In this document: one piece after another, positions 1-37,269 of the stretch
How positions within the stretch are numbered: position 1 is the stretch's first letter
How the letters are laid out: the number at the start of each line of letters is the position of its first letter
Virus record (IMG/VR): IMGVR_UViG_3300030380_003092
Span: 1-37,269 of that record
Length of the DNA: 37,269 nucleotides
Strand: one strand, 5' to 3'
Source of the DNA: a virus
Translations under genes and position numbers: made by a program
The notes under the pieces: generated by a model
Told to the model about the DNA's origin: nothing
The model's input: the letters and a program-made list of their open reading frames with translations, nothing else
The model's database searches: none

Positions 1-99
1 GATGTTTCATACTCCATTGCTATTGCTTTCAATGAACGAGAAATGTGGCTCACCTCTTGCACTCTTGAGTCATGTCCAGGTGAGGAGAGCAGTTGCAAG
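1..99. repeat. Left copy of 99-bp contig-end direct repeat
   Basis: These 99 bases are identical to 37171-37269. The repeat lies inside a helicase coding sequence, and joining the two ends restores a single open reading frame. A terminal repeat that falls inside a gene, with a round overlap length, is more likely an assembly overlap of a circular or circularly permuted genome than a genuine packaged terminal repeat. Confidence 0.95.
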
Positions 100-983
100 T
101 AATCGATAACGATTAAACCAAGCTCACCTTCAAGCCTTTGCTTTGCAACAAATGCCTCAATACTTTGCATGGTTGCTTGATTATCATCCTTGAAAGTAAT
201 TGGCCAACCTTGCATTGCTTGCACTTGAGTCTCTAGCTTTTGCTTATGTCCTGCATTGAGAAACCCCTTGCCTGTTGGCTTGCGTACTCCACTTGCATTG
301 GAAAGTAATCTTCCGGCACACTCACTTGCTGTCATCTCCAAGCTTGCATAGCTTGCCCGTAAACCACGCTTTGCAGTCTCATATGTCATTTGTATTGCAA
401 GTGCTGACTTACCTACTCCTGGACGTGCAGCAAGGACATAAAGGCTACCTTTCTTGAATCCACCTCCAAGAATAGCATCTAGCTTTTGCAAGCCTGTGGG
501 TATTGCTTGCGTACCACCTGCATCAACCTCAAGAAATTCTGCAAATGCTTCTTTACTTGCTGCACCACATGCAACCACACCTTTGCGTTGACTGAGTGAT
601 TTAGCAACCCGGTTAACAAATGATTGAGAAATCTCTTCAGCTGGCTTGCTTGCTTTAAGATCATCACTCGCATGATAAAGTGCCGTTTCCACGGCCCTCG
701 TATTGCGGTACTCAATCAGATATTCAATGTATCTATCAATTGATCCACCACCATACTTCTCAGATAAAAACAATATCTCATCTTTAAGCTCTGGATGTTC
801 GATGATTAAATCAATCTCATTGCATGGAGATAAGCGTAGGCACGTCTCAAAGATCGTGGAACGATCCATGCTATGAAAGTCATCCTTGGTAAGTGCTTCA
901 CCTGCTTGTGCTGTGGCTACTCCAGTTTCATCATGGAGCATGGAGGAGAGAACTGCTTGTTCTGCTAGCTCATAGTCAATCAT
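1..983 (-). CDS. dnaB: DnaB-family replicative helicase, N-terminal part (continues across the join)
   Basis: This is the ring helicase that unwinds the fork on the phage chromosome. From ATG at 983 the frame stays open to base 1 and continues at 37170 down to 36891, giving about 420 residues in all, slightly short for DnaB. Residues 1-100 resemble the DnaB N-terminal primase-interacting domain. The RecA-like ATPase follows, with Walker A RPGVGKSA near 187-194 and Walker B IVIDYLQ near 291-297. The start overlaps the stop of the loader-like gene upstream (976-1539) by 8 bases, suggesting translational coupling. No separate primase was recognised, so host primase is probably recruited (inference). 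Confidence 0.93.
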   Translation of the reverse strand, partial: MIDYELAEQAVLSSMLHDETGVATAQAGEALTKDDFHSMDRSTIFETCLRLSPCNEIDLIIEHPELKDEILFLSEKYGGGSIDRYIEYLIEYRNTRAVETALYHASDDLKASKPAEEISQSFVNRVAKSLSQRKGVVACGAASKEAFAEFLEVDAGGTQAIPTGLQKLDAILGGGFKKGSLYVLAARPGVGKSALAIQMTYETAKRGLRASYASLEMTASECAGRLLSNASGVRKPTGKGFLNAGHKQKLETQVQAMQGWPITFKDDNQATMQSIEAFVAKQRLEGELGLIVIDYLQLLSSPGHDSRVQEVSHISRSLKAIAMEYET

Positions 984-1539
984 CCGGGTGTTTCGTAGTT
1001 ACATCGAAATTTAATCCATGAGTTGAAACAGAATTATCCACGTGGTTATCATAGCCACCATCATTCAACCAGGAGTTTGGATGTTTTGCATAATTTCCTT
1101 TAGCATGAAAATGCTCGTTGTATTTATCTGCAACAATCTTGGGATCAAGCTGTGAGAGATCATCCCAATTCAATCTGATAGTCTTTACAACACGTCTTGC
1201 AAATTGCTGGTTTTTACATACTTCCCAAAATGCTTGAAACCATGCATGAGTTTCCTCTTTTTTTACATCCTTATTTTTTGTCTCTGTATTACAGTTCATT
1301 ATATCTTTAGATATAATAATATTATCTACACACGTGTGCGCGCGAGGTTTGTCAGACAGTGGTATTACATTGGTATTTTGTAAAGTAGGTGCAATGAACT
1401 GTGAAATCGCTGCTTTAACGACCTCCGATTTATTCATTCCGGTCATCTTACAAAACATCAATAATCGTGCGTTTGCAATCTCAGTTAATCGAAATGATGA
1501 GGAGTAACTTTTTGCTTTTTCTTGTTCTTCTTCTGACAT
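976..1539 (-). CDS. Replication protein: ribbon-helix-helix-like N terminus with helicase-loader/DnaT-like C terminus
   Basis: This 187-residue protein probably helps load the helicase encoded directly after it. Residues 10-50 (YSSSFRLTE...GMNKSEVVKAAISQF) have the pattern of a ribbon-helix-helix DNA-binding unit. The middle is polar and probably flexible. Residues 100-165 end in KHPNSWLNDGGYDN, which matches the His-Pro-x-x-Trp-Leu-Asn signature near the C terminus of phage replisome organisers and DnaT-like proteins. A good GGAGG site lies 7 bases before the ATG. Position upstream of dnaB supports a loader role. The fusion is inferred from motifs only; the N-terminal call is weaker than the C-terminal one. 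Confidence 0.6.
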   Translation of the reverse strand: MSEEEQEKAKSYSSSFRLTEIANARLLMFCKMTGMNKSEVVKAAISQFIAPTLQNTNVIPLSDKPRAHTCVDNIIISKDIMNCNTETKNKDVKKEETHAWFQAFWEVCKNQQFARRVVKTIRLNWDDLSQLDPKIVADKYNEHFHAKGNYAKHPNSWLNDGGYDNHVDNSVSTHGLNFDVTTKHPDD

Positions 1540-1542
1540 ATT

Positions 1543-1659
1543 TTATCCTCCTATTATTGCTACCAACCATGCAAAAATCATCCACATCCAGGTTAAGGTT
1601 GCGGTGATAAACATTGCGGTAAATATTATTTTATTTATCATTTTATTAAGTAAACTCAT
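1543..1659 (-). CDS. Small single-span membrane peptide (38 aa)
   Basis: ATG at 1659 opens a 38-codon frame ending in TAA at 1543. Residues 11-37 are strongly hydrophobic (FTAMFITATLTWMWMIFAWL), so it is probably a one-pass membrane peptide. It fits the gap between two genes: it starts 8 bases after the upstream stop and its last codons GGA GGA supply the ribosome-binding site of the next gene. No ribosome-binding site of its own is visible, so expression may depend on re-initiation. Function unknown; a small holin-like role is conceivable but unsupported. Confidence 0.45.
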   Translation of the reverse strand: MSLLNKMINKIIFTAMFITATLTWMWMIFAWLVAIIGG

Positions 1660-1667
1660 GTGTATTT

Positions 1668-2126
1668 TTATGTAGTTGTTTGTAGTATTTGATCCCGTGG
1701 GACAGTACGAGATGAGTGATTTTTAATTGTTTCTACGGGTATTAGATATGCCTTTTTTGGGTGACTATCACCCTTTCCTGTAAAAATCCGCAGGGGTGGA
1801 TTCAACGATACTATCAAGTCTTTTAACTTCCGTGGAGTAATAAATATAAACTCCGTTTTTGTATCGAAGATCCACCAATCTGCGGTTGTTCCCATCAACC
1901 CGGATGGTTTCCCATACATCTCAATTTCCACCACCAAGTTACCAGTATAATGCGCCTTCCAATCTTGCTTCACCTCGTATCCTTGCTTGGTGTTGGCCAA
2001 AAAGAAATCAAAGTTTTTGAACTTGCCCGGTATTGCTATGGGCTTGTGTCCTAGAGATTGGAAGAACGCAATTAGCTGGTCTTCACGTTGCTTGCCAATA
2101 TCAAGACTCGTGTCGAATTCGGTCAT
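1668..2126 (-). CDS. PD-(D/E)XK-type nuclease
   Basis: A 152-residue protein with a restriction-endonuclease-like fold signature: an early acidic helix (QREDQLIAFFQ), then NFDFFLANTKQGYEVK, where the Asp and the Glu-x-Lys fit the catalytic core, then GNLVVEIEMYGKPSGLMGTT with ADWWIF, typical of phage recombination or resolution nucleases. It sits between a ParB-like gene (overlap of 26 bases) and the loader/helicase genes, so a role in DNA recombination or processing of replication intermediates is likely. The exact substrate cannot be told from sequence. Confidence 0.65.
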   Translation of the reverse strand: MTEFDTSLDIGKQREDQLIAFFQSLGHKPIAIPGKFKNFDFFLANTKQGYEVKQDWKAHYTGNLVVEIEMYGKPSGLMGTTADWWIFDTKTEFIFITPRKLKDLIVSLNPPLRIFTGKGDSHPKKAYLIPVETIKNHSSRTVPRDQILQTTT

Positions 2127-3027
2127 TGATTGTTGGTGTGTCAGGATTAGGAATTATATTATCACCACGAACATTAATTCTATCCATTTTTTTGCCCTTC
2201 AACCAATTGTTCCAACATAATATTCCTGCTTTTAAAATGTATCGAGTCTCTGGTTGTGCATTAAAAGTAACATGCTTAATAAACGCATTTCTAAGTATTA
2301 AACATGGACTTCCCTTTGTTAAGTTTTCTCCATAAAAAACTTGGTTCAAAAACTTGTCTGCCAATGTGGTTGACTCTTCATCTTCTACTCTGCCTTCTGC
2401 CCTTCTAAGCATATAGTTTAAGCAAGAGGTTGCAGTTGATTTAATTTTGAGAAGTTTATACCATTTTTGCCCCTGCTTGACTGAGGTATCAAGATTCGGA
2501 TATTTGAGAAGTAATTCTTCGCATTCATGGTTCTCTATTCTTGCAGATCGACCACCACCAGCAGCAGAAATTTCTCCTGTGGTATCAACCTTATGAATAA
2601 CTGCCAATGTCGCAGCTATTGCTGTAGTTCGCTTCATTCCATTAATGCTGAATACATCTGCCACATTTCTTCTTTTACCAGAATCAATTGTGTTAAACGC
2701 TTCATTGTTATCCAAAACAACGCATATTACCTTTATTGGCACATCTGCCTTAATGCACGCATGTAGTCGATGCTGTCCATCAATCAACATGCCACTGCCA
2801 AATGTAATAGTCTCCCCATTTAGTTGCCATCTGAGATCTTTCATTTGCTTGGCATATCTTTTGACTACTGCACTTGAGACATTTCTGTTTTTTATCTGAC
2901 CAGCTAGAATTTCTTTTGCTTCCTTTGGGGTTATTGTTTGTATGTCGATGTACACACCTAGTTCACTATCGTATAAGTATTGTGACTCAGGCATCTGCGA
3001 GTTCATTGTTTGTTGTGCTATATTCAT
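2101..3027 (-). CDS. ParB/sulfiredoxin-like domain protein
   Basis: 308 residues. Residues 35-120 carry the ParB-like core: TPKEAKEIL, then WQLNGETITFGSGMLIDGQH, then RLHACIKADVPIKVICVV and FNTIDSGKRRNVADVF. The DGQHRLHA box is diagnostic of the ParB/Srx superfamily as found in phages. ParB relatives bind DNA, hydrolyse nucleotides or act as nucleases; which applies here is unclear. The C-terminal two thirds is helical and lacks a motif I recognise. It lies within the replication operon, so replication, segregation of a prophage form, or transcription control are all possible. Confidence 0.7.
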   Translation of the reverse strand: MNIAQQTMNSQMPESQYLYDSELGVYIDIQTITPKEAKEILAGQIKNRNVSSAVVKRYAKQMKDLRWQLNGETITFGSGMLIDGQHRLHACIKADVPIKVICVVLDNNEAFNTIDSGKRRNVADVFSINGMKRTTAIAATLAVIHKVDTTGEISAAGGGRSARIENHECEELLLKYPNLDTSVKQGQKWYKLLKIKSTATSCLNYMLRRAEGRVEDEESTTLADKFLNQVFYGENLTKGSPCLILRNAFIKHVTFNAQPETRYILKAGILCWNNWLKGKKMDRINVRGDNIIPNPDTPTINDRIRHES

Positions 3028-3046
3028 ATTATTTTGTTTTTGTTGT

Positions 3047-3376
3047 TTATGAAGTCCATGACTTCTCGTTTAATAATTTAATTAGGTCTTCAAGTTTGCA
3101 TGTGAACATGCTCTCCGTGTTATTTTTTCTGTGTATTACGCATGGTGGTTTATCACCTGCATCTCGTATGCTCTGTGTCATCGCAGCATACAGGTTTAAT
3201 GCCTGGACATGCTTTGCCTCGATATGAAATGGAAAATCACTCACCACATCCGGGCTATCCGATCCACCAGAGAACTGCTGTCCTCTGCGTGAATCTGGAT
3301 ATCCATTTTCGGATAAGTAACGTGCTAATTCTCTCTCGTATCTAGCTCCTTTAGAGCGAGAATTAATTTTGCCCAT
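3047..3376 (-). CDS. Holliday-junction-resolvase-like PDDEXK endonuclease
   Basis: 109 residues. The N-terminal SRSKGARYERELARYL provides the conserved Glu of a nuclease helix. It is followed by RRGQQFSGGSDSPDVV (Asp) and FHIEAKHVQALNLYAAM (Glu-x-Lys), matching a widespread small phage family annotated as PDDEXK endonuclease or Holliday junction resolvase. It probably cuts branched replication or recombination intermediates before packaging. The start codon lies inside the end of the upstream DnaA-like gene, overlapping it by 14 bases. Confidence 0.82.
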   Translation of the reverse strand: MGKINSRSKGARYERELARYLSENGYPDSRRGQQFSGGSDSPDVVSDFPFHIEAKHVQALNLYAAMTQSIRDAGDKPPCVIHRKNNTESMFTCKLEDLIKLLNEKSWTS

Positions 3377-3851
3377 TTATATTTTTTCCCACTAGGTTAA
3401 TCTTGGTTGCCATTTCTGGATCGCATTCAAGCAAATCATGGATCTTATTAACAGTGTGGGATATGTTGCTATGATTTCGGTCGAAGACCTTGCCCAACTC
3501 TTCAACCTTATATCCTTGTTTACGAGAGTAGAAGATTGCACATTGACGAGCTAAAGCCACGTCCTGCGTGCGTTTCCTACTTTCAATTTCTGCAACACTT
3601 ACACCAAGAGTCTTGGCACATATCTTTTTAATGTCATCAATCGATACCATGCATTCTCTGTGAGTATAGACATTTATTTCAGGTTCATTCTCGTAGTAAT
3701 CCACAACAGGTTCACCTTCCAATGTAGCGACTAATTGTTTTAGTGCTGCATGTAATACCACAACCGCGCCTTCGAAGTTCTGATTACTGATATGAGCTTC
3801 AGCATACCGCAGCACTTTATCCATCTCGTTTATTTTTAATCGATTAGCCAT
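3363..3851 (-). CDS. DnaA domain IV-like replication initiator
   Basis: 162 residues. The C-terminal part from residue 68 (VSIDDIKKICAKTLGVSVAE) through RKRTQDVALARQCAIFYSR and FDRNHSNISHTVNKI reproduces the DnaA DNA-binding domain: helix-turn-helix, the Arg-rich basic loop, and the D/N-H-S/T signature helix that reads a DnaA box. There is no AAA+ domain; instead a short helical N-terminal segment precedes it. The protein may mark the phage origin or act at host DnaA boxes. AGGAG precedes the start by about 9 bases. It is in operon with SSB, recombination nuclease and helicase genes. Confidence 0.82.
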   Translation of the reverse strand: MANRLKINEMDKVLRYAEAHISNQNFEGAVVVLHAALKQLVATLEGEPVVDYYENEPEINVYTHRECMVSIDDIKKICAKTLGVSVAEIESRKRTQDVALARQCAIFYSRKQGYKVEELGKVFDRNHSNISHTVNKIHDLLECDPEMATKINLVGKNINGQN

Positions 3852-4072
3852 TCTTCACTGCTCCTTCCCTCAGTTCGTAACCATTTGTTAATTTCACGTT
3901 TATCCCATGCAAATCCACGTCCACCTCGACCACTCGCTCCATCAATTATGTAACATGTTAATCCCTCATCCTCATGGAATTGATCCAGCGAGGTCTGCGA
4001 TTTAAATCCAAGTAGTTTAAGTGCTTTCTTGCTTGTAATTAAATACTTCTTTGCACCTTGATTCCTGCCCAT
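3836..4072 (-). CDS. Small winged-helix/excisionase-like DNA-binding protein
   Basis: 78 residues. ITSKKALKLLGFKSQTSLDQ resembles a helix-turn-helix of MerR/excisionase or small-terminase Nu1 type, and FAWDKREINKWLRTEG has the pattern of the wing and following helix seen in such proteins. The start overlaps the upstream stop as TAATG. It could be an excisionase for the integrase at 6094-7092, a transcription factor or a replication accessory factor; the sequence does not decide between them. Confidence 0.5.
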   Translation of the reverse strand: MGRNQGAKKYLITSKKALKLLGFKSQTSLDQFHEDEGLTCYIIDGASGRGGRGFAWDKREINKWLRTEGRSSEEWLID

Positions 4073-5049
4073 TATGCCACCTCCTTTTGATTAGCCCAAC
4101 GCAAGGCATTGGAAAATTCATACATCGATATGGTCTGCCTGTTTCGGATCTTCCTGGTCTCAATGTTATGCTCCTTAATTATCTTATAAACATAACTGCG
4201 ACTAACACCAAACTTCTCGCTAGTCTTACTAATGGACAAGCGATTCTCTGTGAAAGGCGTGCCAAGATTTAATGTTTTAATATCATCCGAATAGCCCGGC
4301 CATACATCGGTACGCAAACATTCACCATAGATTTTAATCGATTCAAGCACACGGGGTACTTCACGCTCAATGTCGTTGTTATCTATTGCGTAACATGCAG
4401 TTGCATATGGTTCAGACTTTTCGACAACCAAGAACACAAACTGCTTGGGTCGCTCGCCCATCTGCCGTAATGCAGTCATGTAAAATGCAGCTTGGAATGC
4501 ATAACCAAATTGGCGTACACTCTTGGCAAATCCTTTCTCGCTTGCATCCATCGTTGTCTTCAAGTCCAACACGATACCACTATCCTTGTTGTACAAGTCA
4601 GGACGGACTTTGCATGGTGTGCCTTCGATGTCGAAGAACCCGGTATGTTCAATCAGACTGTTTGCATCATACAAAAGATTCTTTGCCATTGGATGTTGCA
4701 ACACACTAGCAGCTACATCCATGCACATCACATAATCGGATGGTGGTAACCATCGCTTGCCTGGGTTAGCATCCTCCATCTCTGCAAATGCTTCCTTGTA
4801 TGCGTTTGTCCTGCTTGAGTTACCATCAATCTCTGCTGGTTTACATCCATACTCAGTATCAGTTAAGTGTGGTTCAAGCACTGCACTATGAATCATTCCA
4901 CCATTCAATAGGGCAGGGGTACTTGGTGTTGGGAACTTCATCGAATGCTTCACCTTGAGTGGGCAAGAGCCGAGCAATTGTCTTGCTCGACTCGAACCCA
5001 ACGCTGGATCAGCATGATAAGCCTCGTTGCTAATATTAGGACGTAACAT
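4072..5049 (-). CDS. RecE/exonuclease VIII-like nuclease with C-terminal helix-turn-helix extension
   Basis: About 325 residues from the ATG at 5049, preferred because the next residues (MLRPNISNEAYHADPALGSS) match the usual beginning of this family and it follows the SSB stop by one base; upstream in-frame ATGs would overlap the SSB gene. The PD-(D/E)XK exonuclease core is visible: LLNGGMIHSAVLEP, CKVRPDLYNKDSGIVLDLKT (Asp...Asp-x-Lys) and FGYAFQAAFYMTAL, the QAAFY helix. This is a 5'-3' exonuclease of single-strand annealing recombination, probably working with the SSB gene next door. The last 60 residues (SISKTSEKFGVSRSYVYKII) form a helix-turn-helix that I do not know from ordinary RecE. 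No RecT-like annealing protein was seen. Confidence 0.82.
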   Translation of the reverse strand: MLRPNISNEAYHADPALGSSRARQLLGSCPLKVKHSMKFPTPSTPALLNGGMIHSAVLEPHLTDTEYGCKPAEIDGNSSRTNAYKEAFAEMEDANPGKRWLPPSDYVMCMDVAASVLQHPMAKNLLYDANSLIEHTGFFDIEGTPCKVRPDLYNKDSGIVLDLKTTMDASEKGFAKSVRQFGYAFQAAFYMTALRQMGERPKQFVFLVVEKSEPYATACYAIDNNDIEREVPRVLESIKIYGECLRTDVWPGYSDDIKTLNLGTPFTENRLSISKTSEKFGVSRSYVYKIIKEHNIETRKIRNRQTISMYEFSNALRWANQKEVA

Positions 5050-5050
5050 A

Positions 5051-5629
5051 TTAGAATGGTTCTCCATCTTCATCCACTTCAGCAGCGGGTGGTTCAAACT
5101 CTGCGAATGGATCTTCTCCATCAAACAATGCCGGAAGGTTAATCCTTTTTAATTCTGCCTTGGCAATAGCTCGCAAATCATCATCCATCTTTTTGATTGG
5201 TTTCGGATTCATTGCATAGGTTGTTTCCAGACCTTCACCATTGCGTACAACACTGATGTCGTACTTCCGGCAGTCACCCCAATCCTCATCGTTAGCAAGC
5301 TGGAGCAACTCTGATTGAAGTTTTGTCTGCGTCATTTCTAGAATCTGCACTTTGCTTTCGTTGTAGTTGTACACCACAAACGCATAAAAACTGCGTGGCT
5401 TATCCTCAAATGCCTGTGGTGCTTCTTCACCTTCTGCCCAGCGAATTGGACGCTTCTTGCCATCCTCTACTGTCCAGCCTAACGTTCCACATATAAAGCC
5501 TGGAGTAGGCTTGTCATCACTACTTCCGATAATTCGGAACTTATTTTCACCCTGTTGGAATCGCATGTAGTTTCCACTACCGCCACCACCTTCTGAAGGT
5601 GCTTTTATATTACTTGGTAAGAATGCCAT
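5051..5629 (-). CDS. Single-stranded DNA-binding protein, phage type
   Basis: 192 residues. The opening FLPSNIKAPSEGGGGSGNYM followed by QQGENKFRIIGS is typical of a widespread phage ssDNA-binding protein family. The C terminus is acidic and ends in Glu-Asp-Gly-Glu-Pro-Phe, like the protein-interaction tails of SSBs. It leads the replication operon directly before the RecE-like exonuclease, the expected pairing. No Shine-Dalgarno site is visible before the ATG, and the promoter must lie in the short AT-rich divergent spacer to 5697. Confidence 0.75.
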   Translation of the reverse strand: MAFLPSNIKAPSEGGGGSGNYMRFQQGENKFRIIGSSDDKPTPGFICGTLGWTVEDGKKRPIRWAEGEEAPQAFEDKPRSFYAFVVYNYNESKVQILEMTQTKLQSELLQLANDEDWGDCRKYDISVVRNGEGLETTYAMNPKPIKKMDDDLRAIAKAELKRINLPALFDGEDPFAEFEPPAAEVDEDGEPF

Positions 5630-5649
5630 AATATTATTTATTTATGTTT

Positions 5650-5679
5650 ATTGTATTTTATTGTTGCCTATTGTATTTT
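5650..5679. promoter_or_regulatory. Phased tandem repeat, candidate operator for the divergent RHH regulator
   Basis: Three consecutive 10-bp units begin with ATTGT at 5650, 5660 and 5670; the first and third are identical (ATTGTATTTT). A 10-bp period places the sites on one face of the helix, as in operators bound cooperatively by ribbon-helix-helix dimers. The array lies between the SSB operon (minus) and an RHH gene (plus). An extended -10-like TGCTATGAT follows at 5679-5687 on the plus strand, so binding could block that promoter. Inference, but the repeat itself is plain. Confidence 0.55.
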
Positions 5680-5697
5680 GCTATGATTTTTAAATGC

Positions 5698-5907
5698 ATG
5701 AGCAAAACCCGTGAAAATCTAACTAAACCCCTGTCCCTACGCTTACACTCTGAAGTGCGTAAAACTATTAAGACCCTCAGTGATGATACAGGTCTTCATC
5801 AAGCCCAGCTTTACGACATGGTTCTTCGTGCAGCTTGTAAGACAATTGCTGATAATGGCATGAAACTTGAGCTTCCGCTGAAGTTTGAGTTTCCAAAAAA
5901 GAAGTAA
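5698..5907 (+). CDS. Ribbon-helix-helix transcriptional regulator
   Basis: 69 residues from ATG at 5698, chosen over the in-frame ATG at 5644 because the extra 18 residues are an unlikely hydrophobic lead translated from the operator-like repeat. LTKPLSLRLHSEVRKTIKTL is a beta strand and first helix, and DTGLHQAQLYDMVLRAACKT the second helix, of an Arc/CopG-type dimeric DNA-binding protein. It is the only plus-strand gene in the left part of the genome and is divergent from the replication operon, so it is a good candidate for a lysogeny or early-gene repressor. Its 3' half overlaps a convergent frame (5777-6022). Confidence 0.7.
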   Translation: MSKTRENLTKPLSLRLHSEVRKTIKTLSDDTGLHQAQLYDMVLRAACKTIADNGMKLELPLKFEFPKKK

Positions 5908-6022
5908 GCAATTTCTGCAAGTCTGCAATCTGCACTTCACTAGGTCGGTCGGCAAATATCTCAACTGCTCCGTTTGGTTTTATGCGAAATTCTATACCGT
6001 TGAATACTGCTGTTGTTATCAT
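5777..6022 (-). CDS. Hypothetical protein, convergently overlapping the RHH gene
   Basis: 81 residues. The first half, which lies outside the overlap (FNGIEFRIKPNGAVEIFADR...IADLQKLLTSFLETQ), looks like a real protein: a beta hairpin followed by an amphipathic helix. The last 43 codons are antisense to the RHH regulator. An upstream in-frame ATG at 6079 would lengthen it by 19 residues. It has no clear ribosome-binding site and follows the integrase gene. It may be a truncated or decayed gene, or a genuine antisense-overlapping gene. Confidence 0.4.
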   Translation of the reverse strand: MITTAVFNGIEFRIKPNGAVEIFADRPSEVQIADLQKLLTSFLETQTSAEAQVSCHYQQLSYKLHEEPCRKAGLDEDLYHH

Positions 6023-6029
6023 AACTAAT

Positions 6030-6046
6030 TGTAGTTGAATGTAGTT
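6030..6046. promoter_or_regulatory. Phased TGTAGTT pair
   Basis: TGTAGTT occurs at 6030-6036 and again at 6040-6046, exactly 10 bp apart, in the short spacer between the integrase and the small gene after it. The same arrangement occurs at 1671-1686 and, inverted, at 22900-22917, so it is a probable binding site of a phage- or host-encoded regulator (inference). Confidence 0.4.
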
Positions 6047-6060
6047 TAAATTATTGTTTT

Positions 6061-6077
6061 GCATATAAGTAATATGC
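6061..6077. repeat. Perfect palindrome next to integrase
   Basis: GCATAT-AAGTA-ATATGC is a perfect 6-bp inverted repeat with a 5-base spacer, located 17 bases beyond the integrase stop codon. It could be an operator, or part of a recombination site for the neighbouring tyrosine recombinase. Confidence 0.35.
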
Positions 6078-6093
6078 ATGGAAGGTTTTTTAA

Positions 6094-7092
6094 TTATGCG
6101 ATTTTGGTCGCAGATATGGTAGGTAACCCACTATATATAGCATCGGTCAACTTGGTGTCCTTATGACCTAACGCTTTACTTGCGGGATAAATTCCATTGC
6201 TTTTCATCAATCGATGTCCGCAATATTTCCTTAAGAGGTGAACTGCAAATTTCTCTTTTACGCCACATTCTTCTTTTAAGAATTGTGCAAAGCGTTCACG
6301 GATTTTTACCTGCGTGCAACTTAATATTAAATTATTGAAGTCACGCATCTCCATGACCTTGTCCCAGAAAGTCGGATCGCAAGGTCTGTCCTGAAAGTCA
6401 CCACCACTTTTAGGCTTATGAATACGAATGCATTTATTGCCTTCGACATCCTCATATAAATCACTCCACTTTGCTCGCCTCATTTCAGAATTACGCAAGC
6501 CCAATCCATAAGCAAGAAGGTACGCTTTGTAAAAAATTGGTTTTGTGTGCTTCACGGATTCACACTTCTCGATAATCACATTAATATCATTGGTAGGGAC
6601 AAATGACTTAACCGGCTTTTGTTTAACTATCATTGTTTGCCAATTGGCCATATGACTAGTCTCAATTCCTATCTCGTCATACCACTCGATCATGCCCCGG
6701 CTAAATAAGGACTTGGACAATTTTAATCTGTCCGCACCTTCTGGAAAGTTACGCAAAAAATGTTTAGGTAATGTCAACCCACTTTTAGGATGCCTGCCAC
6801 CAAGATACCTAGTATCGAGATCCAAGCTCATCTCTAATTTTTTTAATACATACTTAAATGCGTTCGCACAATTACGCATCGTTTCATACTTCGGCACTTT
6901 AAAAGAAGTGCTGCGACAATCTTTGTAAGCATATATTAATTCACTTAGGAGGATTGCCCGTGCTTTTGGTTTCTCATAATTTAGAACAATATTATTAGTC
7001 ATATTTCGTGGGGTATTTGAAAATATGCCCCTATGATTTAAATCTACTGTGTTTGTATGTAAAGCATTTATGTCTTTCTTGGTTAAGTGCAT
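6094..7092 (-). CDS. int: Tyrosine recombinase (phage integrase)
   Basis: 332 residues. Catalytic residues of the tyrosine recombinase family are all visible: Arg in AYGLGLRNSEMRRAKW (about R200), a candidate Lys at 227-228 (IHKPKSGG), HLLRKY (H285, R288), LGHKD (H310) and the nucleophile in TDAIYSGL (Y320). The N-terminal part should contain the core-binding domain. The enzyme would join attP to the host attB site and makes the phage temperate. It has no visible Shine-Dalgarno site; a TATAAT box lies at 7106-7101 close to the start. Which host gene is used cannot be told here. Confidence 0.92.
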   Translation of the reverse strand: MHLTKKDINALHTNTVDLNHRGIFSNTPRNMTNNIVLNYEKPKARAILLSELIYAYKDCRSTSFKVPKYETMRNCANAFKYVLKKLEMSLDLDTRYLGGRHPKSGLTLPKHFLRNFPEGADRLKLSKSLFSRGMIEWYDEIGIETSHMANWQTMIVKQKPVKSFVPTNDINVIIEKCESVKHTKPIFYKAYLLAYGLGLRNSEMRRAKWSDLYEDVEGNKCIRIHKPKSGGDFQDRPCDPTFWDKVMEMRDFNNLILSCTQVKIRERFAQFLKEECGVKEKFAVHLLRKYCGHRLMKSNGIYPASKALGHKDTKLTDAIYSGLPTISATKIA

Positions 7093-7300
7093 TTTTTTTG
7101 ATTATATTTTTTTGGGTTTTTATTATCCCTTGCAACTCCTTCTAAGAAATACATGATGTTTCCTATAAGAATTGCAAGGTATTGTCTAGTTATCGCTAGT
7201 TAATGTCCTTGATTTGTGACCACAAAAATCAAAAAATGTCTTTGTGTCAAACATATTGTGTATTTTTTTTAATTTCATTAGACAATGCTGTAATGCAGAC
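7093..7300. other. Non-coding region upstream of integrase; candidate attP and integrase promoter
   Basis: Together with the terminator and trailer to 7409 this is a 317-base stretch without a convincing gene. It holds a direct repeat CTAGTTA at 7186-7192 and 7196-7202 (10-bp period), and an inverted pair ATTGTCTA at 7181-7188 and 7280-7287, the sort of arm-type sites integrases bind. A possible minus-strand promoter is TTGCAA, 18 bases, TGTATT ahead of int. A 23-codon frame (7154 to 7083, MYFLEGVARDNKN...) overlaps the integrase start and contains AAGGAG; it could be a leader peptide but support is slight. attP placement is inference from position and repeats. Confidence 0.35.
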
Positions 7301-7325
7301 CAAAAAAAGCCACCCGGAGGTGGCT
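7301..7325 (-). terminator. Rho-independent terminator at end of late operon
   Basis: Perfect 7-bp stem AGCCACC/GGTGGCT (7308-7314 and 7319-7325) with a 4-base loop, followed on the minus strand by a run of seven T (7308-7302). It lies about 85 bases beyond the stop of the last internal virion protein gene and ends minus-strand late transcription before the integrase. Confidence 0.85.
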
Positions 7326-7409
7326 GGGTGCTGACACTCCTGCCAGCTAACTCAAGGAATTACTACGTCCCTTTTGTAAATTGTAGGTTAGTTGGAGTTG
7401 TTTGTTTTG

Positions 7410-10187
7410 TCAATCTTGCAGTAATCCAGCTTGTAATAAATAACCTCTAATTGCGATGTCTGTTGCCTTTGCAGCTTTAGGTCTAGATTGGAGCAAACTA
7501 CGCATAAGTTTGGGGTTAACTGCCGCTTCAGTAAGCACGCCTTGTAGTTTGAGTGCAGGCACTTCAGTCACAACTTTTCTTCCAATTTTTGCACCAAGTG
7601 CAGACATGATTAGTGGGCTACTTTTAGCTAATGCCATCATACTTCCAAGTGCAGATCCACCTGCTCTTGCAAGGACATCCATCACACCATCACCCATAGT
7701 CACAAGTTTTTGCATTTTTCTTGGGTCATTCACTGCGTCTTCAAATAGTTTAGCCTTTTGACTGATAGTTGTAAGGCTTGCAGATTGCTGTGGTGTGATA
7801 AGTCCTGAGTCAAGTAAGTTTTGCCTTACAGTCTTTCTTCCTGCCTTTGCGTTTAATATCTCATCAAGTTTATTACCACTAATTAAACCTTGCAGGTCAC
7901 CTTTCCCAACTTTTGCTCGATCAAAAAGTTCATCAAATACTGCGTGCCTTAGACCTTCAAGTGCTTCTGGATTATTTGTTCTATTAACTGTTCTAGCTAA
8001 ATCCTTAAACGCTTGTGCCTGGAAGTTTGAATCAAACTTTTGTTTTATTATGCCTGATAAATCATCAGATCCACCGGCAAGTTGAGCAGCTAAACTTTTC
8101 CTTTCCTTAATTAATTTAGATACCCCATCAAATGCTGTTTTCTTTAAAGTTTCTGCAAGTTTAACCTGTTGCTCAACATTTGTAACATCATCAAGCATCC
8201 CAATTTCTTTAAGAGTAAGTTTATTTGCTTGTATAAATTTTGTTAGTTTTTGTGCGTTTGCTTGATTTGTAGATTGGTTTACTACGCTTGCAGCAGCAGA
8301 CTCCATAAAGTCTTTTTGCAACTTATTTAGTGTTTCTGTTGCCTGCGGTGCTTCCATTGTATCCACAGTGCGTTGTGTGGCTTTTTTGAGCGCTTGGAAG
8401 TTAACTGCTCTTGCTGCATCTGAACCTCCTTTTGCTCTTTCCAAAAACAATGTAGGATCAAGGTCTTGTAATTTATTGATTAGCTTTGTATTGAATTTTT
8501 CATTTAAAGACCTTGAGAATGCACGTGCTTCAGTTGCAGTCACATCAGTAACCTTTTCTAAATCTTGCAAAAGGGAGTTTGCAATGTCCTTCATTGGCCT
8601 TGCTTTATCAAACTCCTTTTGTGCAGTTAAACTTCTTTGTCTATCGAGTATTCTGCTTCTAACATTAAAAAGTTCTTTTGCAGAAATTGGTTCTGGTTGC
8701 ATTTCTACTCGCTTTATAAATGCGTTTACCTCTTTTGGAAAAAGCGTTTCTCTAAATTCAGCAGGTACATCGTCTCTAAGTTGATTAAATTTTTTAACTA
8801 CATCAAGATTGGATGTTGGTATCCTTACAGACTTGTCAACTTGTGACCACAATTGCTTTTCAGTTTTGCGTGCAAGTGTAAGTTCATTATCGATAATTTT
8901 TCGAGCTTCAGCACTTGCGTTTATTCCATCCTCTGCATTTTTGCTTAACACACGATTTACTGCATCTCCGGCTTTTTCTTCTGCAATCTCTACTCTTTTT
9001 GCAAGATTCTTTTCAAAAAAGTCTATACGTTTTTGTTGTGCTTCTTTTACAACTAATGGATTACTAGACCCTTTTAGTTTGTTTATCTTTTTATTAAAAT
9101 TAGCTACTGTATTTTTGTTCTGCGTCTCAAGTGCTTGTTTGGCTAAATCATCCGCAGATGCCATCAAGGTGTTTTCTATTTTTGTAAATGCTTCTCGTGC
9201 CATTGGGTCTTGCACAACTTGAGCAACAGTCATTCCTGAGTCTTCTGCTTGTTTTAACTCATCTGCAAGCCCCGTAAGTCTGCGTTCGTCAAGTTCTGGA
9301 TCTGTCTTTGTTAAGAACCCACTTTCTTGTAGTGCTTCTTCAACTCTTTTTCTAGCTGCTGTTTCTCTTCCAGATGGTGTAAGGTTTTCCGCAAGTTTTC
9401 TAGTTTGCCTTACACCTGCTTGCATTAATGGTGCAGGCCCAGCTACTCCACCTATCAACTCGGAGGCCATACCTAAATATTCATTACCTGGATCAATAGC
9501 TTCTGCACCTGCTCTAAAAGTACCTGCACCTAATGCAGATGTGCCTTCAATTGCTGCCATTTTCCCTGGTGAACTTGCAGTTGATTTTACTACATTGCTT
9601 AAAGTATCACGCATCATTGATCCTTCACGCCCTAATCCACTTTTTACTGCTGCCATTTTCCCTGGTGAACTTGCAGTTGTTGCAACTTTAGGTACTGCTT
9701 GCATTGCAGCTTGTGCAGGTTTTACTCTACTTGCTGCACCAAAAACAGGTGCTGCCATTCCTGTTGCCTGTCCAACTGTCCTTCCACCACGTGCTAATGC
9801 TCGCTGGTCAATAGGCAACTCTTGCTCATCACGATACCCCATGCCTCCAGCAACTAAAGCCTCTTTAATTGACTCACTTCCACCCATTGGTGCTTCTGAT
9901 GGTTGTATAAAATCTTCGGGTACACCTAATGCTTCTAATCCTGTATCTGCACTTTTTACCAAAAAGTTGACTAGGTCAATAGGCGCGCCCAATGTGTCTG
10001 CAAGGAAACCTACATTAAAACCTTTTGCACCAGCAGATGCTTGTTGTGACATTGTTGATGGTTGGCTCAATCTATCAAACTCACGCAAAGCTGCTATAGC
10101 TCTTGCTTCGCTTTCTTTATTAAATGCACCATCATCAATCATGCGAACGACTGCTGCGGCCTCGGCTTTGTTATTTATGTATGACAT
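7410..10187 (-). CDS. Large internal virion / DNA-ejection-type protein (925 aa)
   Basis: The largest protein of the phage, last in the structural operon. It is rich in Ala, Lys, Glu and Gln, with long predicted helical and coiled-coil stretches from about residue 270 on (for example EEKAGDAVNRVLSKNAEDG). A Gly/Ala-rich segment near 110-260 includes AGGMGYRDEQELP and GTSALGAGTFRAG. The repeated peptide SSPGKMAA occurs twice, 32 residues apart. No lysozyme or transglycosylase motif was found. Length, composition and position after two similar proteins fit the internal core/ejection proteins of podoviruses, which travel with the DNA into the host envelope. No sequence family is recognised, so the function is by context. 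Confidence 0.6.
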   Translation of the reverse strand: MSYINNKAEAAAVVRMIDDGAFNKESEARAIAALREFDRLSQPSTMSQQASAGAKGFNVGFLADTLGAPIDLVNFLVKSADTGLEALGVPEDFIQPSEAPMGGSESIKEALVAGGMGYRDEQELPIDQRALARGGRTVGQATGMAAPVFGAASRVKPAQAAMQAVPKVATTASSPGKMAAVKSGLGREGSMMRDTLSNVVKSTASSPGKMAAIEGTSALGAGTFRAGAEAIDPGNEYLGMASELIGGVAGPAPLMQAGVRQTRKLAENLTPSGRETAARKRVEEALQESGFLTKTDPELDERRLTGLADELKQAEDSGMTVAQVVQDPMAREAFTKIENTLMASADDLAKQALETQNKNTVANFNKKINKLKGSSNPLVVKEAQQKRIDFFEKNLAKRVEIAEEKAGDAVNRVLSKNAEDGINASAEARKIIDNELTLARKTEKQLWSQVDKSVRIPTSNLDVVKKFNQLRDDVPAEFRETLFPKEVNAFIKRVEMQPEPISAKELFNVRSRILDRQRSLTAQKEFDKARPMKDIANSLLQDLEKVTDVTATEARAFSRSLNEKFNTKLINKLQDLDPTLFLERAKGGSDAARAVNFQALKKATQRTVDTMEAPQATETLNKLQKDFMESAAASVVNQSTNQANAQKLTKFIQANKLTLKEIGMLDDVTNVEQQVKLAETLKKTAFDGVSKLIKERKSLAAQLAGGSDDLSGIIKQKFDSNFQAQAFKDLARTVNRTNNPEALEGLRHAVFDELFDRAKVGKGDLQGLISGNKLDEILNAKAGRKTVRQNLLDSGLITPQQSASLTTISQKAKLFEDAVNDPRKMQKLVTMGDGVMDVLARAGGSALGSMMALAKSSPLIMSALGAKIGRKVVTEVPALKLQGVLTEAAVNPKLMRSLLQSRPKAAKATDIAIRGYLLQAGLLQD
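9552..9679. repeat. Exact 32-bp direct repeat within the 925-aa gene
   Basis: Bases 9552-9583 recur identically at 9648-9679, starting TGCTGCCATTTTCCC. The period is 96 bases, exactly 32 codons, so recombination between the copies would add or remove 32 residues without breaking the frame. Confidence 0.9.
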
Positions 10188-10188
10188 A

Positions 10189-11544
10189 CTATCTTCTAAA
10201 CCTATTTAAAAGTTCTTCTTGCGTTGCAGCAGTTCCACTTTGTTGTGTTTGATCTTTTTTTATTATTTCCTCAAGAGAACTTGCTAGTGCTGGCAATTTT
10301 TGAATATTATCAAAAGCTTGTTTTCTTTGACTTTCTGTGCCAATTCCTGCCGTAAGAGTTTTTTCATCTGCTTTTATTTGTCTTCTAAGTAATGCTGGAA
10401 GCTTTGTAATTTTAGCTCTAAAAGTTCCATCATCGTCAGTTACTTGTGGAAGTATTTTGTTAATTTCTTGTTGTGTATATACCGATCCTTTATCACTTAG
10501 TGCTTTTACAAATGCAGGTCTAAATTGTTGATTTATTATTTCAACTTGCGCTGCACCTTCCTTGTCCCCTTCAAATGGAGTTCCTCCATAGAAATATCCT
10601 GCAATAGTATTAACTGCACCTTTAACCTGTCCTGCTAAATCACCTTGTGCAGATAGATTTATGTTATCCAATTGCACCGCAGATGCGTCCGTGCCTTCTG
10701 GTGATGATTTGGTTGCATCAATAACACCTTGCAGTTGTTCAGATTGTTTTCTTAAATTATCAGCTTCTGCTAAATTCTTTACAGCTTCAGATTTTAAAGT
10801 TTCTAATCTTTGTGCTTCTAAAGGAGTAAGTTCTCCCATTGTTTCAATCTTTTTCTCTAAGGCAGCAATTTCAGTAGCACCTTTAGTAAGATTTTGCACA
10901 AGTAATGCAGATTTTAATTGTGACTGTAATTTCCTATCACCTTCTGTTTCACTTAGAAATTTATTAGATGTTTTTTGAGCCTCGATTTGCTCATTTAGTA
11001 AATCCAATTGTCCTCTAACTCGGTCTCTTTCTGTTTCAGATTTTATTGTAAGTAAACTTTCTTCAAGTTCCGATTTACGATTAGTTAAATCTTTTGCGGC
11101 TAATTCTAAACCACTCATTGCGATCTTATTCTGTTGAGTTGCGTCTTTAAAATTAGCTTCTAGTCCTGCGATTCTGTTTTGAGATTGTATGAGTTGTAGT
11201 TTCGGTAATTGAAATAACCTTTTTTCTTGTTCTTCAATAAATGCAACCTTTTCAGCAGAAGATTTTGTTGGATCATTTAAAAACTCGTCTGCCATTGTTT
11301 TTTGCTCTGGAGATAATACTCCTGCTTGCACAAATTCATCCATGCCATTCATGGCAGACTTTACACGGGCATCGGCTTTCTTCTGCTTCTCCTTGTTAAG
11401 ACCATATTTTTCAATAGCGCCTCCAATCTGTTGCCCTAAATTCGCAAACATTTGCCCTTGCGCACGTCCTGCTTCAACAATGGGTCGAGTATCGACCCGT
11501 GCCAGCGCTGATCCGTAATCTCCTCTAAAGAATGGTTTTGCCAT
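10189..11544 (-). CDS. Internal virion-type coiled-coil protein (451 aa)
   Basis: The protein begins FFRGDYGSALARVDTRPIVE and then runs through a long Lys/Glu/Gln-rich helical region with heptad-like patterns (TNRKSELEESLLTIKSETER, LAEADNLRKQSEQLQGVID). The C-terminal third is more globular (TIAGYFYGGTPFEGDKEGAA). Together with the 721- and 925-aa neighbours it forms a three-gene set typical of podovirus ejection proteins. It ends one base before the next gene. Family not recognised; role inferred from place and composition. Confidence 0.55.
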   Translation of the reverse strand: MAKPFFRGDYGSALARVDTRPIVEAGRAQGQMFANLGQQIGGAIEKYGLNKEKQKKADARVKSAMNGMDEFVQAGVLSPEQKTMADEFLNDPTKSSAEKVAFIEEQEKRLFQLPKLQLIQSQNRIAGLEANFKDATQQNKIAMSGLELAAKDLTNRKSELEESLLTIKSETERDRVRGQLDLLNEQIEAQKTSNKFLSETEGDRKLQSQLKSALLVQNLTKGATEIAALEKKIETMGELTPLEAQRLETLKSEAVKNLAEADNLRKQSEQLQGVIDATKSSPEGTDASAVQLDNINLSAQGDLAGQVKGAVNTIAGYFYGGTPFEGDKEGAAQVEIINQQFRPAFVKALSDKGSVYTQQEINKILPQVTDDDGTFRAKITKLPALLRRQIKADEKTLTAGIGTESQRKQAFDNIQKLPALASSLEEIIKKDQTQQSGTAATQEELLNRFRR

Positions 11545-11564
11545 AATATTATCTCCTTATTTTG

Positions 11565-13730
11565 TTAACCGCCAAATGGCCCAACATTTAGATTCCCTAG
11601 CAACCCACCACCAAGTGAACCAAGTCCGCTGTACAACCCGGCAGTCTTTGCTGCTTCCGCACCAACCTGTGCGTTGTACATGCTAGCTGCATTAGCTGCT
11701 TGATTCTGTATGTATCCTAACCCAGCCTCTGGATTCAAGTATTGTGGCCCTGAGTTTAATCCATATCCAGCCTGCCCAAACACCGATTGCCCGGCTTGCA
11801 AGCTCTGTCCTCCACCACGTCCAAGAACTGCTTGGAATGGATCAAGTGTGGATTGATCTTCAAGTGCTGCAAGACGTGTTGCAGCATCAATATATCCAAG
11901 TGTGCCTGACTGTTTAAGTTGCTCGTTTAATCGCTGGGCATCTGCGGTGGTTGCCTGTTGGAACTGACCAGCTTGTTGCTGTTGTGCTTGGTTTGCAAGT
12001 GCAGCACGCATGTCCACATCTGCTTGTGTCATGTTAACTTGTTGCTGTAATCCGGCTTGCTCACTTTCCTGTGCCATGCCACGAGTAATATCACCCTGTT
12101 GCAACCCTGCTTCCTGTCCAAGTACGGACTGTGCAAATGCTCGATTCTGCATACGACGTGCGTTGTCTTCAGCAACCCGTGCCTCTGCTTCTGCAATTGC
12201 ACCTGACTGATCAAAGGTACGCCCCATGAGCGTGGATCTTGCTCGTGCAGCTTCTGCAATTTGTCGCTCCTCTCTTGGAGTCAGACCTTGCTTAAGTGCA
12301 GTCTGAGCATCGCTCAGTATGTCAGATCGTAATGTTCCATCTTCCAATCCAAGCTGCCTATTAAATGCAGTGCTTGCACTTAATTCGTTTGGGGCTGCCA
12401 CAGTAACGTCTTCTACACCTGCAAATGTTGAATCCGTTGGAAGATCAATTGCCCCTGCTCCCGTTAAATTTTCTTTTTGTGCTTGAAGCACACCTCTTGC
12501 ATCTGCAAGTGCTTCCTGCGTGCCAGGCTTGTAATCCTCCATGATGTCTTGGTATGTCCCAGATAGCCGGGCAACATCAAGTAAATCACGCTCCCGTTGC
12601 CGGGACAAGTTGCCTGCTTGTAAGTCTTCTGCTAGTGCGGATAAACCCAGAAATCCACCACCATCTTCTGCGGATGCAAATCCAGCCTGCCTGCCTGCGT
12701 CAGATTGCTGGTATGATGTAGGAAGTTCCCTACCTTCTGCCTCACCCATTTTCTCATAATGATCTTGTCCGTATTCTTCAATTGTGCGGGTATCACCTTG
12801 TTTTCTTCTGTTTAGGAAGTCTTGTTGTAAGTCAGGATTGTTCTCAACATATTGTTTAAAATCTTTCGCAAGAACAGTATCCCGCACACCACGCTTGTCA
12901 CCAAGAATGTCAACCATACCATCACCTGTACGAAAAGTGGGTAGCGTGGTAGTTTCTGTTGTGCCTGCTTTAGTAGCATCTTGAATTATATTACCTTCCG
13001 TGTCCTTGGCAAAGATTGGTTGTGCATCAGATATTGCGTAGGAGTTTTGGTTTTTATTTAAACCATAACCGTCAAATCCTTCAGATCCCATCATTGTTTT
13101 CTGATCAAATCCGGGTATTGATGACCTTTCAGTTTTTATTTTATCTAAGATTTCTTGATCAAAGTCAGGATTATTTTCCAAGTTTGATATCAACTGATCT
13201 GTCAAATTGGTGAGTGTTGATGAAAGTCTATCTTGTAATGGGCCTTCGACCAAAGTCCCATCTGAAAATTTTTCTAGTGTCTCTGATGTAATAGGCAAAT
13301 CATCAGATTGATCTATTACATTTCCATTAGCATCAACGAACTCAACTCTAACACGTTGTGCATCAGATACCACATTAGGATCACCAGCGTTTCGGATTAT
13401 ATTACCATTTGAGTCCTCAATAACTGTACGAATCTTTGCTTCCCCTGGTTCTGTGTATCCAGATATTGCACGCCCTTGATCATCGTAGGTAACCTCCTGT
13501 GTTTGCCCACCTTCCTCACCACCCAGCAAGGTCTGCCTAAGTATATCCGTGTCTGCCTGTGCAGTTTTTCTACGAATCGATTCTTCAAGTGGAAGCAAAG
13601 ATTCAAGTGAACCTGTGCCTGCAAAGTCACCTGTGCCTGTAAGCAATCCTACCTGTGCTTGAAGTGCTTCTGAAAGTCCTTCGCCATAACTTGGTTGACT
13701 TGGTTGTGTAATATTTGTGTCTCCACCCAT
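11565..13730 (-). CDS. Internal virion-type protein with NPDL/HY-EGR motif (721 aa)
   Basis: The protein starts MGGDTNITQPSQPSYGEGLS and ends in a Gly/Ala-rich hydrophobic tail (AAKTAGLYSGLGSLGGGLLG) that could insert into a membrane. Near residue 300, NPDLQQDFLNRR... EEYGQDHYEKMGEAEGRE matches the NPD...HY...G..EGR pattern known from repeats in secreted and surface proteins. Residues 500-620 are a Gln/Ala-rich helical region (ANQAQQQQAGQFQQATTADA). It is first in the trio of large late proteins after the tail genes. Virion ejection or tail-core protein is the best guess. Confidence 0.55.
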   Translation of the reverse strand: MGGDTNITQPSQPSYGEGLSEALQAQVGLLTGTGDFAGTGSLESLLPLEESIRRKTAQADTDILRQTLLGGEEGGQTQEVTYDDQGRAISGYTEPGEAKIRTVIEDSNGNIIRNAGDPNVVSDAQRVRVEFVDANGNVIDQSDDLPITSETLEKFSDGTLVEGPLQDRLSSTLTNLTDQLISNLENNPDFDQEILDKIKTERSSIPGFDQKTMMGSEGFDGYGLNKNQNSYAISDAQPIFAKDTEGNIIQDATKAGTTETTTLPTFRTGDGMVDILGDKRGVRDTVLAKDFKQYVENNPDLQQDFLNRRKQGDTRTIEEYGQDHYEKMGEAEGRELPTSYQQSDAGRQAGFASAEDGGGFLGLSALAEDLQAGNLSRQRERDLLDVARLSGTYQDIMEDYKPGTQEALADARGVLQAQKENLTGAGAIDLPTDSTFAGVEDVTVAAPNELSASTAFNRQLGLEDGTLRSDILSDAQTALKQGLTPREERQIAEAARARSTLMGRTFDQSGAIAEAEARVAEDNARRMQNRAFAQSVLGQEAGLQQGDITRGMAQESEQAGLQQQVNMTQADVDMRAALANQAQQQQAGQFQQATTADAQRLNEQLKQSGTLGYIDAATRLAALEDQSTLDPFQAVLGRGGGQSLQAGQSVFGQAGYGLNSGPQYLNPEAGLGYIQNQAANAASMYNAQVGAEAAKTAGLYSGLGSLGGGLLGNLNVGPFGG

Positions 13731-13732
13731 TT

Positions 13733-14071
13733 TTATTTCCTCCGATTAATTCGATTAAAGTCGTACCATTTTATTGGTTGTTTTTTTAAATGCCTCATCC
13801 ATCCAACAAAAGATAGTGGATAGGGTATGCGGTTAATGAACTCGGATATTGCATCATCTCCAATTGCCGTTCTGACATACCATGCGTCTGGGCCAATCAC
13901 CCCCCATTGCTCATCTGGATGCGTGTCAGAATCTGATCTTACTGCCTTGCCAAGCAATAATGTTTGCGGAGTAATAAATACATATCCGTATGCTGAGTAC
14001 GAGGCAATGTCCTTGAACATATCGCCATTGATTTGCTCGTAAAACTCCTTAGCTCGTTCCAAAATATTCAT
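13733..14071 (-). CDS. Conserved-looking hypothetical phage protein (112 aa)
   Basis: No family recognised. It is a compact acidic/aromatic protein: FKDIASYSAYGYVFITPQTL, then EQWGVIGPDAWYVRTAIGDD, then YPLSFVGWMRHLKKQPIKWY near the basic C terminus. Length and mixed alpha/beta look suggest a small globular enzyme-like or assembly protein. The start overlaps the upstream fibre-like gene as ATGA and the stop is 2 bases before the 721-aa gene, so it is co-translated with tail and internal virion genes. Confidence 0.6.
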   Translation of the reverse strand: MNILERAKEFYEQINGDMFKDIASYSAYGYVFITPQTLLLGKAVRSDSDTHPDEQWGVIGPDAWYVRTAIGDDAISEFINRIPYPLSFVGWMRHLKKQPIKWYDFNRINRRK

Positions 14072-14514
14072 GTACTAATTGTCGCTCCTAATGCGACCAC
14101 CTTCCATGCAGATCCATCGGATACTGCGACTGTTGCTGCACCTGCGTTTCCATCGGTTACATAAATCATTTGTCCGGCTGGACTAGCGCTTGGCACACTA
14201 GCCACATCGTATGATTTAAGTGTCATTATTGTTCCACTTATCGTGCCACCTGTCAGAGCAACTGAATTGCTCGCTTGGGTGGCAATTGTGCCTAGTCCAA
14301 GTGCAGTCCTTGCTGCCCCGGCATTGGCACTTCCCGTGCCTCCATCTGCAATCGCAATGGGTGAGGATAACCCACTAATTGAACCACCTGTAATGTTTAC
14401 GTTTGATTCGTTAATCGTGACAGTTGGTTCACCAAGTTGGTTAAGTGACGCAGCGGTTACATCCACACCTGTGGCAAATGTAAATCCTCGTGTCACTGTT
14501 GCGGTGATTGCCAT
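14068..14514 (-). CDS. Tail-fibre-like structural protein (148 aa)
   Basis: Low-complexity Gly/Ser/Thr/Ala-rich beta protein. It contains IAIADGGTGSANAGAARTAL followed by GLGTIATQASNSV, a repeat type very common in phage tail fibres (ADGGTG...ARTALGLG). The C terminus (GQMIYVTDGNAGAATVAVSD GSAWKVV) resembles fibre tip or collar segments. It lies directly after the beta-propeller tail protein gene. It probably forms part of a fibre or tail tip; receptor binding is not shown by sequence. Confidence 0.65.
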   Translation of the reverse strand: MAITATVTRGFTFATGVDVTAASLNQLGEPTVTINESNVNITGGSISGLSSPIAIADGGTGSANAGAARTALGLGTIATQASNSVALTGGTISGTIMTLKSYDVASVPSASPAGQMIYVTDGNAGAATVAVSDGSAWKVVALGATIST

Positions 14515-16167
14515 CTATGCAACTTCCCTTCTTGCATTTGCACCCACACCAATTGCTTCTAAAGCAAGATGCCTAAAGCTTGGTCTGCCTGCGGTGACAT
14601 TGATTTCTATGTTTGCCCCATACCCACGGGTACGACCCGTACCAAAGCGAAAGAGTGCTTCTTCTGTGCCATCTGCTGTGTGACTCAAAACTGTGTTACT
14701 TGCATCTGGGTCAAGTGTGTTGACCTTGATGTTAAACGCATCGTTATTGACTGTTTTTGCAGCCACCTGTCCACGTTTCCAACTCTTTACGCTAGTGTTT
14801 CCAAATGTAAAGGAGCGTGATACTAATTTACCTGCAATTGCAGTTGTGCCGGACTCGCTTGTACTTCCTATCTTGCGACCAGAATCATCTATGGAGTTTT
14901 CTTCCATAAGGTAAAATCCTGTGTCATTACATGCGAATAATCTGCGTCTTGTTGGTGCAGATCCGTGCGAGCATATTACCCAATCATCCACATGAAATGC
15001 CAAACTACCTGCCATTGCCGGATAGGAATCAACACTTGTCCAGGTAGATGTGAGCATATTAAATATAAATATCTTGTTTGGTACTGTTGAACTACCTGTT
15101 GGTACGGCAAGATAGTACTTGTTGTCATACACCACACCACATGCAGTATCTGCTGCTGCAAAATTAACCTCATCGAATTGATCTTGTATAGGTCTGGTCA
15201 TGGGTATGGTTTCACCACTTATTTTACTAATAGCTACTCCAAGTCCCTTGGCAGGGTCTGTACCAGGTGACAAGACAATGACCCCGTTGTCAGATAGAAA
15301 GAATGTTTGTGGGCCAGACTGTGCAATTGATTTACGTGCCACACATCCATGCTGTCTTGTAATCTCGTAAGTGTTAGCTGCGGAGGTTGTGGCAATGTTG
15401 TTAATCATGTGGATCGAGTTACGCATAAACACGATTAGCTGATCTTCTTGGTAAGGTATAAAGCCTACAAGAAAATCTGCACTACCTTTATTTAATCTAA
15501 ATTGCGAGTCAGCAGCAGTGAAGTTATTACTATCAAGCAAGTCTGACATAATTACACTGTAATTACTATCTCCAGGTGGTCCAGAACCTGTTACAGGATT
15601 TGCAATGATTAATCGGTTACGAAAACTTATACCAAAGGTTGAGTTGGGACAGGCAATACCTGCACCTGATGCAGTGCCTGTTTTTACAGTAAAATCAGTT
15701 GGACTACTAAAGTTACCATCCCATTCTAGTGGTCGTTTATCAGTGCCACGAAACAAGATTAGCTTTTCGAAGTTTTGCACAAAGCTCGCCCCATCTGCTT
15801 CTGCCACGATTTCTCCACCAGGATAGTCGATGTCGATACCTGAGTTGTTTGCGTCATTCCAAATGATTGCTTTTGTCTTGGTGGCAACCACCACAAACTC
15901 TGTGCCTGTTGCTGGGTCGCTGAATAAAGTCGCACAAAAGCATCGCTCGTCTGTGCCGTTGTAACTTAAGGTTACACTACCTGCCAAGAAATCAATACCT
16001 TTGCGTACTTCTGCAAGGTCACCAATCAAGCGCATATTCTCGCTTGTCTGTACAAAGCCCGGTTCTAAAGAAGTTGCTTCTTGGTAACTATCAATACCAC
16101 GAAATCCACGATCTCCATCTTGAAGAACCTGGTCATCGAGTCTGCCTGTTGTGCGATACCTTGCCAT
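14515..16167 (-). CDS. Podovirus tail nozzle-like beta-propeller protein
   Basis: 550 residues. The N terminus QEATSLEPGFVQTSENMRLI, followed by GDLAEVRKGIDFL, is the characteristic opening of T7 gp12/P22 gp10-like tubular or stabilisation proteins. The body has repeated beta-blade patterns (FEKLILFRGTDKRPLEWDG, NRLIIANPVTGS, KYYLAVPTGS, RRRLFACNDTGFYLMEE). Such proteins form the six-fold nozzle attached to the adaptor. It is followed by fibre-like and internal virion genes, as in other podoviruses. Assigned by pattern, without alignment. Confidence 0.72.
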   Translation of the reverse strand: MARYRTTGRLDDQVLQDGDRGFRGIDSYQEATSLEPGFVQTSENMRLIGDLAEVRKGIDFLAGSVTLSYNGTDERCFCATLFSDPATGTEFVVVATKTKAIIWNDANNSGIDIDYPGGEIVAEADGASFVQNFEKLILFRGTDKRPLEWDGNFSSPTDFTVKTGTASGAGIACPNSTFGISFRNRLIIANPVTGSGPPGDSNYSVIMSDLLDSNNFTAADSQFRLNKGSADFLVGFIPYQEDQLIVFMRNSIHMINNIATTSAANTYEITRQHGCVARKSIAQSGPQTFFLSDNGVIVLSPGTDPAKGLGVAISKISGETIPMTRPIQDQFDEVNFAAADTACGVVYDNKYYLAVPTGSSTVPNKIFIFNMLTSTWTSVDSYPAMAGSLAFHVDDWVICSHGSAPTRRRLFACNDTGFYLMEENSIDDSGRKIGSTSESGTTAIAGKLVSRSFTFGNTSVKSWKRGQVAAKTVNNDAFNIKVNTLDPDASNTVLSHTADGTEEALFRFGTGRTRGYGANIEINVTAGRPSFRHLALEAIGVGANARREVA

Positions 16168-16170
16168 AGT

Positions 16171-16320
16171 TCACTTCTTCTTTACTTCTTGGTAGAGTTT
16201 TCTACTCATGTACACGATGGTGATAATACCTGCAATACATCCAAATAAACTATCTAGGTGTGACAAACCAAAGGTGGCAAGCGTACCACCCATACCTAAG
16301 ATTGCAGTGCGATCTATCAT
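16171..16320 (-). CDS. Small holin-like membrane protein (49 aa)
   Basis: ATG at 16320 overlaps the preceding stop (TAATG). The peptide has two hydrophobic segments (about 6-20, AILGMGGTLATFGLS, and 24-38, SLFGCIAGIITIVYM) separated by HLD, and a positively charged tail (SRKLYQEVKKK). Two spans with a basic C terminus in under 60 residues is the pattern of small phage holins. It ends 3 bases before the tail gene and lies third in a row after a spanin-like protein and another membrane peptide, which supports a lysis cassette. Confidence 0.6.
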   Translation of the reverse strand: MIDRTAILGMGGTLATFGLSHLDSLFGCIAGIITIVYMSRKLYQEVKKK

Positions 16321-16436
16321 TAGAACAACCAATCTAATATGATGATGCCAACAATTAGTCCTACGAATACAGTTAACATTTGTGCTTTTTTTGACATGTC
16401 TAAGAATTTGTCACGTAATATTTCTAAATTTCTCAT
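16320..16436 (-). CDS. Single-span membrane peptide of lysis cassette (38 aa)
   Basis: ATG at 16436 overlaps the spanin-like stop as ATGA, so translation is coupled. It has a charged N-terminal half (MRNLEILRDKFLDMSKKAQ) and a single membrane segment (MLTVFVGLIVGIIILDWLF) reaching the C terminus. Between a spanin candidate and a holin candidate it could be an accessory holin, antiholin or pinholin. Longer upstream frames would run into the spanin gene and are not needed. Confidence 0.55.
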   Translation of the reverse strand: MRNLEILRDKFLDMSKKAQMLTVFVGLIVGIIILDWLF

Positions 16437-16888
16437 AAGTTTTGGGAAGGTGGTTTGACAGGAAATGGTGCGCGTGTAAGGTGTTTTTCTGCTTCTGTTT
16501 TTGAACATTGACGAGCAGTGCGTTTGGCAATGAAGATAGGTATGGCAAGGTAACATCCTAGTAATACCGCTGCTCCAATTAAGATTTTTTTCACGTAAGA
16601 TGTAAATTCAGCAAATCCACTCTTATGTTCTTCCATCCCCTGTGCAACAAGAGCAGATACATCCCCGTGTGATAATGCCTCTATAGTTTCTTCTGCCTCA
16701 ATGAGTGCATCCTTATTTTTAAGTGCCTCACCAGCTAGTACACCCGCACCAGCACCAAGTGCAGCAGTGCCTGGGCCACCTAAACTTCCCGCACCGCCAC
16801 CAATCACCCCGCCGATTGTTGGGTAGGTGGAGCGAAGGGAGCATCCGGTAAGGCATATCGCCAATAATAGTATGGTGGTGTAAATCAC
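16433..16888 (-). CDS. Candidate unimolecular spanin (u-spanin)
   Basis: 151 residues. The N terminus is a lipoprotein signal with lipobox Leu-Thr-Gly-Cys (ILLLAICLTGCS; Cys at 16). Next comes a glycine-zipper-like stretch (GGVIGGGAGSLGGPGTAALG), then a helical periplasmic part, and near 108-127 a membrane segment (ILIGAAVLLGCYLAIPIFIA) followed by a basic cytoplasmic tail. An outer-membrane lipoprotein end joined to a C-terminal inner-membrane anchor is the architecture of T1-type u-spanins, which fuse the membranes at lysis. It precedes two small membrane proteins. A glycine-zipper lipoprotein of other function remains possible. Confidence 0.55.
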   Translation of the reverse strand: MIYTTILLLAICLTGCSLRSTYPTIGGVIGGGAGSLGGPGTAALGAGAGVLAGEALKNKDALIEAEETIEALSHGDVSALVAQGMEEHKSGFAEFTSYVKKILIGAAVLLGCYLAIPIFIAKRTARQCSKTEAEKHLTRAPFPVKPPSQNL

Positions 16889-17083
16889 TCAGCTAAGTGC
16901 GACTGATTTAAGTGTTGAGTCAGAAGCTCCAGCAGTTGTAACAGCTACATAAATTTTAAAAGTATCAGTGGCTAAATACAACTCTCCTTGAGTAGATTCT
17001 TTTGCAAACTTCGTCTTATTCGCATCAGTCCCTGTTTTCACAGCGATCTGAAAATCTTTCCGATCTAATTTTTGCTGTGCCAT
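16889..17083 (-). CDS. Short structural/fibre-associated protein (64 aa)
   Basis: The sequence DFQIAVKTGTDANKTKFAKE followed by QGELYLATDTFKIYVAV is the pattern seen in fibre or tail-tip domains that display a GEL-x-x-A-T-D hairpin. It lies between a beta-helix fibre protein and the lysis cassette. Probably a small tail accessory protein; no specific family is named. Confidence 0.5.
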   Translation of the reverse strand: MAQQKLDRKDFQIAVKTGTDANKTKFAKESTQGELYLATDTFKIYVAVTTAGASDSTLKSVALS

Positions 17084-17086
17084 GAC

Positions 17087-17905
17087 TTAGGAAGCTGTTC
17101 CAGCGTTGATCAGAGGTGAGGAGGGGCGAAGACGAAGATCATCGTTTGCTGGGTCTACGAATAGCGGGTCTGTAAAAATACAATTTGTTCCGCCTGATGC
17201 GTTACCACTTCCCATTTGGAAAAAGGAACAGTTTGTAGCACTGTTTACCAAAGTTAAGGCTGAATTTATAGCACTGTTATCGTCACATTTAAAAGCCGTG
17301 TTTGTAATCGCCCCATTAGGGGCATTAAAGCCCGTAAAAGTTACAGCAGTAGTGACACTAGTCGCTAAAATACTAATTGTACAATTGTTGAAAACAGGAT
17401 TAGCGAAAGAAAAATACCGAACACAATTTCCTGTGACTCTGTGAGAAAAATTACAATTTGTATATTTGCCTGTCCCACCAAAACCTGGTGTCGTACTGCC
17501 TGAGCAAGCTAAACTAGAGTCCCACACCATTTTACAATTATTAAATTCGTCTGTAGTATTTGCGGGGACAGTTCCAAATCCTTTAATTGTAAATTTATTT
17601 ACCTTAATGTTAGCATTTGTTCCCAAATTATTTTCATCACCTAATTTAAGTCGAAGAGGGCCAGCGTTGGAAGTGGAGTTATTTAAAATTGCTTTCCCTA
17701 AATTGAGTGACTCGTAAGTCAAACCTTCAGCACCTTTTAAAGTCAGGGTACTACCTTGGTCATATGTGCCATCTAAAAAGTAAATAATGCCGTTTGTCCC
17801 CGCATCTGATTCTGCCGATGCTAAAGATGAAAAAGCGTATGCGTTTGCCTCGGATGTTCCATTAGCACTTCCTTGAGCGGTTGGTGCGATGTATACTGTT
17901 GCCAT
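17087..17905 (-). CDS. Right-handed beta-helix tail-spike-like protein
   Basis: 272 residues. It shows repeated short strands with Asn ladders (NNCTISI, TNCNFSHRVTGNCVRYFSF, NCIFTDPLFVDP) and ends with FVDPANDDLRLRPSSPLINA GTAS, the typical C-terminal strand of pectate-lyase-like parallel beta-helix proteins. The N terminus (MATVYIAPTAQGSANGTSEA) also fits, with a periplasmic/extracellular adhesin look. It probably contributes to host surface binding; no catalytic residues for polysaccharide cleavage could be assigned. Confidence 0.68.
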   Translation of the reverse strand: MATVYIAPTAQGSANGTSEANAYAFSSLASAESDAGTNGIIYFLDGTYDQGSTLTLKGAEGLTYESLNLGKAILNNSTSNAGPLRLKLGDENNLGTNANIKVNKFTIKGFGTVPANTTDEFNNCKMVWDSSLACSGSTTPGFGGTGKYTNCNFSHRVTGNCVRYFSFANPVFNNCTISILATSVTTAVTFTGFNAPNGAITNTAFKCDDNSAINSALTLVNSATNCSFFQMGSGNASGGTNCIFTDPLFVDPANDDLRLRPSSPLINAGTAS

Positions 17906-17926
17906 AATTTAAGTTTCCTAATTTGT

Positions 17927-18619
17927 TTAAGCGATTGAACCGCCACTGATTAATAAAGGTGATGAAAATGCTCCGATATTCGGTGCGTTAAAGCCTTGCT
18001 GAACGGGCAATCCGTTGGGGTCTTTCGCATCGCTGTCTCCGCTGATAAGCGAGTAAGTCCCTGTTGTAGTTGTAATTTCGATGTCTGGTTCGGCTGAATC
18101 TTCTACTGCGGAAATACCTGTTGAGATTGCTGTTTTACCTGACGAGTTAAATAAATAAAGTTTACCGTCAGCGTCCGATCCAAGCATTACCGACTTACTC
18201 GGATTATCTAAGACTAAGAAAGACTGATTAGGAAATGCTCCGATGTGTGGGTTAGTTGTGCCTCTTAATTGAGCATCTCCCACACCAGGTAGATTAGTTA
18301 ATTGCGACCCATCGACTGCCGGTAATTTTACAGTTCCACTAACATCCGCTAACTGTACGACATTCGTTGCCGATGTTCCGACATTGAGAGTTGCCGCTGT
18401 TCCAAGTCCTAAATTCGTCCTACTTGTTCCGGCATTTGCAACATCAGATAAATTATTACTTGCGAGTAAATCGCCTTGTGCGGCAGCGGCTACTAAATTA
18501 GCAACTGTTACTTTTTTTGTGGTTGCAGTTCCACTTACATCAACAATGGGCAAAACATCATCGTTTGCTGGTGTTGCACCAAGTGCAGGTAATGCGGTAA
18601 TTTTTTTGTTATTTGCCAT
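17927..18619 (-). CDS. Tail-fibre-like protein (230 aa)
   Basis: The sequence starts MANNKKITALPALGATPAND followed by DVLPIVDVSG, a common opening of phage fibre proteins, and contains NNLSDVANAGTSRTNLGLGT, the fibre repeat (NLSDVANAGTARTNLGLG) found across many tailed phages. The C-terminal part is Gly/Ser-rich beta structure. It lies between head-tail joining genes and the beta-helix protein. Likely a fibre stem or attachment domain. Confidence 0.7.
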   Translation of the reverse strand: MANNKKITALPALGATPANDDVLPIVDVSGTATTKKVTVANLVAAAAQGDLLASNNLSDVANAGTSRTNLGLGTAATLNVGTSATNVVQLADVSGTVKLPAVDGSQLTNLPGVGDAQLRGTTNPHIGAFPNQSFLVLDNPSKSVMLGSDADGKLYLFNSSGKTAISTGISAVEDSAEPDIEITTTTGTYSLISGDSDAKDPNGLPVQQGFNAPNIGAFSSPLLISGGSIA

Positions 18620-18630
18620 GTCTAATTATG

Positions 18631-18780
18631 TTAAAATTCAAATTCTAAAAAGAATCCATCTTCGGTCTGCATGAATGCACTTGCTTCTGTTAATATAACC
18701 AAATTAGGTACATTAGATGGTGTACCACTACCTGTGCTTGCGCGTCCTACGCTAAGATTGATGTCAAGAGTGAGTGCCAT
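18631..18780 (-). CDS. Small hypothetical structural protein (49 aa)
   Basis: ATG at 18780 overlaps the upstream stop as TAATG. The peptide MALTLDINLSVGRASTGSGT continues into PNLVILTEASAFMQTEDGFF and ends LEFEF; it is short and beta-rich. It sits in the fibre/tail accessory cluster. Not recognised; possibly a fibre-tip or linker subunit. Confidence 0.5.
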   Translation of the reverse strand: MALTLDINLSVGRASTGSGTPSNVPNLVILTEASAFMQTEDGFFLEFEF

Positions 18781-19034
18781 TAAATGTTGTAGGCTATCAC
18801 AGCACCACTTGTAAGTTGGATCTGTGAAATATTTCCATAAATCGCAGTATTTGCAGATAGGGTGGTTGCATCTTGCCCAGTACAAATATCTGACAAATTA
18901 GTAATGTTACTTGTAATGCTTGCAATTACTGTGTCTTCCGTTGCGAGTATTGCAAAGAATTTACCTGTCGTTGAATCTGTGGTATTAATATAAGTACCCC
19001 CATTTAAACCTAAACCTCTGTATTCTGATGCCAT
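18780..19034 (-). CDS. Small hypothetical structural protein (84 aa)
   Basis: Started at 19034 (MASEYRGLGLNGGTYINTTD); longer frames upstream would run into the adaptor gene. The sequence is Thr/Ser/Ile-rich with GKFFAILATEDTVIASITSN and ends GNISQIQLTSGAVIAYNI, a beta-sandwich look found in small phage decoration or tail accessory proteins. Between the adaptor and the fibre-like genes. Function not recognised. Confidence 0.55.
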   Translation of the reverse strand: MASEYRGLGLNGGTYINTTDSTTGKFFAILATEDTVIASITSNITNLSDICTGQDATTLSANTAIYGNISQIQLTSGAVIAYNI

Positions 19035-19048
19035 GATATTTGTCTTTT

Positions 19049-19888
19049 TTATGCCGATGAAACGGCAGTTGTTCCGTAAGTAATAAATTGTAATGGGGTA
19101 GATTGCCCCTCTTGTCTTTCGAGTTTGTCTAACTCGGTTTGTATGATTTGTTCCGCTTGTTGGTAGATCACGCCTGCCTTGTCGGTTTGCCCGTCTGCTT
19201 GTAACCAATCCCCGTATGCTCCAACAACCGCATATTCGCTAAATATGTATGGGAAGTCACTTGCTCCACTTGCATACTCTGGAAAACCTGCCCGGTAATG
19301 TACCCACACAGGTGCGTTGCTTGCTCGGTTAGGTAGAATTGCTTCTCCATAATCCGTGCTTCCACTAGCGTCCCCAATATTTTTAAATGCTAAATTATTT
19401 GAACTTGTTGATCCGTAAGGGTCATTATCAGTGACCCGAAATATCTCGCTAATCGTTGTGCCAAAATCAATGTAAGTAAGCATACTTGCAGTTGCCGTTG
19501 CTCCGCTACCACTACCGCCACTAAAACTAACTGTGGGTACTCCTGTAAATGCTGTGCCATTGTTAGTAACCGCAACACCATTTACTTCTCCATCTGCGTT
19601 AATGGTCGCAGTCGCTGCTGCGGAGTTTCCTCCTCCACCACTAAAAGCAACAGTTGGTGCAGATGTATAGCTCGATCCACCACTGCCCACTTGTACGCTT
19701 CTTACTCGAAGGTCTGGGATTATTTGTTCAATGACAGAGTTAAATGGCCATGCAGTTCTGTCCCACGCTAACTTGCCAAAGCGATTGAAGCTACGTACTG
19801 CTGCGGTTGATTCAGCAGTAAGGAATGAATCCACGCCAACCATGCTTACTAGGTTGGTGACCATTGTGCTTACTGCTATCTTTCTCAT
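19049..19888 (-). CDS. Head-tail adaptor-like protein with an inserted Gly-rich repeat domain
   Basis: 279 residues. The N-terminal 60 residues (MVTNLVSMVGVDSFLTAEST, then FNRFGKLAWDRTAWPF) and the C-terminal helical part (FSEYAVVGAYGDWLQADGQT, EQIIQTELDKLERQEGQ) look like podovirus tubular adaptors of T7 gp11 type. Between them, about residues 64-135, lie two copies of a beta repeat: GGSSYTSAPTVAFSGGGG and GTAFTGVPTVSFSGGSG, each followed by an Ala/Thr-rich strand. This repeat type is usual in surface adhesins and fibre proteins. The gene follows the capsid block and precedes the fibre genes. Its start overlaps the preceding stop. Confidence 0.6.
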   Translation of the reverse strand: MRKIAVSTMVTNLVSMVGVDSFLTAESTAAVRSFNRFGKLAWDRTAWPFNSVIEQIIPDLRVRSVQVGSGGSSYTSAPTVAFSGGGGNSAAATATINADGEVNGVAVTNNGTAFTGVPTVSFSGGSGSGATATASMLTYIDFGTTISEIFRVTDNDPYGSTSSNNLAFKNIGDASGSTDYGEAILPNRASNAPVWVHYRAGFPEYASGASDFPYIFSEYAVVGAYGDWLQADGQTDKAGVIYQQAEQIIQTELDKLERQEGQSTPLQFITYGTTAVSSA

Positions 19889-20241
19889 GCAAAACTTGGT
19901 TTGTCAAAACCTCCAGATACGAAGGTCTTTTTAGAAAATGATTTGGCTTTTAAATGTGGGTTGTCACGAAAAAATTCATTCGTAAACGCCTTATCTCCCC
20001 AGCATCCCTGCTTGTCTTGATGCCAGCGAAAGTATTCACGTGCAGGTATTGTGCCTTTTAATTGTCCAAGTCCCTCAACTTGTCCACCTTGACCATTCTC
20101 TTTGGCACACTCAATCTCACGTTTCTTTGCCTCGTATTTCTCAAGGTCTACTTCGTAACGCAAGTGCTTCTCCAGGTTCTTCATAAATTGTGAACCATTG
20201 CCCTGTGCCTTGCCCCATTTAGGTATGAATATTTCTGCCAT
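19885..20241 (-). CDS. Hypothetical phage protein (118 aa)
   Basis: Started at 20241 (MAEIFIPKWGKAQGNGSQFM); an upstream start would cross the terminator hairpin. It has a charged helical middle (LRYEVDLEKYEAKKREIECA) and a distinctive C-terminal half IPAREYFRWHQDKQGCWGDK with FFRDNPHLKAKSF. The pattern resembles small conserved proteins near the capsid gene in other phages, but I cannot name it. First gene after the capsid-block terminator; the adaptor gene overlaps its end. Confidence 0.6.
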   Translation of the reverse strand: MAEIFIPKWGKAQGNGSQFMKNLEKHLRYEVDLEKYEAKKREIECAKENGQGGQVEGLGQLKGTIPAREYFRWHQDKQGCWGDKAFTNEFFRDNPHLKAKSFSKKTFVSGGFDKPSFA

Positions 20242-20256
20242 GATAAAATGATGTGG

Positions 20257-20289
20257 AAAAGGGAGTGACCCGGATCGCAGGTCACTCCC
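20257..20289 (-). terminator. Rho-independent terminator after capsid block
   Basis: A perfect 10-bp stem, GGGAGTGACC/GGTCACTCCC (20261-20270 and 20280-20289), with a 9-base loop and four T on the minus strand (20260-20257). It lies 17 bases beyond the stop of the decoration-like gene. The short T run suggests partial termination, allowing some read-through into tail genes. Confidence 0.75.
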
Positions 20290-20305
20290 CAAATCCTAAT
20301 TGCAA

Positions 20306-20734
20306 TTAAGCAAATTGACCAAGGTCAACGATACGTAATCCGATAACAATCTCTCCAGCAGTTGCTGATGCAATCGCTGCGTCTGTTACTTCTAGGATAA
20401 CGGAAGCTGCTGTGTTTGTTCCACCGACAGGTTGTGACTGATTGCCTGTGAATGCGTCTCCTGTGTTGAACACAGGTGCAGACATTGCGTCTACATCCAA
20501 GGCATCGATAAACTCATCCGGGTCACCTGTTGATGTTCCTACGTCAATGACGAGGGATGTTGTACCTGCAAATGCGACACTTTCGTACACACCTACCATC
20601 TCAACTGCACCACCTGCGGGTATAGTTGCAATAGTTAATTGTCCACCATTGCCGACAGTTTGAAGGTCTTCATAGGTTGCGGTATACACATGTGTGAAAC
20701 CACGTCCTGCTTCATTATTTGATAATTCTGGCAT
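20306..20734 (-). CDS. Capsid decoration-like protein (142 aa)
   Basis: Beta-rich, acidic, with no Cys and only one Lys/Arg-poor core: FTHVYTATYEDLQTVGNGGQ, then GGAVEMVGVYESVAFAGTTS and AGEIVIGLRIVDLGQFA. Encoded directly after the major capsid protein with a strong AAGGAG site 9 bases before ATG, the usual place for a head decoration or cement protein. A strong terminator follows, consistent with high, separate expression together with the capsid. No family recognised. Confidence 0.58.
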   Translation of the reverse strand: MPELSNNEAGRGFTHVYTATYEDLQTVGNGGQLTIATIPAGGAVEMVGVYESVAFAGTTSLVIDVGTSTGDPDEFIDALDVDAMSAPVFNTGDAFTGNQSQPVGGTNTAASVILEVTDAAIASATAGEIVIGLRIVDLGQFA

Positions 20735-20762
20735 ATCTTAAATCTCCTTATTTTAAGTGTTA

Positions 20763-21728
20763 TTAGTTAAAATATCCGTGAGCAACAGGTGACAAACATG
20801 CCAATCCGGCAACTACGTCCACAAAACCTCTGCGGCCGCCTCCTTGGTTCTCAAGCTCAGTTACAGACTCAGCTTTCAAGGACATCATGGATACATACTC
20901 AGGATCAATTAGGAGTCCTGCGTCTGCGTCAACTGTGTCACTTCCGCTCGTTCTGTTGATAAAAAGGCTAGGAGCGATATTTACCATTCCGAAGTCACCC
21001 TCATAGACGGAAATTGAAAGAGTTATCTTCTTGCTTTCTGCGTCCTGGTTAACTGTGTAAGTTCCGTTGGTAGCTGCAAGCTGACGAGAGAAGTTTGAGA
21101 TTTCCTGCTTGAGACTTGGGCCTGCAAGTAAGGTCAACTGTCCACCAGGCATTCCGTTAGCTTCGTAGAGTTCTTGAAGAACACTATTGAAAGTAGCTTC
21201 GGTTTGTGTGCCTGTAGTGTCATTAGCAACATTCTGTGCAAAGGTAGGAACATCGGAAGGTTGTCCACCTACTCCTAACCATTTAAGCATACCACGTGTT
21301 TTGTAAGGTGCGCCTGCTCCAGAGTCTGCTTGACGATCCTGTGAAGAACAGAATGCAGATTCTATACTGCGTTTTACGTTGCGTACTGCTTTGCTTTCCG
21401 CATTTGCAAATTCTGATGCGACACCAGCAGTGTCAACCATCTCTTGAATATCTGAAACCATGAATGTATCACGGAATTTTTGAATGTAATTTCCGATTCT
21501 AGCGCGGTCAGCGGACTGATTTTTAAATGCAGTTACATCTTCGCCTTCTTCTACTCCATCAAATTCTGGCGAGTTTAATTTATCAACTTGGTATTCAAAG
21601 AATGTCCCGGTTGCTTTTCCCTTTTTCATTAATGAAACAAAGGGCGTAGCCTCTGGTTCTAAAACTGAAATAATATCAGTTAAGTCCTCTTTATTGCCAG
21701 CAGTGTTGTACGTAGTACTTTTTGCCAT
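20763..21728 (-). CDS. Major capsid protein, SU10/DUF5309-like
   Basis: 321 residues. The N terminus KEDLTDIISVLEPEATPFVS followed by FFEYQVDKLNSPEFDGVEEG is characteristic of the SU10-type major capsid family (HK97 fold). Later segments RIGNYIQKFRDTFMVSD and SLKQEISNFSRQLAATNGTY also fit. An AGGAGGATATAG ribosome-binding site precedes the ATG. The gene lies between scaffold and decoration genes and inside a terminator-bounded block, as expected for the most abundant virion protein. Confidence 0.88.
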   Translation of the reverse strand: MAKSTTYNTAGNKEDLTDIISVLEPEATPFVSLMKKGKATGTFFEYQVDKLNSPEFDGVEEGEDVTAFKNQSADRARIGNYIQKFRDTFMVSDIQEMVDTAGVASEFANAESKAVRNVKRSIESAFCSSQDRQADSGAGAPYKTRGMLKWLGVGGQPSDVPTFAQNVANDTTGTQTEATFNSVLQELYEANGMPGGQLTLLAGPSLKQEISNFSRQLAATNGTYTVNQDAESKKITLSISVYEGDFGMVNIAPSLFINRTSGSDTVDADAGLLIDPEYVSMMSLKAESVTELENQGGGRRGFVDVVAGLACLSPVAHGYFN

Positions 21729-21755
21729 ATCTATATCCTCCTAATTTTGTTTAAA

Positions 21756-22862
21756 TTATTTAACGATTGCTCGTTTTAGTTTTATGTAATGTTGGTAGTC
21801 TGCTATATTACCTGACTTCTCAAATTTAGCATGAGCAGCCTGGACAAGCTTCTTATGTTTACTTCCCTCAGATCTTGGTTTACTTGCACCAGCTTCTGTA
21901 CTTGCGACAGGAGCAGTGGGCTTCTTCAATTTCTTGGGTTGACCTGCATTGGCTTGCCTTGCTTTTACTGCCTTTAATCCTTCCACCATTAACCCAAGTG
22001 CAAAGTTGCTGTTGGGCAAATGATCAACTAATGGCTTGTAAAGCGGACTTTGCTTTACCTGCATGAACATTTTGTAGTCCTCACTTTCTCCATCACTTAG
22101 GAACTCGAAAGTTTGAACCGCTTGTTGGTCAGATTGTTGACGCTCCTTTATCCATGCCTGTCTTGCAGGAGCATCTTTGCGAAGGATTTTTTTGGCATTC
22201 GCTTTGATGCGTCTCAAGTCAGACTTGGTGTAAGTCTTATCACCATCCTTGACTACATATTCATTGCCAGCGTCATCGTACTCCACTTCGTTTTCCATCC
22301 CTTCGTCTGCCCATTCAATGAGCGTATTAAGGTTCTCAACTTCCTTGGTAAGTGCGTTGATGTCGTTGACATTATGCAGAGCATTATCCTTTAGGAATGC
22401 AGGTTGTTCAGCAGGCACGGGTGCTTGCTCAACTTGCTGCTGGAGTTCTTGGTTCTCAGCTAACAGTGCTTTCTTCTGTGCGGTAAGCTTTCCAAACCGC
22501 TTGATTGCAGAAGCATTTAACTGTTTAGCTAAGTTCTTTGTCTCCTCCTCGGATAATGAATCCAGGTCTATGTTAAACTTTGAAAGAACATCTGAAGGTT
22601 GTACGGGCGGCTCATCTGATTCCTCTTCTGATTCATCCGGCACTTCAGCAGACTGATCCGAAGGTTCTTCTTCTTCCGTAGATTCTTCTGCAACGGGTTC
22701 TGATTCCTCTTCGGTTGTGGTTTCGGTTTCCTCGCTTTGGCGTTTCTGCATCAGAGATGATGCGAGTTCTGCCATTGTGAGATTCCCTTCACCTGACGTT
22801 AAACTATCTTCAACAGAATTTTCAGAGGATTCTGAGACAACCTCTTCAGTTAATGTTTCCAT
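21756..22862 (-). CDS. Capsid scaffolding protein
   Basis: 368 residues. The first 100 are extremely acidic (runs such as ETTTEEESEPVAEESTEEEE). A coiled-coil stretch follows (LTAQKKALLAENQELQQQVE), and the C terminus is strongly basic (QPKKLKKPTAPV, SKHKKLVQAAHAKF, IKLKRAIVK). An acidic N-terminal half with a basic capsid-binding tail directly upstream of the capsid gene is typical of scaffolding proteins. No clear Shine-Dalgarno site precedes the ATG; instead GGCACTTCATGCC can form a small hairpin there. Confidence 0.82.
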   Translation of the reverse strand: METLTEEVVSESSENSVEDSLTSGEGNLTMAELASSLMQKRQSEETETTTEEESEPVAEESTEEEEPSDQSAEVPDESEEESDEPPVQPSDVLSKFNIDLDSLSEEETKNLAKQLNASAIKRFGKLTAQKKALLAENQELQQQVEQAPVPAEQPAFLKDNALHNVNDINALTKEVENLNTLIEWADEGMENEVEYDDAGNEYVVKDGDKTYTKSDLRRIKANAKKILRKDAPARQAWIKERQQSDQQAVQTFEFLSDGESEDYKMFMQVKQSPLYKPLVDHLPNSNFALGLMVEGLKAVKARQANAGQPKKLKKPTAPVASTEAGASKPRSEGSKHKKLVQAAHAKFEKSGNIADYQHYIKLKRAIVK

Positions 22863-22883
22863 AAGATCAAGGCATGAAGTGCC

Positions 22884-22917
22884 TAGTGTAGCAAAATGTA
22901 CTACAAACGACTACAAA
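22884..22917 (-). promoter_or_regulatory. Candidate late promoter/operator upstream of scaffold-capsid block
   Basis: On the minus strand TGTAGT, 8 bases, TGCTACACTA; the last part reads as an extended -10 (TGCTACACT). ACTACAAA occurs twice with a 10-bp period (22900 and 22910). The same TGCTACACTA word stands upstream of the portal gene. It lies right after a terminator and before the scaffold gene, where a new promoter is expected. No good -35 is present, suggesting an activator. Confidence 0.5.
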
Positions 22918-22924
22918 GAGCAAT

Positions 22925-22966
22925 AAAAAAACCCCCGCGCCCTTACCCCACAAAGGACACGGGGGG
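22925..22966 (-). terminator. Rho-independent terminator between portal cluster and capsid block
   Basis: An outer stem CCCCCG/CGGGGG (22932-22937 and 22960-22965) and an inner stem CCTT/AAGG form a GC-rich hairpin, followed on the minus strand by seven T (22931-22925). It separates transcripts of the portal and small-protein genes from the scaffold-capsid genes. Confidence 0.8.
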
Positions 22967-22999
22967 AATAACTATGAACCAATATAACTACAAGAAAAG

Positions 23000-23242
23000 T
23001 TACAGTTTATAAAAGGTGTCTAACTCCTCATCAATTGCTTCGAGCTTGCCACACATCATGTAATGTCTGTTTGTACTATCGATAATTGCAGGAGTTTGTA
23101 ATTGTCGGATTACTTCCTCCCTCATTGCTTCACGCATGGCAATGTATTGCTTGAAGTGCGGGTCATTCTTTAAAGTAGCTAATGCTTGAATTGCTTCTTC
23201 CGGGTCAATTTCGTGGTAGGTCTTTTTTTTGCGAGGACTCAT
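23000..23242 (-). CDS. Small hypothetical protein of portal-scaffold cluster (80 aa)
   Basis: The sequence MSPRKKKTYHEIDPEEAIQA is followed by a helical body (FKQYIAMREAMREEVIRQLQ, then TNRHYMMCGKLEAIDEELDT). Similar helical proteins of about 80 residues often stand between portal and scaffold genes in phages of this layout. Its ATG overlaps the previous stop (ATGA). Function unknown; possibly head assembly. Confidence 0.65.
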   Translation of the reverse strand: MSPRKKKTYHEIDPEEAIQALATLKNDPHFKQYIAMREAMREEVIRQLQTPAIIDSTNRHYMMCGKLEAIDEELDTFYKL

Positions 23243-23475
23243 TTTCTTTTATGCAGACCATGTTTGGCATATTGCTTGCCTTTTTTGGTAGCTGCCCTCT
23301 TTTTTCGATTCGCAGCAGCAAGTTTTGCTCTGCCTGCTTTTGAACTTTTTAATCTTTTAATCTTACTTGCCGGAGCATACACCTCACCTGTTTCAGATGA
23401 CTTCTTGCCAGATGCAGTTCTCCACTTCTGTCCTGTCCACTTCTTGAGTGACTTCTGTGACTTCTTTAATGGCAT
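23239..23475 (-). CDS. Small highly basic protein (78 aa), DUF6321-like
   Basis: ATG at 23475 overlaps the upstream stop as TAATG; a longer in-frame extension upstream is ignored. The pattern SLKKWTGQKWRTASGKKSSE, then TGEVYAPASKIKRLKSS, then AAANRKKRAATKKGKQYAKH matches a phage protein type I recall as a domain of unknown function (W-x-x-K-W-R-T-x-S-G-K). About a third of the residues are Lys or Arg, so it should bind nucleic acid. It could be packaged with the DNA or bind RNA. Confidence 0.65.
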   Translation of the reverse strand: MPLKKSQKSLKKWTGQKWRTASGKKSSETGEVYAPASKIKRLKSSKAGRAKLAAANRKKRAATKKGKQYAKHGLHKRK

Positions 23476-23666
23476 TAGTTGCGATAACCTCCACCTGCTG
23501 CTTTGTATTGCTTCGCAAGCATTTGTGCTTTGCGCGCACTCCATTGTCCACTTTTACCGCCCTTTGAGCCTGCCTTAATCTTATTAAATAGTCTCTTGCG
23601 CATAGTTGGCTTAGTGTAATTACCAGCTTCGTTCACACGGGACTTGGATTTCTTCTTAGCTACCAT
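23475..23666 (-). CDS. Small basic protein (63 aa) of conserved phage type
   Basis: MVAKKKSKSRVNEAGNYTKP leads into MRKRLFNKIKAG and GKSGQWSARKAQMLAKQYKA ending AGGGYRN. The G-x-W-S-A-R-K-A-Q-x-L-A...GGGY pattern is familiar from a small conserved protein family of environmental phages whose function is not known to me. It overlaps its neighbours by 7 and 1 bases, so the four basic genes here are translationally linked. Confidence 0.68.
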   Translation of the reverse strand: MVAKKKSKSRVNEAGNYTKPTMRKRLFNKIKAGSKGGKSGQWSARKAQMLAKQYKAAGGGYRN

Positions 23667-23905
23667 TTCTTACAACTCCAATAGCCAGCAGTTAATTTAG
23701 ACTTTTTCTCATCGCATTTATGTCTTGCTCGGAAGGATTTACGCCTGGCGGGTTCTGACTTTCGTATGCGCATGTTAGGATCTCCGTAACGTACAAGCCG
23801 AATTTTGTCTCCTTCTTTAGCAAGGACTGCAAATTTTTTGGACTTACCGGGTGTCCTTTTTGGTTTATTATAACCACTAAATTTTTCACCACGATAGGTA
23901 ATCAT
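23660..23905 (-). CDS. Small basic protein (81 aa), conserved phage type
   Basis: The pattern is MITYRGEKFSGYNKPKRTPG, then KKFAVLAKEGDKIRLVRYGD and KSFRARHKCDEKKSKLTAGY ending WSCKKW. The 'Y-N-K-P-K-R-T-P...K-x-F-A-V-L-A-K-x-G-D...L-V-R-Y-G' pattern is widespread in phages of several families, with unknown role. Two Cys residues near the C terminus may bind metal. ATGA overlap with the 16-residue frame upstream. Confidence 0.7.
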   Translation of the reverse strand: MITYRGEKFSGYNKPKRTPGKSKKFAVLAKEGDKIRLVRYGDPNMRIRKSEPARRKSFRARHKCDEKKSKLTAGYWSCKKW

Positions 23906-23952
23906 TTCTTTTTACGTTTTGTGACTTTACGCATTTTCTTACGTCCTTTCAT
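23902..23952 (-). CDS. Mini-gene: 16-residue polybasic peptide
   Basis: A frame MKGRKKMRKVTKRKKK that begins inside the stop of the upstream gene (ATGA, 23952-23949) and whose own stop overlaps the start of the next (ATGA, 23905-23902). Eleven of sixteen residues are Lys or Arg. The exact fit at both ends and the resemblance in composition to the three basic proteins downstream argue for real translation, though a frame this short can also serve only to hand ribosomes on to the next gene. Confidence 0.5.
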   Translation of the reverse strand: MKGRKKMRKVTKRKKK

Positions 23953-24449
23953 TGTGCATTCCTCCATTTTATGTGTTTTGACTCTGCTGCGGAATACCTA
24001 TCATAGTATCCACGTTTTAAAATCTTCTTTGATGCCTGTGCTAAATGTGCAAGTGATTGAACCAATATCATTGCATACTCAGGTGCATCATTACCTTCAA
24101 ACTCATCCATGTTTTCATCTTCTGGATGGTCAGGATGAAAGCCAATAATCCATGTTCCTTCATGCTCCTTGTTCTGCACATCTATCCATTTATCAAATTC
24201 CTCGGCAGTCATCTTATTCCAATCTGTCCAAGCGATCACTTCCACTTCATCATCAACAGGTGGATTGTTTTTTTTGATCCGTGTGGCAAGGGATAAGTCA
24301 TCAGTAACGTGTATCTTTACCTTATCTTTTTTCCATGCTTGTTTTGCATAGGGGCAGGGTGGGAGTTGTTGGAAATTTTCGCTTGGTACTTCAAGCACCT
24401 CTTTACTCCAGCATCTAATATCTTCCTTAATTAGATCGGATATAATCAT
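23949..24449 (-). CDS. Hypothetical phage protein (166 aa)
   Basis: The sequence MIISDLIKEDIRCWSKEVLE precedes CPYAKQAWKKDKVKIHVTDD, which is an unusual Cys-Pro-x-Ala-Lys motif followed by alternating strands and helices (EVEVIAWTDWNKMTAEEFDK, TWIIGFHPDHPEDENMDEFE). The C-terminal helix ends ERYSAAESKHIKWRNAQ-like. It directly follows portal and shares its ATGA junction. I do not recognise the family; the compact alpha/beta pattern with Cys, His and Asp residues could be an enzyme. Confidence 0.6.
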   Translation of the reverse strand: MIISDLIKEDIRCWSKEVLEVPSENFQQLPPCPYAKQAWKKDKVKIHVTDDLSLATRIKKNNPPVDDEVEVIAWTDWNKMTAEEFDKWIDVQNKEHEGTWIIGFHPDHPEDENMDEFEGNDAPEYAMILVQSLAHLAQASKKILKRGYYDRYSAAESKHIKWRNAQ

Positions 24450-26524
24450 GCTGCTGCTCCTGTTTGTCCGAATTGCGTGGGAGTTGCTCCTAATCTGCCA
24501 ATTTCAGCGTTTTGTTTTTGTTGGATAGCAAATTGACGTTGTTGTAAGTATCCATTTATGCGCTCCTGTAATGCAGGATCTTGCTGTACCTTTTGTGTGA
24601 TATCTGGTTGTGCCAACCATTGCTGGAACACTTGCAGTTTCATCTCATGCGCATCGTTTGGTTTTACGTTGGGTCGTACACCTGCAAAGATTTCTGCAAT
24701 GGTTTGTCTTTCTTCGTCCATTGCTTTTTGCGAGGCAGTTTCCTTGGGAAGCATGACGCTTTCCGCAGCACCAGGTAAAATCTGTCCAACTGCAATTTGT
24801 AGTAATCTTTCGGTGTCCAGCGTGCCATTCTTGTCAAGCATACCACCTAGCTCGGCAATCGCTTTTACGCGCTCAAGCATTTGTTCTGGATCTTGGGTGG
24901 CAGCATCAAACTGCATATAAAAATCAAATCGTTCACCAGCATTGCCCTTGTTATACTTCTGCATGTCCTGCATACCTGTGACACGGAAGTATTCTTGGTC
25001 TGGGCCATACTGCTGGTAAAGTGAAAACACTTGATCAAGCACAAGTTTCAAATGATGGAATACTTTGTCTATCACTTCCTGTTGCTTCATTTGTGCTTCC
25101 ACAGGATTTACTCCTGGTGCGTTTCTGCCAAAGAATCTGTCTGCTTGCTCTTGTATGTATCTGCGAAGTTCTACATTAACTACTGATCCACGGGGAGTGT
25201 CTGCAAATCTTACTTCTCCAGGTGTGCGATAAGGTAATTTTACACCCGGGCCGAAACGACTTGGGGCGCGCCCAAGAGGATGCTCTAGCGGTGGTAAGGT
25301 GGTAAGACTTTGCGAATCAATCGCAGCATCCGTTTCGACCTTGAGTACCTGCTGAAGGCTTTCGATAAGCTCCGGGTATGACCTTGAGGAGTACAGTTTT
25401 TTGTCTGTTTTTTCAAGGGTGGTTACAACAAATGGGTATTGCCCATGCGCATAATCAAGAAGTTGGTGCTTGGCATAAAGATCAGAAATATTGGCATGGT
25501 AGATCGTACAGTAAATACCAGGTACATTATCCTCATCCAATAATCTTTGATAACAGTACACAATTCTAATAAGGCTATTATCATTGTTTCTGGTAAACTC
25601 ATCATTGTCCCGCAATTGATAAATATTTTCGTCTGCGTCTTCTCCTTGCCCTGCAAGTTCGATGGCAGCATCCACGAATTCTTCTGACCAGCTTTCAGTG
25701 CTAATTTTTGACCTTAATTGTTCTGGGGTCATACTTACAACTTGAAAGACATAGGGCGATTCCTGTGGATCAATGGCATAGCTTGGCCAAAAAACATCCT
25801 CATCTGGAGCAAGTGCTTTAATCTTGGGTCTGCTCACAACCTGACGAGTGACAGGTACTGTGGTTTCTCCATCCTTACGCATTTCTTTCAACATTGCCCG
25901 TGCCTTGGACTTGCTAATGTCAAACTGAGTTTTGAGTGCCTCGCTCAATTCCTCGTCCATACTGCCATCCTGTATAGCTCCGGCAATCTGTGGAAGGACT
26001 TGTGCAACCTCTTCAAGTTTAATGGTCTGTTGTTGCTTGAGTTCTTGGTTCTCGTACCAAGCATAATGCACCATCATTCCTTTTTCGAATAAATGATTTA
26101 ATCCAAGTTCAATCTCAGGGTAGAACTCCTGCATCTTGGAGTTGATTAACCAGCGTAAGAACATGCTGACCACATTTGCACGCTCCACATCATTTGATTC
26201 TGTGGGTGTGGCAATTATGTGACCTCTGCGGATTGCATTCATTGACATTGCAACCCGGCAATTAATCAATTCATCGCACATCCTTTGCTCTTGATCACTT
26301 GCACCTTCCCAAGGAAATACCTCACCTGTTGAACTTTGGCTTGAGTGCTTCTTAAAATCATCACTCTTACCTGCCCACAAGCAATTACGGACATCGTAAT
26401 CTCGTTGTCTGCGGTCTAACCACTCACCTAAATCGTTCTGGGTACGCTTGTACGCTTCACTAAGATAAGCAATGTCAGGCTCTTTGCTGACGTATAAAAG
26501 TTCTGGGTCGCTTGCTGAAAGCAT
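24446..26524 (-). CDS. Portal protein
   Basis: 692 residues, in the range of podovirus portals. Features: an N-terminal helical region (LSEAYKRTQNDLGEWLDRRQ), VFPWEGASDQEQRMCDELIN (the W-E-G/N-A-S-D motif common in this portal family), a mid domain with VFWPSYAIDPQESPYVFQVV, and a long C-terminal helical, Gln-rich stem (QERINGYLQQRQFAIQQKQN). It would form the 12-fold ring at the capsid vertex for DNA packaging and tail attachment. It is preceded by the terminase and modification cassette and has no clear Shine-Dalgarno site; a shared promoter-like motif lies directly upstream. Confidence 0.85.
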   Translation of the reverse strand: MLSASDPELLYVSKEPDIAYLSEAYKRTQNDLGEWLDRRQRDYDVRNCLWAGKSDDFKKHSSQSSTGEVFPWEGASDQEQRMCDELINCRVAMSMNAIRRGHIIATPTESNDVERANVVSMFLRWLINSKMQEFYPEIELGLNHLFEKGMMVHYAWYENQELKQQQTIKLEEVAQVLPQIAGAIQDGSMDEELSEALKTQFDISKSKARAMLKEMRKDGETTVPVTRQVVSRPKIKALAPDEDVFWPSYAIDPQESPYVFQVVSMTPEQLRSKISTESWSEEFVDAAIELAGQGEDADENIYQLRDNDEFTRNNDNSLIRIVYCYQRLLDEDNVPGIYCTIYHANISDLYAKHQLLDYAHGQYPFVVTTLEKTDKKLYSSRSYPELIESLQQVLKVETDAAIDSQSLTTLPPLEHPLGRAPSRFGPGVKLPYRTPGEVRFADTPRGSVVNVELRRYIQEQADRFFGRNAPGVNPVEAQMKQQEVIDKVFHHLKLVLDQVFSLYQQYGPDQEYFRVTGMQDMQKYNKGNAGERFDFYMQFDAATQDPEQMLERVKAIAELGGMLDKNGTLDTERLLQIAVGQILPGAAESVMLPKETASQKAMDEERQTIAEIFAGVRPNVKPNDAHEMKLQVFQQWLAQPDITQKVQQDPALQERINGYLQQRQFAIQQKQNAEIGRLGATPTQFGQTGAAA

Positions 26525-26526
26525 AG

Positions 26527-26564
26527 TAGTGTAGCATAAAACTACATTAGCAACCTTATGTAGT
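26527..26564 (-). promoter_or_regulatory. Promoter/operator-like region upstream of portal gene
   Basis: On the minus strand TTGACTACATAAGG is followed by TGTAGT, 6 bases, TGCTACACTA, the same word found upstream of the scaffold gene. ACTACAT (26541-26547) and ATGTAGT (26558-26564) form a 7-bp inverted repeat with a 10-base spacer. The TACACT box is only three bases before the ATG, so if it is the -10 the message would start inside the gene; it may rather be an operator or the TTGACT may pair with another -10. Confidence 0.4.
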
Positions 26565-27205
26565 CAACTTAATATCAATTCCTCTTGCACGGGCATTTTT
26601 ATTTCTCCTGACTGAACTTTGAAATATCTTTCTAGTGCCTCTGTCATTTTTGGGCCACGAAACCATCCTGTCCCGTCTGTGGATTCTACACCTAGTTCCT
26701 TGCACCTCATAAGAACTTTAAATGAATTTATTGCACCTACATGAACTCGATCAAAAGACTCTGTCCACATAGTTAAATTCCTTAACTTCCATTCTTTTGT
26801 ACCACCCACAAAAATAACAGATGCCTCTTGTGGTACATCCTGTGGAGTCATTCCATCTTGTACGCAAAATGCCCATGTAAGATCGTATGACTGTTCTAGT
26901 ATAGGATGCCACTTTTCCCATTCCCTAAGAGTTTGGTCACGATCTCCTACACAATCTGGCACTACTACCCAGCGTGGTTTTAATATCGTTTCTTGGTAGT
27001 AATCTAGCATCTTAGTAAAATCAAACTCGTTCCATTCTTTGCCGGATGACCAAACACTAAATCTACCATTATCTATTCCATAAGGAATCCAAGGCACAGG
27101 TTCTCTGACTGCGGACTCAGGAGTAAATAACCAACCAACAGGATACCCTAGTCCAGCCCAATAATGGACTATCCCTTTAGCATTGTTGGATGGCATTACA
27201 ATCAT
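26564..27205 (-). CDS. dpdA: DpdA-like DNA-guanine transglycosylase
   Basis: 213 residues. The motif set WIPYGIDNGRFSVW, WVVVPDCVGDRDQTLREWEK, WAFCVQDGMTPQDVP, SVIFVGGTKEWKLRN, RVHVGAINSFKVLMRCKELG and ESTDGTGW matches the short phage-type DpdA relatives of tRNA-guanine transglycosylase. These enzymes exchange guanine in DNA for a 7-deazaguanine such as preQ0. The conserved Asp residues in IDNG, PDCVGD and STDGT are present. It is coupled (ATGA) to the deoxyribosyltransferase-like gene and, through it, to QueD. Modified DNA would resist host restriction. Family assignment is by recalled motifs. Confidence 0.75.
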   Translation of the reverse strand: MIVMPSNNAKGIVHYWAGLGYPVGWLFTPESAVREPVPWIPYGIDNGRFSVWSSGKEWNEFDFTKMLDYYQETILKPRWVVVPDCVGDRDQTLREWEKWHPILEQSYDLTWAFCVQDGMTPQDVPQEASVIFVGGTKEWKLRNLTMWTESFDRVHVGAINSFKVLMRCKELGVESTDGTGWFRGPKMTEALERYFKVQSGEIKMPVQEELILS

Positions 27206-27615
27206 TGTGTAACACCAGGATCAAAGGATGGGTATTCTAATAAATTAACTGCTTCCTCAACTGTGCTTACAATTTCTGATGCATGATATGTAATCCAAGG
27301 AGATTTTGTATTAGTTACTACCACAATTTGCTTTTGCAAAGACCAAGCAAAAAGTATTTCCATTGCTGTGCCATAGCTTGGCATATCGCATTTTGCTATT
27401 ATGGTATCGCATTTAACAATGTCCCGTTTATCCCGTTCGACCACTTGCTTGGCAATTCCAGCAATACTTTCTTTACCTCGATAATCTGCGTCCGTTGGGC
27501 TAATACTCATTATGCCCTTTTTTCTAAGTAATAAAGCCGCCCCTTTTCTCCAACGGATGCAAGTATCATCCATTTCATATATTGGGCCAGCCAAGTAAAC
27601 TAAACTCGTAATCAT
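27202..27615 (-). CDS. Nucleoside 2-deoxyribosyltransferase-like protein
   Basis: 137 residues from ATG at 27615, which has GGAGG 7 bases upstream and overlaps the QueD stop as ATGA. LVYLAGPIYEMDD is the fold's first strand, SPTDADYR and ERDKRDIVKCDTIIA match the middle, and PSYGTAMEILFAWSLQK carries the family's catalytic Glu (G-T-A-M-E). SPWITYHASE resembles a phage subfamily C terminus. Family members cleave or exchange the base of 2'-deoxynucleosides. Between QueD and DpdA it could salvage or adapt the modified base, or act on nucleotides of the degraded host genome. Confidence 0.72.
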   Translation of the reverse strand: MITSLVYLAGPIYEMDDTCIRWRKGAALLLRKKGIMSISPTDADYRGKESIAGIAKQVVERDKRDIVKCDTIIAKCDMPSYGTAMEILFAWSLQKQIVVVTNTKSPWITYHASEIVSTVEEAVNLLEYPSFDPGVTQ

Positions 27616-27968
27616 CTTGTGACCTCCGCTTGCGTTGTTGTTTTGCAAACTTTTACAGAATCCAAAGCAAGATGATTAAATGATAGGTTTTTCTCTATCT
27701 CTTTAAATAGATACAGAGCTATACTTTCTGCGGTAGTCTGATCCAAGATTTCATTTAGATACCTATGATCTAATCGTTTTACTACTCTGCTAACGATGCC
27801 ACGAAACTCTTGCTGGTCGATTAACCACCCAACTTCAGGGTCAGGTTCTCCGCTTACAGTCACATATACTTTGTGTGTATGTCCGTGCAGTTCTCCGTAT
27901 TCCTTTCGTTTATTGCGGATTCTATGTGCCGCTTCAAAAGTAAATTCTTCTGTTAGTTTAATTTTCAT
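27612..27968 (-). CDS. queD: QueD/6-pyruvoyl-tetrahydropterin synthase-like protein with altered active site
   Basis: 118 residues from ATG at 27968, chosen because it gives the canonical start and follows the terminase stop by 4 bases. The zinc ligands are present: FEAAHRI (H15) and LHGHTH (H28, H30). GWLIDQQEF and LDHRYLNE (D67, H68) also fit. QueD makes 6-carboxytetrahydropterin from dihydroneopterin triphosphate for queuosine and preQ0. However, the catalytic Cys four residues before HGH is Tyr here (EYGELHGH), and the Glu that anchors the pterin near the C terminus appears to be Lys (VCKTT). It may have changed reaction. Short for the family. Confidence 0.78.
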   Translation of the reverse strand: MKIKLTEEFTFEAAHRIRNKRKEYGELHGHTHKVYVTVSGEPDPEVGWLIDQQEFRGIVSRVVKRLDHRYLNEILDQTTAESIALYLFKEIEKNLSFNHLALDSVKVCKTTTQAEVTR

Positions 27969-27972
27969 CGTA

Positions 27973-29658
27973 TTAATAACTTCCACCACCTGTCACTTGC
28001 ATGTCTCGGTTAGTGATGTAATCCGCACCACTAACGAATAAATAACGCAGGCAGTCAATTTGGTCAGAGAAGTAATCACTCTTGGATTCTCCGGCATATT
28101 CAAGCATGGAGGAGATTGTATTCTCGCATTGATCAGAGAAGTAAAGCTTGGGACAATTCTTGTCTGTCATGGTTTCTGTATCATCCCAGCTAAGTGCGTC
28201 ATTGATCTTGGCAATACCAGAGTCTATGGACACACCTGGTGCAGCACGGAATACAAATCCCATGTTACTCATTGTGTTGATTATATTACTTTCTCCCTCT
28301 TTTGTACGCACTGTGGCTGCTCCCATGCGTGGGTCAACTATCCGCTCGAATATCTCTTCACCATCTTCCTGTGCTTCAAAGTAATCCTTGTAATCTGCGT
28401 ATCCCCATCCCAAAGGACGTTGTCCAGGGCCAGGCTTACCAACTGCTTTACCAGCACCATTAATGTGTGGGATTGCCCATGCTCCCATTGTACTGTCAGG
28501 GAACTCACGATAGATATATATCTTCTTGTCCTTCGTCACACCTGCCCATAATCCAACCCAAGGTTTACTACCACCCGGATCGCAGATGAAGTAACGGGTT
28601 ACAGGTGCAGATGGATCTGCAATGAATGGTATCTTACTATGTTCAATGACATTTGTCTCACGCTGAAATTTTGGGAATTTTCCTTCAAAGCTCTTACTTG
28701 GTATGCCGAATAATCGAGCAAGTTTTACTTCCTGTGGTTGCTTGCTGTAGGTACGCACAAGTTCATCTGCATCCACAAATGGTGAATCCTGTGACCAAAA
28801 GTAATATATGCGACAGTCAGGCCAATTAGCAGACACTTGTTCCAAGGGTAGTTCCTTATCCATTAACGCAGAGTACTTTGACCTGACTGTCGTAGCTCCT
28901 TTCAATAAACTATTAACTAATGGCGTGTATCCTTGCAGAGTAGTGAAGGTCAGAATCAAGCGACCATGATTATCTGTAAGTCTTGCCAATAGCGTATTAA
29001 AAATATTTTCCGGAATTTCTTCATCTGCATGTATTGCATGGGCTGCCCATCCCTCAAAGATTTGTGGGTCTGCCATGTACTGCCTGTAATTATTAAAGTA
29101 TATCGTACTCCCACGCTCTGCATCTGGATGTGTGGGTGGTAGGATTGCTTTACCAGCATTGAATCCATTCTTCTGTGTGTATTGCAGTGAATGATTCTCA
29201 CTCTTCTTCTTGCTTCTCTTGTACCTTGCCGGAAGGCAGTCCCACACGTATCTTTGGCTATCACTCACGCTGCGCTCTTCTGAAACATGCATGGAACGTA
29301 TCTCTGCTTCGGGTATGTTCTGTGCCAAGTGAACAAGTAAGCGAGAAGCAAAGGTGGTCTTTGATGATCTGTTACCACCCAAGCAAACATGTATCTTTGT
29401 ATCCTTCCAATTTTCCATGACCCTACGCCACCCAGGAAGAGTCCAACCCCATTCGATTGGATCTTCCTTCTCGCTGGTTGGTTGGTCGAGGAGCAAGCGT
29501 GTAAGTGTTTCTGCGCGTACAGGATCTTGTACAGTTAGTCTATCTATCTCCTCATCTGATAATGCACACTCCAACTGTCCCTTTACATACTTAAAATCAT
29601 CTGTCCAAGGTACACCAAAGCGTGCGTCTATTTCATCTGCATAGGTTATTTTACCCAC
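27973..29658 (-). CDS. terL: Terminase large subunit
   Basis: 561 residues with GTG start at 29658 overlapping the end of the 47-residue gene by 8 bases. Walker A is CLGGNRSSKTTFASRL (94-101), Walker B AIHADEEIPENIF. The C-terminal nuclease has YFICDPGGSKPWVGLWAG (first Asp), FERIVDPRMGA and YFSDQIDCLRYLF. It packages DNA into the procapsid through the portal. It begins the cassette continuing with QueD, the deoxyribosyltransferase-like protein and DpdA. Confidence 0.92.
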   Translation of the reverse strand: MGKITYADEIDARFGVPWTDDFKYVKGQLECALSDEEIDRLTVQDPVRAETLTRLLLDQPTSEKEDPIEWGWTLPGWRRVMENWKDTKIHVCLGGNRSSKTTFASRLLVHLAQNIPEAEIRSMHVSEERSVSDSQRYVWDCLPARYKRSKKKSENHSLQYTQKNGFNAGKAILPPTHPDAERGSTIYFNNYRQYMADPQIFEGWAAHAIHADEEIPENIFNTLLARLTDNHGRLILTFTTLQGYTPLVNSLLKGATTVRSKYSALMDKELPLEQVSANWPDCRIYYFWSQDSPFVDADELVRTYSKQPQEVKLARLFGIPSKSFEGKFPKFQRETNVIEHSKIPFIADPSAPVTRYFICDPGGSKPWVGLWAGVTKDKKIYIYREFPDSTMGAWAIPHINGAGKAVGKPGPGQRPLGWGYADYKDYFEAQEDGEEIFERIVDPRMGAATVRTKEGESNIINTMSNMGFVFRAAPGVSIDSGIAKINDALSWDDTETMTDKNCPKLYFSDQCENTISSMLEYAGESKSDYFSDQIDCLRYLFVSGADYITNRDMQVTGGGSY

Positions 29659-29794
29659 GTCTTGCCTGCTCTTCGGTTAGTTGCTTCTCCAACTCCGCAA
29701 CTCTGCGCTTCAATACAATGTTCTCATTGCTTAAACGTTGTACCCATTGAGGCCAATTCTCCACCTTCTCACCTGTGGGCTTGTATACATTCAC
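29651..29794 (-). CDS. Small coiled-coil protein preceding terminase (47 aa)
   Basis: A GTG start at 29794 overlaps the upstream stop (GTGA), and the TAA at 29651 lies inside the start of terL. Sequence: NVYKPTGEKVENWPQWVQR, then NENIVLKRRVAELEKQLTEE, a leucine-zipper-like helix. The exact fit between two genes and sensible composition argue that it is real. It could act in packaging (small-terminase-like or a terL partner), but this is inference. Confidence 0.55.
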   Translation of the reverse strand: MNVYKPTGEKVENWPQWVQRLSNENIVLKRRVAELEKQLTEEQARRG

Positions 29795-29973
29795 TCATCG
29801 TCCTCCTCCAAATCCATGTCACATTCAAACTCAATGACATCTTCATCGTAATACTCCTGTGCTGCTTGCACCATACACTCCACGATTTCTTCATCATCCA
29901 AGTCAGATTCCTCTGACCAGCGATGAATCATATTCTTAAATTCATGGTAACACTGTTTTTTTGCTTCGCTCAT
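29791..29973 (-). CDS. Small acidic hypothetical protein (60 aa)
   Basis: From ATG at 29973 (AGGAAAG site 13-19 bases upstream). MSEAKKQCYHEFKNMIHRWS continues into EESDLDDEEIVECMVQAAQE and an extremely acidic tail (FECDMDLEEDDE). The first half is an amphipathic helix. Strongly negative small proteins of phages often mimic DNA or bind host factors; nothing proves that here. Confidence 0.5.
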   Translation of the reverse strand: MSEAKKQCYHEFKNMIHRWSEESDLDDEEIVECMVQAAQEYYDEDVIEFECDMDLEEDDE

Positions 29974-30142
29974 TTTTAAAATTAAACTTTCCTTTGCTTG
30001 GCATTTTGCGTGGACGTGTGGTGCGATACACCCTGCCATCCTCGTTTATTGCCAATTGATTTTTGTTCCAAAATCTGTGCCATCCATCATTTACTTCTCT
30101 TGCGGTGAGGGGGACATCAATTCCTTCCATAAAGTAGTCCAT
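29942..30142 (-). CDS. Small basic hypothetical protein (66 aa)
   Basis: The frame overlaps the 3' end of the methyltransferase by 52 bases and the following gene by 32. The core VNDGWHRFWNKNQLAINEDG with RVYRTTRPRKMPSKGKFNFK looks like a real small domain with a basic C-terminal tail. The start could also be the ATG at 30130. No family recognised. Confidence 0.45.
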   Translation of the reverse strand: MDYFMEGIDVPLTAREVNDGWHRFWNKNQLAINEDGRVYRTTRPRKMPSKGKFNFKNERSKKTVLP

Positions 30143-31368
30143 GCTAGTTCTGCTGTTTGTGGGACAACTCCATTCCCCAAGAGCCTAAGTCTGTCCACCC
30201 TGTGCTGAGTCCCATCAATTGCTCCACGAACGAAGGATTCAATTTCGGTGACCCTTGGTTCTTCCCACTCGTATTGCTCTTCTCCTGGTCTTGCAGGCCA
30301 TTGTGTTTGTCCTCCATGATGTGCTGACATTGCGTGTTCAATGGAAGGTGAAGATTCACTCCTTTCTCCGCTTGTAGCTTCGCTCTCGCTTCCCACTTCT
30401 CCTTGCTCTCCGCAGTCTTGTGGTCTCTGCTTTGTGGTGTTGCCCAATTCTTCTTCGCTTCCTCCGCTAGTATCTTGCCCCCCGTTCCGGGTTTGCGACT
30501 GCCTGGGTTGCCTGCTCGTGGAGTGGGCCAATTCATCTTGGGATTGTTTACATCCTCCCTCAAGTTCTTGCATCCTCCCTTCTTCTTGTTCCTCGCAAGC
30601 GCTTCTCCTGTCTTGGGTGGCAAGTGATCCATCGTGTTTGGTGTTGCCCAATTCATCTGATTCAAGTCTCTCCCCAAGCACTTCTGATTGCTCTCGGGCG
30701 CAGTTCTCGCTCCCTCCACGTGGTCGGAGGCTTGCGGGGTTGCCCATGTGTCCAACTCCCCATTGATTGCCATTGCAGTTAGATTCCTGCTCCTTTGCGT
30801 CCTCTTCTGTCCGTCCTTCTGTAAGCTGTACTTCTCCACTGTATGGGCTTCTGGCGTGGGGTAGTTTCGCAAGGATGAACACTCGTTTCCTTTGGTGTGG
30901 AGCGCCAACTTCTTCCGCTGAGAATATGCCCCACGCGCATTTATAACCTTCTTCTTCCAAATCGGACAGCACTCGCCATAACCCCATCGTGGTGTGTCCT
31001 GCGACATTTTCCCAAAAGCACCAAACAGGTCTAATTGCCCTGACGTGCTTGAGGATATATGGCCATAAGTGTCTTGGGTCTTTTTCTCCTTGTCGCTTGC
31101 CTGCTGAACTGAATGGTTGACAGGGATATCCTCCAATGAGTCCGTGTACTTTTCCACGAAACTCTCGTGCAGGGAAGGTTTTAAGATCCGTCCAGATAGG
31201 TGCGTTATCCATCCTCCCTTCTTCAGTCTTCGCAACCAGGTTTGCTTGGACGAAGGCTTCGATCTCCACATTGCAGATGACTCTAACATCCACGCCTGCT
31301 CTTCTAATTCCAAGTTCAAGCCCTCCGTATCCGGTACAAAAGCTGATAATGTTTTGGGTATTATCCAC
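30091..31368 (-). CDS. DNA (cytosine-5) methyltransferase
   Basis: 425 residues with GTG start at 31368 after AAAGG. Motif I SFCTGYGGLELG (9-20), motif IV GGYPCQPFSSAGKR with the catalytic Cys at about 83, motif VI WENVAG (ENV, 120-122), motif VIII GAPHQRKRVFIL, and C-terminal motif X RLRLLGNGVVPQ are all present. The region between VIII and X, the target recognition part, is polar and repetitive, with four (L/M)(G/A)(N/H)(P/S/T)-type copies (MGNP, LGNT, LAHS, LGNT). It methylates cytosines of phage or host DNA, probably against restriction. A second long frame covers nearly all of it. Confidence 0.92.
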   Translation of the reverse strand: MDNTQNIISFCTGYGGLELGIRRAGVDVRVICNVEIEAFVQANLVAKTEEGRMDNAPIWTDLKTFPAREFRGKVHGLIGGYPCQPFSSAGKRQGEKDPRHLWPYILKHVRAIRPVWCFWENVAGHTTMGLWRVLSDLEEEGYKCAWGIFSAEEVGAPHQRKRVFILAKLPHARSPYSGEVQLTEGRTEEDAKEQESNCNGNQWGVGHMGNPASLRPRGGSENCAREQSEVLGERLESDELGNTKHDGSLATQDRRSACEEQEEGRMQELEGGCKQSQDELAHSTSRQPRQSQTRNGGQDTSGGSEEELGNTTKQRPQDCGEQGEVGSESEATSGERSESSPSIEHAMSAHHGGQTQWPARPGEEQYEWEEPRVTEIESFVRGAIDGTQHRVDRLRLLGNGVVPQTAELAWTTLWKELMSPSPQEK

Positions 31369-31391
31369 ATTACCTTTGGGATTGTTCCCAT
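30144..31391 (-). CDS. Overprinted alternative-frame protein within the methyltransferase gene (415 aa)
   Basis: A 415-codon open frame on the same strand, shifted relative to the C5 methyltransferase and overlapping 1,225 of its 1,278 bases, from ATG at 31391. It is not random-looking: it carries four WATP/WPTP repeats (TWATPQASDH, NWATPNTMDH, NWPTPRAGN, NWATPQSRDH), the segment GECCPIWKKKVINARGAYSQ RKKLA, and LNPSFVEQLMGLSTGWTDL near the C terminus. I recall similar proteins in phage databases, often labelled as methylase-related, so the frame may be conserved. Each WATP repeat falls on a LGNT-type motif of the other frame. Translation, and any function, are unproven; conserved methyltransferase codons could by themselves keep the frame open. 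Confidence 0.45.
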   Translation of the reverse strand: MGTIPKVMWIIPKTLSAFVPDTEGLNLELEEQAWMLESSAMWRSKPSSKQTWLRRLKKGGWITHLSGRILKPSLHESFVEKYTDSLEDIPVNHSVQQASDKEKKTQDTYGHISSSTSGQLDLFGAFGKMSQDTPRWGYGECCPIWKKKVINARGAYSQRKKLALHTKGNECSSLRNYPTPEAHTVEKYSLQKDGQKRTQRSRNLTAMAINGELDTWATPQASDHVEGARTAPESNQKCLGRDLNQMNWATPNTMDHLPPKTGEALARNKKKGGCKNLREDVNNPKMNWPTPRAGNPGSRKPGTGGKILAEEAKKNWATPQSRDHKTAESKEKWEARAKLQAEKGVNLHLPLNTQCQHIMEDKHNGLQDQEKSNTSGKNQGSPKLNPSFVEQLMGLSTGWTDLGSWGMELSHKQQN

Positions 31392-31477
31392 CCCTGTTGC
31401 TCAGTCTCTATATTACCTTCCTCACTCTCATCGTCATGCTCGTCCAAGCAATCGTACTCCCAATCATCATCTATCAT
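31370..31477 (-). CDS. Small acidic peptide between HTH-like and methyltransferase genes (35 aa)
   Basis: ATG at 31477 overlaps the upstream stop (ATGA) and TAA at 31370 ends one base before the GTG of the methyltransferase. The sequence MIDDDWEYDCLDEHDDESEE continues GNIETEQQGWEQSQR; about 40 percent of residues are Asp or Glu. Its precise fit supports translation. It may be an inhibitor-like DNA mimic or just a coupling peptide; no evidence decides. Confidence 0.45.
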   Translation of the reverse strand: MIDDDWEYDCLDEHDDESEEGNIETEQQGWEQSQR

Positions 31478-31902
31478 ACCAATCTGTCCTTTCTGTCATA
31501 ATTTCCTTCCAATGTGTACATATCCCCACTCTCACGCTTGACCTTGACCACACTTCCCAAGGCAAATGTCCCCGGCTTCGCACGGAACTTGCCATGTGTA
31601 CCATCTGGAAATTCAATAAATCGTAAGTATGGATTCTTGGGTAGCAGATAAACCTTTGCACTAAGTACTCGATCCATACTCTGCTTAATCATCCCTTCCT
31701 TAATCGCACGCCTCTCCTCCTTCGCATTCTCTTCCTTCTGCTTGCTCTCCATATCCAAGAGTAAAGCAACCATCTTCTTGCTCAGTCGCTTATTACTAAA
31801 CGCTAATCTCGCAGTAATCGGTTTTACACCAACCAACTGACTGAACTCCGTGTAATTCATACACGCTTCCTTCAGTATCCCTTTCCCACGTTCCGTATCC
31901 AT
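31474..31902 (-). CDS. Hypothetical protein with N-terminal helix-turn-helix-like and C-terminal beta-barrel-like parts
   Basis: 142 residues. MNYTEFSQLVGVKPITARLA with FSNKRLSKKMVALLLDM looks like a helix-turn-helix. A Lys/Glu-rich helix follows (SKQKEENAKEERRAIKEGM), and the C terminus is beta: YLRFIEFPDGTHGKFRAKPG, then ALGSVVKVKRESGDMYTLEG, reminiscent of a small OB or SH3-like barrel. It is first in the minus-strand late operon and divergent from the small-terminase-like gene, so a late-gene regulator is one possibility. Confidence 0.55.
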   Translation of the reverse strand: MDTERGKGILKEACMNYTEFSQLVGVKPITARLAFSNKRLSKKMVALLLDMESKQKEENAKEERRAIKEGMIKQSMDRVLSAKVYLLPKNPYLRFIEFPDGTHGKFRAKPGTFALGSVVKVKRESGDMYTLEGNYDRKDRLV

Positions 31903-31967
31903 TTGTCACCTTATGTAGTCTTACACTTGACAATGCAAGTATTTTCTGAAAAAAAGTAAAATATACC
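31903..31967. promoter_or_regulatory. Divergent intergenic region between late operon and small-terminase-like gene
   Basis: Sixty-five bases from which both strands must be transcribed. Contains TTGACA at 31927-31932 (plus), ATGTAGT at 31913-31919 and AT-rich TAAAAT before the plus ATG. No good -10 sits 17 bases from TTGACA, so exact promoters are unclear. ATGTAGTC shared with the portal upstream region suggests common control. Confidence 0.4.
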
Positions 31968-32501
31968 ATGCCTAAGCAATACAAACGAAGAGCAAGAAAA
32001 CCTGGGTCTGTACGTGGATTCTGTGATGATATGACAAAAAATAATATAATTAATTCAGCTGCCAAGATTGCAGCAAAACAATCAAACGGAAAAAAAGAAG
32101 CAGAAATCCTAATGAAACAAGATCCAGAACTTCGTAAGTCAATCAGCAACTTCCTACGCTATCGATTAGACATGACAGAACAGGAGTTCCTCAACCAGGT
32201 AAACTCCAAGCTCTCAAACATGGTAGCAGACTCCCTAAACACTCTACACAGCAAGCTAGATGAAATACCTCCACAAAATCTTGCCTACGCAGTCGCAGTA
32301 CTCATGGATAAGTTCCTCACAGTCTCAGGCAGACCATCAAATATAACAGCATCCGCAAATGTGACTCTCGGTGCATCCGATATGTCTCCTGACCAGGTAC
32401 GTTCAATCCTAAAGGGTGCAACCAAACAAGTGAAAAAACAACCTACCAAAGCATCAGAAGATAAAGTCACCGATATTACCCCAGATGACACCCCTGCATA
32501 A
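31968..32501 (+). CDS. Putative small terminase-like protein
   Basis: 177 residues. The N terminus is basic (PKQYKRRARKPGSVRGF), then a helical body (NFLRYRLDMTEQEFLNQVNS). The segment IPPQNLAYAVAVLMDKFLTV continues SGRPSNITAS, a pattern familiar from phage small-terminase and related packaging proteins (dLA-x-A...L-x-DK...GRPS/T). The C-terminal tail (SPDQVRSILKGA...) is polar. It is on the opposite strand from terL and followed by an HNH endonuclease, a pairing often seen in packaging modules. The assignment is a moderate-confidence inference; no DNA-binding motif is certain. Confidence 0.5.
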   Translation: MPKQYKRRARKPGSVRGFCDDMTKNNIINSAAKIAAKQSNGKKEAEILMKQDPELRKSISNFLRYRLDMTEQEFLNQVNSKLSNMVADSLNTLHSKLDEIPPQNLAYAVAVLMDKFLTVSGRPSNITASANVTLGASDMSPDQVRSILKGATKQVKKQPTKASEDKVTDITPDDTPA

Positions 32502-33066
32502 GAAAATCATTGCACTCCGGCAAAAGCAATATTCCTACTCGCAAATCATTAAGGTACTCAAATGTTCACGCTCAACGGTGTCCTACGCATTACGCAAAAA
32601 AACCAGACTACTCGCAAAACAAAAAAACGATAATGCTCCACCACATCATAAAAAAATACGGAACAAAATATATACCTTTAAAAATCCAAGAATCAGAAAA
32701 ACTCCCACTCCTATCTGGTATCTCAATCCTTCACCAAAACAGATAACCAAATCCATTTCCACAAAAGCACATACCTTTCAACGTAGAATGTCATTCAATT
32801 ATAAAGATGTATATAAAAAATATGGTGACACTTTCTCATGCGCACTTACAGGTAGACCACTCAAATTCAATGAGCCTCATACCTATGAATATGATCATAT
32901 CATGCCTCACTCACGGGGTGGAGATAACTCACTCTCTAATCTCCAAATACTCTGCCCAGAAGCAAACCAAGCAAAAGGTATGATGACCGATGAAGAATTT
33001 AAGGATCTATGCAAAGAAGTTATTATTCATGCAGGATATAAAATCTATAAACCTCTAGATATGTAA
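32485..33066 (+). CDS. HNH endonuclease with N-terminal helix-turn-helix
   Basis: 193 residues. Residues 1-40 (IALRQKQYSYSQIIKVLKCS then RSTVSYALRKK) form a resolvase-type helix-turn-helix. Residues 115-172 are the HNH core: CALTGRPLKFNEPHTYEYDH, IMPHSRGGDNSLSNLQILCP and NQAKG. His/Asn residues of the beta-beta-alpha metal site are present; the usual paired Cys knuckle is reduced. The start overlaps the previous gene by 17 bases. It may assist cleavage of packaged DNA or act as a homing nuclease; the linked small-terminase-like gene favours packaging. Confidence 0.75.
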   Translation: MTPLHKKIIALRQKQYSYSQIIKVLKCSRSTVSYALRKKTRLLAKQKNDNAPPHHKKIRNKIYTFKNPRIRKTPTPIWYLNPSPKQITKSISTKAHTFQRRMSFNYKDVYKKYGDTFSCALTGRPLKFNEPHTYEYDHIMPHSRGGDNSLSNLQILCPEANQAKGMMTDEEFKDLCKEVIIHAGYKIYKPLDM

Positions 33067-33128
33067 TCTTTTCCTTGCTCAGGTATTGTGGCGGGGTTTC
33101 TATATTGTCCCTGGTTATTTTCATCGCC

Positions 33129-33165
33129 TGCTAGGTAACCACATAAAAGCCTAGCACCTCCTCTT
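33129..33165 (+). terminator. Possible weak terminator after HNH gene
   Basis: A 7-bp perfect inverted repeat TGCTAGG/CCTAGCA (33129-33135 and 33150-33156) with a 14-base loop, followed by CCTCCTCTTTT. It is in the right place to end the small-terminase/HNH transcript, but the loop is long and the T run is short. Confidence 0.4.
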
Positions 33166-33183
33166 TTACACTACAAACAAATA

Positions 33184-33203
33184 CCCTCGGAAACGAGGCC
33201 TTG
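33184..33203 (-). repeat. Dispersed hairpin element, copy 1
   Basis: On the minus strand CAAGGCCTCGTTTCCGAGGG, with CCTCG/CGAGG as stem. It matches copy 3 at 35781-35800 in 19 of 20 bases, and the core of copy 2 at 33753-33770. It lies just past the HNH gene in non-coding DNA. Confidence 0.7.
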
Positions 33204-33433
33204 CTGTACGAGGGGTAGGGGGGCATGAAGGATGAAACATGGGGGCATACACCCCATCATAACCATGTGCAAACATAGCCCCATTCTGGGGGCATTATTG
33301 CAAAAAAAGTTATGCGGGGGGTGATAATAATATAGAAAGAACGCAAGCGCGCAGGCGCGCCCCCGCCCCCCCATGTGCGTGCGTTGCGTGCGTCTTTTTA
33401 TAGCGTCAGGTAGGGTTGCATTTTTTGTTAGTA

Positions 33434-33530
33434 ATTGCAAGGTGTGGATGAATACTGAGATTGCGTGGATTTGTCCGGCAAGATTGCAAGATTGCGTGCG
33501 ATTGCGTGGTGGATCTCAATTGATTGCAAG
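33434..33530. repeat. Iteron-like ATTGC(A/G)(A/T)G array
   Basis: ATTGCAAG at 33434, 33483 and 33523, and ATTGCGTG at 33460, 33491 and 33501, all in the same orientation; two copies abut (33483-33498). Further copies lie at 33723 (ATTGCGTG) and 33890 (ATTGCTTG). Same-orientation 8-mers clustered in non-coding DNA are the hallmark of replication iterons. Confidence 0.6.
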
Positions 33531-33624
33531 CTAGGTTGAAACAATCTAGTTGAAATATGTAGTTAGTGTAAATACATAAATCATGTAATTACTTTTTCTG
33601 TTACCGGGAAGAAATGCTTTTTTA

Positions 33625-33656
33625 ACGTACTAACGTACTGACGTACTGACGTCACA
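33625..33656. repeat. Four tandem 8-bp units, ACGTACTG-type
   Basis: ACGTACTA, ACGTACTG, ACGTACTG, ACGTCACA follow head to tail. The last junction creates the palindrome TGACGTCA. A possible binding array for a replication or regulatory protein. Confidence 0.7.
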
Positions 33657-33739
33657 TGCTTCTCGCATCACATGATTTCTTGCTACTTGTTTGCATGGAT
33701 CACATGGTGACCAATTTGCAAGATTGCGTGAAAGTTTTT

Positions 33740-33789
33740 TTGCATGGTGCATGGCCTCGTTTTACGAGGGCACGCTTGCATGGTGCATG
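33740..33789. repeat. Dispersed hairpin element, copy 2, flanked by 14-bp direct repeats
   Basis: GGCCTCGT-TTT-ACGAGGG (33753-33770) forms the same hairpin as copies 1 and 3. It is bracketed by the exact direct repeats TTGCATGGTGCATG at 33740-33753 and 33776-33789. That looks like an insertion with target duplication, or an array of protein sites around a hairpin. Confidence 0.65.
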
Positions 33790-33923
33790 TATAGTGGCAT
33801 GCAAGCATTTATTAGATAGGTGACAATTAACTACATAATAAGTTGACAAGATACAATTGATGTGTTTTGCTGTATTCCATGCAAGCAAGATTGCTTGTTA
33901 TTAATAACTCAAAAATACTACAT

Positions 33924-34208
33924 ATGAAAATTACTACCAATAATCACTACCGCATGATCTTATCTTTTTTTGATCTTACAGAAAAAGAACAAAACGATAT
34001 TAAGGATAATTACGATACAATCGAAGAAAGTTCTTTCTTTCGCTATCGTGGAATTGTTTATGATCTTTGCGAGTTTATGCGTAACAATGATAATACGCCT
34101 TTTTCCAATGATTGGGATGGATATCATAATGATTCATTCTTTAGCGCTGTGCTTGTTAAGTACTCATCTTGCAACGATGGCGTAAAAGTTGGATTGGCAA
34201 TTTCTTAA
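33924..34208 (+). CDS. Hypothetical protein (94 aa)
   Basis: Started at ATG 33924; an earlier in-frame start at 33867 would add 19 residues from the repeat region. Features: FFDLTEKEQNDIKDNYDTIE, then SSFFRYRGIVYDLCEFMRNN and WDGYHNDSFFSAVLVKYSS. This pattern (short basic start, FR-Y-x-G-x-x-Y-D-x-x-E-F, W-D-G-Y-x-x-D-S-F-F) resembles small phage proteins of unknown function. First gene of the plus-strand early-type cluster; ACTACAT lies directly before the ATG. Confidence 0.62.
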   Translation: MKITTNNHYRMILSFFDLTEKEQNDIKDNYDTIEESSFFRYRGIVYDLCEFMRNNDNTPFSNDWDGYHNDSFFSAVLVKYSSCNDGVKVGLAIS

Positions 34209-34226
34209 TCTCTAACAATTACTACA

Positions 34227-34469
34227 ATGACAGATATAAAATACAATGGTTGGACTAATCGCAGTACTTGGTTAATTAATCTATGGTACGAACCACACAC
34301 AACAAGTGATCTCGATTGGATCAAAGAAGAGCTAGAAGAACGTTCTAGTGATTTAGCAAATAGCGAAAATATATGTGATAAGATTCTTTCTGACATGCTT
34401 AATTTGCAAGCAATCAATTGGGATGAATTAAAAGAGCATGTTGAAACAGAGGAAACTTGCGTAGCTTAA
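34227..34469 (+). CDS. Small phage protein of the NGW-N-x-x-TW type (80 aa)
   Basis: The N terminus IKYNGWTNRSTWLINLWYEP is a recognisable signature of a small phage family (N-G-W-x-N-R-x-T-W...L-W) with no known function that I can name. The rest is acidic helix (DWIKEELEERSSDLANSENI). ACTACAA precedes and touches the ATG at 34221-34227. Confidence 0.72.
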   Translation: MTDIKYNGWTNRSTWLINLWYEPHTTSDLDWIKEELEERSSDLANSENICDKILSDMLNLQAINWDELKEHVETEETCVA

Positions 34470-34498
34470 CAAACTACAAACAGCTAAATTTAAATACT

Positions 34499-34591
34499 AT
34501 GCAATACGACATTTCAATCATACTACTCGCACCTTACGCCATCCTTGGCGCTTGGATCGCAATACAAACAATACTTACAAGAAAGAACTAA
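34499..34591 (+). CDS. Tiny membrane peptide (30 aa)
   Basis: A 30-codon frame, MQYDISIILLAPYAILGAWI followed by AIQTILTRKN, mostly hydrophobic with a basic end: one membrane span. It ends two bases before the start of the next gene. No ribosome-binding site is obvious, so confidence is limited. Confidence 0.4.
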   Translation: MQYDISIILLAPYAILGAWIAIQTILTRKN

Positions 34592-34593
34592 TT

Positions 34594-34938
34594 ATGAAAA
34601 ATTATCAAGAATCACTAGCACGAATTGATGAATACAATGGAGACGAAAATCATTACTTACTTATTTGGGACGATCCAATGGTAATGGAGATACGCAATGA
34701 GAAGCAACTAAGGAGCATGTTTGATGCATGTAAAGAACATGAAAATGACGATTGGTTATTATGTGGAGAAAGGGGCACATATGATGAGTCTATTTGCAAA
34801 AATATTGATGAGATTATGGCACATCTAAACAAAGAGAAAGAGGTTGCAATCGGAGAAATGCGTGATCCATCACCACAATCTGTAACAGATGAAAATGGAT
34901 ATGTGCGTATTCGCAGAATTTATAACAATGGAGAGTAA
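34594..34938 (+). CDS. Hypothetical acidic protein (114 aa)
   Basis: Started at ATG 34594, since the in-frame start at 34552 overlaps the tiny membrane peptide. The sequence ESLARIDEYNGDENHYLLIW, then DDPMVMEIRNEKQLRSMFDA and CGERGTYDESICKNIDEIMA, is acidic with two Cys. Not recognised. Middle of a run of small plus-strand genes. Confidence 0.6.
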   Translation: MKNYQESLARIDEYNGDENHYLLIWDDPMVMEIRNEKQLRSMFDACKEHENDDWLLCGERGTYDESICKNIDEIMAHLNKEKEVAIGEMRDPSPQSVTDENGYVRIRRIYNNGE

Positions 34939-34950
34939 AGGGAAACTAGC

Positions 34951-35145
34951 ATGATATTATTCATAGAATTAACAAAGGAACAACATCCATTCACAAAGCA
35001 ATTACATTACCGAGCAAAGGCTACAAATAGTGTTCGAGAGTGGTTAGGTGACGGTATTGATGGAAACAGACAACAAGCAATTTCTAAGTGTTTTGTTAAG
35101 TACGAGAAACAAGGCTATTCAACCTATTACATACTGAAAGGATAA
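34951..35145 (+). CDS. Hypothetical small protein (64 aa)
   Basis: The leader AAAGGGAAACTAGC before ATG at 34951 is nearly the same as those of the next two genes. ILFIELTKEQHPFTKQLHYR followed by AKATNSVREWLGDGIDGNRQ looks like a compact alpha/beta fold. No family named. Confidence 0.62.
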   Translation: MILFIELTKEQHPFTKQLHYRAKATNSVREWLGDGIDGNRQQAISKCFVKYEKQGYSTYYILKG

Positions 35146-35150
35146 CTAGC

Positions 35151-35393
35151 ATGAATACATTTTGCATAGGAAAATATCCTATTGGCACGCAATACATGCC
35201 AATAAGAAAGAATACATATGTATGCACCATTACAGACATATATAAGACATATAATAACAATGGTGACTTAGTTAAAACTACTTACGTGGCAACGCATGAA
35301 TTTTGCGGTCAAACCATTACAGAAAGCGATGTAAATGAAACTACAATTGCACGTGGCATTGATAATATGAAAGCAAAGGAGAAACTAGCATGA
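35151..35393 (+). CDS. Hypothetical small protein (80 aa)
   Basis: Preceded by the leader AAAGGATAACTAGC. MNTFCIGKYPIGTQYMPIRK is followed by NTYVCTITDIYKTYNNNGDL and TYVATHEFCGQTITESDVNE, a beta-rich sequence with a KTYN(N)NG turn and T-x-Y-V-A-x-H-E-F-x-G, similar to many small phage proteins of unknown role. Its stop overlaps the next start (ATGA). Confidence 0.62.
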   Translation: MNTFCIGKYPIGTQYMPIRKNTYVCTITDIYKTYNNNGDLVKTTYVATHEFCGQTITESDVNETTIARGIDNMKAKEKLA

Positions 35394-35674
35394 ACTTATC
35401 AACAGAAAAATTATTACTACTCACAAAACAAGAAAATGTCTTGTCTTTAATATATGATGCAGAAAATACAAGCGAGGGAAAGTATAAATATTCACTTGCT
35501 GACTATCTTGACGCCAAGAAAGTTTATAAAGAAGCGGAAGATAGACTAAGCGAGATACACCAGGAAGAAAGTACTCAAGAATCACAAGGCCCAAGTGGGC
35601 CAAATGTAGACAAGCAATATTCGTGGCCTGATGACGTTGAAGATGATTGCTACCATATGGAGGAAGTACATTGA
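35390..35674 (+). CDS. Hypothetical protein (94 aa)
   Basis: Leader AAAGGAGAAACTAGC precedes the ATG. The sequence MNLSTEKLLLLTKQENVLSL continues to DYLDAKKVYKEAEDRLSEIH, helical, then a Ser/Gln/Pro-rich tail (ESTQESQGPSGPN) and an acidic end (WPDDVEDDCYHMEEVH). Not recognised. Ribosomes may pass from its stop onto the TTG start of the next gene. Confidence 0.58.
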   Translation: MNLSTEKLLLLTKQENVLSLIYDAENTSEGKYKYSLADYLDAKKVYKEAEDRLSEIHQEESTQESQGPSGPNVDKQYSWPDDVEDDCYHMEEVH

Positions 35675-35859
35675 CACATCACGCAAAACAACTCTTTCCA
35701 ATCGCCTTGCAAGGGTTGCTAGAGATTGGCGAGAAAGGAAAGAAACAACGAGAGCAAAGGGAGCGTGCAAAGCAAGCCAGCAAGGCCTCGTTTACGAGGG
35801 CATGCATGCATGCAGGTAAAGAGAAGCAACTTAAACTAAAACTAACAACCACACTATAA
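35671..35859 (+). CDS. Hypothetical basic protein (62 aa) with TTG start
   Basis: TTG at 35671 follows GGAGG by 7 bases and overlaps the previous stop; an in-frame ATG at 35647 would need a 28-base overlap. The sequence THHAKQLFPIALQGLLEIGE is followed by a Lys/Arg/Gln-rich helix (KGKKQREQRERAKQASKAS). The dispersed hairpin element (35781-35802) lies in frame in its second half and encodes KASFTRACM. Confidence 0.5.
   Translation: MTHHAKQLFPIALQGLLEIGEKGKKQREQRERAKQASKASFTRACMHAGKEKQLKLKLTTTL
35781..35802 (+). repeat. Dispersed hairpin element, copy 3 (inside a coding frame)
   Basis: CAAGGCCTCGTTTACGAGGG and CA following. The stem CCTCGT/ACGAGG is perfect. It matches copy 1 in 19 of 20 positions (and three further bases upstream, CAG) and copy 2 over the core. 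In this position the element sits within the 62-residue gene. Confidence 0.75.
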
Positions 35860-35861
35860 TT

Positions 35862-36047
35862 ATGAGCAAACCAGCACAAAATATTGATCTATGGAAACAA
35901 GCAAACTCTACACTTGAGAATATTGAAGAAGAGTTGAGAGAAGCACGTTTCCACGATGATACACAATCAATTGAGTATTTCTTGAAACAGAAAAGAGAGA
36001 CTCACGCATTACTTACACAACTTGAAACAAAGGAGGAAACAGCATGA
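35862..36047 (+). CDS. Hypothetical helical protein (61 aa)
   Basis: The sequence MSKPAQNIDLWKQANSTLEN, then IEEELREARFHDDTQSIEYF and LKQKRETHALLTQLETKEET, is nearly all amphipathic helix, probably a helical hairpin or coiled coil. It starts 2 bases after the previous stop and shares ATGA with the next gene. No family recognised. Confidence 0.58.
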   Translation: MSKPAQNIDLWKQANSTLENIEEELREARFHDDTQSIEYFLKQKRETHALLTQLETKEETA

Positions 36048-36226
36048 AAGAATTAATACTTTGGGGCATCAAAAAAGGAGATCCAAATTGGATGCAAGAA
36101 ATCATCACAAACGATAAGCGCAATTTTGAGAAAGCAGTAAAAGAAATATGGGATAATATTCCTTCCGGCTTTTCTTCTTATTACACCACACTTTGCGACA
36201 TTGAGCAAGGGAGGGTCGAAGTATGA
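36044..36226 (+). CDS. Hypothetical small protein (60 aa)
   Basis: Leader AAAGGAGGAAACAGC precedes ATG at 36044. MKELILWGIKKGDPNWMQEI continues ITNDKRNFEKAVKEIWDNIP and SGFSSYYTTLCDIEQGRVEV. The alternation GIKKGDPNWxxEIxTN recalls small early phage proteins of unknown role. Its stop overlaps the next start (ATGA). Confidence 0.6.
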   Translation: MKELILWGIKKGDPNWMQEIITNDKRNFEKAVKEIWDNIPSGFSSYYTTLCDIEQGRVEV

Positions 36227-36348
36227 GCAAGCAAGATAACCATGACCTACTCCCAAAGCTCGCAATGGGCATGTCGCTCTTCATAGCGATGAAATTCGTG
36301 CCGAAAGTGCTTGCCTGGTGGGCTAAGAGAAACAAGGAGAAATATTAA
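36223..36348 (+). CDS. Small membrane-associated peptide (41 aa)
   Basis: ATG at 36223 overlaps the previous stop; GGGAGGG lies 8 bases before it. MSKQDNHDLLPKLAMGMSLF then IAMKFVPKVLAWWAKRNKEK ends in Tyr. The middle (PKLAMGMSLFIAMKFVPKVL) could span or lie on a membrane, with a basic tail. Function unknown. Confidence 0.52.
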   Translation: MSKQDNHDLLPKLAMGMSLFIAMKFVPKVLAWWAKRNKEKY

Positions 36349-36351
36349 ATA

Positions 36352-36567
36352 ATGAAAGTAACGAAAATAAGATATTTTAAAACATTAAATGGTGTTGGTT
36401 ACGAATGCCACACAAATATAGATGGAGTAAGAATTTGCAATCATGGAACAGGGGGAGCAACCTTTATTGATGGCGCATTTAAAGATACAAAAAATTTTAG
36501 AGAGTTATCCGAATGGGACTTAGAAGATTTAATTGACCAATACGAAAATAAACTCTTGACACAATAA
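36352..36567 (+). CDS. Hypothetical small protein (71 aa)
   Basis: MKVTKIRYFKTLNGVGYECH is followed by TNIDGVRICNHGTGGATFID and FRELSEWDLEDLIDQYENKL. The N-terminal half is beta with the pattern T-x-x-G-x-x-Y-x-C, a Gly-rich turn and G-G-A-T, and the C terminus is a helix. A small phage family appearance without known role. It is four bases after the previous gene. Confidence 0.62.
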   Translation: MKVTKIRYFKTLNGVGYECHTNIDGVRICNHGTGGATFIDGAFKDTKNFRELSEWDLEDLIDQYENKLLTQ

Positions 36568-36580
36568 CTTCGAAGGGTGC

Positions 36581-36769
36581 ATGAACACTACAGAATTGAT
36601 AGAATTAAAATCAATTGGTCACTACTTTGATCAAAACAATAAAATATTATATCCAATCAATAAAGATGGATCACCAGACATTGAAAATGATGTACTTGTT
36701 TCTGAAGTTGAGCGAGAAAATGGTATATCAATTCAAGATTGGAATACAATACACAACCCTATAGCTTAA
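36581..36769 (+). CDS. Hypothetical small protein (62 aa), last gene of plus cluster
   Basis: MNTTELIELKSIGHYFDQNN leads into KILYPINKDGSPDIENDVLV and SEVERENGISIQDWNTIHNP. GAAGGG lies about 9 bases before the ATG. Not recognised. Transcription after it runs into the inverted repeat at 36772-36831, facing the end of the helicase gene. Confidence 0.58.
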   Translation: MNTTELIELKSIGHYFDQNNKILYPINKDGSPDIENDVLVSEVERENGISIQDWNTIHNPIA

Positions 36770-36771
36770 CG

Positions 36772-36831
36772 AGAAAGCGTTTTGATACCTTACATGGGTA
36801 TACACCTTCTTTTTCTATTAAAACGCTTTCT
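36772..36831. terminator. Inverted repeat at convergent gene ends, probable bidirectional terminator
   Basis: AGAAAGCGTTTT (36772-36783) and AAAACGCTTTCT (36820-36831) form a perfect 12-bp stem. Its loop contains a second hairpin, ATACC/GGTAT (36785-36789 and 36797-36801), followed on the plus strand by TTCTTTTT. It separates the plus cluster from the dnaB end on the minus strand. T runs exist for both directions but the spacing is long, so the exact terminator is uncertain. Confidence 0.65.
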
Positions 36832-36890
36832 AGGTAGCTACGGGAGGCTGAAAACGCATACTATGAGATACATCATAAGTTACTTGTAGT

Positions 36891-37269
36891 CTAAAATGGT
36901 TTCTTATCATGTAACCGGGCATCTACTCGTGTCGAGAAACGCCCGGTTGGTTTGGTAAAGGTTAGCTTGGTAGCACGTACCTCTCCATTTCTGTTCTTAG
37001 CGACATTGCAAATGATATCATCAGTTGTGGGATCTACTTCTTTCTCTCTGTGCATGAGTAACACACAATCTGCATCTTGCTCTATACTTCCAGACTCACG
37101 CAAGTCTGATAGCATGGGATTTCTGTTTTGAGATTCAAGCGCACGATTTAACTGACTCAAGGCAAGCACTGATGTTTCATACTCCATTGCTATTGCTTTC
37201 AATGAACGAGAAATGTGGCTCACCTCTTGCACTCTTGAGTCATGTCCAGGTGAGGAGAGCAGTTGCAAG
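36891..37269 (-). CDS. dnaB: DnaB-family replicative helicase, C-terminal part (joins to 1-983)
   Basis: This part continues the frame from base 1. It includes the end of Walker B (LQLLSSPGHDSRVQEVSHIS), the ATPase C-terminal motifs (VLALSQLNRALESQNRNPML, LRESGSIEQDADCVLLMHRE) and the arginine finger region (VAKNRNGEVRATKLTF). The stop at 36891 lies 60 bases beyond the long inverted repeat. Bases 37171-37269 duplicate 1-99 and should be counted once. Confidence 0.93.
   Translation of the reverse strand, partial: LQLLSSPGHDSRVQEVSHISRSLKAIAMEYETSVLALSQLNRALESQNRNPMLSDLRESGSIEQDADCVLLMHREKEVDPTTDDIICNVAKNRNGEVRATKLTFTKPTGRFSTRVDARLHDKKPF
37171..37269. repeat. Right copy of 99-bp contig-end direct repeat
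   Basis: Identical to 1-99; see that entry. The unit genome is 1-37170. Confidence 0.95.

Follow-up and report, generated by a model that had tools for sequence, protein, structure and literature searches.

In C5-cytosine methyltransferases (C5-MTases), motif VIII is followed by the target-recognition domain (TRD), motif IX and motif X, in that order. The beta gene of M.EcoHK31I is said to lie inside the alpha gene in another reading frame, an arrangement reportedly described by Lee, Kam and Shaw in 1995. This enzyme needs two polypeptides; of the motifs, the smaller subunit has only IX, and the predicted TRD is placed in the larger one (PMC3404938). In Bacillus phages, tandem TRDs in one orphan MTase give several recognition sites (PMC8936443).

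The window analysed here, the whole 37,269-nt stretch of the viral record IMGVR_UViG_3300030380_003092, holds a locus that we consider highly likely to encode an orphan phage alpha/beta C5-MTase of the M.EcoHK31I type, in which beta would supply target recognition and motif IX, and alpha catalysis and motif X. A preliminary description of this DNA had reported two ORFs overlapping on one strand, and both are present with 1,225 nt in common: alpha, the C5-cytosine MTase catalytic subunit, at 31368-30091 on the minus strand (425 aa, GTG start), and beta, in the +1 frame relative to alpha, at 31391-30144 as first reported (415 aa, from an ATG). When the translations were searched against viral proteins, alpha matched phrog_363 (E 6e-55) and beta phrog_1008, a phage family labelled 'DNA methyltransferase' (E 4.3e-29, profile match), and phage C75C1 was found to encode both frames over their entire length. 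Alpha also matched PF00145 (E 6.4e-33). Searches with beta in Pfam, NCBIfam and the PDB returned nothing useful, with no PDB sequence match. Upstream of the MTase, an HNH / endonuclease VII-like gene lies on the opposite strand (32485-33066, plus strand).

The second frame is open from 31391, as had been described, but the ATG there is not conserved among relatives, and the start of beta in the window is most likely the ATG at 31370-31368. This gives an overprinted protein of 408 aa (30144-31370, minus strand; 415 aa for the upstream alternative, 30144-31391) whose start overlaps the alpha GTG (31368-31366) in the word ATGTG (31366-31370). We place beta there because [A/G]TGTG, with the two starts two bases apart, is kept in 56 of 56 distinct contexts having an alpha GTG, and because in 13 of these a beta-frame stop abuts the beta start, so that beta cannot open further upstream there. 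The DNA just upstream of [A/G]TGTG has diverged (median identity 0.31 across the 56 contexts). A putative ribosome-binding site, AAAGG, lies at 31373-31377, where SD-like words occur in 50 of the 56 contexts, and this single site could plausibly serve both starts. A second clade (L045, L059, L072, L073 and L086) has an ATG for alpha and an ATG for beta 7-10 nt downstream.

The main methyltransferase motifs ascribed earlier to the 31368 frame were found, among them GGYPCQPF, ENV, QRKRVF and LGNGVVP, and C5-MTase motifs I, IV (PCQ), VI (ENV), VIII and X are present in order in alpha. On the minus strand, the motif I region FCTGYGGLELG occupies 31309-31341, motif IV with the catalytic Cys (GGYPCQPFSSAGKR) 31093-31134, motif VI (ENVAGH) 30994-31011, motif VIII (QRKRVF) 30877-30894 and motif X (LGNGVVPQT) 30154-30180, the last preceded by a conserved stretch, PARPGEEQYEWEEPRV, at 30250-30297. 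Residues invariant in 41 alphas are S9, C11, G13, Y14, G16 and G20 for motif I, E120, N121 and V122 for motif VI, R160, R162 and F164 for motif VIII, and P358, R360, P361, Q365, Y366, W368, E369, P371 and R372 for the stretch before motif X. The AF2 model of alpha has a confident large domain (residues 1 to ~175) and a C-terminal motif-X helix, with no confident fold in residues ~178-395 between them. In L135, a human gut phage scaffold (MT835926.1, 336-2411), an alpha-type MTase carries an intein-like insertion exactly at the catalytic PCQ cysteine, running from CFDGDTLV... to ...VVHN, with CQPFSVAG resuming.

A 35-nt direct repeat occurs in four copies, at 30420, 30504, 30624 and 30720, with spacings of 84, 120 and 96, all multiples of 3. 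The beta frame reads WATP or WPTP at 30735-30746, 30639-30650, 30519-30530 and 30435-30446, and the alpha frame reads these four W[AP]TP words as MGNP, LGNT, LAHS and LGNT. The preliminary description had noticed four repeats with these two readings; they are the four 35-nt copies, and to them we add a fifth word, YPTP, at 30852-30863. When 70 betas were cut at W[AP]TP-like words, 235 repeats were obtained, with 1-7 per gene; they fall into 48 families, and the 70 genes show 60 different orders of them. The five cassettes of the window gene, all on the minus strand, are YPTPEAHTVEKYSLQKDG... (30747-30863; family 4, in 9 genes), WATPQASDHVEGARTAPESNQKCLGRDLNQMN (30651-30746; family 2, in 44 genes at ordinal positions 1-3), WATPNTMDHLPPKTGEALARNKKKGGCKNLREDVNNPKMN (30531-30650; family 6, in 8 genes at positions 2, 3 and 5), WPTPRAGNPGSRKPGTGGKILAEEAKKN (30447-30530; family 1, in 53 genes at positions 1-4) and WATPQSRDHKTAESKEKWEARAKLQ... 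(30315-30446, 3' limit approximate; family 8, in 6 genes at positions 3-6). One cassette family is thus found at differing ordinal positions, and cassettes are exchangeable. This is the pattern that swapping of target-recognition units would give, and each cassette may read one DNA site.

Selection along the two frames was measured in disjoint pairs of relatives. Each substitution was assigned to a class according to what it does in either frame, and counts were set against opportunity, as the ratio of the alpha-synonymous/beta-nonsynonymous rate to the alpha-nonsynonymous/beta-synonymous rate (SN/NS). For calibration, flanking single-frame genes from the same loci gave 3.99 in alpha register and 0.21 in beta register. 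The ratio is 1.55 for codons 2-60 and ~1.6 for codons 2-80, with both frames selected, and rises to 4.79 for codons 81-100, which hold motif IV and the catalytic Cys and where alpha only is selected and beta is an unselected linker. Motif X, at 6.4, is likewise selected in alpha only. Homologous cassettes compared like-for-like gave 0.066-0.075 (0.066 with a range of 0.046-0.093), which is selection in beta only, with an identity of 0.86 in alpha vs. 0.97 in beta; the result was the same whether cassettes were clustered by nucleotides, by alpha or by beta. A first cassette estimate of 0.86 from an alpha-based alignment, which would have meant equal selection in both frames, was rejected because unlike cassettes had been aligned to each other. 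Downstream of the cassettes, beta carries a motif-IX-like stretch, LNPSFVEQLMGLSTGWTDL (30186-30242, minus strand), that is conserved in 14 distant relatives, and its LNPxxVEQLM core is also selected in beta only (SN/NS 0.07). Changes creating alpha stops are strongly depleted in both the cassettes and the LNP core.

Purifying selection therefore acts on both frames, and which of them it favours changes from segment to segment: it acts in alpha on motifs I-VIII and X, and almost solely in beta on the W[AP]TP repeats and LNPxxVEQLMG. Selection confined to one frame, which the preliminary description had held would tell against a second protein, is not what the substitution classes gave. Since selection in the cassettes and LNP core is beta-only and alpha-stop changes are depleted there, what alpha reads from the cassettes is a passenger sequence kept clear of stops, in agreement with the AF2 model, where nothing is confident between the catalytic domain and the motif-X helix. 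Alpha is thus not a PF00145 member whose single chain has a TRD and a motif IX after motif VIII and before motif X, because its residues ~178-395 have no confident fold and the cassettes and LNP core are unselected in its frame. By itself alpha would be an incomplete C5-MTase, complete only as alpha plus beta.

It had been proposed that an open frame of this length is improbable by chance. We permuted the synonymous codons of alpha and scored the longest +1 open run; the 407 codons observed in the window were reached in 0 of 2000 permutations (mean longest run 131, maximum 353), in line with that proposal. In some of the other relatives put through the same test, up to 1 of 2000 permutations reproduced the open run. 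These figures bear on the explanation that beta is an accidental open frame kept by the codon usage or composition of alpha. The alpha repeats do abound in codons that seldom yield a +1 stop, and permuted alphas hold only ~10 +1-frame stops on average, yet no permutation matched the window, and in the cassettes and motif-IX core beta-frame selection exceeds alpha-frame selection. We rejected an accidental frame, refuted by these substitution patterns, as having almost no chance of being correct. Viral loci retrieved with either protein as query were also compared. Among ~70 non-redundant marine viral relatives with complete genes, all except one keep the +1 frame free of stops over nearly the whole of alpha, and the +2 frame of full-length homologous genes holds about 10-28 stops. 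The second-frame stops that would count against overprinting are thus essentially absent from homologues. The sole exception, L122, combines an intact alpha with a TAG at beta residue 130, ~390 nt past the alpha start, which may be a true null or an assembly error.

Beta is very probably the part that chooses the DNA sequence to be methylated. AF2 of beta alone gave no confident model (mean pLDDT 48), and a profile search of the LNPxxVExLMG stretch against solved MTases gave no match; its position and pattern suggest that this stretch is motif IX. In gene 58 of Gordonia phage Gudmit, a single frame encodes motifs I-VIII, LPTP repeats, LSAAFAEWMMMLPAGW and motif X, and the chain matches both phrog_363 and phrog_1008. 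Because Gudmit has this beta-like part between motifs VIII and X, the beta region appears to take the place of the TRD and motif IX. BLASTP of Gudmit against the window beta aligned the motif-IX-like stretch only (E 0.003), and against a Paenibacillus beta found no match. In the Gudmit locus (L127, 1284-2666 and 1339-2073), the +1 frame holds the first repeats and the MTase frame holds the later ones together with the motif-IX-like stretch, as if this chimeric gene stood between the two-frame and single-chain forms.

Two other ways of accounting for beta can be weighed against this relative. Beta could be a separate functional protein, such as a regulator, an anti-restriction or a DNA-binding protein, with no tie to the MTase beyond their common gene, which would suit a protein that alone has no predicted fold and no solved relative. 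We find this quite unlikely given the beta-like region between motifs VIII and X in the single Gudmit chain, an alpha with neither a confidently folded small domain nor a motif IX of its own, and an overlap conserved across very different phages. Slightly less probable still is a programmed +1 frameshift in alpha that would fuse the catalytic domain to a beta carrying TRD and motif IX, with no beta start of its own. Gudmit shows that a one-chain arrangement is workable, and past motif VIII selection does move to the beta frame, the pattern expected of a frameshift product. However, motif X is again alpha-selected and would be lost after a single shift, beta is selected over codons 2-80, upstream of such a shift, and the RTGTG start is invariant. 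The earlier suggestion of a genuine overprinted second protein, perhaps aiding target recognition, is thus supported by the conservation of the frame and the selection on it, and the TRD is the role that beta would then have.

In the alpha/beta mechanism we favor, one transcript would be read from the two overlapping starts. Alpha would bind the cofactor and carry out catalysis (motifs I-VIII) and would also supply motif X, beta would provide the W[AP]TP cassette array for target recognition followed by motif IX, and the two would assemble into one active enzyme, on the pattern of M.EcoHK31I. Methylation would shield phage DNA from host restriction, and cassette gain, loss and swapping would widen or change the protected sites, every cassette having to remain stop-free in both frames. 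We infer the translation of beta, its association with alpha, its service as TRD and motif IX, the reading of one site per cassette and the anti-restriction role. An orphan, protective role is likely because no restriction gene was found beside the MTase in the window, where terminase and structural genes follow. Counted against the alpha/beta reading were the missing confident AF2 model and PDB match for beta, the unmatched motif IX profile, the beta stop in L122 and the published assignment of the predicted M.EcoHK31I TRD to the larger subunit (PMC3404938), which differs from the one made here.

The +1 pair recurs in phages K1ind2, Bloom, RcRios, Lacticaseibacillus R9.1, Bacteroides BS-TP4, N15 and Vibrio Baybae, in cyanophage Cy-LDV1, Erythrobacter ZS04 and Mycobacterium phages Rhynn and ShroomBoi, and in Enterobacter plasmid pTO42E. 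Hosts of these phages include enterobacteria, Rhodobacter, Paenibacillus (Bloom), Lacticaseibacillus, Bacteroides, Vibrio and mycobacteria. A plasmid search gave few beta-like matches, and in pTO42E, the one plasmid region inspected, there is no restriction gene among the annotated neighbours. Escherichia phage K1ind2 and Paenibacillus phage Bloom have both members of the pair annotated, each as its own CDS. In the deposited annotation of Cy-LDV1 (L130) and ZS04 (L133), the name 'methyltransferase' belongs to the CDS of a truncated beta, and an antisense hypothetical gene is called in place of the open but unannotated alpha frame. A close relative with 62% beta identity (L138, PBSV01000023.1) comes from a contig that binning assigned to an Opitutia MAG; this hints at a verrucomicrobial host, and the contig may also be a free phage.

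It seems likely that these genes form a widespread class of phage MTase in which a whole specificity subunit (cassette array and motif IX) is overprinted on the catalytic subunit, with an overlapping start, selection relayed between frames and dual-frame cassettes freely shuffled, giving combinatorial multispecific anti-restriction. Overprinted pairs this long, with selection measurable in both frames, are seldom met in dsDNA phages, and in this one it is possible to tell for each segment which frame is selected. On this view, many of the phage 'DNA methyltransferases' now entered as a single CDS would miss the specificity subunit. If true, expressing an annotated ORF after a change to its second frame, such as codon optimisation can bring, would yield an inactive or misread enzyme. 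It also gives a direct test of exchangeable-module evolution under two-frame constraint.

The two-subunit kind of C5-MTase is already known, and the near-total overlap, the overlapping start and the dual-coded cassette shuffling are without description in the literature searched, which covered few subscription papers and held no account of this overlap in phages. M.EcoHK31I (YGGCCR), whose published description gives its large subunit motifs I-VIII and X and its small one motif IX, resembles the window pair in layout if the LNP stretch of beta is motif IX, and by this analogy the mechanism most likely works alike. A small-subunit gene nested in another frame, which M.EcoHK31I reportedly has, is also found here. 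The predicted TRD of M.EcoHK31I is placed in its larger subunit, whereas selection puts the putative TRD cassettes of the window gene in beta, and the window beta spans nearly all of alpha, has the start region in common with it and has shuffled cassettes. M.AquI, too, has two polypeptides with motifs IX and X apart from I-VIII (PMC3404938), but its split falls in the variable region and leaves motif X to the small subunit, unlike the window pair with X in alpha and near-complete overlap. PHROG 1008/PHROG 363 pairs (K1ind2 'Mte8-like' protein with a C-specific methylase, Bloom, N15 gene 58) share the +1 overlap, the W[AP]TP repeats and LNP...LMG; both or only one CDS are annotated, with no mechanism given in the annotation, and in K1ind2 and Bloom, which have at most 3 repeats, beta starts 88 nt and 202 nt, respectively, inside the annotated alpha. 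The several tandem exchangeable TRDs that mark multispecific MTases have a counterpart in the 235 repeats, 48 families and 60 orders of our census, provided that the cassettes are TRDs. Bacillus phage C5-MTases of the SPR, SPbeta and H2 type likewise have tandem TRDs in one phage orphan MTase (PMC8936443), in a single chain and a single frame, whereas the window cassettes are dual-coded and the TRDs would sit on a separate subunit.
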